Shown: in pieces, positions 1 through 39,238 of the stretch | Layout of the letters: each line of letters begins with the position of its first letter | How positions within the stretch are numbered: position 1 is the first letter of the stretch | NCBI GenBank assembly: GCA_021817065.1 | Contig: JAKAWH010000015.1 | Coordinates: 1-39,238, forward strand | Direction: 5' to 3' | DNA length: 39,238 nucleotides | From: Actinomycetes bacterium | GTDB lineage: Bacteria > Actinomycetota > Acidimicrobiia > Acidimicrobiales > JAKAVM01 | Position numbers and translations under genes: made by a program | The notes under the pieces: generated by a model | Databases searched by the model: none | What the model was told of the DNA's origin: nothing | The model's input: only the letters and a program-made list of their open reading frames with translations

Positions 1-186
1 GCTGCAATGGGGCTGGCGGTGTGCCATCTCCATGGAGCGCGGTTGGCCGGACGGGTCGCCGCAGCGCAGGGGAACGCACAAGGGGCGAGGGTCGCCGCAG
101 CGCAGGGGAACGCACAAGGGGCGGGAGCCGCAGCGCAGGGGAACGCGGAGGGAACAGGATTGGCCGAAGCGAACGGGGCGGCATGA
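1..186 (+). CDS. ruvC: RuvC, Holliday junction endonuclease, C-terminal end (partial)
   Basis: The first base opens a frame that stays open to the TGA at 184-186. It begins AAMGLAVCHLHGARLAG, which matches the last helix of RuvC (usually DALALAxCH), the nuclease that resolves Holliday junctions moved by RuvAB. After it comes a low-complexity Ala/Gln/Gly tail in which about a dozen residues (AAAQGNAQGA) repeat three times, so this RuvC is longer than usual. The gene start and catalytic acidic residues lie outside the window. The stop overlaps the ruvA start as ATGA (183-186), as expected for a ruvCAB operon. The identification rests on a short helix plus strong gene context. Confidence 0.82.
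   Translation, partial: AAMGLAVCHLHGARLAGRVAAAQGNAQGARVAAAQGNAQGAGAAAQGNAEGTGLAEANGAA
55..146 (+). repeat. In-frame tandem repeat in the ruvC tail
   Basis: A perfect 20-base core occurs at 58-77, 94-113 and 127-146. The spacings are 36 and 33 bases, so the ruvC frame is kept and 12 or 11 residues are added per unit. The repeat adds a low-complexity tail to RuvC just upstream of ruvA. Confidence 0.9.
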
Positions 187-776
187 TCGGATCGCTCCGG
201 GGCACCCTTCTCGATCGTTCGGGGGGTGGTCTTCTTACCGTCGAGGTGGGGGGTGTCGGCTACCGGGTCACTGTTCCGTCCGGTTCGGCGACCCTCGGTG
301 CCCGGATCGGGTCGACCGTCTTCCTGTGGGTGCATACCTATGTCAAAGAGGATGCACTCTCCCTCTATGGCTTCGAGACCTCCGACGAGCGGGAATGTTT
401 CGAAGCCCTCATTGGAGCCCATGGGGTCGGGCCTTCCCTCGCGCTTGCCATTCTGGGCGTTCATTCTCCATCCGCATTGCATTCGGCAATCGCCGCCCAG
501 GACGTCGATGCCCTGATGCTGGTTCCCGGTGTCGGCCGCAAGACGGCCCAGAGGCTGGTCATCGACCTCGCCTCCCGGCTGGGAGCCGAAGCCCCGCTGA
601 GTCTCCCGGGCGGGGGACTGGCGTGTTCCGGGGCCCGGGCGGAGGTGCGCGACGCCCTGGCCGGACTTGGATACGGCCCGGAGGAAGTGCGCACGGTCGT
701 GGCTACCTTGCCCGAGGAGGGAGAAGCCGGCGAACTCTTGAAGATCGCGCTGCGCGAGCTGTCGCGGGCCCGATGA
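183..776 (+). CDS. ruvA: RuvA, Holliday junction DNA-binding protein
   Basis: RuvA binds the four-way junction and recruits the RuvB motor for branch migration. The start MIGSLRG is the typical RuvA N-terminus and gives 197 residues, the usual length. An OB-fold domain (about residues 1-65) is followed by the helix-hairpin-helix region, visible as ALIGAHGVGPSLALAIL and later MLVPGVGRKTAQRLVIDL. A C-terminal helical RuvB-binding domain (AEVRDALAGLGYGPEEV) ends the protein. The frame is open upstream to base 21, but that extension only overlaps the ruvC tail out of frame. The ATG overlaps the ruvC stop by four bases, and the stop overlaps the first of two tiny ORFs leading to ruvB. Confidence 0.96.
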   Translation: MIGSLRGTLLDRSGGGLLTVEVGGVGYRVTVPSGSATLGARIGSTVFLWVHTYVKEDALSLYGFETSDERECFEALIGAHGVGPSLALAILGVHSPSALHSAIAAQDVDALMLVPGVGRKTAQRLVIDLASRLGAEAPLSLPGGGLACSGARAEVRDALAGLGYGPEEVRTVVATLPEEGEAGELLKIALRELSRAR

Positions 777-858
777 CCCGGCGGGAGAGTGTCCGATGAC
801 CCGGCGGGAGCCAGAGCGGCGAGGAAGGGCCGGATGCCAGCAGGAGCGGGCCCGATGA
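773..858 (+). other. Two tiny coupled ORFs between ruvA and ruvB
   Basis: ORF 773-799 (MTRRESVR) starts by overlapping the ruvA stop as ATGA. Its own stop overlaps the start of ORF 796-858, 20 codons beginning MTRREPERR. That stop in turn overlaps the ruvB ATG at 855. All three starts encode MTRRE, so the tiny ORFs are duplicated copies of the ruvB beginning. Start spacings are 23 and 59 bases, both 2 modulo 3, which keeps each stop/start overlap. Whether they are translated cannot be seen; a role in passing ribosomes from ruvA to ruvB is inference. Confidence 0.6.
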
Positions 859-1955
859 CCCGAAGAGAGGTACTGGTGGGTGAGGCGGTCACCGAGAGGG
901 TCGGGCCGGCGGATCGGCCGGTCGACCCGGGCGCGGGCGCATTCGATGAGCCCGATGAAGCAGGACTGCGCCCCCGGGAGCTGGCTGAGTTCATCGGCCA
1001 GAGCGAGCTGAAAGAGCACCTGGCGATCGTCCTGGAAGCGGCGCGGGGACGGGGAGAGTCCGCCGACCACATCCTTTTTGCCGGACCGCCCGGATTGGGC
1101 AAGACCTCCCTCGCTGCCATCGTGGCTCACGAGATGGGGGCCGGGTTCCGGGTCACCTCGGGTCCCAGCCTGGTTCGGGCGGGTGATCTGGCGGCCATCG
1201 TCTGCGATCTGTCCGACGGCGACGTTCTCTTCATCGACGAGATCCATCGTCTTGCCCGCCCGGTGGAGGAGGTGCTCTATCCGGCGATGGAGGACTTCAA
1301 GCTGGACATCGTCATCGGCAAGGGCCCGGCAGCGAAGTCGATCCGCCTGGATCTGCCGCGTTTCACACTCGTGGGGGCTACCACCCGAACCGGCATGGTG
1401 ACCGGGCCTTTGCGCGACCGGTTTGGTTTCGTGGCCCGCCTCGATTATTACGACCCGCCCGAGCTGGAGAAGATTGTCCGGCGATCGGCGGCGATCCTGG
1501 GGGTCGAGGTCGATGCTGCGGGTGCCGAGGAGATTGCTCGCCGGTCCCGGGGGACCCCCCGAATTGCCAACCGCCTTCTTCGCAGGGTCCGCGATTTTGC
1601 CGAGGTTCGCGGGAACGGAATGGTCGACCGCGAGGCGGCGCGGGCCGGGTTGGAACTCTTCGGCGTCGATGCGCTTGGTCTGGACAAAGTGGACCGTGCC
1701 ATCTTGGTGGCGCTGACCACAGGATTCGGAGGCCGGCCGATCGGGCTGTCGACCCTGGCGGTTGCCGTAGGCGAGGAACCTGAAACGGTGGAGGACGCGT
1801 ATGAGCCCTTCCTCCTTCGGCAGGGACTCCTTGTGCGCACTCCCCGTGGACGGGTGGCTACTGCGGGAGCGTGGGCGCACCTGGGCGAGAGGGTCCCCCC
1901 TGGAATCACTGCGGCTGGATACGGTGGAGTGGAGATGCCCAGCCTGTTCGGGTAA
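855..1955 (+). CDS. ruvB: RuvB, Holliday junction branch migration helicase
   Basis: RuvB is the AAA+ ATPase ring that drives branch migration with RuvA. Visible motifs in order: [12 protein letters not shown], Walker [10 protein letters not shown], Walker B FIDEIH, sensor GATTRTG, arginine-finger region GPLRDRFGF, and the C-terminal block [21 protein letters not shown] chose the ATG at 855 ([12 protein letters not shown], 366 residues) because AGGAG lies eight bases upstream and its first codons match the two upstream duplicated starts. A GTG at 789 in the same frame would add 22 residues. The N-terminus is about 20 residues longer than usual and acidic. Confidence 0.95.
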
Positions 1956-1959
1956 GAGA

Positions 1960-1997
1960 ATGCGTCGATAGGCGCATGCTCTATGAGAATCGCATAG
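1960..1997. terminator. Possible hairpin pair after ruvB
   Basis: Just after the ruvB stop are two short hairpins: ATGCG/CGCAT (1960-1964 with 1973-1977) and CTATG/CATAG (1981-1985 with 1993-1997). There is no T-run, so intrinsic termination is doubtful. They mark the end of the ruv operon. Confidence 0.25.
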
Positions 1998-2095
1998 CCG
2001 GCCTGCGAAAAGTCCAGGTCACCTTGAGCGCTGATTTTGCCGCGCAAAGTGGTAGTAATTCCCACTAGTTTCCTTTTCTGATTCTTGGTAACCTG

Positions 2096-2253
2096 TTGAC
2101 AAGCTGTGATTCGGGCAATGACTGAGGGATCGGTTCCGGGGGGAAGCCGGATGGATCCCAAGGAGAGCGCCGGAGCCCGTTGCTCAGCCGCCAGCCAGTT
2201 GAACGGACGGTAAATACGGGCCGAGGGGCCCCGAGGATTCTCGGGAGAAGAGG
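2096..2253 (+). promoter_or_regulatory. Candidate promoter and structured leader of the acyl-ligase/GGDEF operon
   Basis: The 298-base gap 1956-2253 holds no convincing gene. A perfect TTGACA (2096-2101) could be a -35 box, but no good -10 follows. Downstream, several helices can form: GGGATC/GATCCC (2126-2131 with 2154-2159) enclosing a bulged GGTTCC/GGAAGCC helix; GAGC/GCTC (2165-2168 with 2182-2185); GGGCC/GGCCC (2218-2222 with 2227-2231); and CCCGAG/CTCGGG (2230-2235 with 2240-2245). The last covers part of the ribosome-binding site GGGAG (2243-2247) of the next gene and competes with its neighbour. This resembles a cis-acting RNA, but it matches no riboswitch class I can recognise. Confidence 0.35.
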
Positions 2254-4017
2254 ATGATCTTCAGGCGCAAGGAGACGGCAACGACGCCGGAGCCGCCGGC
2301 AGATGGGGATGGATCCGTCGCGGGGAAATCGCCCGGTAATCGGGGCGTTTCTGCCCATGCACTCCGCACTCCCGACCTGGTCGCCATCACCATGGGTCAG
2401 AAGAAGCTCTCTTATTCGAGCCTGGATGCCCGGACCAGCCGGCTGGCTTTCGCCATGCACCGTTTGGGGGTTCGTGAAGGGGACCGGGTCGTCTCGCTGC
2501 TGCCGAGCTCGATGGAGCTTTTCGAGGTGACCGTGGCCGCGGCCAAGGTGGATGCGATGGTGGTCCCGCTGAGCCCGAATTTCCGGCCCGACCATCTGGC
2601 GACCGCCGTCGGCGACGTGTGCCCGGCGCTGGTGGTGGCTCACGACGGGTTGTGGTCGGAGCTCTGCTCTCGGACGATGGAGCTGGAATTCATCAAGGCC
2701 CTCTTGATCATCGACATGGATGGGCCGCGGCGGTGCCATTTCATCCCCGGAGTGCGGGAGGAATACGAGGCGTCGCTCGCCGCGGCGGGGGTGCGGCTCG
2801 ATCCGTGGATCGCCTCCCGGTGCGCGCTTCTGGGGATCTACCACTCGTCGCCCGCCCCTGGGGAGTCCGGGGGCCTCCACCTCGTACTGAAGACCGGCGA
2901 GGATGTGGTTCGGTCCCAGGAGCTCCAGATCGAGCGGTGGTCTTGGAGCGAATCGGATGTCTACCTCCTCTGCGGCGGCGCACACCATCCGGGCCCGGGC
3001 GGGTGGGCCCAGACCGCGCTGTATGTCGGCGCCCGCAACGTGGTAATGCCGGCGTGGGATCCGGTCGCGTGGCTTGCCACCGTGGAGGCGGAAAAGGTGA
3101 CGCGTTGCTTCATGAACCCGCGCCACTTCAAGTCTCTGCTCGAGGTTCCGGCCGATGTGTGGAACCGGTACGACATTTCATCGTTGCGCCTGGTGGTCCA
3201 CGGGGGAACCAAGTGCCCTGCTGCGGTCAAGATGCGGATCATCGAGCGGCTCGCCCCGACCGAGGTGTGGGAGATCTTCGGTACGGTGGACACCTTCGTG
3301 TCCCGGATCTCCTCGAGCGAATGGCTTGAGCGGCCGGGAAGCGTGGGACGTCCCGAGCCGGACGTGGCGGTCGTCATCGTCGACGCCGATGGGCGACCAT
3401 TGCCCGAAGGTCGCACCGGGATGATCTGCTGGGGGCCTGCACCCCGCCACCGTCCCGCTGCCCCTCAGACCAGCCGGGTGCCCCCGACCTCCTGGAGCGC
3501 CTACGTGGGCCACGTAGACGAGGAGGGCTATCTCTTCGTCACCGACAAGAGTCCCGACGGCGTCCGCCGGCCCAACGGCATCGTGTATCCCTGGGAAGTG
3601 GAGGAAGTCATCCACGGGCACCGGGCGGTCAACGACTGCGTTGTCTTCGGAGCCGGGATCCAGGGAGGCAAGCAGCATATGGTGGCAGTGGTGCACACGG
3701 CGAGCGACGCACTGACCGTCGACGCGCTCGAGAGCCACTGCCGTTTATACCTCCCGCAGGAAAAGTGCCCTGACGAGATCGTGCTTGCCGGTCCCGTCGG
3801 TCGTGACGATGTCGGCAAGATCTCCCGCCTCGCCCTCGCCAACGCTTACCGGCATGGTTCGGGTATTTTCGCCGGATCCGGGGTCGGCGAGAATACGTCG
3901 CTCGCCAGCGGGGACGGTCTCGAAGAGAGCATGGCTGCCAGCCTGGAGCGGAGCAGGATCGCCGACGTGAGCAGAGGGCCCATCGCCCACCTGGACGGCG
4001 CAACGGTTATCGACTAA
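2254..4017 (+). CDS. Acyl-CoA synthetase-like (ANL superfamily) protein with degenerate active-site motifs
   Basis: The 587-residue protein has the ANL adenylation fold. The N-terminal domain shows LSYSSLDARTSRLAFAMHRLGVREGDRV, normal for the family; the C-terminal subdomain shows NGIVYPWEVEEVI and the catalytic-lysine region VGKISRLAL. Other core motifs are changed. The Ser/Thr/Gly-rich ATP loop (normally like YTSGTTGxPKG) reads IYHSSPAPGESGG. The usual YGxTE position reads FGTVDT. The TGD aspartate motif reads YVGHVDEEGYLF. It may therefore have lost adenylation, or be a divergent ligase. It leads a plus-strand run with a diguanylate cyclase nine bases downstream, then a thioesterase and an MBL-fold hydrolase. 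GGGAG at 2243-2247 supports the ATG. Confidence 0.8.
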   Translation: MIFRRKETATTPEPPADGDGSVAGKSPGNRGVSAHALRTPDLVAITMGQKKLSYSSLDARTSRLAFAMHRLGVREGDRVVSLLPSSMELFEVTVAAAKVDAMVVPLSPNFRPDHLATAVGDVCPALVVAHDGLWSELCSRTMELEFIKALLIIDMDGPRRCHFIPGVREEYEASLAAAGVRLDPWIASRCALLGIYHSSPAPGESGGLHLVLKTGEDVVRSQELQIERWSWSESDVYLLCGGAHHPGPGGWAQTALYVGARNVVMPAWDPVAWLATVEAEKVTRCFMNPRHFKSLLEVPADVWNRYDISSLRLVVHGGTKCPAAVKMRIIERLAPTEVWEIFGTVDTFVSRISSSEWLERPGSVGRPEPDVAVVIVDADGRPLPEGRTGMICWGPAPRHRPAAPQTSRVPPTSWSAYVGHVDEEGYLFVTDKSPDGVRRPNGIVYPWEVEEVIHGHRAVNDCVVFGAGIQGGKQHMVAVVHTASDALTVDALESHCRLYLPQEKCPDEIVLAGPVGRDDVGKISRLALANAYRHGSGIFAGSGVGENTSLASGDGLEESMAASLERSRIADVSRGPIAHLDGATVID

Positions 4018-4026
4018 CAATTCCCT

Positions 4027-5499
4027 GTGGTGGACAAGCCCCAGCACCGGGTCGCCCGGGAAGAGCTGTCGCGCCCGGGGATACTGGTCGTATACATCCT
4101 TGCTCCGCTCGCGGCGGTAGCGGTCTGGTTGCTGGGAAGGGCCGGGCTGGTCCATCGCTGGTCGTTCCTGGTGGTGGCCGGGTCGATCCTTGGCGCGGTG
4201 GTGGTCTCGGGGGTCGCTGCGATCCCCTGGCTTCGTGATCGCACCTCCACTGCCAAGCTCCAGCTGAAGATCGCCGCCCAGGCAGCGGCTGTCGCCACGG
4301 TAATCTTCATGACCGGCTGGGGATCGATGCTGGTGATCGTCTTCATGATCGTCGCCCACGAGAACGTCAATCTGGCTGGCTCGTCCTCCTGGAAAGCCGT
4401 TCTCGGATGGTGTTCGGCCGGGTTGCTCGCCGGGCAGATCGCCATCCAAGTGGGCTGGGCGCCCTCGATGGTGGAGGTCTCGCGGTCGTGGTCGGTGGCG
4501 GTGCTTGCGGAGATGGGCCTGATCGCCACCGTGCGCCAGTTGAGCCTGCTGGCTGCCGACAAGGAAAAGGCCGAGAGGGCGGTGGCTGACGCTGAGCGCC
4601 GGTTCCGGATCCTGGTTAACAACGCCTCCGATATCATTCTCCTGGTGGACGCCCAGTCCACGGTGGTCCAGGCGAGCCCGGCGGTGGAGAGGCAGTTGGG
4701 AATCTGGACGTTCGAGCTGGAGGGGAGCAGTCTCCTCGATCTGCTCCATCCCGAGGACGTCGCCGGCGTCGCCGCAGTCCTCGAAAAGTCCCGAGCCAGC
4801 CCGGGGGAGCTTTTCGAAGCGGAATGCCGCATCCTTTCCAAGGAGCCGACCCGGGACCGAGGTCGCCGTGGGCCGCGTGCAAGAGCCGGCGAGGCGACTC
4901 CCGAACCCGAGTGGAGGTGGATGGAGGCGACGGTGGTCAACCTGCTTGCCGAGCCGGCCGCCAACGGGTTGGTGGTCACCCTCCACGACGTCACCGAACG
5001 GCGCCACCAGGCGCTTCATGACGCGCTGACCGGCTTGCCCAACCGGGTGCTCCTCAAGGACCTGGGGAATCGGTATGTCGAATCGGCTCGCGGGAGCGAC
5101 AACCGCTGCGGTCTTCTCCTGATGGACCTGGATCGCTTCAAAGAGGTCAACGACACCTACGGCCACCACTACGGCGACGAGCTCCTCATGCAGGTGGGGG
5201 GGAGGCTGGAGAGGGCGGTGCGCGAACCGGACACCGTGGTGCGATTGGGCGGTGACGAGTTCGCGGTGTTGCTCCCGGACATCGACGATGCCGCGACCGC
5301 AGTACAGGTTTCCCACCGGGTCATCCAGACGATGGCTGCACCCTTCCGGGTGATCGACGTGACCATCACCATCGGCATGTCCATCGGGATCGCCCTTTTC
5401 CCGGACAACGGCGACAGTCTCAGCGAGCTGATGATGAAAGCCGATGCAGCCATGTACGAGGCCAAACGTGGCCGTACCGGCTATATGATCGCCGCATGA
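4027..5499 (+). CDS. Membrane PAS-GGDEF diguanylate cyclase
   Basis: This 490-residue protein probably makes cyclic di-GMP from two GTP. Hydrophobic segments fill about residues 15-170 (such as GILVVYILAPLAAVAVWLLG), giving five or six membrane spans. A PAS sensor follows (about 195-325, starting FRILVNNASDIILLVDAQ), then a GGDEF domain (about 330-490). The catalytic signature GGDEF is intact at 408-412, and an inhibitory I-site REPD sits exactly five residues before it (399-402), so product inhibition is likely. DALTGLPNR marks the domain start. There is no EAL domain. The GTG start lies nine bases after the preceding stop, and its stop overlaps the thioesterase ATG as ATGA, so the genes are probably co-translated. 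Confidence 0.92.
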   Translation: MVDKPQHRVAREELSRPGILVVYILAPLAAVAVWLLGRAGLVHRWSFLVVAGSILGAVVVSGVAAIPWLRDRTSTAKLQLKIAAQAAAVATVIFMTGWGSMLVIVFMIVAHENVNLAGSSSWKAVLGWCSAGLLAGQIAIQVGWAPSMVEVSRSWSVAVLAEMGLIATVRQLSLLAADKEKAERAVADAERRFRILVNNASDIILLVDAQSTVVQASPAVERQLGIWTFELEGSSLLDLLHPEDVAGVAAVLEKSRASPGELFEAECRILSKEPTRDRGRRGPRARAGEATPEPEWRWMEATVVNLLAEPAANGLVVTLHDVTERRHQALHDALTGLPNRVLLKDLGNRYVESARGSDNRCGLLLMDLDRFKEVNDTYGHHYGDELLMQVGGRLERAVREPDTVVRLGGDEFAVLLPDIDDAATAVQVSHRVIQTMAAPFRVIDVTITIGMSIGIALFPDNGDSLSELMMKADAAMYEAKRGRTGYMIAA

Positions 5500-5978
5500 C
5501 AGAAATGCCTATGGACAGGATGCTGGCCGCGATGCAGGCGGTGTATGCCGAGATGCCATTGCACAAGCTGCTCGGGCTCCAAGTGACCCACCTGGAGCCC
5601 GGGCGTGCCGTGGCTACCATGCCGGTTGCCCCGGGGGCCTTCAATTCCACCGGGAACCTGCACGGTGGGGCGATCGCCACTCTGGTCGATGTGGCTGCCG
5701 GGTCTGCAGCGGCGACTTCGGAGTCTTTCGTGCCTGGCAAGAACCACTTGGTCACCGCCGACCTCCACATTCGGTATCTCGGCCGTCCTCACGGGACTTC
5801 CATCACCGCCGACGCGCGGATCCTCCGCTCTGGACGCCAGCTACTGGTGGTGGAGTGCCGGGTGACCGACGAAGAGGAGCGAATCATCGCGGCGGCAGAT
5901 TTCTCGGGAATGGTGGTGCCGATGCGCGCTCCCCTGGCGGCGGCAACCTCCTCGGATACCGGCTACCCGGACATGTGA
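5496..5978 (+). CDS. PaaI-type hotdog-fold acyl-CoA thioesterase
   Basis: The 160-residue protein fits the single-domain hotdog thioesterases (PaaI/YbgC-like), which hydrolyse acyl-CoA to acid and CoA. The typical N-terminal helix (AVYAEMPLHKLLGLQV) precedes the active-site segment FNSTGNLHGGAIATLVDVAA, whose HGG and following acidic residue are family hallmarks. A strand block (LVTADLHIRYLGRP) and ADARILRSGRQLLVVECRV complete the fold. Its ATG overlaps the cyclase stop by four bases. With an acyl-ligase-like gene upstream and crotonases nearby, a role in acyl-CoA turnover is plausible; the natural substrate cannot be told. Confidence 0.85.
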   Translation: MTEMPMDRMLAAMQAVYAEMPLHKLLGLQVTHLEPGRAVATMPVAPGAFNSTGNLHGGAIATLVDVAAGSAAATSESFVPGKNHLVTADLHIRYLGRPHGTSITADARILRSGRQLLVVECRVTDEEERIIAAADFSGMVVPMRAPLAAATSSDTGYPDM

Positions 5979-5993
5979 TCGAGGCTTCGTCCG

Positions 5994-6704
5994 ATGCCTG
6001 CCCTGCCCATCAAACTCGCCGAGAACGTGTGGCGAATCCCCACTCTCGGGTCCAACCTGATCAACTCGTTCGTGTTCGAGGAACCTGACGGCTCGATCAC
6101 CTTGGTGGACGCCGGGATGAAGGGTGCACCCAAGAAGCTCATCGGTTCGCTGGCTGCCATCGGCAAGAAGCCCTCCGACGTCAAGCGTATCCTGCTCACC
6201 CACGCGCACTACGACCATACCGATGGTGCTGCAGCCATCAGGCTGTCGACCGGTGCGAGCGTGCATGCCCACGTCGACGATGCCGACTACATCCGCCTGG
6301 GGAGGCGACCGCCTATCGGGTATCCCGGTCCCCTCGGTCGGGTGTTCGCCTACGTGGGTACGCGCATGCGGTCCTGCGAGGTCGACGAGACCTTCTCGGA
6401 GGGGGAGGTTCTCGATGTTGCCGGCGGGCTTTCCGTGCTGCACACTCCGGGTCATTCTCCTGGGCACTGCTCCTTTCTTCATTCGCAGAGCGGCGTGTTG
6501 ATCACCGGGGATGCTCTTTTCAACTTCCGGGACAAGATGAGCTATTCGTTCGCCCTCTTCTGTTTCGACCCGAAGCTGAGCCGGGACACCGCAGACCGCC
6601 TGGGCGAGAGCGAATACGAGGTGGCCGCGTTCACCCACGGCCCGGAGATCCGCCGCAATGCCCGCGCGGCGGTGCGGGAATTCCTGGCGAAACGGAAGGG
6701 ATGA
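5994..6704 (+). CDS. Metallo-beta-lactamase-fold hydrolase
   Basis: The 236-residue protein carries the binuclear-metal MBL signature HAHYDH (about residues 68-73). Further ligands are likely at HTPGHSPGH, at GDALF, and at the histidine of FTHGPE near the end. This pattern is typical of glyoxalase II-like and related thioester or phosphodiester hydrolases; the exact substrate is not evident. There is no signal peptide, so it should be cytoplasmic. The gene starts 15 bases after the thioesterase stop with GAGG at 5982-5985, so it probably belongs to the same transcript. It converges on the minus-strand crotonase gene. Confidence 0.85.
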   Translation: MPALPIKLAENVWRIPTLGSNLINSFVFEEPDGSITLVDAGMKGAPKKLIGSLAAIGKKPSDVKRILLTHAHYDHTDGAAAIRLSTGASVHAHVDDADYIRLGRRPPIGYPGPLGRVFAYVGTRMRSCEVDETFSEGEVLDVAGGLSVLHTPGHSPGHCSFLHSQSGVLITGDALFNFRDKMSYSFALFCFDPKLSRDTADRLGESEYEVAAFTHGPEIRRNARAAVREFLAKRKG

Positions 6705-6708
6705 AGTT

Positions 6709-6736
6709 GGGCGGGTCCGCTCAGGGTGTCCCCGCC
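6709..6736. terminator. Possible shared terminator hairpin between convergent genes
   Basis: GGCGGG (6710-6715) can pair with CCCGCC (6731-6736) across a 15-base loop in the 38-base gap between two convergent genes. There is no T-run, so this is only a candidate. Confidence 0.35.
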
Positions 6737-6742
6737 GAGCTT

Positions 6743-7573
6743 CTACCAGCCTTTGTAGTTCGGGTCCCTCCGCTCGACGAAGGCGCGCACTCCTTCATTG
6801 GCGTCGGCGGTCCCCATCGCCATCTCCTGGGCCCATCCCTCCTCGACGAAGGCGGTGATCCGGTCCGATTCGAATGACCGGTTGAGTAGCCACTTGGTCA
6901 GAGCGATGGAGCGAGTCGGCCCCTGGGCCAGACGGGCCGCCCACTCGGCAGCCACAGTGAGAACGTCGCCGTTCGGAACCACTGTATTGACCAGCCCCAT
7001 AGAAAGTGCATCGTCAGACGATACGTCGTCGCCGAAGAACATCAACTGCTTGGCGCGGGCCAGACCCACCAGGCGGGGAAGGAGGTAGCACCCGCCTGCA
7101 TCGGGGACGATGCCCCGTCGGACGAACACCTCGATGAGGCGCGCGTCCTTTCCCATCACGATGAGATCGCAGGCGAGTGCGAGGTTGGCGCCCCCTCCGG
7201 CAGCCGTACCGGCCACCGCGGCGACTACCGGTTTCTCGCAGTCGAGGACCGCGGCGATCAGGCGCTGCCATCCTTCGCGCACCAGGCGGGCCACCGAACC
7301 GGACGGTCGCTCCGGCGCATCGGGTGCCGCCACTGCTTCGGGCAGCAGCGATTCCGGAGCGGGCTGGGTTCCCCGCAGATCGGCGCCGGTGCAAAATGCC
7401 TTGCCGGAGGCTGCCAGGAGGATGGCCCGGACCCCGGGGGACCCGGACGCTTCGAGGAACACGTCTGCCAGGTGGTCCCGGGTCGCTCCGTCGAGGGCGT
7501 TGCCCACATCGGGCCGGTTGAGAGTGACGGTGAGCAGCCCTTCGGAGAATTCACTGAGCAGGGTGTCAGTCAT
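6743..7573 (-). CDS. Crotonase-family enoyl-CoA isomerase/hydratase, PaaG-like
   Basis: The 276-residue protein is a crotonase (enoyl-CoA hydratase/isomerase superfamily). Oxyanion-hole segments are clear: GKAFCTGADL and GTAAGGGANLALACDL. The two glutamates of classical enoyl-CoA hydratase are absent: the first position reads GGGANL instead of GGGCEL, and the second falls in VFVRRGIVPDAGG. This arrangement and the ending EGVRAFVERRDPNYKG resemble PaaG-type isomerases, so double-bond isomerisation is likelier than hydration. Its ATG overlaps the end of the upstream hydrolase gene by eight bases, forming a minus-strand operon of crotonase, hydrolase and this gene. Confidence 0.88.
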   Translation of the reverse strand: MTDTLLSEFSEGLLTVTLNRPDVGNALDGATRDHLADVFLEASGSPGVRAILLAASGKAFCTGADLRGTQPAPESLLPEAVAAPDAPERPSGSVARLVREGWQRLIAAVLDCEKPVVAAVAGTAAGGGANLALACDLIVMGKDARLIEVFVRRGIVPDAGGCYLLPRLVGLARAKQLMFFGDDVSSDDALSMGLVNTVVPNGDVLTVAAEWAARLAQGPTRSIALTKWLLNRSFESDRITAFVEEGWAQEMAMGTADANEGVRAFVERRDPNYKGW

Positions 7574-8834
7574 GGGCGGCCACGTTGGAGCTCTCGACGA
7601 ACTGGAGGAACCGGTTCACCGTGCGGATGGCGTACGAGCATCGCACGGTGGGGAATATCTCGAATGCGTGCTGGGTGAAGGGGAGCTCGACGTAGCCGAC
7701 CGGGTTGGTGGAGGTGGCCCGCAGCTTCTCCACGAAGCGGCGCGGCTCGGCGACCGGCACCAGGGTGTCGTTGCGACCGGCGATAGCCAGGAAGGGCGGT
7801 GCACCCGGGTGGGCCCGCCAGTACGGCGAGGCCCCCTCGAAGGCAGCGCGGTTGTCGGCGAGCTTGGACTTGAATACGGCGCGCTCCAGGAAGGCGGTGA
7901 ATCGCCTGTCGAATGCTCCGCCGTCGTTGGTGAAGTCGTATACGCCGTAGAAAGGAAGGCATCCCGCAACAGTGGTGTCGACCGCCTCGAAACCGGGTTG
8001 GAACTCGGGGTCACCGGCAGTGAGGGCCACCCATGCCGCCAGGTGCCCGCCGGCAGAACCTCCCGACACGATAATCCGGCTCGGGTCGCCCCCATAGGAG
8101 GCGATGTTCTCCTTGACCCAGGACAGTGCTCGCTTGCAGTCGATCCCCAGATCCGGCCAGGTCGCCCGGGGGCTCAGCCGGTAATTGGCGGTGACGCAGA
8201 CCCATCCTGACCGTGCCAGGTGGTGCATCATCGGCCGTCCCTGTTCCCGCTTGTCGCCGATGACCCACCCCCCGCCGTGGATGTAGAGGAGGACCGGGGC
8301 GCCGCCGGGGCCGGACCCGGCAGGAGTGCCCGGTGAAGAGCTCGCGGAAGAAGCGGCCAGGGAGGCGGGGCGCGGCCGGTAGATGTCAAGGCGGTGGGGG
8401 GGGATGCCATCGCCCCAGTAGTCGACATTGCGAACTCGCTCGACCGAGCGGGGGATGGCAGTCACCGGGATGCGTGCCTCCAGAAACGGCACCGATGGCT
8501 TGCCGGCCGGGGGCATTCCCATCGATTCGAGAGCGTCCTCGATGTGTCTCCAGGAGCGCACCGACGAAAGCTCGAGGACGGCGAGGCCGACCCAGGAGGC
8601 CACCCCGAAGGCGAGACCCAGCCAGCCAGGCCAGTGGTGCAGGGCTCCACCCCAGGCCAGAAGGGCGGTGGCGACCACTTGAGCAAGCAGGTTGAAGCCA
8701 GGCAATTCGGATACCACCCACCCGGCGAAGAAGGAGGGGATGGAAGCGAGTCCCCACTTCGGTGGGTGGAGTGCGTTGAGGGTGGAGGCCAGCCAGGTGA
8801 GCGAGAGGGCCAGGAATACCCACGAAAGCGTCAC
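7566..8834 (-). CDS. Membrane-anchored alpha/beta hydrolase, HSL-type esterase
   Basis: The 422-residue protein has hydrophobic N-terminal segments (about residues 1-95, two or three membrane spans) followed by a hormone-sensitive-lipase-type alpha/beta hydrolase domain. Visible motifs: oxyanion HGGGW, nucleophile elbow GGSAGG, probable catalytic aspartate in GRNDTLVP and histidine in FTQHAFE. It should be a carboxylesterase acting at the membrane; the substrate is unknown. The GTG start is well supported by AGGAGG (complement of 8843-8848) eight bases away. It lies 49 bases downstream of one crotonase gene and overlaps the next, suggesting lipid or acyl-ester metabolism. Confidence 0.88.
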   Translation of the reverse strand: MTLSWVFLALSLTWLASTLNALHPPKWGLASIPSFFAGWVVSELPGFNLLAQVVATALLAWGGALHHWPGWLGLAFGVASWVGLAVLELSSVRSWRHIEDALESMGMPPAGKPSVPFLEARIPVTAIPRSVERVRNVDYWGDGIPPHRLDIYRPRPASLAASSASSSPGTPAGSGPGGAPVLLYIHGGGWVIGDKREQGRPMMHHLARSGWVCVTANYRLSPRATWPDLGIDCKRALSWVKENIASYGGDPSRIIVSGGSAGGHLAAWVALTAGDPEFQPGFEAVDTTVAGCLPFYGVYDFTNDGGAFDRRFTAFLERAVFKSKLADNRAAFEGASPYWRAHPGAPPFLAIAGRNDTLVPVAEPRRFVEKLRATSTNPVGYVELPFTQHAFEIFPTVRCSYAIRTVNRFLQFVESSNVAAHD

Positions 8835-8883
8835 GAAAGGTGCCTCCTGATGAAAAGGGGCCGGTCCGACTCAGGTGCGCAGG

Positions 8884-9738
8884 TCACCGAAGCCTCCATT
8901 CGCTTCGCTGCCCGCTGGCAAAAGCGCGCTGGCCTTCATCGAGAGAGCCCTGATCGGTCCCCAGCCCGACGAACGCATACCCGAGGCCGATCGCCTGGCT
9001 GCGGGAGAGCTCCCGCGCCGCCCAGAGCGCACGCAAGGTTCCCTGCACCGCCAGCGGGGGAGCTGCGGCGATCACCGACGCGGCCCAACCGGCGACCGAG
9101 GCGAGCTCGCCGGCCGGCACCACCTCCGACACCAGCCCGATCTCGCAGGCGCGGCGGGCGGACATCCGCTCGGCGGTGCCCAGCAGGCTCATCCGCATCA
9201 CCTCGCCAAAAGGCATCCGGGCGAGCATCTGGATCGGCTCGAAGGCGGCGGTCATCCCGTAGGTGACATGGGGGTCGAAGAAAGTCGCCTCCTCGGAGGC
9301 GATGATGAACTCCACCTCACCCAGCAGGTAAAAAGCTCCCCCGCACGCCATGCCGTTCACCGCGGCGATGACCGGCTTGTGGAGATCGCAACTCTTGGGG
9401 CCGATAGCGGCTCCCGGGTCGTCGAACATGAAAGGGGTGTCGCCCGTGACGCCCACGTTGACCTTGGTTCCCGCCTGGGCTTCCAGCGGATCGGCTCCCC
9501 GTCCCCCAGCTGGTGTCCCCATTGCCTCGGCCCGGTCGATTCCGGTGCAAAAGGCCTTGGTCCCCGCTCCGGTCAACACCACCACTCGGACCGAGTCGTC
9601 ATAGCGCAGCGACCTCCACAACTGTCGGAGCTCGATCTGCATGGCCGAGTTGAAGGAGTTGTGGACCTCGGGCCGGTTGAGGGTGACCCAGGCGACCCCG
9701 CCGTCCTGGCGAAAGAGAAGAGTCTCGAAGTCGCCCAT
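8884..9738 (-). CDS. Crotonase-family protein (enoyl-CoA hydratase/isomerase-like)
   Basis: From ATG 9736-9738 (MGDFETLLFRQDG) the protein has 284 residues. Crotonase features include WVTLNRPEVHNSFN, the oxyanion segment TKAFCTGIDRAEA and NGMACGGAFYLLGEVEF. An insert of about 40 residues separates the two oxyanion elements. Both catalytic glutamate positions are changed: the first lies in CGGAFYL and the second in FFDPHVTYGM, where a histidine follows DP. Standard hydratase chemistry is therefore unlikely; isomerase, thioesterase or other CoA chemistry is possible. The open frame continues to 9861, but that would run into the divergent queA. A duplicated copy of its start region lies just upstream. 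Confidence 0.85.
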   Translation of the reverse strand: MGDFETLLFRQDGGVAWVTLNRPEVHNSFNSAMQIELRQLWRSLRYDDSVRVVVLTGAGTKAFCTGIDRAEAMGTPAGGRGADPLEAQAGTKVNVGVTGDTPFMFDDPGAAIGPKSCDLHKPVIAAVNGMACGGAFYLLGEVEFIIASEEATFFDPHVTYGMTAAFEPIQMLARMPFGEVMRMSLLGTAERMSARRACEIGLVSEVVPAGELASVAGWAASVIAAAPPLAVQGTLRALWAARELSRSQAIGLGYAFVGLGTDQGSLDEGQRAFASGQRSEWRLR

Positions 9739-9788
9739 CACAGGACCCCCGAACTGCCGCTGGCCGCTGAGCCATCGAAGTCGCCCAT
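9738..9788 (-). other. Tiny ORF from a duplicated start, upstream of the crotonase gene
   Basis: A 15-base direct repeat (9725-9739 and 9775-9789) duplicates the start codon and first codons of the crotonase gene. The upstream copy opens a 16-codon ORF starting MGDFDGS, whose TGA shares its last base with the real ATG (TGATG). The starts are 50 bases apart, 2 modulo 3. This is the minus-strand version of the tiny ORFs at several plus-strand junctions. Translation is unproven. Confidence 0.5.
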
Positions 9789-9795
9789 CGACCCG

Positions 9796-9801
9796 TAGGC
9801 T
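9796..9801 (+). promoter_or_regulatory. Possible -10 element for queA
   Basis: TAGGCT lies 11 bases before the queA GTG, so the transcript would have a very short leader. The same hexamer lies 12 bases before alaS. No convincing -35 is visible. Confidence 0.35.
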
Positions 9802-9812
9802 AGCTTCGCCCC

Positions 9813-10862
9813 GTGGATAGGTACGACTACGGGCTACCCGAGTCGGCTGTCGCCCAGACACCCGTAGAGCCGCGAAGCGCCGCCCGGCTCCTGGACGCCC
9901 TCGATCCGGGAGGTGCCCTCGCCCATCGCAGCGTCGCCGACCTTCCCACCCTTCTCGGCCCGGGGGATCTCCTGGTGGTCAACGAGACCCGGGTAATCCC
10001 TGCGAGGATATTCCTGGAAAAGGAGGGCGGAGCCCGGGTCGAGCTCCTCCTTCTGGAACCCGTAGTGGGGGATCCACCAGGCCGGGTGGCAGGAAACCCG
10101 GGCCAGGCCGGAGGCTCCGGCGATGAGGTACAGGTGTGGCAGGCACTGGTCCGCCCCCTCAAGCGCTGCCCCCCGGGGACCAGGCTGTTGCGGCCCGGTT
10201 CGGCGGAGCAGGTGGCGGTGGTGGGGGAGCGCTGCGGAGACGGCTCCCGGGCGCGGGTTACTTTTTCGGGGAAGGTAAGACCGCGGGAGCTGGGGATTCT
10301 GGCCCTCCCCCCCTACATTCGTTCCGAGCTGGCCGATCCGGAGCGCTACCAGACCGTTTACGGAACCCGGGATGGGTCGGTCGCCGCACCCACTGCCGGT
10401 TTGCACTTCACACCGGACCTGCTGGAGCGCTGCCGGACGGTGGGTGCGAGTATCGCCACCGTCGACTTGGCAGTGGGGCTGGCCACGTTCAAGCCGATCA
10501 CCGCCTCCCGGCCCGAGGACCACCGCATGCATGCCGAACGCTATTCGGTGCCCGCCGCGACCCTGGAGGCGTGCAAGAGCGCGACCCGGGTGGTGGCGGT
10601 GGGGACCACCACCGTGCGAGCCCTGGAGGCAGCGGCCGCCACCGGGGAGCTGTCCGGGCAGACCAGCCTCTACATCCGGAGTGGTTACCCATTCCGGGTG
10701 GTTGACGTCCTGATGACCAATTTCCACCTGCCTCGCTCAAGCCTGCTTCTCCTGGTCGAGGCGTTCTGCGGGGAACGGTGGCGCGACATCTATCGTGTCG
10801 CACTTGACACCGGGTACCGGTTTCTCTCCTTCGGCGATGCGATGATCGTGGGGCGATCGTGA
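9813..10862 (+). CDS. queA: QueA, SAM:tRNA ribosyltransferase-isomerase
   Basis: QueA transfers and isomerises the ribosyl moiety of S-adenosylmethionine onto preQ1 in tRNA to make epoxyqueuosine. The 349-residue length is normal. Family motifs: DYGLPESAVAQTPVEPRSAARLL, GDLLVVNETRVIPARI, AAPTAGLHFT, VGTTTVRALE and TNFHLPRSSLLLLVEAF. The GTG start (MDRYDYGLP) matches the family N-terminus. It stands divergent to the minus-strand crotonase gene and is followed by tgt, which acts earlier in the same pathway. The 3' end (from 10836) is the template of a tandem duplication in the queA-tgt junction. Confidence 0.96.
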   Translation: MDRYDYGLPESAVAQTPVEPRSAARLLDALDPGGALAHRSVADLPTLLGPGDLLVVNETRVIPARIFLEKEGGARVELLLLEPVVGDPPGRVAGNPGQAGGSGDEVQVWQALVRPLKRCPPGTRLLRPGSAEQVAVVGERCGDGSRARVTFSGKVRPRELGILALPPYIRSELADPERYQTVYGTRDGSVAAPTAGLHFTPDLLERCRTVGASIATVDLAVGLATFKPITASRPEDHRMHAERYSVPAATLEACKSATRVVAVGTTTVRALEAAAATGELSGQTSLYIRSGYPFRVVDVLMTNFHLPRSSLLLLVEAFCGERWRDIYRVALDTGYRFLSFGDAMIVGRS

Positions 10863-10935
10863 GGATGGCCGATGCGATGATGGCGGGGCGATCGTGAGGA
10901 TGGCCGATGCGATGATGGTGGGGCAGTACCGGTGA
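10836..10935 (+). repeat. Tandem duplication of the queA 3' end, with two tiny coupled ORFs
   Basis: Units begin at 10836, 10871 and 10906 (period 35); the first is the queA 3' end. They create ORF 10859-10897 (MRMADAMMAGRS) and ORF 10894-10935 (MRMADAMMVGQYR). The queA stop overlaps the first GTG, the first ORF's stop overlaps the second GTG, and the second stop overlaps the tgt GTG, each as GTGA. Start spacings are 35 and 38, both 2 modulo 3. The third unit has diverged, yet the overlap with tgt is exact. Confidence 0.75.
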
Positions 10936-12053
10936 ATCGTGCTGCGACCTTCGAAGTCGGTGCGCGGTGCGGTGACGCTCGCACCGGCAGGGTTGCCACC
11001 GGGCGGGGCAGCTTCTCCACGCCGTGCTTCATGCCGGTCGGCACCCGCGCCGGGGTGCGGGCGGTGTCCACCGCCGACCTGGAGGACCTCGGTTTCGAGG
11101 TGATGCTTGCCAACACCTATCACCTGATGCTGCGCCCGGGGATGGAGACGGTGGCCCGGTTAGGGGGCATCCACGGGTTCTCCGCCTGGGACGGCCAGGT
11201 TCTCACCGACTCGGGCGGGTACCAGGTATTCTCACTCGGGGCACGATATGACGAGGAGGGGGTCGCTTTTCGCTCGGTGTACGACGGTTCCTCCCACCGG
11301 CTCACCCCCGAGGACGCAGTGGCCATCCAAGCGGGGCTGGGCTCGGACATCCAGATGGTGCTGGACGTGTGCGCCCCCCTGCCCTCGCCGGTACCGGCAC
11401 TGCGGGAGGCGATGGAACTGACCCTTCGCTGGGCGACCCGGGCAGTCGGGGCTCACCGCCTTCTGGCGAACCGTGGGGAGGTGGTGCCCGCCATCTTCGG
11501 CATCGTCCAAGGAGGCGACGACATGGAGCTGCGGACCGAGAGCGCCCGGGCCACTGCCGCGCTGGGCTTCGACGGTTACGGCATCGGAGGACTGTCGGTG
11601 GGGGAGCCCCCCGAGGTACGGAGGGAGGCGCTGGCGGCGGCCCTCGCCGAGTTGCCGGCCGATCGGCCTCGCTACCTAATGGGGGTGGGGGACCCGGCCG
11701 GCGTGGTGGAGGCGATAGCGATGGGGGTGGACATGTTCGACTGCGTGTTACCCACCCGCCTTGCCCGTCACGGCACCGCCCTCACTTCCCAGGGCAGGCT
11801 CTCCATCAAACGAGCTGCCTTTTCCAAAGATCCGGGGCCCCTGGACCCTTCCTGCTCCTGCCCTGTCTGCCACCGCTGGTCCCGGGCCTACCTCCGCCAC
11901 CTGGCCATGGTGGCTGACCCGGCAGTCCTCCGCCTTCTCTCCCTCCACAACCTGGCCTGGATATTCGGGCTTATTAGCCGGGCACGCCGGGCGGTCGAGG
12001 AGGGAAGCCTTGCGGCCCTGGCGAAGGAGGTGGGGGAGGTCTATCCGGTATAG
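10932..12053 (+). CDS. tgt: Tgt, bacterial tRNA-guanine transglycosylase
   Basis: Tgt replaces guanine 34 in the anticodon of queuosine tRNAs with preQ1. The 373-residue protein shows the substrate-binding DSGGYQVFSLG, GGLSVGEPPEV, the nucleophile region MFDCVLPTRLARHGTALT, and a zinc site CSCPVC followed by a histidine in LSLHNL. The start GTG (MNRAATFEV) was chosen because it overlaps the preceding stop as GTGA and fits the family N-terminus. Upstream are queA and two tiny coupled ORFs; yajC follows after 76 bases. Confidence 0.96.
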   Translation: MNRAATFEVGARCGDARTGRVATGRGSFSTPCFMPVGTRAGVRAVSTADLEDLGFEVMLANTYHLMLRPGMETVARLGGIHGFSAWDGQVLTDSGGYQVFSLGARYDEEGVAFRSVYDGSSHRLTPEDAVAIQAGLGSDIQMVLDVCAPLPSPVPALREAMELTLRWATRAVGAHRLLANRGEVVPAIFGIVQGGDDMELRTESARATAALGFDGYGIGGLSVGEPPEVRREALAAALAELPADRPRYLMGVGDPAGVVEAIAMGVDMFDCVLPTRLARHGTALTSQGRLSIKRAAFSKDPGPLDPSCSCPVCHRWSRAYLRHLAMVADPAVLRLLSLHNLAWIFGLISRARRAVEEGSLAALAKEVGEVYPV

Positions 12054-12111
12054 ATCCGGCCCGGCCCCCTTCGGGCGGGTGACCGTACCCGGGGTGGGAC
12101 CGAGATTGCGA

Positions 12112-12117
12112 TAACGT
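12112..12117 (+). promoter_or_regulatory. Possible -10 element for yajC-secD-secF
   Basis: TAACGT lies 12 bases before the yajC ATG, the same distance as TAGGCT before alaS. The gap after tgt (12054-12129) is GC-rich otherwise. No -35 is evident. Confidence 0.3.
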
Positions 12118-12129
12118 GACGGCCGGCCC

Positions 12130-12567
12130 ATGGACCTCCTATTCTCAGTCGCCCTTTTTGCCGCATCGTCGGCAGCCAAGCCCAGCAGCGGCTCCAGCTC
12201 CACCTTTTTCATCTTCCTGGCGTTGCTGGTGGTGGTGTTCTGGTTCGCGATCATCCGGCCCCAGAAGAGCAGGCAGCGCGCCCAGCAGCAGGCGATGTCC
12301 CAGATCGGCCCTGGCGACGAAGTGGTGACGGTGGGGGGCCTGGTGGGCACGGTGGTCGAGACCCACGACGATCGAGTGGTGCTGCTGGTCGCGCCGGGGA
12401 TTGTTCCCCAAGAGGGAGGCGCCTCCCAGCCGGTGGAGATGACCTTTCTGCGCCAGGCGATCTCCCGAAAGCTCAGTTCGGTGGCCGAGGTGGAAGGCGA
12501 TCCGGACGAGCCGGACGAGCCCGATGGCGACCCGGACAGCTCCGGTAGCCCGGATTCGGGGCAATGA
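12130..12567 (+). CDS. yajC: YajC, Sec translocase accessory subunit
   Basis: YajC is a small membrane protein associated with SecDF-YidC. The 145-residue protein has a short N-terminal stretch, one membrane span (about residues 24-44, FFIFLALLVVVFWFAIIRP) and the diagnostic RPQKSRQRAQQQAMSQIGPGD that follows it. VVTVGGLVGTVV is the conserved cytoplasmic segment. The last 30 residues form an unusually acidic tail (DEPDEPDGDPDSSGSPD). Its stop overlaps the secD ATG as ATGA, so yajC-secD-secF is a translationally coupled unit. Confidence 0.93.
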   Translation: MDLLFSVALFAASSAAKPSSGSSSTFFIFLALLVVVFWFAIIRPQKSRQRAQQQAMSQIGPGDEVVTVGGLVGTVVETHDDRVVLLVAPGIVPQEGGASQPVEMTFLRQAISRKLSSVAEVEGDPDEPDEPDGDPDSSGSPDSGQ

Positions 12568-14138
12568 GCCCTCCGCGGCGGCGCCAGCGCCCCCTGTGGG
12601 TGCCCCTTCTGGTCAGCGTGGTGGTGGTTCTCGGGATGTTCGCGGGAGTGTTCGTCGCCGGGCTGTCCCCCAAGCTCGGGCTGGACCTGGCTGGCGGGGC
12701 GTACGTTGTCTACACGCCCACTTCTCCCAAGGTTCCCCAGGACAAGATCCAGGAAGCGGCGACCATCATGGGGAGCCGGATCGGGGCCCTGGGAGTGGCT
12801 ACCCCTCAGGTCCAGGTCCAGGGCAAGGAGATCATCGTTCAGATGGCCGGGGTGAAGAACCCCCGCACCCTGGTGAACGAGATCGGCCAGACCGGCCAGG
12901 TGGAGTTCCGACCGGTGGCCTGCGCGCAGCCCTCGAGCTCGACCGGGCAGTCCAACGGCATCCCCCTGCCTCCCTTTTCGACCAAGTCCAAGGTGTCCGC
13001 CTCGTCGATCTCCCCCTCCCTTCTCAACACCATCTGCCAGAAGTCGATCTCCTCCTCCAGCCAGTCCAATGAGCTGAACGGGATCGCAAGCGAGGTTCCG
13101 TCCTCACAGCCAACGGTGGGGGGCACACCGCCTCAGTACGTGCTGTACCCGGTGCCTTCCCTAACCACCAACAAGCGGCCGTACTACCGGTACCTGCTCG
13201 GTCCTCTGGGCGCCAATGGCACGATCGTCAAGACCGCCACCGCCGGGGTTGTTCCGGGAACGCCTGGTTGGGTGGTCAACTTCACCCTCACCTCCAAGGG
13301 ATCGAAGACCTGGGACACCATCGCCCAGGCCAACTTCCATAAGCAGGTGGCCATCGCTGTCGGGGGCGAGGTGGTCTCCGCCCCGGTGATCCAGCCCGGG
13401 CAGGCATCGTTCACCAGCTTCAACGGTCAAGGGCAGATATCCGGGTCCACCGGAGCGCCCATCACCGAGAGTCAGGCAAACAGCATCGCCCTGGTCATGC
13501 GCTACGGCGCCCTCCCGGTCCAGCTCAAGCAGTTGACCGTCGAGACGGTGTCTCCCTCCCTGGGCAAGGCGTCCCTGCGGGCGGGGCTCCTCGCCGGCAT
13601 CCTCGGAATGGCCCTGGTGATGGCCTACACCATCATCTACTACCGGGCCCTCGGGATCGTGGTGGTGGCCGGGCTTGGGCTGACCGGCATCTTCCTCTGG
13701 TCGATCACCGCGCTTCTCGGGCACACCTCCGGCGAGACGCTGGACCTGTCGGGCATCACAGGGGTGATCGTTTCCATCGGGGTCACCGTAGACTCCTACA
13801 TCGTCTACTTCGAACGATTGAAGGATGACGTACGGCAGGGCAAGACCATCCGCTCCTCGGTGGACAAGGGATTCCGCCGGGCCTACCGGACCGTGATCGC
13901 CGCCGACGCGGTATCTCTGATCGGTGCAATCATCCTCTACTTCCTGGCGATCGGGCCGGTCCGGGGCTTTGCCTTCTTCCTCGGTCTCTCCACCCTGCTC
14001 GACGTGTTCGCCACCTACTTCTTCACTCGGCCGCTAGTGATCCTGCTCGGTCGCAATCCTGCCTTCACCGAGGCGCGCTGGATCGGGGTTGCCCGGGGTC
14101 TGGCACCGGAGCCCCTGGCGGCGGGGGATCCTGCATGA
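12564..14138 (+). CDS. secD: SecD, protein translocase subunit
   Basis: SecD with SecF uses the proton-motive force to help pull proteins out of the SecYEG channel. The 524-residue protein has an N-terminal membrane span (about 12-32), the signature LGLDLAGG just after it, and a large extracytoplasmic part. Five C-terminal spans carry VMAYTIIYYRALGIVVVAG and the conserved VTVDSYIVYFERLKDDVRQG. The extracytoplasmic region contains a Ser-rich insertion (around residues 115-190), common in actinobacterial SecD. Both ends overlap neighbours as ATGA. Confidence 0.96.
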   Translation: MSPPRRRQRPLWVPLLVSVVVVLGMFAGVFVAGLSPKLGLDLAGGAYVVYTPTSPKVPQDKIQEAATIMGSRIGALGVATPQVQVQGKEIIVQMAGVKNPRTLVNEIGQTGQVEFRPVACAQPSSSTGQSNGIPLPPFSTKSKVSASSISPSLLNTICQKSISSSSQSNELNGIASEVPSSQPTVGGTPPQYVLYPVPSLTTNKRPYYRYLLGPLGANGTIVKTATAGVVPGTPGWVVNFTLTSKGSKTWDTIAQANFHKQVAIAVGGEVVSAPVIQPGQASFTSFNGQGQISGSTGAPITESQANSIALVMRYGALPVQLKQLTVETVSPSLGKASLRAGLLAGILGMALVMAYTIIYYRALGIVVVAGLGLTGIFLWSITALLGHTSGETLDLSGITGVIVSIGVTVDSYIVYFERLKDDVRQGKTIRSSVDKGFRRAYRTVIAADAVSLIGAIILYFLAIGPVRGFAFFLGLSTLLDVFATYFFTRPLVILLGRNPAFTEARWIGVARGLAPEPLAAGDPA

Positions 14139-15577
14139 GTGACGTGACGTCCGAGAACGATCCGGTGGACGAGGAATCGGATGTCAACGAGCCGATCGGC
14201 ACCGAGCTGACGGATGACGGTGTCACCGTCGAGGCTGAGCCGCCGGAGGAGCGGGAGGAGACTCCCTCCCAGGATCGAGTCCGCCGTGTGCGCAAGAGCA
14301 CTGCCCGCTCGCGCCTCTACCGGGGCGAGACCGCCTTCGACTTCATCGGTCGCAAGAGGGTCTGGTTCGCATTCTCGGCGCTGGTCATCATCGCCGGGAT
14401 GTCAGGTTTGGGCTTCCGGGGCCTCAATCTCTCCATCGATTTCAAGGGAGGGGTGTCCTGGCAGGTCGCCGCCAAGAACGTCACGGTGAATCAGGCGACC
14501 AAGGCGGTCACCAAGGCTGGACTCACCAACCCCACCGTCACCATTCTCGGCGGAAAGACCATCAGTGTGGACGCCAAGGTCGCCGGCTCCCAGTCCCACC
14601 GTGACGATGTGGAGAACAGGGTGGCTGGCGCGCTGGCCGCTCTGGCCCATACCAAGGCGAACAACGTCTCGGTGAACTTCATCGGCCCCTCCTGGGGGGG
14701 CAACATCTCCTCCAAGGCGATCGAGGCTCTGATCATCTTCTTCGCCGCCATCGCTGCCTACATCTCGATACGATTCGAATGGCGAATGGCGGTTGCCGCC
14801 ATCGTGGCGGTCATCCACGACTTGGCGGTCACCGTCGGGGTCTACGCGCTGGTCGGCCTCCAGGTCACTCCCGACACGGTGATCGCGGTGCTGACCATTC
14901 TTGGTTACTCGCTATACGACACAGTGGTGGTTTTCGACCGGGTAGAGGACAATGCCAAGGGGATCGGCGCCAGCGGCCGGCTCACCTACTCGGACACGGT
15001 CAACCTCTCGATGAACCAGGTGCTCATGCGCTCGGTGAACACCTCCCTGGTGGCGATCCTGCCAATCCTCTCGGTGCTCATCCTGGGCGCCCAGGTGCTG
15101 GGGGCGGCCACCCTCCAGTACTTCGGGTTGGCACTTTTCATCGGGTTGACCTCCGGGGCGTATTCCTCGATCTTCATTGCGGCGCCCCTTCTCGCGGTGC
15201 TGAAGGAGCGGGAGACTCGTTACGCGACCATCCGCCGCAGGCTCGAAGCGCGCGGCGCCGGTCATCAGCTCCTTTCGGCGAGCGACTTCGCCCGTTTGGC
15301 GACGTCCAAGGCGCGCACGTCGGTGAAGGAGCGGGTGGCCCAGTCAGCGGGGCCGCGGCGTGCGATCGAGCCCGGTTCGGCGGCGCGGGGACGTTCCGGC
15401 GGCTCCAGCGTGACCGGGTTGCCGTCGCCAACCTCCCGCGAGCAAGAGCCGGCCGATCAGGATGGGTCGGATGAGTCACCGGCGTCCCTGGCATCGCCGT
15501 CGCTGGTCGGCGCACGTGACGCGAGAGGCGGATCCCAACTCCCTCCACGGCCCCGAAAGAAGAAGCGCCGCCGCTAG
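14135..15577 (+). CDS. secF: SecF, protein translocase subunit
   Basis: SecF partners SecD. The 480-residue protein has a long acidic N-terminal extension (about 50 residues), then the first span and the signature LSIDFKGGVSWQV. Five later spans include AVAAIVAVIHDLAVTVGVYAL and YSLYDTVVVFDRVEDNAKG, both characteristic. The last 110 residues are a hydrophilic tail, Ser/Arg-rich and ending in RKKKRRR; it is not conserved in the family and probably faces the cytoplasm. The stop codon lies inside a 12-base palindrome, GCCGCTAGCGGC (15570-15581). In many actinobacteria apt follows, but here the next gene is rel. Confidence 0.95.
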   Translation: MSDVTSENDPVDEESDVNEPIGTELTDDGVTVEAEPPEEREETPSQDRVRRVRKSTARSRLYRGETAFDFIGRKRVWFAFSALVIIAGMSGLGFRGLNLSIDFKGGVSWQVAAKNVTVNQATKAVTKAGLTNPTVTILGGKTISVDAKVAGSQSHRDDVENRVAGALAALAHTKANNVSVNFIGPSWGGNISSKAIEALIIFFAAIAAYISIRFEWRMAVAAIVAVIHDLAVTVGVYALVGLQVTPDTVIAVLTILGYSLYDTVVVFDRVEDNAKGIGASGRLTYSDTVNLSMNQVLMRSVNTSLVAILPILSVLILGAQVLGAATLQYFGLALFIGLTSGAYSSIFIAAPLLAVLKERETRYATIRRRLEARGAGHQLLSASDFARLATSKARTSVKERVAQSAGPRRAIEPGSAARGRSGGSSVTGLPSPTSREQEPADQDGSDESPASLASPSLVGARDARGGSQLPPRPRKKKRRR

Positions 15578-15698
15578 CGGCATGCACGCTCGCCATCGGG
15601 GGGAGAGCGAGCCGCCGGGATAGGGCAGTTCTACACTGGTATCTGTTGACTGTTTCCACCGCTGACGCCGTGGGCTTCGTGTTCCACATCCCGCCACA

Positions 15699-17903
15699 AT
15701 GACCTCGATGATCGATCACGCCAAGGTCACCCTCGGCATCGAGGCGGTTCTCGACGCTTATCGGGAGCACCGGCCGGGGGGGGATGTCGAGCTGATCTCC
15801 CGGGGGTTCGCCTTCGCCGAGAGGGTCCACCGCGGCCAGAGCCGGGCATCAGGCGACCCCTTCATAACCCATCCCCTCAGCGTGGCCCAGGTGGTGGCCG
15901 AGTTGGGGCTGGACGACATCTCGGTAGCGGCGGCCCTCCTGCACGACACGGTGGAGGATACCGATACGACCCTGGAAGAGATCGAGACGGAGTTCGGGGC
16001 CCACATCGCCGCACTGGTCGACTCGCTCACCAAGCTGGATCGCCTCAATTTCGATTCCAAGGAGGCCCAGCAGGCAGCCACCATCCGAAAGCTGCTGGTC
16101 GCGATGGCCGAAGACTGGCGGGTGCTGGTGATCAAGCTGGCGGACAGGCTCCACAACATCCGGACCGCAGCCGCTCTTCCGGAATGGAAGAGCGAGCGGT
16201 TGGCTCACGAGACCATGGACATCTATGCCCCTCTGGCCCATCGCCTCGGGATACAGGAGATCAAATGGCAACTGGAGGACCTCTCGTTCCAAGTGCTCCT
16301 TCCCGGACCGTATCGGGAGATTACCCAATTGGTCGATCGCCGCTCCCCGGAGAGGCAGGTGTTCCTCAGGGAGCTGATAGAGGCGGTCGGCCACCGATTG
16401 AGCGAAGCTGGCATCGTTGCCGAAGTGACTGGCCGTCCCAAGCACCACTGGAGCATCTACGAGAAGATGGTGATCAAGGGCAAGGAGTTCAACGAGATCT
16501 ACGACTTGATGGGAGTGCGGATCATCGTGGACTCGCCAAGAGATTGCTGGGCTGCGGTGGGAGTGGTGCACGGGCTGTGGAACCCGGTCCAGGGGCGGTT
16601 CAAGGACTACATCAACTCTCCGAAGTTCAATATGTACCAGTCGTTGCACACGACCGTGGTAGGGCCGGGAGGCAAGGCGGTGGAAGTCCAGATCCGTACC
16701 CGGGAGATGCATCGCACCGCCGAGTACGGAGTCGCCGCACATTGGGGATACAAGGACGGGGAGGCTTCCGCTGCGGAGGTCGCCTGGGTCCAGCGTTTGG
16801 TCGACTGGCAGGCCGAGACGCCCGATCCGGCCGAGTTCATGGAGTCCCTCAAGCTCGATCTGGTGCGCGACGAGGTCTACGTGTTCACCCCCAAGGGGAA
16901 GGTGATGACCCTTCCGGCAGGTTCGACCCCCATCGATTTCGCGTACGCGGTGCACACCGAGGTGGGGCACCGCTGCATCGGCGCCAAGGTCAATGACCGC
17001 CTGGTCCCTCTCGACACCGTGCTCCATTCGGGTGAGACCATCGAGGTGATCACCTCCAAGTCGGAGGCAGCGGGGCCTTCGCGCGATTGGGTGAACATCG
17101 TGCACTCGCCTCGCGCCCGTACCAAGATCCGCCAGTGGTTCTCCCGGGAGAGGCGGGAGGACGCGATCGAGTCGGGTAGGGAGGAGCTGGCCAAAGCGCT
17201 TCGGCGGGAGGGGATGCCGGTCCAGAAGCTCGCCGGATCCGAGGCAATGGTCCATGTGGGCGGTGAGCTCGGGTACGCCAACCTGGAGGCCCTCCACGCC
17301 GCCATCGGGGAAGGGCATATTTCATCACGATCTATTGTCCAACGGCTGGCGAAGGAACTGGCGGGCGAGGAGCCCGAGGAGCATCTTCCCACCACTGCCC
17401 GCCGGCCATCCCGGGCGCTGCCGCCGGGGAGGGTGGGTGTATTCGTCGAGGGACTCGACGACATGATGATCCGTCTCTCCCGATGTTGCACGCCGGTGCC
17501 CGGGGACGAGATAGTCGGCTTCGTCACCCGGGGGAGGGGGGTGTCGGTCCACCGGTCGGACTGTGCCAACGCGCTGTCCCTCTCCGGGGACCACACCGAG
17601 CGGATGATCGAAGTGGAATGGGATCATTCCAAACCGGGGACTTTTGTCGCGTGCATCGAAGTTCGCTCTCTCGACAGGGCCTCTCTGTTGACCGATGTGA
17701 GCCGTGTGCTGTCGGAGAACCATCTGAACATCCTTTCGTCAGCGTCGCGGGCGGGTCCCGATCGGGTGAGCAGGATGTCCTTCGAGGTCGAATTGGCCGA
17801 CTCAGAGCATCTCGAGTCGGTTATCGCTGCGCTCAAACGGCTCGACTGCGTCTACGAGGCGTACCGGGTCACCCCGGGAGGGGCGGGCAGGTCCCGGGAC
17901 TAG
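15699..17903 (+). CDS. rel: Bifunctional (p)ppGpp synthetase/hydrolase, Rel/SpoT family
   Basis: Controls the stringent response by making and degrading (p)ppGpp. The 734-residue protein shows the full order: HD hydrolase domain (about 25-180, with THPLSVAQVV and LLHDTVEDTD), synthetase domain (about 220-350, with GRPKHHWSIYEKM, FNEIYDLMGVRIIVD and RFKDYINSPK), TGS (about 395-455, YVFTPKGKVMTLPAG), a helical and zinc-finger-like region with CCTPVPGDEIVGF, and a C-terminal ACT domain (about 655-725). Both catalytic halves look intact. The ATG at 15699 gives the usual N-terminus. The 121-base gap before it has a weak TACACT at 15632-15637 and a 6-bp stem GCTCGC/GCGAGC (15588-15612). It converges on vapC with nine bases between stops. 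Confidence 0.96.
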   Translation: MTSMIDHAKVTLGIEAVLDAYREHRPGGDVELISRGFAFAERVHRGQSRASGDPFITHPLSVAQVVAELGLDDISVAAALLHDTVEDTDTTLEEIETEFGAHIAALVDSLTKLDRLNFDSKEAQQAATIRKLLVAMAEDWRVLVIKLADRLHNIRTAAALPEWKSERLAHETMDIYAPLAHRLGIQEIKWQLEDLSFQVLLPGPYREITQLVDRRSPERQVFLRELIEAVGHRLSEAGIVAEVTGRPKHHWSIYEKMVIKGKEFNEIYDLMGVRIIVDSPRDCWAAVGVVHGLWNPVQGRFKDYINSPKFNMYQSLHTTVVGPGGKAVEVQIRTREMHRTAEYGVAAHWGYKDGEASAAEVAWVQRLVDWQAETPDPAEFMESLKLDLVRDEVYVFTPKGKVMTLPAGSTPIDFAYAVHTEVGHRCIGAKVNDRLVPLDTVLHSGETIEVITSKSEAAGPSRDWVNIVHSPRARTKIRQWFSRERREDAIESGREELAKALRREGMPVQKLAGSEAMVHVGGELGYANLEALHAAIGEGHISSRSIVQRLAKELAGEEPEEHLPTTARRPSRALPPGRVGVFVEGLDDMMIRLSRCCTPVPGDEIVGFVTRGRGVSVHRSDCANALSLSGDHTERMIEVEWDHSKPGTFVACIEVRSLDRASLLTDVSRVLSENHLNILSSASRAGPDRVSRMSFEVELADSEHLESVIAALKRLDCVYEAYRVTPGGAGRSRD

Positions 17904-17912
17904 CGCGGGCGC

Positions 17913-18323
17913 TCAGATACTGCCTCGCGGCGCGATCCACTCGGTCGGTTGGCCCGTCACGGCGCCGATACGATCGAAGTCTTCGTCGTAATGCAACACG
18001 ATTCTGTCCGCAGACTCGGCGGCTGCGGCGATCAAAAGATCGGCGATCTTGACGCTTCGATGATGGAGCCCGCCAGCACGGGACAGGAGAGCTTGGACCT
18101 GAAGGGCGCGCGCGTAGGCGTCATCTCCCAGGGCAATAGGAGCAAGGCCGGTGAGCTCGTCGGCAAGGGCCTGGTAATCGGATGCAGACCGAGCCGAGTA
18201 GAGGATCTCCAGCCGGACCTGGTCACAGATGCCGATCTGGTCGGATTCGAGGCAGGTGCGCCACCGGGATGCGACATCGGGGTGCCCAGCACGGTGCCAT
18301 GCGCTGGTGTCGATGCAGTACAA
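17913..18323 (-). CDS. vapC: VapC-type PIN-domain ribonuclease toxin
   Basis: The 136-residue protein is a complete PIN domain. Acidic metal ligands are visible at CIDTSAW (residue 5), RLEILYSA, IADLLIAAAAE and YDEDFDRIG. VapC toxins cut RNA, often tRNA or rRNA, and are held inactive by VapB. The start is taken as TTG at 18321-18323, because the first aspartate is only four codons further in. No clear ribosome-binding site precedes it. The frame continues open upstream through the 18-bp repeat, reading (LNPPDP) units without ATG or GTG. The antitoxin gene is 92 bases upstream, much farther than in typical pairs. Confidence 0.88.
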   Translation of the reverse strand: MYCIDTSAWHRAGHPDVASRWRTCLESDQIGICDQVRLEILYSARSASDYQALADELTGLAPIALGDDAYARALQVQALLSRAGGLHHRSVKIADLLIAAAAESADRIVLHYDEDFDRIGAVTGQPTEWIAPRGSI

Positions 18324-18330
18324 CTTTACC

Positions 18331-18430
18331 GGGTCGGGCGGGTTCAGCGGGTCGGGCGGGTTCAGCGGGTCGGGCGGGTTCAGCGGGTCGGGCGGGTTCA
18401 GCGGGTCGGGCGGGTTCAGCAGGTCGGGCG
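18331..18430 (-). repeat. 18-bp minisatellite between vapB and vapC
   Basis: Five perfect 18-base units (18331-18348, 18349-18366, 18367-18384, 18385-18402, 18403-18420) plus a partial one to 18430 fill the gap between antitoxin and toxin. The unit is a copy of the antitoxin's 3' end, so every unit carries TGA in the antitoxin frame. In the toxin frame each unit reads LNPPDP and stays open into vapC. The unit length is a multiple of three, so both properties hold for any copy number. Confidence 0.95.
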
Positions 18431-18628
18431 AGACTCGGCGAGGGTCGCCGGTGACAAGTCGATACCTTCCCTCGTCTCGATCCGGGTGGCCAGCCGCCGG
18501 CGGAGGTGGTGGCGCACCGCCTCCCGCAAGGCGGAATCGACGGTGTCCTTGAGACCGGCGGTACCGAGGGCCTCTTGGGCTCTTCTCAGCAGTACGTCAT
18601 CCACATCGAGTGTTGTACGTCGCGTCAT
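18416..18628 (-). CDS. vapB: VapB-type antitoxin
   Basis: The 70-residue protein has the layout of short VapB/DUF2191-type antitoxins. [22 protein letters not shown] is a DNA-binding N-terminal half, followed by a helix with [12 protein letters not shown] and a basic stretch HHLRRRL. The C-terminal tail (residues about 50-70) would neutralise the PIN toxin encoded downstream. The ATG is divergent to hisS. An AT-rich interval with inverted repeats immediately upstream could be its autoregulatory operator. The last codons (CGCCCGACC, one more codon, TGA) are the seed of the repeat that separates it from vapC. Confidence 0.88.
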
Positions 18629-18631
18629 CGC

Positions 18632-18691
18632 CTATTAATATAGTAATTGGATTGGCATCGTGCTATATCCAGTGTCCCTATTCTTATAGCA
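18632..18691. promoter_or_regulatory. AT-rich divergent promoter region with inverted repeats
   Basis: Between vapB and hisS the base composition drops sharply. CTATTAATATAG (18632-18643) is nearly palindromic and sits three bases before the vapB ATG. TGCTATA (18661-18667) and TATAGCA (18685-18691) form a perfect inverted repeat with a 17-base spacer. VapB-family antitoxins usually repress their own promoter through such sites; that assignment is inference. Confidence 0.4.
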
Positions 18692-18741
18692 ACGTCCTGC
18701 GATGCCCTGGGCGTCCGGCGGGTGCCGCCTTCCGGGATGCC

Positions 18742-18747
18742 TAGACT
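18742..18747 (+). promoter_or_regulatory. Possible -10 element giving a leaderless hisS mRNA
   Basis: TAGACT ends six bases before the hisS ATG. This spacing would place the transcription start at the ATG itself. No ribosome-binding site is evident upstream. Confidence 0.4.
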
Positions 18748-18753
18748 GCTCGA

Positions 18754-20058
18754 ATGTCGAAAAGCGATGCCCGGGCGCAGTTTCGCGCGCCGGTGGGCAC
18801 TCGAGACATCGTGCCACCCGAGTCAGCCGGGTTCCAGAGGTTGGTGAACCTCTTCGCCGAGCACGCCCGGCTCGCAGGATACGGGCTGGTGGTGAGCCCG
18901 CTCTTCGAGGAAGTGGGGGTGTTCGCCCGCGGGGTAGGCACCTCCACCGACATCGTGGCCAAGGAGATGTACGAGTTCGAGGACAAGGGGGGTCGCTCGA
19001 TGGCACTCCGTCCCGAGGGAACCGCATCGGTGGTGCGCTCCTTCGTGGAGAACCCCCCGCCGGTCCTGCCCTGGAAGGTGTGGTACTGGGGTCCGATGTT
19101 CCGCTACGAGCGGCCCCAGGCCGGCCGGTATCGCCAGTTCCACCAGGTGGGGGCGGAGGCGATCGGCACCGACGATCCGGAGGCCGACGTGGAGATGATC
19201 GCCCTGGCGTGGGACTACTTCGAAGGGGTGGGGGTGGGGGACAAGACCCTCTCGATCAACTCACTCGGAGATGCCCGGTGCCGACCGGATTACCGCGAGA
19301 AGCTGATGGTGTATCTGGCCGGGAGGGAGGAAGACCTGTGCGCCGAGCACCGAAAGCGCTACCGCGAGAACCCGTTGAGGGTGCTCGACTGCAAGAAAGC
19401 CGAATGCGTGGCGGCAACGTCTGACGCACCCCGCCAGGTCGATAGCCTGTGCGCGGAGTGTGAAGACGCCTTCGGTCGAGTGACGACCGCGCTCGCCGCC
19501 CTCTCCATCGACTACGTCCTCCAACCGCGCCTGGTTCGCGGCCTCGACTACTACACCCGGACCACCTTCGAGATCGCAGCGGGGAGCCTCGACGCTGCCC
19601 AGAACGCAATTGGGGGAGGGGGGCGCTACGACGGACTGGTGGAGTCGTTGGGCGGGCCTCCCACGCCGGCGGTCGGATTCAGCGCGGGGATCGAGCGTGT
19701 CGCCCTCGCTCTGGTCGCCGAGCGGGGTACCGAGCAGAGTTCCGAAGCACCCGATGTGTTCGTGGTGGACCTGTGCGGCGGCGTTGCCTCGGTGCTGGCC
19801 CGCGATCTCCGGCGCGCGGGGATAGCGGTGGCGCGGGACTTCGGCGGGCGCTCGACCAAGGCCCAGTTCAAGGCTGCCGATCGCTCGGGTGCTCGATTCG
19901 CCCTGGTGGTCGGGCCGGACGAGGTAGCCGCCGGTACCGTGTCCCTCAAGTCGCTCCGGGAGGCGGATGCCTCCCCGGGATCGCCCCGCCCCGAGAACAC
20001 CCAGACCGCCCTTCCCCGCGCCACAATCGCCATCGAGATGAAGAGGATATTATCGTGA
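18754..20058 (+). CDS. hisS: Histidyl-tRNA synthetase
   Basis: The 434-residue class II synthetase charges tRNA-His. Visible motifs: FRAPVGTRDIVPPES (N-terminal family signature), ALRPEGTASVVRSF (motif 1/2 region), FRYERPQAGRYRQFHQVGAEAIG (motif 2), the histidine-specific LVRGLDYYTRTTFEI, and GGGGRYDGL with VGFSAGIERV (motif 3). A C-terminal anticodon-binding domain (about 330-434) follows. The ATG start is supported by the close -10-like element. Its stop overlaps the aspS GTG as GTGA, as in the actinobacterial hisS-aspS arrangement. Confidence 0.96.
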   Translation: MSKSDARAQFRAPVGTRDIVPPESAGFQRLVNLFAEHARLAGYGLVVSPLFEEVGVFARGVGTSTDIVAKEMYEFEDKGGRSMALRPEGTASVVRSFVENPPPVLPWKVWYWGPMFRYERPQAGRYRQFHQVGAEAIGTDDPEADVEMIALAWDYFEGVGVGDKTLSINSLGDARCRPDYREKLMVYLAGREEDLCAEHRKRYRENPLRVLDCKKAECVAATSDAPRQVDSLCAECEDAFGRVTTALAALSIDYVLQPRLVRGLDYYTRTTFEIAAGSLDAAQNAIGGGGRYDGLVESLGGPPTPAVGFSAGIERVALALVAERGTEQSSEAPDVFVVDLCGGVASVLARDLRRAGIAVARDFGGRSTKAQFKAADRSGARFALVVGPDEVAAGTVSLKSLREADASPGSPRPENTQTALPRATIAIEMKRILS

Positions 20059-21839
20059 CACGTTATGGTAGCCCTGCGGGGATGCGAACCCGCTGGTGCG
20101 GTGAGTTGGGCATCGGGGACGTCGGGGAGGCGGTGGAGCTGTGCGGGTGGGTGGCCCGGCGGCGTGAGCACTCCGCCCATCTCGCCTTCGTCGACCTGCG
20201 GGACCGTACCGGGATCGTCCAGTGCGTGGTGGATGGAGCCGCCGACCTCCGCGCCGAGTACGTGGTGCGGGTGACCGGGACGGTGACCGCCCGCCCGGAG
20301 GGAACGGTGAACCCGAGCCTCGCTACCGGCCAGGTCGAGGTGAGCGGATGTGCGGTGGAGATCCTCAACGAGGCGGAGCCCCCGCCCTTTTCCCTCGAAG
20401 AATGGTCGGAGGCCGACGAGGCGATACGTCTTCGATACCGCTTCGTCGACATGCGCCGGGAGAGGTTGCAGAAGAACCTCGTGATGCGATCTACTATCAA
20501 CGCGGCGATCCGGGCCTCGATGTTCGCGCAGGGATTCACCGAGGTGGAGACCCCGCTGCTGTGGACGCCCACTCCCGAGGGTGCCCGGGAGTTCGCGGTC
20601 CCGTCGCGCCTGCAACAAGGCTCCTTCTACGTCTTGCCCCAGAGCCCCCAGATCGCCAAGCAGCTTCTCATGGTGGCGGGAGTGGACCGCTATTACCAGA
20701 TCGCCCGGTGTCTCCGTGACGAGGACCTGCGGGCCGATCGCCAGTTCGAGTTCACCCAGCTCGATATCGAAGCGTCCTTCGTCGGAGTGGAGGACGTGCT
20801 GGGTTTCGTCGAGGAGGCGGTCCTCGACGCAGTCGAGGCAGTCACCGGGGCCCGTCCAGAGGTACCGGTCCGGATGACCTGGAGGGAGGCACTGGAGCGC
20901 TTCGGCACCGACAAGCCGGACCTGCGTTACGGAATGGAGCTGACCGATCTCGCCGAGGTATTGGCCGGGACCGGGTTCAACGCTTTCAAGGCGGAAGCGG
21001 TCCGTGCGATCTGCGTCCCCGGTGCGGCAGACTCATCGCGCTCCAAACTGGACGGGCTGGTGGAGCGTGCCAAGTCGCTGGGGGCTGCGGGGCTGGTGTG
21101 GATGCGGGTCGTCGCTCCGGCCGGCGACGACACGGCGACCGAGCCCCGCGCGAAGGTCGCCGACCTGGAATCCCCGGTCGCCAAGTTCCTCTCCGATGAC
21201 GAGAGGAACGGGATCGTCGCCGCCTGCGGGGCGAAGCCCGGCGACCTGTTGCTGGTGGTGGCGGGGGAGCACGATCGTGCCTGCCGAGTGCTCGGGCAGT
21301 TGCGGGTGGACCTGGGCCGACCGCCGGTTGCCGAGGGGGGGCTGAGGTTCGTATGGGTGACCGAGTTCCCCCTTTTCGACGGGCTCGACGAGGAGGGGAA
21401 TCCCATGGCTGCCCATCACCCTTTCACCATGCCTCATGCCGACGACCTGGACCTCCTTGGCAAGGACCCCTTAAGCGTGCGATCCCTTGCCTATGACCTG
21501 GTGCTGAACGGATGGGAGCTGGGATCGGGGAGCATCCGGATTCACCGTGCCGATATCCAGTCCCAGGTGTTTGCCACCTTGGGTATCTCCGAGGAAGAAG
21601 CCGAAGAGCGGTTCGGCTTCCTCACCGGGGCATTTCGCTACGGTGCCCCTCCCCACGGAGGTTTTGCGGTGGGGCTGGACCGCCTCACTGCCTTGCTGGC
21701 TGGCGAGGAGAACATCCGCGAAGTGATCGCGTTCCCCAAGACCCAGTCGGGAGCCGACCCGATGACCGGCGCGCCCAAGCCGCTTGCCGATCGTTCCCTC
21801 CGGGAGTTGGGGATCGGCATCCTTCCCCCCAAGAGGTGA
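20055..21839 (+). CDS. aspS: Aspartyl-tRNA synthetase, probably non-discriminating
   Basis: The 594-residue bacterial-type AspRS has an N-terminal OB anticodon domain (VELCGWVARRREHSAHLAF), the class II core with YVLPQSPQIAKQLLM and YYQIARCLRDEDLRADRQFEFTQLD, the bacterial GAD insertion (about 290-430), and FAVGLDRL in motif 3. The start is GTG 20055 (MTRYGSPAG), overlapping the hisS stop; a longer upstream frame only overlaps hisS out of frame. Residue 39 is histidine in the RRREH loop, where discriminating enzymes such as E. coli have leucine. This points to an enzyme that also charges tRNA-Asn and needs GatCAB. Confidence 0.94.
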   Translation: MTRYGSPAGMRTRWCGELGIGDVGEAVELCGWVARRREHSAHLAFVDLRDRTGIVQCVVDGAADLRAEYVVRVTGTVTARPEGTVNPSLATGQVEVSGCAVEILNEAEPPPFSLEEWSEADEAIRLRYRFVDMRRERLQKNLVMRSTINAAIRASMFAQGFTEVETPLLWTPTPEGAREFAVPSRLQQGSFYVLPQSPQIAKQLLMVAGVDRYYQIARCLRDEDLRADRQFEFTQLDIEASFVGVEDVLGFVEEAVLDAVEAVTGARPEVPVRMTWREALERFGTDKPDLRYGMELTDLAEVLAGTGFNAFKAEAVRAICVPGAADSSRSKLDGLVERAKSLGAAGLVWMRVVAPAGDDTATEPRAKVADLESPVAKFLSDDERNGIVAACGAKPGDLLLVVAGEHDRACRVLGQLRVDLGRPPVAEGGLRFVWVTEFPLFDGLDEEGNPMAAHHPFTMPHADDLDLLGKDPLSVRSLAYDLVLNGWELGSGSIRIHRADIQSQVFATLGISEEEAEERFGFLTGAFRYGAPPHGGFAVGLDRLTALLAGEENIREVIAFPKTQSGADPMTGAPKPLADRSLRELGIGILPPKR

Positions 21840-21943
21840 GCCTCTTCGATTCTGCCACGCCTGGGGGGATCCCGGCCCGGTGAGCCTCTTCGATTCTGCC
21901 ACGCCTGGGGGGATCCCGGCCCGGTGAGCCTCTTCGATTCTGC
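21836..21943 (+). repeat. 44-bp tandem repeat at the aspS-rarA junction, with two identical tiny ORFs
   Basis: A 44-base unit occurs at 21836-21879 and 21880-21923, and the third copy (from 21924) is the real rarA start, identical for about 20 bases. Each unit begins with GTG and encodes MSLFDSATPGGIPAR, giving ORFs 21836-21883 and 21880-21927. The aspS stop overlaps the first GTG; each tiny ORF's TGA overlaps the next GTG as GTGA. Period 44 is 2 modulo 3, which is what makes the overlap recur. The two units are identical, so the duplication is recent or actively homogenised. Confidence 0.9.
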
Positions 21944-23330
21944 CGCCGCCGACCAGTTGGCCCGGCGGGCGCCCCTGGCAGCCCGGATGCGACCGGCTGA
22001 TCTCGACGAAGTGGTCGGGCAGACCCATCTTGTGGGTCCGGGTGGGCCGTTCCGAGCGATGCTGGAAGCCGACCGGCTCTCCTCGGTGATCCTCTGGGGT
22101 CCGCCGGGAACCGGCAAGACCACGTTGGCGCGTATAGCCGCCCGGTACACCTCCAAGGAGTTCGTCGCCCTGTCGGCCGTGACCGCCGGCGTCAAGGACG
22201 TGCGGGAAGCAGCCGATGCAGCGCGGCAACGTCTCGGGCAGTCCGGCCGAGGCACCATCCTCTTCGTCGACGAGGTGCATCGTTTCAACAAGGCCCAGCA
22301 GGATGCCCTCCTCCCCTTCGTGGAGGAAGGTCTGGTCGTGTTCATCGGGGCGACCACCGAGAACCCTTTTTTCGAGGTGAACGGGCCCCTCTTGTCCCGG
22401 TCCACCTTGCTGCGCACCGAAGCGCTGGGAGCGGACGAGGTGGTCACACTGATTTCGAGAGCCGTGGCCCGGCTGGCCTCCGACTCCGGGCGTCCCGCAG
22501 CGGCGGCCGAAGGCGTGCTGGAAGAGATCGCCGGCATCGCCGGTGGGGATGCCCGGAGGGCACTCAACGTCGTGGAGCTGCTCCACTCGCTTGCGATGGC
22601 GCATGCTCCGTCGGATTCCCGCGAGGAGGTTGTCCTCGCCTCTGCGGACATGGAGAGAGCAGGCATCGAGCGTGTCCTCTCCTATACCCGCGACTCTCAT
22701 TACGACATGGCCTCGGCGCTGATCAAGTCGGTGCGCGGTTCGGACCCGGACGCAGCGGTGTACTGGTTGGCCCGGATCATCGGCTCGGGTGGCGATCCCC
22801 GTTTCGTCGCGCGACGCCTGGTCATCGCGGCCAGCGAGGACATCGGGGAGGCGGACCCCTCCGCGCTGTGGATTGCTGTCGCCGCCGCACAGGCATTGGA
22901 GCTGGTCGGTCTGCCGGAAGCCGCGCTCAACCTGGCTCAAGCGGCGGTGCATCTGGCCACCGCTCCCAAGTCGAACAGGTCGGCCGCTGCATTGTGGGCG
23001 GCGCAGTCCCACATTGGCGAGAATCGCGGAGCACAGCCGCCGGTCCCCGCTCACCTCCGCGATTCTCACTATCGGGGGGCTTCGGCTCTCGGCCACGGCG
23101 CCGGCTACGTCTATCCTCACGACGACCCACGCGGGTGGGTCGAGCAACGATACTTACCCGATGGAGTCGGTCCGGCTACCGCCCGTCCCGGGGAGGGTCC
23201 CTTCTACCGGCCTTCGGACCATGGAGAGGAGGCGGCTATCGGCGAGCGGTTACGGCTGTTGCGCCAAGGGGGCCTCGACATCGTCGAGCCCCAGGACCTG
23301 GTCGCACTCCGCGGCCAGGCTGGCCCCTGA
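21924..23330 (+). CDS. rarA: RarA (MgsA), replication-associated AAA+ recombination protein
   Basis: RarA acts at stalled replication forks and is related to clamp-loader ATPases. The 468-residue protein shows MRPADLDEVVGQTHLVGPGGP, Walker A GPPGTGKTT, Walker B LFVDEVHRFNKAQQDALLP, sensor 1 GATTENPFFEVN, and the family helical C-terminus (YDMASALIKSVRGSDPDAAVYWLARI). The start is GTG 21924 (MSLFDSAAADQLA). The same first codons occur twice upstream in the tandem repeat. In actinobacteria rarA commonly sits between aspS and alaS, as here. Confidence 0.95.
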   Translation: MSLFDSAAADQLARRAPLAARMRPADLDEVVGQTHLVGPGGPFRAMLEADRLSSVILWGPPGTGKTTLARIAARYTSKEFVALSAVTAGVKDVREAADAARQRLGQSGRGTILFVDEVHRFNKAQQDALLPFVEEGLVVFIGATTENPFFEVNGPLLSRSTLLRTEALGADEVVTLISRAVARLASDSGRPAAAAEGVLEEIAGIAGGDARRALNVVELLHSLAMAHAPSDSREEVVLASADMERAGIERVLSYTRDSHYDMASALIKSVRGSDPDAAVYWLARIIGSGGDPRFVARRLVIAASEDIGEADPSALWIAVAAAQALELVGLPEAALNLAQAAVHLATAPKSNRSAAALWAAQSHIGENRGAQPPVPAHLRDSHYRGASALGHGAGYVYPHDDPRGWVEQRYLPDGVGPATARPGEGPFYRPSDHGEEAAIGERLRLLRQGGLDIVEPQDLVALRGQAGP

Positions 23331-23333
23331 TCG

Positions 23334-23645
23334 GTGCCCGTATACCTTGCCGACTCGTCCATCTGGGCCTGGGCCAACAAAAGGTCGCGGCCAGATATCA
23401 CTGAGAAGTTGGCTGAGCGGATCGAGCGCGACGAGGTGGCCACGTGCGTTCCGATTGCGTTGGAGGTCATGCACCGTGCTGAGACCGGTAAGCAATACGA
23501 CGAGCTGTTCGATGGCCTGCTGAAATCTCTCCGATGGTTGGATCTCGACGAGCGTGCCAGTAGGCGCGCGCTAGAAGTTCAGCATGCCTTGGCCGGTTCC
23601 ACCCACGGAGAACCCGGATGGACCCCATCAATATGGGCCACCTAG
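23334..23645 (+). pseudogene. Truncated VapC-like PIN toxin gene
   Basis: Starting with GTG three bases after the rarA stop, the frame reads MPVYLADSSIWAWANK, then IALEVMHRAETGKQYDELFDGL, both typical of VapC toxins with their first aspartate and glutamate. After ALEVQHALAG the sequence diverges (STHGEPGWTPSIWAT) and stops at 103 residues. The last third, with the remaining acidic metal ligands, is missing. No cognate antitoxin precedes it. It is probably a decayed toxin-antitoxin gene. A yoeB remnant follows. Confidence 0.75.
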
Positions 23646-23729
23646 TCCCGTAGGCGGCGTGGGTCTCAGCGTTTAGCTTCGTCGAAGAGGGACGAAATCA
23701 CGGCGGCGACACTGTCGACCACGCTGGCG

Positions 23730-23979
23730 GTGAGCCAGTTGATCCCCGCACGGATGGGATGACTATCAGCACTGGGTCAGCACGGATCGCTCGCTGCTCA
23801 AGCGGATCAATTCGCTGATCGATGCCGCAATGCGCGATCCATTCGAGGGGGTGGGGAAACCCGAACCTCTTTGGCATGAAATGGCCGGCTGCTGGTCACG
23901 ACGAATCGATGACGAGCACCGACTCGTCTACCTCGTAGACGGCGATGACCTCGTCATCCTCCAGGCGCGCTATCACTTG
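23730..23979 (+). pseudogene. yoeB-like toxin remnant with frameshift
   Basis: From 23755 a frame reads WDDYQHWVSTDRSLLKRIN, then DPFEGVGKPEPLWHEM, GCWSRRIDDEHRLVYLV and ARYHL, a clear match to YoeB-type mRNA interferases. In this frame a stop (TGA 23740-23742) lies just upstream of the conserved WDDY. The likely N-terminus (GTG 23730, MSQLIP) is in another frame, so a frameshift separates them. The usual terminal tyrosine of RYHY is replaced by leucine, and no stop follows; the frame runs on to 24120 under the next gene's start. No YefM antitoxin is recognisable upstream. Bases 23646-23729 hold nothing else I can identify. Confidence 0.7.
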
Positions 23980-24091
23980 TCCGTGCCTGTCCGGCATTCC
24001 CCGGGCGCACCCGAGCACGATCACGGTTCCTTCGTTACAGTCGCGAAGAGGTCAGGAGGGAAGTTCTCCCCAACCAGGAGGTACGGGAAAA

Positions 24092-27000
24092 GTGAGGCAT
24101 CGATTGCCGTCGATTCATAGAAGGGCAGTGGTCGCTGCGACTGCAGTACTTGTTGCGGGAGCGATGATCGCCACCGGTTCGCTTGCCGTTTCCGGCGCCA
24201 CCATCCATGCGAGCACACCGACCATCACTCAGGGAACACCCTTTTCCTTGAGTGGAGCAGGTCTCTGGCTCCATGCGGTGACCGACTCGGAAGGGCGGGT
24301 GGTCCTCTCGGCGGCTGAGAACCAGGCGGTGGAGATGGCCTATTTCGACCCGTCAAACCCGACCGGTGCTCCATCCTGGAAGACGGTGATCACCCCCTCC
24401 CAGGTGGGGGCGAGCGGGCTGGCCGACCACTGGCACATCTACGCCGACGGGCACCACTGGATCGTGGTATCGGACTCCTCGGCACAGAACTCGTGGCTCT
24501 TCGAACTGGATGACAGCTTCAACGTGGTGGGATCGATACAGGTGGTAAAGAACGGCCTCCCCTTCTCCACCACGGTGCAGGCACCCAACTCCAACACTGT
24601 CCGCACCAATGACATGTTCCTGGTGGCCGAGCCCAACGGAATCACCGTCGCCCACTTCTTGCCCCCCGACAGCAACCGCCTGTTCCGCTACAACTTCGCG
24701 CTCCAACTCCAGTCGATCACCGATATCGGGGGCGAGCAGAGCGCGCAGTACGACCAGAACGCAGGATCGAGCGCTTTTGCGACCAGCTCGGGATTCACGG
24801 TCATCGCTCCGACCACTCTGGCGCCGAACATGCAATCCAATCTCATGGAGCTGACCTACGATGCCAATTGGAACGCGGTGTCGGCCAAGACCCTCCTGGC
24901 GACCTCTGGCACCAACTACGCGATGGGGACTGCGGTCGTTCTCCCGGGTGGCGACATGGCGGTAACGGCCCGGGTCCTCTCGCCCCTTCTTCCTTCTCCG
25001 AGTGGCAGCGACAACGGGAATATCGTTCGCTACCTGTTCGACTCGTCTGGAAACCAACTCTCCTCGACCACACTGGTCGGCAACGGTCAGGGAAATCGGC
25101 CGCATACCCTGCTCTTCGGCAACGACCTGATCACCACGTGGGACAACGGCGGAGGCGCAGTGAGTATGGAGATCGACACGGTCGCCGGCGCGACCACCAC
25201 GACTTCGACGACTGCCGCCCCGACCACCACCGCCCCGACCACTGCTGTCGGCTCGAACCTTCTTCCAGACACGTATGTCATGTCGTTCACCGGGTGCAAT
25301 TCGGCCACGTCGAACTGCTCGGACCCCCGCAACCAGACCACTTATCTGGCCCAGTCCAATGACGGGTCCTCCTGGTCACTGGCGCCAGCCGCCTTCACTC
25401 CGGTCACTGCCAGCTCGTCGGGCCTGGTAGTGCGGAACGGCAACGTCTACGTATACGGGGTTACCGACTTCGTGAACGAAACCTCGCAGCTTTTCGAGTA
25501 TTCCGAGGCAACCGGCCAGATGACGAAGTCGGCGGTTAGCATCAGCGGGCTGCCATCGGGATACGGTTTCGTCGACCCGGATCCGATCCTAACCACGGAC
25601 GGGTCGATCGTTATGGTGTTCTACATGATGTGTGCGGGGATAACCCCGTCGCCCTCGTGCAGCTCTACCTCCAGGATAGAGTCGGCCACCGAGGTTGCCG
25701 GTTCCGACGGAACCCGGTTCACCATGGATCCTGGCGACCGGCTGGTCACCGCCAACGGCTCCGGGAACGCGGCCACCGGGACCACCGATCCGGACGCGTG
25801 CTTCGACGGCCATCAGTACGTGATGTACGTGCTGGAAAACGGCACCACGGTGGCCTACTCCTCGCCCAGTCTTCAGGGGAGTTACTCGTACCTGGCAACC
25901 GTCTTCGCTCCGAGCGGGAATCCGGCTGCCCCGCCGGGCTGTCTTTTCGATCCGGCGACGGGAACCTACTTCCTCTATGAAGCGCTGGGATCGGGTCCCG
26001 GGTCAACGCCGGTGATCCAGCGCGCGAGCACCACCTCGGCAGCGGCGTCCTTTCCGATCTCTTCGTGGCAGACAGTGGCTGGCGCCTCGGCGTTCGGGCT
26101 GGCCTCAACCGTGCAGCTCAACTTCCCCGACATCGCCCTGAACGCGCCGAGCGCGACGACCACCTCCACCACCACCCCGACTTCCACCACTTCCACCACC
26201 AATCCCACCCCTCCTTCAACTACCCCGGGTTCCTCTGGATCGGGTTGCGCCTCGGGGATCGGGGCGGTCGCCGCCTCCGGCGCCGGGTACTGGATGCTTG
26301 GCTCCGACGGCACCGTATACCACTGCGGATCCGGGGGTGCTCTGGGTTCGGCCACCGATCTGGGCTCGGCGGCGGCCATCGCCCCGACCCCCGATGGCAA
26401 GGGCTACTGGGTGGTCTCGCCTTCCGGCCGGGTCGATGCCTTCGGCGACGCCCACGCCTTCGCCTTGTCGGCCACTCCCTCGGGGGAAGTGGTCACCATC
26501 GCCTCCACTCCCGACGGGCAGGGTTATTGGCTGGCGACCGCCACCGGCCAGGTGGTGACCGCCGGGGATGCCCCCGACGAAGGCTCTCCCCAGTCCCAGG
26601 GATTGAAGCTTGCCGGTGGAATCGTCAACATGGCACCCACCCCCGACGGCAAGGGGTACTGGATGCTGGGATCCGACGGGGGAGTGATGACCTTCGGAGA
26701 TGCCTCCTACTTCGGCTCGCCGGGGCAGTTGAATCCCAATGCCCCACCCGGCGGATCGAATTCCATCCTTCCCCTGAACAAGCCGGCGGTCGCCATGGCA
26801 TCGACGTCGGACGGCAAGGGATATTGGTTCGTGGCCGCCGACGGGGGGATCTTCTCCTTCGGGGACGCTGGCTTCTACGGATCCACCGGGCAGTTGAACC
26901 CGAGCCAGCCACCTGGGGGGTCCAACTCGATCGTGGCCGCCCTAGCCAAGCCGGTAAACGGCATGGTGGTGACCGCCGACGGGCGAGGCTATTGGATGGT

Positions 27001-27103
27001 CGCCCAGGACGGGGGGGTGTTCGCCTTCGGCGACGCCGGCTTCGTCGGCTCCCTGGGGGGCCAGTCGATCCCCGCCCCGGTGGTCGGGTTCGCACCGGTG
27101 TGA
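24092..27103 (+). CDS. Large exported protein: propeller-like domains, Thr/Pro linkers, six GYW/FGDA repeats
   Basis: GTG 24092 is supported by AGGAGGT at 24076-24082; the frame is open further upstream, but that part overlaps the yoeB remnant. The 1003-residue protein begins with a signal peptide (basic MRHRLPSIHRR, then AVVAATAVLVAGAMIATG). Two beta-rich regions (about 40-365 and 390-685) are separated by a Thr-rich linker. The second has DPDPIL, DPDACFDG and FDPATGTYFLYEA, spaced as in five-bladed propellers of GH43-like enzymes. A second Thr/Ser/Pro linker (about 685-715) leads to six C-terminal repeats, each with GYW and often DGGVFAFGDA or a variant. It is probably surface-exposed. Enzyme activity is not established. 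Confidence 0.85.
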   Translation: MRHRLPSIHRRAVVAATAVLVAGAMIATGSLAVSGATIHASTPTITQGTPFSLSGAGLWLHAVTDSEGRVVLSAAENQAVEMAYFDPSNPTGAPSWKTVITPSQVGASGLADHWHIYADGHHWIVVSDSSAQNSWLFELDDSFNVVGSIQVVKNGLPFSTTVQAPNSNTVRTNDMFLVAEPNGITVAHFLPPDSNRLFRYNFALQLQSITDIGGEQSAQYDQNAGSSAFATSSGFTVIAPTTLAPNMQSNLMELTYDANWNAVSAKTLLATSGTNYAMGTAVVLPGGDMAVTARVLSPLLPSPSGSDNGNIVRYLFDSSGNQLSSTTLVGNGQGNRPHTLLFGNDLITTWDNGGGAVSMEIDTVAGATTTTSTTAAPTTTAPTTAVGSNLLPDTYVMSFTGCNSATSNCSDPRNQTTYLAQSNDGSSWSLAPAAFTPVTASSSGLVVRNGNVYVYGVTDFVNETSQLFEYSEATGQMTKSAVSISGLPSGYGFVDPDPILTTDGSIVMVFYMMCAGITPSPSCSSTSRIESATEVAGSDGTRFTMDPGDRLVTANGSGNAATGTTDPDACFDGHQYVMYVLENGTTVAYSSPSLQGSYSYLATVFAPSGNPAAPPGCLFDPATGTYFLYEALGSGPGSTPVIQRASTTSAAASFPISSWQTVAGASAFGLASTVQLNFPDIALNAPSATTTSTTTPTSTTSTTNPTPPSTTPGSSGSGCASGIGAVAASGAGYWMLGSDGTVYHCGSGGALGSATDLGSAAAIAPTPDGKGYWVVSPSGRVDAFGDAHAFALSATPSGEVVTIASTPDGQGYWLATATGQVVTAGDAPDEGSPQSQGLKLAGGIVNMAPTPDGKGYWMLGSDGGVMTFGDASYFGSPGQLNPNAPPGGSNSILPLNKPAVAMASTSDGKGYWFVAADGGIFSFGDAGFYGSTGQLNPSQPPGGSNSIVAALAKPVNGMVVTADGRGYWMVAQDGGVFAFGDAGFVGSLGGQSIPAPVVGFAPV

Positions 27104-27104
27104 G

Positions 27105-27121
27105 GGGGGCTCCGGGCCCCC
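27105..27121 (+). terminator. GC hairpin after the exported-protein gene
   Basis: GGGGGC (27105-27110), TCCGG, GCCCCC (27116-27121) forms a strong 6-bp stem two bases after the stop codon. There is no T-run. It separates this gene from the convergent minus-strand module. Confidence 0.5.
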
Positions 27122-27193
27122 ACCGTTACCCATACCGTCGTCCTTCTCCGCGGTGAGCACCTCCTGGTGGGCCCAGGTTGCCATCCGCTGAGA

Positions 27194-27754
27194 CTATCTT
27201 GGTCGTTCGCTGGTGGTGTCCGTATCTTCCCGGATCGCTTCGGCGATGATGACCCGCTTTCGTTCACTCAGTGGCTCATCGGGGAAGACCTCGCCATAGA
27301 GCCGAATGATCTCCGGTGCTGACTTCAACCCCAGACGTCGCGCAAGCAGGGCGATGTCGGCGATGTCGGAGGTGTTTCGCCGGCTTGCAGCCACCTTCAT
27401 TGCGAGGAGATGGCGATCGGATACCCGACCGACGCGGAGATTCGGGTGGTCGAATACCGGGACTGAATGGGGATCGTCGTGGCGAGGTAGGTAGCTGGTT
27501 CCCTGCTCATTGAGCCACCAGCGCGGCAGCCCCATTTCGTCCGCCACTGCGTGGACGTCATGAATGATGCCGGCCGTGGAAGTTAAGCGGGCATCTAGGT
27601 CGGAGGTAGCCGCCCGACCGTCGAAAGCCATCAGCATGGCACCGCCTCCGAAAAGATACACAGTCGCAACGATGTCCTTGCGAGATAGGCGTTCTGCCAA
27701 TCGGGTGAACGCTTCGAGGACGGTTGACCTGTCGAGTCTCGGCGCTCCGCTCAT
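27194..27754 (-). CDS. Nucleotidyltransferase-fold protein, putative toxin of an HTH-paired module
   Basis: The 186-residue protein from ATG 27752-27754 (MSGAPRLDRSTV) shows the nucleotidyltransferase core: YLFGGGAMLMAF followed by SDLDARL, the GG and DxD-like metal site of the pol-beta superfamily, as in DUF6036 or AbiEii-like proteins. LRVGRVSDRHLLAMKVAASR is the typical following segment. Such proteins often form toxin-antitoxin or abortive-infection pairs with an adjacent DNA-binding protein. Its ATG overlaps the stop of the upstream HTH gene as ATGA. The longer open frame to 27898 lies inside the HTH gene and is not used here. Confidence 0.8.
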   Translation of the reverse strand: MSGAPRLDRSTVLEAFTRLAERLSRKDIVATVYLFGGGAMLMAFDGRAATSDLDARLTSTAGIIHDVHAVADEMGLPRWWLNEQGTSYLPRHDDPHSVPVFDHPNLRVGRVSDRHLLAMKVAASRRNTSDIADIALLARRLGLKSAPEIIRLYGEVFPDEPLSERKRVIIAEAIREDTDTTSERPR

Positions 27755-28419
27755 ACCCGCATCAGGCTGGTTCTCTCGATGAATATCCCTCGTCTGACAA
27801 AAGACGCGGGAGCCTGCACCATGGCGTCGGCACGAGCGGCAGCGGTATTCGTGGGAAACCAGAATCGATCGAGAAATCGATCGGGTTCGTCGACCCACGC
27901 GGAGGGTTCGGCACCGTCATGGATGGCCAGGTGTTCGGCAAGCGCGGCTAGCAATGCGTCAATACGTGGTGAGCCCGACGGTGCGGGGCGCTCCTCGAGC
28001 AGGGTATGGCGGGAGGAGCGGTCCTCGAACCCGTACTCGGTGAGGAATTCCGCAACGGAAAACCAAAGGAGCGGATCATCTTCGGAGGTGATTCGAATTG
28101 CCAGGTCGGCGATCCTCATCGGCCGGTAGGGTCGCTGCCGGCCAGGTGGCGGTTCGTGTCCCTTGCCCGTGTCCGTCATGGAAGGGGGCGGATTGAGGCG
28201 CTCGATGGTCGGCTCTGCCTTGTCGATGAGCGCAAGGTGTCCTCCGGCTGCGGCGACGAGACGCCGGAGGGTAGGAACGGTGGGCTGCCTGCGACCGGAC
28301 TCGTACGCCGCGATCACCGATTGGGTGACTCCAGCACGGCGGGCGACTTCGGCCTGGGTCAGGTTCGATCGCTTGCGGGATCGGGAAAGCAGGAGCCCGG
28401 CGGTCCTATCGGCAGGCAC
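27751..28419 (-). CDS. XRE-type HTH regulator with C-terminal extension, putative antitoxin
   Basis: From GTG 28417-28419 (MPADRTAGLLL) the protein has 222 residues. An XRE/Cro helix-turn-helix occupies about residues 8-65 (NLTQAEVARRAGVTQSVIAAYESGRRQPTV is visible). A linker follows, then a 120-residue C-terminal domain ending FWFPTNTAAARADAM, ASFVRRGIFIERTSL, which I associate with partners of nucleotidyltransferase toxins. Upstream ATG/GTG codons to 28623 would overlap the divergent alaS and are unlikely. An ACAAT-14-ATTGT inverted repeat at the start codon suggests autoregulation. It overlaps the nucleotidyltransferase gene by four bases. Confidence 0.8.
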   Translation of the reverse strand: MPADRTAGLLLSRSRKRSNLTQAEVARRAGVTQSVIAAYESGRRQPTVPTLRRLVAAAGGHLALIDKAEPTIERLNPPPSMTDTGKGHEPPPGRQRPYRPMRIADLAIRITSEDDPLLWFSVAEFLTEYGFEDRSSRHTLLEERPAPSGSPRIDALLAALAEHLAIHDGAEPSAWVDEPDRFLDRFWFPTNTAAARADAMVQAPASFVRRGIFIERTSLMRV

Positions 28420-28441
28420 AATAGCAAATATAGACGATTGT
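28418..28441 (-). promoter_or_regulatory. Candidate operator/promoter of the HTH gene
   Basis: ACAAT (28418-28422) and ATTGT (28437-28441) form an inverted repeat around an AT-rich core that reads TATATT on the minus strand, a likely -10. It touches the GTG start, so the transcript would be nearly leaderless and open to repression by the HTH protein. The rest of the 160-base gap to alaS is GC-rich with no other clear feature. Confidence 0.45.
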
Positions 28442-28561
28442 AAGTAGACAGGCAGGACGATCAGAGCGAGCGAGCTCGTGGACTGAACGAGACTCGCGGG
28501 AGCGGGGACCATGCCAGCCGCCAGGCGGCCGCCGGGTGGGAAACGCCGGGCCCGCTGCCGG

Positions 28562-28567
28562 TAGGCT
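28562..28567 (+). promoter_or_regulatory. Possible -10 element for alaS
   Basis: TAGGCT, preceded by G as in front of queA, lies 12 bases before the alaS ATG. No -35 and no good ribosome-binding site are visible, consistent with a very short leader. Confidence 0.35.
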
Positions 28568-28579
28568 CGCTGGCGGCTC

Positions 28580-31213
28580 ATGACACCTCCGAAGACCGCC
28601 GCCGAGATCCGAGAAGCGTTCACTCAGTTCTACGTGGAGCGCGGGCACACCGCCGCGCCCCATGCTCGCCTGGTCCCGGTGGACCCGACCGTCATGTTCA
28701 CCATTGCGGGAATGGTCCAGTTCAAGGACTACTTCACTGGCAGGGAGGCGCCTCCCTTCCGCCGAGCGACCACCATCCAGCCCTGCGTCAGGACGGTGGA
28801 TATCGACATCATCGGCACTACCGCCCGGCACCTGACCTTTTTCGAGATGCTGGGGCACTTCAGTTTCGGGGACTATTTCAAGCCGGAGGCGATCCCCTGG
28901 GCGTGGGAGTTCTACACGACCCGCCTGGGCATCGACCCCGACTCGCTGTGGATCACCGTCCACGACACCGACGACGAGGCGGAGAAGATCTGGGTGGAGT
29001 CGGTCGGGGTTCCTGCAAGCCGGGTGCAGCGGATGGGGGAGGACAACTTCTGGAAGATGGGGGAGACCGGGCCATGCGGTCCCTGCTCGGAGCTGTACTT
29101 CGACAAGGGAGAGCGGTGGGGTGCCGGTGGGGGACCGGCGTTGGGCAATCCAGAGCGGTACGTTGAGATCGGCAACCTCGTCTTCATGCAGTACGAGAAG
29201 AAAGTCGCTGGCGGTGAGCTGGTGGCGCTCCCTGCCCCGTCGGTGGACTTCGGTGGAGGGCTGGAGCGGTTGCTCCCCATTCTTCAGGGCACCGATTCGG
29301 TGTTCGACACCGACGTCATCGCACCGACCATGAGGGTTGCCGAGGAAGTGACCGGCAGAACTAGGACGGAGAGCACCGGGGGGGTCGAAGTCGCTCTCAG
29401 GGTGATAGCCGACCACGCGCGTGCGATCGTGTTCGTCGCATCCGAAGGAGTAGTTCCCTCCAACGAAGGCCGCGGGTTCGTGCTGCGTCGATTGGTTCGC
29501 CGGGTGGTGTTGAAGGCAGCCCAGCTGGGCCGTGAGGAACCGCTAATGGGCGAACTGATCGGTAGTGTGGTGGAAACCATGGGCACTGCCTATCCCCATA
29601 TACGGGCCAAGGCGGGAGTGGTGAAGGACGCCATCGCCAATGAAGAGGAGTCGTTCCGGCGTACCCTGAGCACGGGATTGGCACTTCTCGAAGATCGCCT
29701 TGCCGAATATTCCGGGGGCACCCTTCCCGGCGACGTCGCCTTCCTTCTTCACGACACCCACGGTTTCCCCATCGACTTGACCCGGGAGATCGCCTCCGAG
29801 CGGGAGGTGGAGGTGGACATGGAGGGCTTCGAGGTGGCAATGGCGGGGCAACGGCAGAGAGCGCGCCAAGCCGTCAAAGGGACCCGCCAAGCGAGTGGTT
29901 CGGAAGCTTCGTACCGGGAACTTGTCGAACGGGTGGGCGCTACCCGATTCCGCGGCTACCAGCAGGCGGAAACCCAGTCGGAGATCGTTGAAGTGGCTGT
30001 GCCGGCGGTGTCGCCCGAGGTAACCGGGACCGGAGCGCCGGTACCGTCGGGGAGGTTGGTCGAGGTGTTCCTGGCCGAGACGCCGTTCTATGCCGAATCC
30101 GGTGGGCAAGTGGGCGACACCGGCACCATCACCACTGCTTCGGGTACCGCCGAGGTGGTGGACACCACCTACGCCCTTCCAGGGTTGGTGCGCCACCTCG
30201 CGGTGGTCAGCGAGGGGGACCTGCTCGCGGGTGAGGTCGCTACTGCCCACATCGATTCCTCGCGCCGCGATGAGGTGCGCCGGAACCATACTGGAACCCA
30301 TCTTCTCCACTGGGCATTGCGGCAGGTGCTGGGGGAACACGTCCACCAGCAGGGATCGCTGGTGGCCCCCGACCGGTTACGTTTCGACTTCTCCCATTTC
30401 GCCTCGGTCAGCGAGGAGGAGCTTGCCCGCGTCGAGGATCTGGTCAACGGAAGTGTTCTGACCGACGAAGCGGTGCAGGTCACCGAGCTTCCCAAGGAGG
30501 AAGCTCTTGCCCGCGGGGCGATGGCTTTTTTCGGGGACAAGTATGGCGACACCGTACGGGTGGTCGAGGCGGGCAGGTCGCTGGAGCTTTGTGGGGGCAC
30601 ACACGTCGCCGCGCTGGGGATGATCGGCCCCCTCAAGGTGGTGAGCGAAGGATCGGTCGGATCGGGAATCCGGCGGGTGGAGGCGGTGACCGGATCGGTC
30701 TCGTTTCGCTACGTGCGCGACGTCGAAGAGAAGCTGGAGCGGGCTTCCCGAGCGCTGAAGGTCTCACCCGCCGAGTTGCCCGATGCGCTGGAGCGGCTGC
30801 TCGCCCGGCTCAAGGCGGCCGACGAAGAGATGAAGGTCATGCGCTCGGCAGCACGAACCGAGGTTGCTCGTGTCATGGCTTCAGGAGCCGAGGGTGGCGT
30901 CATAGTCGTCCGCCGTGACGGAGGCAGTCCGGATGAGCTGCGGGAATTGGCGATGGAGGTCCGGAACCACACAGGCATCCGGGCGGTGGTGCTGGGAGGC
31001 AGTCCTGACGGGACGCGAGTGTCCCTGGTGGCGGCGGTTCCCAAGGGATCGACGGTGGTCGCCTCCGAATTGATCGCCGACGCAGCCAAGACGGTCGGTG
31101 GGGGTGCCGGGCGTGGGCAGGAGGTAGCCGTGGCGGGAGGCCGGGAAGTCTCCCGGATAGACGAGGCGCTCGACATCGTCCGGCGGCGGGTTTCCGAAGC
31201 GCTCGGAAGGTGA
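28580..31213 (+). CDS. alaS: Alanyl-tRNA synthetase
   Basis: The 877-residue protein has all AlaRS domains. The class II catalytic core shows FTIAGMVQFKDYFTG and RHLTFFEMLGHFSFGDYFKPEAI. The editing domain carries the zinc-binding HTGTHLLHWAL and CGGTHVAALGMIG. A C-terminal DHHA1/C-Ala region (about 730-877) includes GSVGSGIRRVEAVTG upstream and GGGAGRGQEVAVAGG near the end. ATG 28580 gives MTPPKTAAEIREAFTQFYVERGH, the expected N-terminus. Its stop overlaps the ruvX GTG as GTGA. The order alaS-ruvX-mltG-aroE is the conserved actinobacterial one. Confidence 0.97.
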   Translation: MTPPKTAAEIREAFTQFYVERGHTAAPHARLVPVDPTVMFTIAGMVQFKDYFTGREAPPFRRATTIQPCVRTVDIDIIGTTARHLTFFEMLGHFSFGDYFKPEAIPWAWEFYTTRLGIDPDSLWITVHDTDDEAEKIWVESVGVPASRVQRMGEDNFWKMGETGPCGPCSELYFDKGERWGAGGGPALGNPERYVEIGNLVFMQYEKKVAGGELVALPAPSVDFGGGLERLLPILQGTDSVFDTDVIAPTMRVAEEVTGRTRTESTGGVEVALRVIADHARAIVFVASEGVVPSNEGRGFVLRRLVRRVVLKAAQLGREEPLMGELIGSVVETMGTAYPHIRAKAGVVKDAIANEEESFRRTLSTGLALLEDRLAEYSGGTLPGDVAFLLHDTHGFPIDLTREIASEREVEVDMEGFEVAMAGQRQRARQAVKGTRQASGSEASYRELVERVGATRFRGYQQAETQSEIVEVAVPAVSPEVTGTGAPVPSGRLVEVFLAETPFYAESGGQVGDTGTITTASGTAEVVDTTYALPGLVRHLAVVSEGDLLAGEVATAHIDSSRRDEVRRNHTGTHLLHWALRQVLGEHVHQQGSLVAPDRLRFDFSHFASVSEEELARVEDLVNGSVLTDEAVQVTELPKEEALARGAMAFFGDKYGDTVRVVEAGRSLELCGGTHVAALGMIGPLKVVSEGSVGSGIRRVEAVTGSVSFRYVRDVEEKLERASRALKVSPAELPDALERLLARLKAADEEMKVMRSAARTEVARVMASGAEGGVIVVRRDGGSPDELRELAMEVRNHTGIRAVVLGGSPDGTRVSLVAAVPKGSTVVASELIADAAKTVGGGAGRGQEVAVAGGREVSRIDEALDIVRRRVSEALGR

Positions 31214-31644
31214 GGACGATGGGAGTGGACCTGGGAGCAGTCCGGATCGGCGTTGCGGTCTCGGATCAGACCGGTACGATAGCATCGCCGTGCGATACAG
31301 TAGTCCGGAGTGGCGACCCTCGTCGCGATCGTGAGGCGCTCGCTTCTATCGCCACCGAGTGGGGGGTGAACCGGGTCGTGGTGGGAGTGCCGGTCTCCCT
31401 GGACGGCCGTGAGCGCGCTCCGGCCCGGGCGGCCAGGGAGGAGGCGGTTCGGATAGCCGAGGCCACCGGACTTTCCGTGGAGACGTGGGACGAAAGGCTG
31501 ACGACGGTGGTTGCAGGCAATGCCCTTGCCCAAGGGGGGAGCCGCGGACGGCAACGTCGCGCCAAGATCGACGCGAGTGCCGCCGCGGTGATGCTCCAGG
31601 GGTGGCTGGACGCGCATCCCGCCAGCACCGAGGAAGCTCGCTGA
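31210..31644 (+). CDS. ruvX: RuvX/YqgF, RNase H-fold nuclease-like protein
   Basis: The 144-residue protein matches RuvX (YqgF), an RNase H-fold protein implicated in pre-16S rRNA 5' processing and proposed as a Holliday junction resolvase. Motifs: MGVDLGAVRIGVAVSD with the first aspartate, VVVGVPVSLDG, VETWDERLTT with an acidic pair, and KIDASAAAVMLQGWLD at the end. The GTG start overlaps the alaS stop. Its own stop shares one base (TGATG) with a 15-codon ORF that leads to mltG. Confidence 0.94.
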   Translation: MRTMGVDLGAVRIGVAVSDQTGTIASPCDTVVRSGDPRRDREALASIATEWGVNRVVVGVPVSLDGRERAPARAAREEAVRIAEATGLSVETWDERLTTVVAGNALAQGGSRGRQRRAKIDASAAAVMLQGWLDAHPASTEEAR

Positions 31645-31691
31645 TGAATCGCCGGATGCAGGGCGTATCGGTTTCGGGGAGCGTCGCCTGA
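31644..31691 (+). other. Tiny coupled ORF between ruvX and mltG
   Basis: ATG 31644 shares its A with the ruvX TGA. The frame encodes MNRRMQGVSVSGSVA and ends in a TGA that shares its A with the mltG ATG. Spacing between starts is 47, 2 modulo 3. GGGGAG lies about eight bases before the mltG ATG. Unlike the other examples, it is not an obvious duplicate of the mltG start. Confidence 0.5.
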
Positions 31692-32965
31692 TGGCCCCGG
31701 GTCGTCACTCGGCGAAGGGGAAGGCCAAGGCCGCCCGCGTTGCGCACCGTACGGCTGAGCGCGACACGGTTCGGGCGATGTTGTCAGGAACCCAGGAGTC
31801 CGCGTTCGCCGAAGGTGAATTCACCGATCCCAACGGAACGCGCCGGACCGCTGCCCAGCCAGGCGACTTTTCCCACCTCCGCCGACGGCCGAAGGTGAGC
31901 GATCCGCGTTCCCGTTCCCGTCGCGGAAGACGCCGGCGCCTCCTCGTCTGGCTGGCGACTGTTCTGGTGGTGGTGATTGTCGCCGGATTCGTCGGCTTCC
32001 GATGGGTCGAGGCACAGGTTCATCCCTCAGGACCTCCCGGCAAGGCAGTGACCATCAACGTGCCCGCGGGTGCTTCCGCGTCGAAGGTGGCCGACATGCT
32101 CTCGGCAAATGGAGTGATAGACCACCCGCTCGTGTTCCGGCTCTACTTGCGCATCCACCCGGTGAAGACGATCGTGTCGGGTCCCTACCGGTTCCACCTG
32201 CACGAGTCGTTCGCGTCGATCGAAACGACCTTCGGAGCCGGCCCGGATCCTGCGCTCGACTATGCCCATCTGACCATCCCGGAGGGTTTCACCGAGAAGC
32301 AAATCGCTGCCGCGGTCGGCAACCTCAAGGGGCACACCTCGGCCGGCTTCCTCGCGGCACTGTCCGGAGGGTTGGTCCGGTCGCCCTATCACGTCTCGGG
32401 CGGTGGGTGGGAAGGACTGCTCTTCCCGGACACCTACTTCATATCGCCCAACGAGTCAGATGTCCGGATCGCCCAGCAGATGTCCGACCAGCTCGTGAAG
32501 GTTGCCTCGTCTATCGGCCTTGACGCGGGTGCCGCGGAGGTGGGATTGACCCCCATCCAAGCGATCACCGTCGCATCCATCGTCCAGCGAGAGGCGAAGT
32601 CTTCCTCCGACATGGCCAAGGTAGCCGAAGTCGTCTACAACCGGCTCAAGGAGGGGATGAAGCTCCAACTCGACTCGACGGTGATCTACGCGCTGAGTCT
32701 CCAAGGGCAGTCGGTGACTTCCGAGCTCACCGACGCGCAGACGTCGACTCCCAGCCCCTACAACACGTATCTGCATACCGGTCTGCCCCCTGGGCCGATC
32801 GCGGCGCCCGGGGAGGCGGCGCTCGAGGCGACCCTCCATCCCACCCAGGGACCCTGGCTCTACTACGTGACCATCGACAAGCAGGGCGACGAGGCTTTTT
32901 CGACGTCTCTGTCCGGACAGAACGCCAATATCGCACTGGCTCGCCAGAACGGATGCCCGTGCTGA
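31691..32965 (+). CDS. mltG: MltG (YceG-like), endolytic peptidoglycan transglycosylase
   Basis: MltG is a membrane-anchored lytic transglycosylase that cuts nascent glycan strands. The 424-residue protein has a basic cytoplasmic N-terminal part (about 75 residues), one membrane span (about 76-96, LLVWLATVLVVVIVAGFVGF), a LysM-like segment (VTINVPAGASASKVADML) and the YceG domain. The catalytic glutamate is in SIVQREAKSSSDMAKVAEVVYNRL; LQLDSTVIYAL and LPPGPIAAPGEAALEATLHP are family signatures. It sits between ruvX and aroE as in other actinobacteria. Confidence 0.95.
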   Translation: MAPGRHSAKGKAKAARVAHRTAERDTVRAMLSGTQESAFAEGEFTDPNGTRRTAAQPGDFSHLRRRPKVSDPRSRSRRGRRRRLLVWLATVLVVVIVAGFVGFRWVEAQVHPSGPPGKAVTINVPAGASASKVADMLSANGVIDHPLVFRLYLRIHPVKTIVSGPYRFHLHESFASIETTFGAGPDPALDYAHLTIPEGFTEKQIAAAVGNLKGHTSAGFLAALSGGLVRSPYHVSGGGWEGLLFPDTYFISPNESDVRIAQQMSDQLVKVASSIGLDAGAAEVGLTPIQAITVASIVQREAKSSSDMAKVAEVVYNRLKEGMKLQLDSTVIYALSLQGQSVTSELTDAQTSTPSPYNTYLHTGLPPGPIAAPGEAALEATLHPTQGPWLYYVTIDKQGDEAFSTSLSGQNANIALARQNGCPC

Positions 32966-32969
32966 ACGG

Positions 32970-33023
32970 ATGCGCGGAGGGCGAGCGGGCGGGGGATCTG
33001 CGCGTGCCGGTGAGGTGAGGTGA
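32970..33023 (+). other. Tiny coupled ORF between mltG and aroE
   Basis: Four bases after the mltG stop, ATG 32970 opens a 17-codon frame (MRGGRAGGGSARAGEVR) whose TGA overlaps the aroE GTG as GTGA. The starts are 50 bases apart, 2 modulo 3. The end of the frame contains GTGAG three times in a row (33010-33024), perhaps from slippage. Confidence 0.45.
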
Positions 33024-33862
33024 GCACCCTCACTGGGGCGACTTCCGTAGCCGGGATCATCGGAGATCCGGTCATTCACTCCCTGTCTCCCGCCATCCAC
33101 AATGCCGCGTACGAGGCAGCCGGGCTCGATTGGGTGTACGTGCCTTTTCCGGTGGCCGAGGGGCATGTGTCCGAGGCGCTCAATGGGATGCGGGCGATGG
33201 GCATCCGCGGGCTTTCGGTGACCATGCCTCACAAGGATGCGGCAGCACACGGGGTGGACCTCTTGACCGAGCGGGCCCGACTGCTGGGAGCGGTCAATAC
33301 GGTCGTTCTCCGAGACGATGGCACCCTGGTCGGGGACTCGACCGACGGTCAGGGCTTTCTCGACGCGGTGGCAGCTTCCCACGATTTCGATCCCGCCGGA
33401 CTGCGTTGCGTGGTGCTCGGTGCCGGGGGTGCAGCACGGGCGTTGGTGCTCGCCCTGTCCGAAGCCCAAGCAGAAGAGGTGATCGTGGTCAACCGGTCGC
33501 CGGGACGGGCTCACGCGGCCGCCGTGCTGGCCGGCCCTCGAGGTCGGGTAGGGAGCCACGACGACGTCGAGGAAGCAGACCTGGTGGTCAACGCCACGCC
33601 AGTGGGGATGAGGGGTCACGAGGGAGAGCAGTACCCGATCGACCCCGGCCGGCTCGGTCCCGGTCAGGTGGCGGTCGACATCGTCTATCACCCATTGGTG
33701 ACGCCGTTCCTGCGCCAGGCGATCGATGCGGGCGCCCAGGCGGTGGACGGGCTGGGGATGCTGGTCCATCAGGCGGCAATCGCCTTCACCCTCTGGACTG
33801 GCGTAGAGGCGCCCATCGAGGCGATGGGCGCCGCCGCACGGCGAGAGGTGGGTTCGGGATAG
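33020..33862 (+). CDS. aroE: Shikimate dehydrogenase
   Basis: AroE reduces 3-dehydroshikimate with NADPH in aromatic amino acid synthesis. The 280-residue protein shows the substrate-binding IIGDPVIHSLSPAIHNAAY, catalytic lysine in LSVTMPHKDAA, aspartate in DSTDGQGFLDAV, the nucleotide-binding VVLGAGGAARALVLAL, NATPVGM and the C-terminal GLGMLVHQAAIAFTLWTG. The GTG start overlaps the stop of a tiny ORF; MSTLTGATSVAGIIGDP is a normal N-terminus. Confidence 0.96.
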   Translation: MSTLTGATSVAGIIGDPVIHSLSPAIHNAAYEAAGLDWVYVPFPVAEGHVSEALNGMRAMGIRGLSVTMPHKDAAAHGVDLLTERARLLGAVNTVVLRDDGTLVGDSTDGQGFLDAVAASHDFDPAGLRCVVLGAGGAARALVLALSEAQAEEVIVVNRSPGRAHAAAVLAGPRGRVGSHDDVEEADLVVNATPVGMRGHEGEQYPIDPGRLGPGQVAVDIVYHPLVTPFLRQAIDAGAQAVDGLGMLVHQAAIAFTLWTGVEAPIEAMGAAARREVGSG

Positions 33863-33965
33863 CTCCCGAACACCTGAGCCGCTCCCTGCACACGTCATTC
33901 CGGTAGCCCTGCCCGGAGCGATCTTCCCTGCACGAGTTTTTCCGGCGGCTCGGCCCGGCCCCCGA

Positions 33966-34017
33966 TACGATGTTCTGTGGTGATGCGGTCCCTGAGAGTG
34001 GGGCCATGACCTGGAGG
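33966..34017 (+). promoter_or_regulatory. Candidate promoter and short leader ORF before the DUF4388 gene
   Basis: TACGAT (33966-33971) starts a segment TACGATGTTCTGTGGT that nearly matches 35716-35731 upstream of pilB. A 9-codon ORF (GTG 33980, ending TGA 34007-34009) follows, and GGAGG (34013-34017) precedes the DUF4388 ATG at 34022. The rest of the 159-base gap after aroE shows nothing else. Confidence 0.45.
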
Positions 34018-34021
34018 ATCG

Positions 34022-35605
34022 ATGGCTCTGAAAGGTTCGATCGAGGAATTTCCGCTCGACGAAGTGCTTGTTTTGCTTGCAGGCACCGAGAAGACCGGAG
34101 TGCTGCGCGTCTCCTCGCACCCCGCAGCGTTGGTTGACGAGGTGGGGTCGAACGCCGGCTCGTCGGCGGTCTGGTTGTCCCAGGGTCTGATGGTCGGACA
34201 CGAGGTGGATGGTGCTCGGGACCCTCGAGACGCCCTATTCCGGTGCCTGAGGATGACATCGGGGACATTCTGGTTCGAGTCGGCGCCCCCACCCGCTGAT
34301 TGCTACCGGGGAATTGAGGTGGGGCCCTTTCTTGAGGAGTGGCGGAGCGTGGCACACCAGCTCGCTCCGGTGATCGAATCGATCAGGCTCGCCCCCGACC
34401 TGTCGGTGAAATCGGTCGAGTTCTCCGCCGACGAGTGGAAGCTGATCGCCCGAGTGGCCGAGATGTCGTCGGCGGGAGGGGCTGAGGGCGCCGATGTAGT
34501 GGAGCAGCTCGGCAAGAGCGCAGGGCTCACCACCGCGGAGGTGGTAACGGGTCTGGCTTCGCTGGTGACCCGGGGGCTTCTGATCGTCTACCCTCCGTTC
34601 GATCCGCCCGGACGCGACATCGGGACCGCTTCGGGTTCACCGGCACCGAGCGTTGCACGAGAGGCCGAGGGCGTTGTTCCTCATGGGTCCCCGCTCGTGC
34701 GGATGCCGAGCCTTTCCTCAGACTCGGCGCGCCCTACGCCTGCTCCGCGGCCGGGGATCTATCGGGAGCAGGGAGGGTCGGCGCCGACGGTGCCGCACTT
34801 GTCGGTCGTACCCGACGTCCCCGAACTCGACGAGCTGGAGGCAGCGATTAGCGCGCCCGAGGGGGTGGAGGACCCTCAGGAGTTGATCGCCGGGATACCC
34901 AGCGAGGAAGAACTTGCCGAGTGGCTGGGTACGGTTCAGCCGGCGACCGGTGGGGGTGTCGGCCCGGTTCCGGCGACGCCAGAAATTCCCACGCCGGCGA
35001 TTCCGATGCCCGAGCCCCCGACCCCCACTCCGGTACGGCAGGTTCCGGCGAACGACATTCCCATTCCCGAACCGCACGTGCCAATCTACGGGCAGGCGGA
35101 AGGTGGTCCCACCGGTGTGGAGAGCGGCGACCCACCTTTTCCCGGAATGCCCTCTGCCGCGTCTCTCCAGCCTGCATATCCCGGGTCCGACCCGGTCTAT
35201 CCCGCGCCCGGCCCGGCTTATCCGGAATCACCGGCAGCCTCCGTGCCTGGCCCCTCCTATCCCGCTCCAGGCCCTGCATCGGTTTCACCCGGTCCGGCCT
35301 ATCAAGCGCCCGGGCCCTCAGTGGCCGCACCCGGTCCGACCTATCCGGAAGCACCGGCAGGCTCCGTGGCCGAGCCGGCTGGCCAGCTCGCCGCCCAGCT
35401 CGCGGACGGTCCGATCCTGGGGCCGCCTCCTCCACCTGGGCCACCGGTGCCTCCGAACCCCGGATCGGCGCCGGTGGCCGTTGCCGAAGCTGCGGTCCCC
35501 GATCCGGTCGAGATGGCGGAAAGGCCGGCTCCGCAGGGGCCCGGTGTGGTCACGACCGACGAGCCCGACCTTCTCAAGTGGTTCATCTCCTCGGTGCACC
35601 AGTAG
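34022..35605 (+). CDS. DUF4388 (PATAN) domain protein with long Pro-rich tail
   Basis: The 527-residue protein begins with a DUF4388/PATAN-type domain (about 1-95: MALKGSIEEFPLDEVLVLLA, KTGVLRVSS, VWLSQGLMVGHEVDG, ALFRCLRMTSGTFWF), found in bacterial signalling proteins, some regulating type IV pili. A winged-helix-like segment (about 135-190: EWKLIARVAEM, ADVVEQLGKSAGLTTAEVVTGLASLVTRGLL) follows. Then come some 300 residues rich in proline, with tyrosine-containing units such as PAYPGS and PGPAYPE. The end is a conserved-looking LLKWFISSVHQ. There is no signal peptide. Its place before pilB-pilT and the shared promoter motif suggest a role in pilus function. Confidence 0.82.
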   Translation: MALKGSIEEFPLDEVLVLLAGTEKTGVLRVSSHPAALVDEVGSNAGSSAVWLSQGLMVGHEVDGARDPRDALFRCLRMTSGTFWFESAPPPADCYRGIEVGPFLEEWRSVAHQLAPVIESIRLAPDLSVKSVEFSADEWKLIARVAEMSSAGGAEGADVVEQLGKSAGLTTAEVVTGLASLVTRGLLIVYPPFDPPGRDIGTASGSPAPSVAREAEGVVPHGSPLVRMPSLSSDSARPTPAPRPGIYREQGGSAPTVPHLSVVPDVPELDELEAAISAPEGVEDPQELIAGIPSEEELAEWLGTVQPATGGGVGPVPATPEIPTPAIPMPEPPTPTPVRQVPANDIPIPEPHVPIYGQAEGGPTGVESGDPPFPGMPSAASLQPAYPGSDPVYPAPGPAYPESPAASVPGPSYPAPGPASVSPGPAYQAPGPSVAAPGPTYPEAPAGSVAEPAGQLAAQLADGPILGPPPPPGPPVPPNPGSAPVAVAEAAVPDPVEMAERPAPQGPGVVTTDEPDLLKWFISSVHQ

Positions 35606-35715
35606 GGGTCGCCCCGACCGGAGGTCGCGGTCTGGATCGCCGGTAGCGTTTGCGCATGTCACTTTGAGTGGCTCCGCACCGACCGCGAGTCATGGATTTA
35701 CGTAAAAGTACCTGC

Positions 35716-35810
35716 TACGATGTGTTGTGGTCGTAGCCCACGCGACGTGCAGGGTGAGGGGATCCGGATTGCTGAAGGTTCACTTTTCCTGCCCGGATAC
35801 CGATAAGAGG
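35716..35810 (+). promoter_or_regulatory. Candidate promoter and leader of pilB-pilT-pilC
   Basis: In the 210-base gap after the DUF4388 gene, TACGATGTGTTGTGGT (35716-35731) matches 14 of 16 bases of the segment before that gene. TACGAT is a plausible -10. Downstream, ATCCGG (35762-35767) can pair with CCGGAT (35793-35798), leaving a hairpin just before AAGAGG (35805-35810), the likely ribosome-binding site of pilB. It does not match a c-di-GMP riboswitch I can recognise. Confidence 0.45.
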
Positions 35811-35815
35811 CAAAA

Positions 35816-37510
35816 GTGGTAATGATCCGGGGCAACCAGCAGCAGCTTGCGACCCTCCTCCTCCAGGACGGGTTGCTGACTCAGGATGCCCTGAATTATG
35901 CGATGAGCAAGCAGGCGGAGACCGAGAAACCCCTCAGCCGGGTGCTTCTCGACGAGGGAATGGTGCGCGAAGCGGACCTGGTGCGGATCCTGGCGGAAGC
36001 GGCCGGCTACAAGTACGTCGACCTGGAGGACTACACGGTGGACGCCTCGGCGGCGTCGATGATCGGCGACGCACTGGCTCGGCGCTACAACGTGTTGCCT
36101 CTCACCTGGGACGGCAATCGCCTCGTAGTGGCGATGGCAGACCCCTCCGACGTGGTGGCCATCGACGACATCCGTGCCGTGACCGGGTGTGAGATCTCGG
36201 TGGTAGTAGCCACCCCGTCTCACCTCCAACACGCCATCCAGACCCAGTACCGCCACGACCAGCTGGTCAAGGACATCTCCGACCAGGCCGGCGAGCAGTT
36301 CCAGGTCGACGACCTGTCCCATCTGCGCGAGGCCATCGAAGACGCACCGCTGGTCAAGCTGATGAACTTGATGATCTCCCAGGCGGTGACCGACCGGGCC
36401 TCCGACATCCACTTCGAGCCGACCGAGCACGAGGTGCGGGTCCGCTACCGGATCGACGGGGTGCTCTACGAGGTGATGCACCTCCGCAAGAACATCCAGA
36501 ACGGGGTCACCTCGCGCATCAAGATCATGGCGGACATGGACATCGCCGAGCACCGCCTTCCCCAGGACGGCCGGATGACCGCAGACGTCAACGGGCGCAC
36601 CATCGACCTCCGGGTCGTCTCCATCCCCACCTCCTGGGGAGAGAAGATGGTCATGCGAATCCTGGATCACTCCAAGGCTCTCTACAAGCTGGAGGAGCTG
36701 GGGTTCATGCCCGATGCGCTGGCGCGCTACGAGGACTCCTACCGTCGCTCCCACGGAATCATCCTGGTGACCGGCCCCACCGGGTCGGGCAAGACCACCA
36801 CCCTGTACGCGACCCTCAACGTCCTCAACGAGGATTCCAAGAACATCCTTACCGCCGAGGACCCGGTGGAGTACCGGATCCCGGGCATCAACCAGATCCA
36901 GGTGAACTCCAAGACCGGGCTCACCTTCCCCAAGTGCCTCAAGGCGATGATGCGGGGGGACCCCGACATCATCCTGGTGGGGGAGATCCGCGACCTTGAG
37001 ACCGCCCGCATGGCGACCGAGGCTTCGCTCACCGGCCACTTGGTGCTGTCCACCCTCCACACCAACGACGCCGCGTCCACCCCGCTGCGTTTGACCGAGA
37101 TGGGGGTCGAGGCATTCCTGGTCTCCTCGTCCCTGTCGTCGGTGGTCGCCCAGCGGCTGGCCCGCCAGCTCTGCGACCGCTGCAAGGAACCCTTCTATCT
37201 CGCCCCCGGACAATCACGGCTGGCCGACCAGCTCGGGATGTTCCCCGAGGGTTCCGACCAGCCGATCACCCTGTACCGCCCGGTAGGCTGCAACATCTGC
37301 TCCAAGACCGGGTTTCGGGGCCGGATGGCTCTTTACGAGGTGATGACGGTCACCGAGGAGATCGGCCAGATGATCGTGGAGGGCTCCCACACCGAGGACA
37401 TCCGTAAGATGGCCACCTCGCAGGGGATGCAGACGCTTATCCAGTGCGGGATGAACCACGTCCGGATGGGGACGACCACCGTCGAGGAAGTGCTCCGGGT
37501 CGTTTCTTAG
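35816..37510 (+). CDS. pilB: PilB/GspE-type type IV pilus assembly ATPase
   Basis: PilB powers pilus extension. The 564-residue protein has an N-terminal MshEN/GspE-N-like domain (about 5-150: QLATLLLQDGLLTQDALNYAM, LSRVLLDEGMVREADLVRIL, YVDLED), then the secretion ATPase domain with Walker A GPTGSGKT (320-327), Asp box, DPDIILVGEIRDLETA and LSTLHTNDAASTPLRL. Four cysteines (CDRC and CNIC, about 453-493) form the zinc site of PilB/GspE. The leucines and glycines of the c-di-GMP-binding MshEN consensus are partly kept, but the leading RLG is replaced. The start is GTG 35816, with in-frame ATG 35822 possible. Confidence 0.94.
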   Translation: MVMIRGNQQQLATLLLQDGLLTQDALNYAMSKQAETEKPLSRVLLDEGMVREADLVRILAEAAGYKYVDLEDYTVDASAASMIGDALARRYNVLPLTWDGNRLVVAMADPSDVVAIDDIRAVTGCEISVVVATPSHLQHAIQTQYRHDQLVKDISDQAGEQFQVDDLSHLREAIEDAPLVKLMNLMISQAVTDRASDIHFEPTEHEVRVRYRIDGVLYEVMHLRKNIQNGVTSRIKIMADMDIAEHRLPQDGRMTADVNGRTIDLRVVSIPTSWGEKMVMRILDHSKALYKLEELGFMPDALARYEDSYRRSHGIILVTGPTGSGKTTTLYATLNVLNEDSKNILTAEDPVEYRIPGINQIQVNSKTGLTFPKCLKAMMRGDPDIILVGEIRDLETARMATEASLTGHLVLSTLHTNDAASTPLRLTEMGVEAFLVSSSLSSVVAQRLARQLCDRCKEPFYLAPGQSRLADQLGMFPEGSDQPITLYRPVGCNICSKTGFRGRMALYEVMTVTEEIGQMIVEGSHTEDIRKMATSQGMQTLIQCGMNHVRMGTTTVEEVLRVVS

Positions 37511-37531
37511 CAACAGAACAGGAGTCTGAGG

Positions 37532-39112
37532 ATGCAGAGCCCATCGCGGCAACTGGGTGAGTTGCTGGTCGAGAGGAAGGTCTTGTCGCGCGACACGCTG
37601 GAGCAGTTGCTGGTGCGCGAGGAATCCGAAGGGGTTCCTTTTATGAAGCTGCTCGCCGCCGAGGGACTGGTCTCGGAGAAGGACCTCGCCATCGCAGTGG
37701 CTGGAAAGGCGGGCTTCCAGTTCATCGATTTCAACGAGATCACCCTCAACCCCAAAGTGGACGGGTTGATCCCGCCGGATCTGGCTGCCCACTACCGGGC
37801 GGTGGCAGTGGACATCGTCGGCGAGGAGCTGGTGGTGGCCATGATGGACCCCTCCGATACATCGGCAATCGAGGAGATGGGTCGGATAACCGGATTCGCC
37901 GTCAAACCGGCAATGGCGGACAAGAAGGAGTTGGAGAAGGTCCTGCGTTCCCTCTATGGAGAAGGGGTGCCCAGCGGGGCCCAGGCGGTGGCGCCGGGGG
38001 AAGGTGGGGATTTTGCGGATGCGGGCTTTTCCATCGTCAAGGGAGAGCTCCACATCAACGAGCTCCTGACCAAGGTGGTCGAGGCGAGCGGTTCCGACCT
38101 GCACCTGACCGTCGGTATCCATCCCACCATGCGTCTGCACGGCGAGATGACCCCGATGACCGAGTACCCCAAGCTGTCGGGTTCCGAGACCCGCCGGCTC
38201 ATCTTCGCCATCCTCACCCAGCGCCAGCGGGAGAAATTCGAAACCGAGAAGGAGCTAGACACCGCTCACGCAGTTCCCGGTTGCGGCCGGTTCCGGGTCA
38301 ACGTCTTCTACCAGCGCGACTCGGTGGGGGGAGTGATGCGGTCGATCCCCTACGAGATCGTTCCTCTGGAGCAGCTCGGACTGCCCCCGTCGGTCGCCCA
38401 GTTCGCCGAGCTTCCCCGCGGGCTGATTCTGGTGACCGGGCCGACAGGGTCGGGCAAGTCGACTACCCTCGCCTCTATTCTCGATATCATCAACTCGACC
38501 AAGCGGTGCCACATCATCACCGTCGAGGATCCCATCGAGTTCCTCCACCGCCACAAGTCGGCGGTGGTGAACCAGCGCGAAGTGGGGGAGGACACTCACT
38601 CGTTCTCCGAAGCCTTGAAGCACGCCCTGCGCCAGGACCCCGATGTCATCCTGGTCGGCGAGATGCGCGATCTGGAGACCATCTCCACCGCCCTGACCGC
38701 AGCGGAGACCGGCCACCTTGTGTTCGCCACCCTCCACACCCAGGATGCTCCCCAGTCGATCGACCGGGTGATCGACGTGTTCCCCGCCCACCAGCAGCAG
38801 CAGGTTCGCACCATGCTCGCCGCCGCCCTCCAGGGAATCGTGACCCAGCAGCTCCTTCCGCTCGCTGGGCGGCCGGGCAGGGCGGTGGCTTCCGAGGTGC
38901 TGGTGTGTACTCCGGCGGTTCGCAACCTGATCCGTGAGGGCAAGACCCACCAGATCTACTCGGCCATGCAGGCGGGTGGGAAGTTCGGCATGCAGACCAT
39001 GGACATGTCCCTCGCCACCCTGGTGCGGCGCTCGGCGATCTCTCTCACGACCGCCATCGAGCGTTGCTCCAACGAAGAAGACCTCAAGCGCCTCGCTGGC
39101 GCAGCGGCCTGA
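37532..39112 (+). CDS. pilT: PilT-type retraction ATPase with extra N-terminal GspE-N/MshEN-like domain
   Basis: PilT drives pilus retraction. The 526-residue protein is about 180 residues longer than typical PilT. The first part (about 1-145: RQLGELLVERKVLSRDTLEQLL, FMKLLAAEGLVSEKDLAIAV, then LVVAMMDPSD) looks like the GspE-N/MshEN domain normally seen on PilB. The PilT core follows from about 170 (INELLTKVVEASGSDLHLTVG), with Walker A GPTGSGKS (303-310), VNQREVGEDTHSF, DPDVILVGEMRDLETI and ATLHTQDAPQSIDRV. The retraction motif appears as AVRNLIREGK. It starts 21 bases after pilB with GGAG upstream. Confidence 0.93.
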   Translation: MQSPSRQLGELLVERKVLSRDTLEQLLVREESEGVPFMKLLAAEGLVSEKDLAIAVAGKAGFQFIDFNEITLNPKVDGLIPPDLAAHYRAVAVDIVGEELVVAMMDPSDTSAIEEMGRITGFAVKPAMADKKELEKVLRSLYGEGVPSGAQAVAPGEGGDFADAGFSIVKGELHINELLTKVVEASGSDLHLTVGIHPTMRLHGEMTPMTEYPKLSGSETRRLIFAILTQRQREKFETEKELDTAHAVPGCGRFRVNVFYQRDSVGGVMRSIPYEIVPLEQLGLPPSVAQFAELPRGLILVTGPTGSGKSTTLASILDIINSTKRCHIITVEDPIEFLHRHKSAVVNQREVGEDTHSFSEALKHALRQDPDVILVGEMRDLETISTALTAAETGHLVFATLHTQDAPQSIDRVIDVFPAHQQQQVRTMLAAALQGIVTQQLLPLAGRPGRAVASEVLVCTPAVRNLIREGKTHQIYSAMQAGGKFGMQTMDMSLATLVRRSAISLTTAIERCSNEEDLKRLAGAAA

Positions 39113-39124
39113 TAGGACACGACC

Positions 39125-39238
39125 ATGGCCGACACCTACGTCTACAAGGTCCGGGACAAGGCCGGGAAGACCATCCAGGGCACCATCGAGGCGGACAGCT
39201 CGGCACTGGTCGCCAATCGCCTTCGCCAGATAGATCGG
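39125..39238 (+). CDS. pilC: PilC/GspF-type pilus platform protein, N-terminal end (partial)
   Basis: The last 38 codons read MADTYVYKVRDKAGKTIQGT, then IEADSSALVANRLRQIDR. This is the typical N-terminus of PilC/GspF inner-membrane platform proteins (aromatic-x-Y-x3-D-x2-G pattern). The position directly after pilB and pilT is the standard one. The membrane domains lie beyond the window. Confidence 0.85.
   Translation, partial: MADTYVYKVRDKAGKTIQGTIEADSSALVANRLRQIDR

Follow-up and report, generated by a model that had tools for sequence, protein, structure and literature searches.

Where co-directional genes share their stop and start codons in an ATGA, GTGA or TGATG overlap, coupling by termination-reinitiation has been reported (PMC6728339, PMC10666635). 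In E. coli, a 38-nt gap is reported to have lowered reinitiation by 80-90% for two gene pairs and to have eliminated it altogether for a third (PMC10666635), and studies with coupling over larger distances have also been reviewed (PMC12548453). The closest known system to the one analyzed in this work is that of the mycobacterial interspersed repetitive units (MIRUs), which are described as inserting at start codons with their ORF coupled at a spacing of -4, an arrangement that probably affects the gene little (PMC12548453); in the senX3-regX3 gap a 77-bp MIRU unit is reported in tandem, in 2 or 3 copies among BCG strains (PMC9392950).

Here we analyzed a window of 39,238 nt, that is, the whole stretch of contig JAKAWH010000015.1 under study, in which the junction between queA and tgt carries a short tandem array laid over such an overlap.

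Anatomy of the queA-tgt junction

The junction is composed of the following features.

9813 to 10862, plus strand: queA, tRNA preQ1(34) S-adenosylmethionine ribosyltransferase-isomerase (NCBIfam NF001140.0, 332.6 bits, residues 1-347)
10835 to 10924, plus strand: tandem array of a 35-nt unit, 2.57 copies, of the form A(BA)2 with A = 20 nt and B = 15 nt (TRF, repeat search)
10859 to 10897, plus strand: mini-ORF 1, 12 codons, its GTG start sharing a GTGA with the queA stop (sequence)
10894 to 10935, plus strand: mini-ORF 2, 13 codons, its GTG overlapping the stop of mini-ORF 1 and its stop overlapping the tgt GTG (sequence)
10932 to 12053, plus strand: tgt, tRNA guanosine(34) transglycosylase (NCBIfam TIGR00430.1, 419.1 bits)

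QueA and Tgt are full-length and score above the NCBIfam cut-offs of 324 and 306.75 bits, respectively. TRF gave a period of 35, 2.6 copies and 94% matches at 10835-10924, while the repeat search placed 35-nt copies at 10835-10869 (reference), 10870-10904 (94%) and 10905-10939 (66%). With two adjacent 35-nt copies at 94% identity the array is well past chance, and it is a tandem repeat (minisatellite) in the sense of head-to-tail units of at least 10 nt. The queA stop codon TGA (10860-10862) lies inside the first copy, and GTGA is found at 10859, 10894 and 10932, with start spacings of 35 and then 38 nt; the junction therefore holds in series three overlaps of the kind that marks a coupled pair (4 or 1 nt). 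The tgt start is the GTG at 10932, now 69 nt from the queA stop. Mini-ORF 1 reads MRMADAMMAGRS and mini-ORF 2 reads MRMADAMMVGQYR, the final residues of the latter being the original C-terminus of QueA.

A preliminary description of this DNA had proposed that the 3' end of queA is repeated, giving two tiny ORFs in a GTGA chain that leads to tgt, and both the sequence and TRF bear this out. It had also counted three units of period 35; the period and the repeat hold, but only the first 20 nt of the third unit match, which makes 2.57 copies. The apparent divergence of the third unit arises because, after a partial copy of 20 nt, the repeat gives way to non-repeat flank, namely the original end of queA. 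When both full 35-nt units are removed, queA ends in ...GDAMMVGQYR* with its TGA in the GTGA of tgt, at a spacing of -4. The 3' end that queA had originally is preserved in the final 18 nt ahead of tgt; hence the third GTGA is the ancestral queA/tgt overlap itself, and the spacing of 38 nt did not arise by altering one of 35. The supposed three-base change from 35 to 38 that kept the rule thus never took place. Divergence of a third unit under selection is ruled out by this return to the ancestral overlap, and with it falls the argument for selection drawn from the spacings, while the repeated queA end, the tiny ORFs and the unbroken chain stand.

No second copy of the 15-nt filler B was reported in 1.98 Mb of the genome. 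The RNA fold across the array was nothing unusual (z = -0.09), no Rfam family reached its gathering score, no tRNAs were detected, and neither sigma-70-like promoters nor terminators were found near the pair; given the absence of fold, terminator and promoter signals, nothing points to another role for the array.

Proposed translational coupling between queA and tgt

We consider that the queA-tgt array probably represents an expanded stop/start overlap, in which a relay of small ORFs would keep translation of tgt coupled to that of queA, and we assign to this reading a probability of about 0.58. The ancestral queA would have ended in ...GDAM-x-VGQYR*, with the TGA within a GTGA whose GTG started tgt, and two 35-nt units, each bearing a GTGA, would then have been added across the junction. 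As the period of 35 leaves a remainder of 2 on division by three, the frame opened by each added GTG closes at the TGA that follows. A ribosome finishing queA would restart at the overlapping GTG, read a tiny ORF, terminate and restart again, passing from the queA stop through the 12-codon ORF and the 13-codon ORF to tgt, which would be reached in three termination-reinitiation steps; the mini-ORF peptides would need no function of their own. Taking the effect of the 38-nt gap in E. coli as a guide, a gap of 69 nt would be expected to reduce coupling between queA and tgt; a relay of -4 overlaps avoids such a gap, so that coupling could survive the distance. We infer that ribosomes translate the mini-ORFs and that Tgt levels would drop without them.

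The spacing between both genes was compared in 109 loci (29 relatives and 80 further loci, among which species are possibly shared), 101 of which had a usable pair and 8 of which did not. A spacing of -4 was the commonest (46 of the 101), followed by -1 in 9, while 28 lay within -29 to +20, 6 at 21-60 and 12 further apart or otherwise arranged. Tight spacing is thus not universal, as 18 of the 101 relatives are more than 20 nt apart or otherwise wide, and this counts against the relay, as does the possibility that a ribosome starts de novo at tgt. A de novo start past the array, with the mini-ORFs barely translated and the expansion having uncoupled queA and tgt harmlessly, would agree with those widely spaced relatives, with the GGGG runs upstream of the GTGs and with the unremarkable fold of the array; it leaves unaccounted for the distribution of repeat periods described below (9, 4 and none at 2, 0 and 1 mod 3), and we regard it as unlikely.

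In one relative (L024) the gap from queA to the called tgt start is of ~104 nt and contains a long inverted repeat with two arms of ~25 nt. No second genome of the same species was found, and no close relative either: the best of the 80 Tgt loci are 65-66% identical and the best QueA relative 67%, hence no intermediate state of the expansion is visible.

If relays of this type work, an operon can take up inserted DNA at a coupled junction while coupling is kept, and the arrays of this genome would offer a natural series, from one to three extra steps, in which the efficiency of repeated reinitiation could be measured.

Overlap-repeating arrays and their periods

A second array resembling that of queA-tgt was detected in the window, between aspS and rarA.

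20055 to 21839, plus strand: aspS, class II tRNA synthetase of the D/K/N group with a GAD domain (Pfam tRNA-synt_2 and GAD; gene calls), its start uncertain (called at 20055 or 20106)
21835 to 21944, plus strand: tandem array of a 44-nt unit, 2.5 copies, 100% matches (TRF, sequence)
21836 to 21883, plus strand: mini-ORF of 15 codons, its GTG overlapping the aspS stop (chain analysis)
21880 to 21927, plus strand: mini-ORF of 15 codons, its stop overlapping the rarA GTG (chain analysis)
21924 to 23330, plus strand: AAA+ ATPase of the rarA/mgsA type (Pfam MgsA_C, 202.3 bits)

GTGA is present at 21836, 21880 and 21924 and delimits the two 15-codon ORFs (MSLFDSATPGGIPAR). Here the 44-nt unit is a copy of the rarA start, and its excision restores a spacing of -4 between aspS and rarA. 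Elsewhere in the window, an imperfect 34-36 nt repeat (52-146) lies in the 3' part of a gene that shares an ATGA overlap at its end with the one at 183 and is presumably ruvC, given its position ahead of a ruvA-like gene, and an 18-nt unit (a multiple of three) is repeated 5.6 times at 98% between two minus-strand genes (18330-18430).

We then surveyed 1.98 Mb of the genome (the window and 140 stretches) for arrays with a period of at least 15 and at least 80% matches, genes being called with a simple, purpose-written and non-standard hexamer gene finder; at L055 and L140 the downstream genes called (12-33 codons) are doubtful. A total of 198 arrays was obtained, whose periods at 0, 1 and 2 mod 3 numbered 118/3/3 inside genes, 8/1/15 where the array touches a co-directional junction, 9/4/4 in co-directional intergenic regions, 7/7/9 at convergent and 4/1/1 at divergent junctions, and 3/1/0 at contig edges. 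Thirteen junction arrays repeat the overlap at the upstream stop on the same strand: nine at 2 mod 3 (queA-tgt, aspS-rarA, L056:11760, L074, L105:5929, L135, L139, L150 and L163), four at 0 mod 3 (L052, L140, L152 and L154) and none at 1 mod 3.

Excision restores a spacing of -4 in the first seven of the nine, gives -1 at L150, and gives -4 at L163 only if the ATG of the chain, 12 nt past the called start, is used. The relay is unbroken in eight of the nine, while a TAG in the first copy interrupts that of L150, which counts against our reading. The other six junction arrays at 2 mod 3 include four (L034, L055, L100 and L129) in which the chaining ORF is something other than a single unit, and two with no chain (L056:8643 and L075), again counting against it. 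Mini-ORFs are mostly of 9-21 codons and correspond to no known protein. Most of the genes on either side are usual partners in operons, such as an ABC-transporter ATPase and permease (L074) or a methyltransferase and CoaE (L100), and 19 of the 20 flanking proteins scanned have Pfam matches. In L154 (12756-12854) a 45-nt repeat over a GTGA, at 0 mod 3, extends the downstream gene in frame at its N-terminus and yields no mini-ORF.

No similarity was found between any two of 119 arrays, and the chain arrays have no further copy in the 1.98 Mb. Insertion of a mobile, MIRU-like element at this GTGA could be considered from the reported behavior of MIRUs at start codons (PMC12548453), but the lack of similar pairs and of any dispersed family largely refutes it, and we regard this origin as highly improbable. 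Overlaps of this repeat-rich genome have been expanded on about nine separate occasions, each at its own junction.

The genome is indeed rich in repeats, with 74 near-perfect arrays of period at least 25 in 1.98 Mb (~37 per Mb) compared to 6 in 0.87 Mb (7 per Mb, about five times less dense) of 80 control loci, which are tgt neighborhoods only, from other Acidimicrobiia-type genomes; no co-directional array repeating an overlap was found in these control loci. Near-perfect arrays cover the stop at 1.9% (11/586) of gene ends facing an opposite-strand gene and at 2.9% (9/308) of same-strand ends whose stop carries a start and whose gap is 1-150; overlap junctions are not clear hot spots for arrays. 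Copy numbers are often 2.3-2.9, as if built A-B-A-B-A with B as filler. At the convergent-junction array L068:4474-4578 the filler is similar over 21-33 nt (90-100%) to seven further stretches of the genome, which suggests a dispersed family of short repeats.

The meaning of the periods follows from frame logic. For tandem duplications across an overlap of -4 or -1, the overlaps chain automatically at a period of 2 mod 3, the downstream frame is extended at its N-terminus at 0 mod 3, and both are broken at 1 mod 3. Since chaining is automatic at 2 mod 3, the evidence for selection at queA-tgt shrinks to one 1-in-3 event, and the genome-wide bias is a better case for selection than this locus: periods at 2 and 1 mod 3 stand at 15:1 in co-directional junction arrays versus 14:13 in the other non-genic arrays (Fisher p = 0.006). 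This pattern was first noticed in the window and stretches L032-L091; the 80 stretches fetched later (L092-L171) gave 7, 1 and 5 co-directional junction arrays at 2, 1 and 0 mod 3, a weak test as the expectation had not been stated in advance.

We weighed whether the array is a neutral minisatellite of a genome with many short tandem duplications, in which codon periodicity favors microhomologies 2 mod 3 apart at -4 junctions and the chain is a by-product with no role in tgt expression. Besides the high density of arrays, the microhomologies themselves speak for it: at 152 array-free -4 junctions they were distributed over 0, 1 and 2 mod 3 as 29/25/46% (k=5) and 28/17/55% (k=7), a bias presumably due to the codon periodicity of the two genes, whose frames are offset by one. 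With these microhomology nulls the probability of at least 15 of 16 is 0.009, 0.034 and 0.080, and that of finding 1 mod 3 in none of the 13 is 0.023, 0.050 and 0.087, for k=5, 6 and 7, respectively. On the other side, no overlap-repeating array among 13 has a period of 1 mod 3, yet 7 of 23 convergent-junction arrays do. A neutral origin is possible, although we hold it to be rather doubtful. As codon-phase microhomology alone predicts much of the bias, selection for periods of 2 mod 3 is suggested and plausible but unproven.

An assembly artefact might be suggested by the split of this metagenome-assembled genome into 169 contigs, but is very hard to reconcile with copies that differ by substitutions and with a period-phase pattern unlike misassembly; moreover, the 90-nt array fits within ordinary short-read length. 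More tentatively, the overlap repeats might act as a step-wise control of expression, where every unit would contribute one further round of termination and reinitiation, copy number would set the ratio of downstream to upstream protein and selection would have kept only the relay-preserving expansions at 2 mod 3; in that case, relays unrelated to one another would have evolved independently at operon junctions across the genome, although we think this improbable. In any case, the period rule is a simple selection test on translational coupling that can be applied to any repeat-rich genome.

Comparison with known systems

Among the open-licence papers listed by literature searches, no title or abstract opening was found to describe locally duplicated overlaps forming relays. 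Compared to plain termination-reinitiation, the type of overlap is alike, whereas here the coupled step would be multiplied in series via tiny ORFs. Short upstream ORFs that deliver ribosomes (PMC12548453) are similar in that the short ORF would serve for nothing but this delivery, but in our case there are several in series, copied from a gene junction and located inside the operon instead of at its head.

MIRUs differ in being one dispersed and apparently mobile family of mycobacteria, whereas the relays of this genome, from a different class of Actinomycetota, consist of unrelated local units that include the end or start of a gene, with no similar pair among the 119 arrays. Nevertheless, in both the ORF inside the repeat is joined to the neighboring gene at -4, and the 77-bp unit of senX3-regX3 is also 2 mod 3. 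As in MIRUs, moreover, the ORF in the queA-tgt unit meets the stop and start on either side of it in -4 overlaps, and the array lies between co-directional genes. The -4 coupling of MIRUs and the relays proposed here share one working principle.

Follow-up and report, generated by a model that had tools for sequence, protein, structure and literature searches.

How did an antitoxin gene and its toxin gene come to be separated by a row of identical short repeats, and what does this separation mean for synthesis of the toxin? These questions are raised by a vapBC locus in the genome of an uncultured bacterium of the Acidimicrobiales. We analyzed the locus within a window of 39,238 nucleotides, which is one entire contig (C27) of a draft assembly comprising 169 contigs. 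The features needed for the argument are the following:

15699 to 17903, plus strand: relA/spoT-like gene, one flank of vapBC (open reading frame)
17913 to 18323, minus strand: vapC, PIN-domain toxin gene, start codon TTG at 18323 (open reading frame and Pfam match)
18326 to 18329, minus strand: GTAA, putative relic of the ancestral overlap of vapB stop and vapC start, aligned with GTGA or ATGA of the homologous loci L048, L135 and L046
18330 to 18419, minus strand: five perfect 18-bp units CTGAACCCGCCCGACCCG between vapB and vapC, reading TRPTR-stop in the vapB frame and LNPPDP in the vapC frame, with CTGA at each TGA
18331 to 18414, plus strand: run of G-quadruplex motifs with three GGG runs per unit (regular-expression scan, motif only)
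18416 to 18433, minus strand: sixth, diverged, founder-like copy of the unit, which is the vapB tail itself (TCT CGC CCG ACC TGC TGA, SRPTC-stop)
18416 to 18628, minus strand: vapB, antitoxin gene of 70 amino acids, ATG at 18628, TGA at 18418-18416, C-terminus ..AESRPTC
18754 to 20058, plus strand: hisS, other flank of vapBC (open reading frame; homologues 53-57% identical in five genomes)

The repeat array and its two genes

The array was called by TRF at positions 18330-18430 with a period of 18, 5.6 copies, 98% match and a score of 195, while simulated sequence of the same composition (third-order Markov, 253 kb, five repeats) did not yield any array with a score of at least 80. Thus, near-identical tandem units exceeding chance, the hallmark of a VNTR or minisatellite, are present between the two genes. 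The initial annotation had described five perfect 18-bp units carrying the vapB stop in one frame and an open LNPPDP frame in that of vapC, which was confirmed by TRF and by translation of the frames. The array as such is real, but its start had been placed at 18331 and was corrected to 18330. Each unit reads TGA ACC CGC CCG ACC CGC in the vapB frame, i.e., stop-TRPTR. In addition, two properties had been overlooked. Every TGA is overlapped by a CTG (CTGA), from which the vapC frame continues across all units; this LNPPDP frame is free of stop codons and open into VapC. Moreover, the copy adjoining vapC ends with CGGTAA and hence with TAA, not TGA. Within the complete 2.99-Mb draft assembly the unit was found five times, every time at vapBC; as this count was taken from one draft, the population may carry a different number of copies. 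The array is also the largest block of G-quadruplex motifs of the window, accounting for 84 of 231 plus-strand motif bases, and the motifs are located on the template strand of vapBC.

Both genes were assigned by Pfam with matches above the curated cut-offs, VapB to VapB_antitoxin (PF09957, E value 5.9e-7) and VapC to PIN (PF01850, E value 7.6e-12). The acidic active-site residues D5, E39, D95, D113 and D115 of VapC are intact and were invariant in 12 sequences, so that the locus combines a VapB-family antitoxin upstream of a PIN toxin with a conserved acidic PIN site. Homologues in Actinomycetota, Acidobacteriota and other groups agree with the locus in both genes, their order, the frame relation and the catalytic residues. 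By sequence, membership of the locus in the VapBC family appears well supported.

Reconstruction of the ancestral junction

The VapB proteins of the homologous loci L048 and L046, whose VapC proteins are 65% and 62% identical to that of the window, end with ERTRPTR and AASRPLR, respectively, compared to AESRPTC in the window. Since the units spell TRPTR-stop like the VapB ends of these relatives, they can be regarded as copies of the last five codons of the antitoxin gene and its stop codon. This finding lends strong support to the earlier proposal of an array built from the 3′-end of the antitoxin gene, as TRPTR-stop is the very VapB C-terminus of L048.

The spacing of the genes fits as well. 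In homologues for which our script found both genes, the distance between the end of the vapB stop and the codon for the first catalytic Asp of VapC amounts to 11-25 nt, with 14 nt in the closest group (L046, L047, L048 and L049). The corresponding distance in the window is 104 nt, which equals 14 + 5 x 18, while it is 14 nt if counted from the TAA of the last copy. The displacement of the toxin, previously estimated at about 90 bases, turned out to be exact (104 nt versus 14 nt in the nearest relatives). A short or overlapping junction is typical, albeit not obligatory, for the VapBC family. The junction under study departs from it both in length (104 nt versus 11-25 nt) and in the change of the start codon from GTG to GTA.

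Members of the closest group share an NTGA overlap (ATGA, GTGA or TTGA) between the vapB stop and the vapC start. The junction of L048 is AGG TGA CA CTT TGG TGC, with a GTG start within GTGACA, and that of L135 reads GTG ACG TTG TAC TGC GTC GAC (GTGACGTTGTACTGCGTC). The window sequence GTA AAG TTG TAC TGC ATC GAC (GTAAAGTTGTACTGCATC) aligns with the GTG starts of both. Hence the ancestral vapC start was most likely a GTG that has become GTA, and, judged from the same alignment, the TTG start of today corresponds to an internal Leu codon of the relatives. The exchange of GTG for GTA does not cost vapB anything, because vapB now stops 90 nt upstream. L135 (G563:C1:1251523-1251936), whose VapC is 65% identical and among the closest, showed a peculiarity of its own, in that TGA replaces Trp9 in an otherwise intact frame and a disabled toxin stands next to an intact, kept antitoxin.

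The genomic neighborhood was compared with that of related genomes. In three genomes of the same family (G001, G002, G003) and in one of the same order (G006), relA and hisS are adjacent and no match to vapB or vapC was found between them. As these genes are neighbors without vapBC in the relatives, vapBC was either inserted or locally retained as a module in the lineage of the window. A second vapBC pair of the same genome (L027) possesses an ordinary overlap, the GTG being located on a Trp codon of vapB, with 17 nt to the Asp codon. Another VapC-like sequence lies at 23343-23600 directly after the rarA stop. It is an N-terminal fragment, 32% identical over residues 2-85, in a frame of approximately 104 amino acids; the match does not include the C-terminal acidic motif, and the fragment is apparently a toxin remnant.

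Searches for the array elsewhere gave negative results. A query of two units was not found with up to three mismatches in 394 other genomes of the same class, nor as an exact match in viral contigs. Among GTDB contigs, the relatives are at most 65% identical and all lack the array. The genomes of the same family that were searched are devoid of this vapC, and none of the genomes searched belonged to the same genus. With a unit unique to the locus and absent from the class genomes and viral contigs, an origin of the array as a dispersed repeat, a mobile element or viral DNA is unsupported.

Probable consequences for the synthesis of VapC

In the vapC frame, TTG 18323 is the only ATG, GTG or TTG upstream of the toxin. 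This TTG lies 92 nt beyond the stop codon of vapB, and the strongest anti-SD pairing available to it is weak (-3.0 kcal/mol); it had rightly been noted that the toxin has no other conventional start and lacks a clear ribosome site. For the CTGs at the TGAs, the best nearby pairing was -2.5 kcal/mol or none. The vapC starts of the relatives are likewise poor in SD pairing, except that of L047. Since most relatives do without a good SD sequence and depend on the overlap of stop and start, the telling change is the loss of the overlap from GTGA to GTAA. Relatives have VapBC operons with overlapping genes, whereas in the window the overlap is lost, 90 bp of vapB-tail repeats lie between the genes and the former start is GTA.

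In native gene pairs, coupling is best at distances of -4 to +3 nt and there is little or none beyond 30-40 nt, whereas in one artificial E. coli system coupling declines more slowly and is still partly present at +50 to +350 nt (PMC12548453). The latter finding implies that uncoupling of vapBC may be incomplete. Relative to AUG, initiation in E. coli amounts to 29.8% for UUG and to 0.86% for CUG (PMC11497404). With its only conventional start at this distance and a weak SD, VapC is expected to be synthesized at a low level and largely without coupling to vapB, though an unseen promoter or a leaderless transcript could feed vapC.

We consider it probable (about 0.6) that a tandem duplication of the 3′-terminal 18 bp of vapB struck a coupled vapBC overlap, leaving VapC weakly made and largely uncoupled. 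The ancestor would have been a translationally coupled operon with a -4 (NTGA) stop/start overlap, onto which the last 18 bp of vapB were duplicated in tandem. The VapB C-terminus is of normal length because the first stop is still used, and five extra TRPTR-stop copies then separate vapB from vapC. Ribosomes ending vapB would thus meet no good overlapping start, which would result in a low level of VapC. The protein would mainly be initiated at TTG 18323, approximately 90 nt downstream and largely uncoupled, while the CTGs overlapping the TGAs may give traces of VapC with an N-terminal (LNPPDP)n extension. As a net effect, the toxin-to-antitoxin ratio would be lowered. The array itself presumably originated like the numerous other young minisatellites in the genome and not as a dedicated switch. 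The locus is a clear natural example of a tandem repeat that separates the genes of a toxin-antitoxin pair by a precisely defined distance, and its ancestral junction can be recovered from relatives; it is a ready test of how much overlap-based coupling matters for the toxin dose.

Should the module be decaying instead, vapC would be silent or nearly so after loss of its start and coupling, and the array would be debris at an unselected junction. We regard this as rather unlikely, even though the ancestral GTG is now GTA, the nearest homologue by identity (L135, 65%) carries a stop at W9 of vapC and a truncated vapC-like frame is present just after rarA in the window. The vapC frame has its full length with every catalytic acid conserved, the coding bias is retained (0.20, similar to the 0.22-0.25 of aspS and rarA) and an in-frame TTG is located at a workable position. 

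Less probable still is that VapC is mainly produced by termination-reinitiation at CTGA and therefore carries (LNPPDP)5-VK in front of the PIN domain. The CTG does stand at -4, where the relatives have ATG, GTG or TTG, and is in frame through all units, and an array of the same genome (L078, see below) shares the in-frame layout, there with GTG. However, initiation at CUG is extremely inefficient (0.86% of AUG; PMC11497404), and anti-SD pairing at the CTGs reaches -2.5 kcal/mol at best, if there is any.

We are also doubtful, and somewhat more so, about an adaptive tuner, in which gain or loss of units would alter the spacing or, in CTG-started products, the length of the linker, and thereby set the VapC dose in the population. 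Perfect units and the G-quadruplex block are compatible with a recent and continuing instability. A precedent exists in Mycobacterium tuberculosis, where strains differ in the length of the rnc-fpg1 tandem repeat (ETR-F/VNTR3239), and this length correlates with the expression of fpg1 (PMC2734929). As at rnc-fpg1, the repeats have expanded between neighboring genes that nearly touch in other species; but whereas the mycobacterial repeat is variable in length between strains, the vapBC array is known from one allele, and no second strain or species with it was found in the genomes searched. Similar arrays are moreover numerous in the genome and do not share a common target. A unit of 18 bp (3 x 6) preserves the reading frame, which excludes on/off switching by phase variation in principle.

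An assembly artefact affecting the copy number or the array itself is very unlikely: the assembly is a draft of 169 contigs, but common short reads are longer than the array (101 bp), the excess in spacing corresponds to exactly five units at a junction that is well conserved, and the genes on either side are intact. Finally, the suggested ribosomal frameshift near the vapB stop, yielding a VapB-linker-VapC fusion, was not supported and has hardly any probability, since it would have to be a programmed -1 event, no X XXY YYZ slippery heptamer precedes the TGA and every relative has separate genes making two proteins; it is true that no stop codon interrupts the vapC frame upstream over the array and a large part of vapB, but such long open frames are common in this GC-rich DNA.

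Minisatellites at stop/start overlaps of the genome

Arrays with at least 95% identity, here called near-perfect, were sought in a sample of 1.70 Mb (57%) of the genome (loci L028-L045, L068-L087 and L142-L221 of G000). We found 75 of them, i.e., 4.4 per 100 kb, compared to two in 308 kb of six related genomes. Examples are a 7-bp unit present 17 times (L039, 2419-2537) and a 15-bp unit present 9.1 times (L069, 926-1062). The lengths of the near-perfect arrays are concentrated at 50-175 bp, a pattern that would result if longer arrays were lost or collapsed. A quadruplex motif was dismissed as their general cause, as only three of 32 near-perfect arrays of the first 519-kb sample carry one, and is kept as a local remark on vapBC.

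Seven of the 75 arrays are cleanly located on an NTGA overlap of stop and start, with gene boundaries inferred from codon bias instead of a gene caller. For random segments of array length 2.7 were expected (p = 0.018), for random segments of unit length 0.7. The idea of NTGA junctions as target had been formed on part of the sample, while the clean cases L188 and L221 came from stretches fetched afterwards. Besides vapBC, the junction arrays are:

21835 to 21944 of the window: array at the aspS stop and rarA start, 44-bp unit x 2.5, perfect, with three GTGA copies and the true rarA start at 21924
L045, 7286 to 7422, and L165, 12016 to 12138: chains of mini-ORFs with NTGA overlaps, unrelated units
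L188, 10093 to 10235, and L221, 18016 to 18123: chains of mini-ORFs with NTGA overlaps, unrelated units
L078, 12756 to 12854: in-frame extension with NTGA overlap, unrelated unit, GTG

At aspS, the stop overlaps the GTG of a 15-codon frame (MSLFDSATPGGIPAR); the stop of this frame in turn overlaps the following GTG, and the chain continues in this way to rarA. Two of these mini-ORFs precede the rarA start, a layout resembling that of MIRUs. Five of the seven junction arrays exhibit the chain form (period 2 mod 3); vapBC and L078 are of the in-frame form (0 mod 3). In simulated duplications at 174 NTGA junctions, the coupling path was kept in about 82% by geometry alone, because a mini-ORF is composed of the head of one gene and the tail of the other in their own frames. 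Selection for unit lengths that preserve coupling was therefore dropped as an explanation: all seven arrays preserve it, but seven of seven are expected by chance with p = 0.25. The excess at junctions may only reflect that repeats shifting the frame are not tolerated inside genes.

The mycobacterial MIRU-VNTRs, e.g., at senX3-regX3, are described in PMC12548453, after Supply 1997, as tandem repeats at -4 overlaps in operons, formed by dispersed, related elements of about 40-100 bp with a small ORF that keeps coupling. The vapBC array is similar in that it also consists of tandem repeats at a -4 stop/start overlap inside an operon. Unlike MIRUs, its unit is only 18 bp long, was locally born from vapB, occurs at this one locus and provides CTG as the overlapping codon. 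As related copies at many loci are lacking and the CTG frame runs into vapC instead of forming a self-contained NTGA ORF (period 0 mod 3), it is not a MIRU.

It is conceivable, though rather unlikely, that young minisatellites of this genome repeatedly land on NTGA overlaps and create MIRU-like chains of mini-ORFs or in-frame extensions, the unit number setting the output of the downstream gene, here the toxin. In that case, local duplication would generate a MIRU-like architecture de novo, with no mobile element involved. Together, vapBC and the other junction arrays suggest how operons tolerate internal insertions of repeats. Two more tandem arrays were detected in the window, at 10835-10924 (35-bp unit x 2.6, 94%), at or near the edge of an open reading frame, and at 52-146 (36-bp unit x 2.8, 90%).
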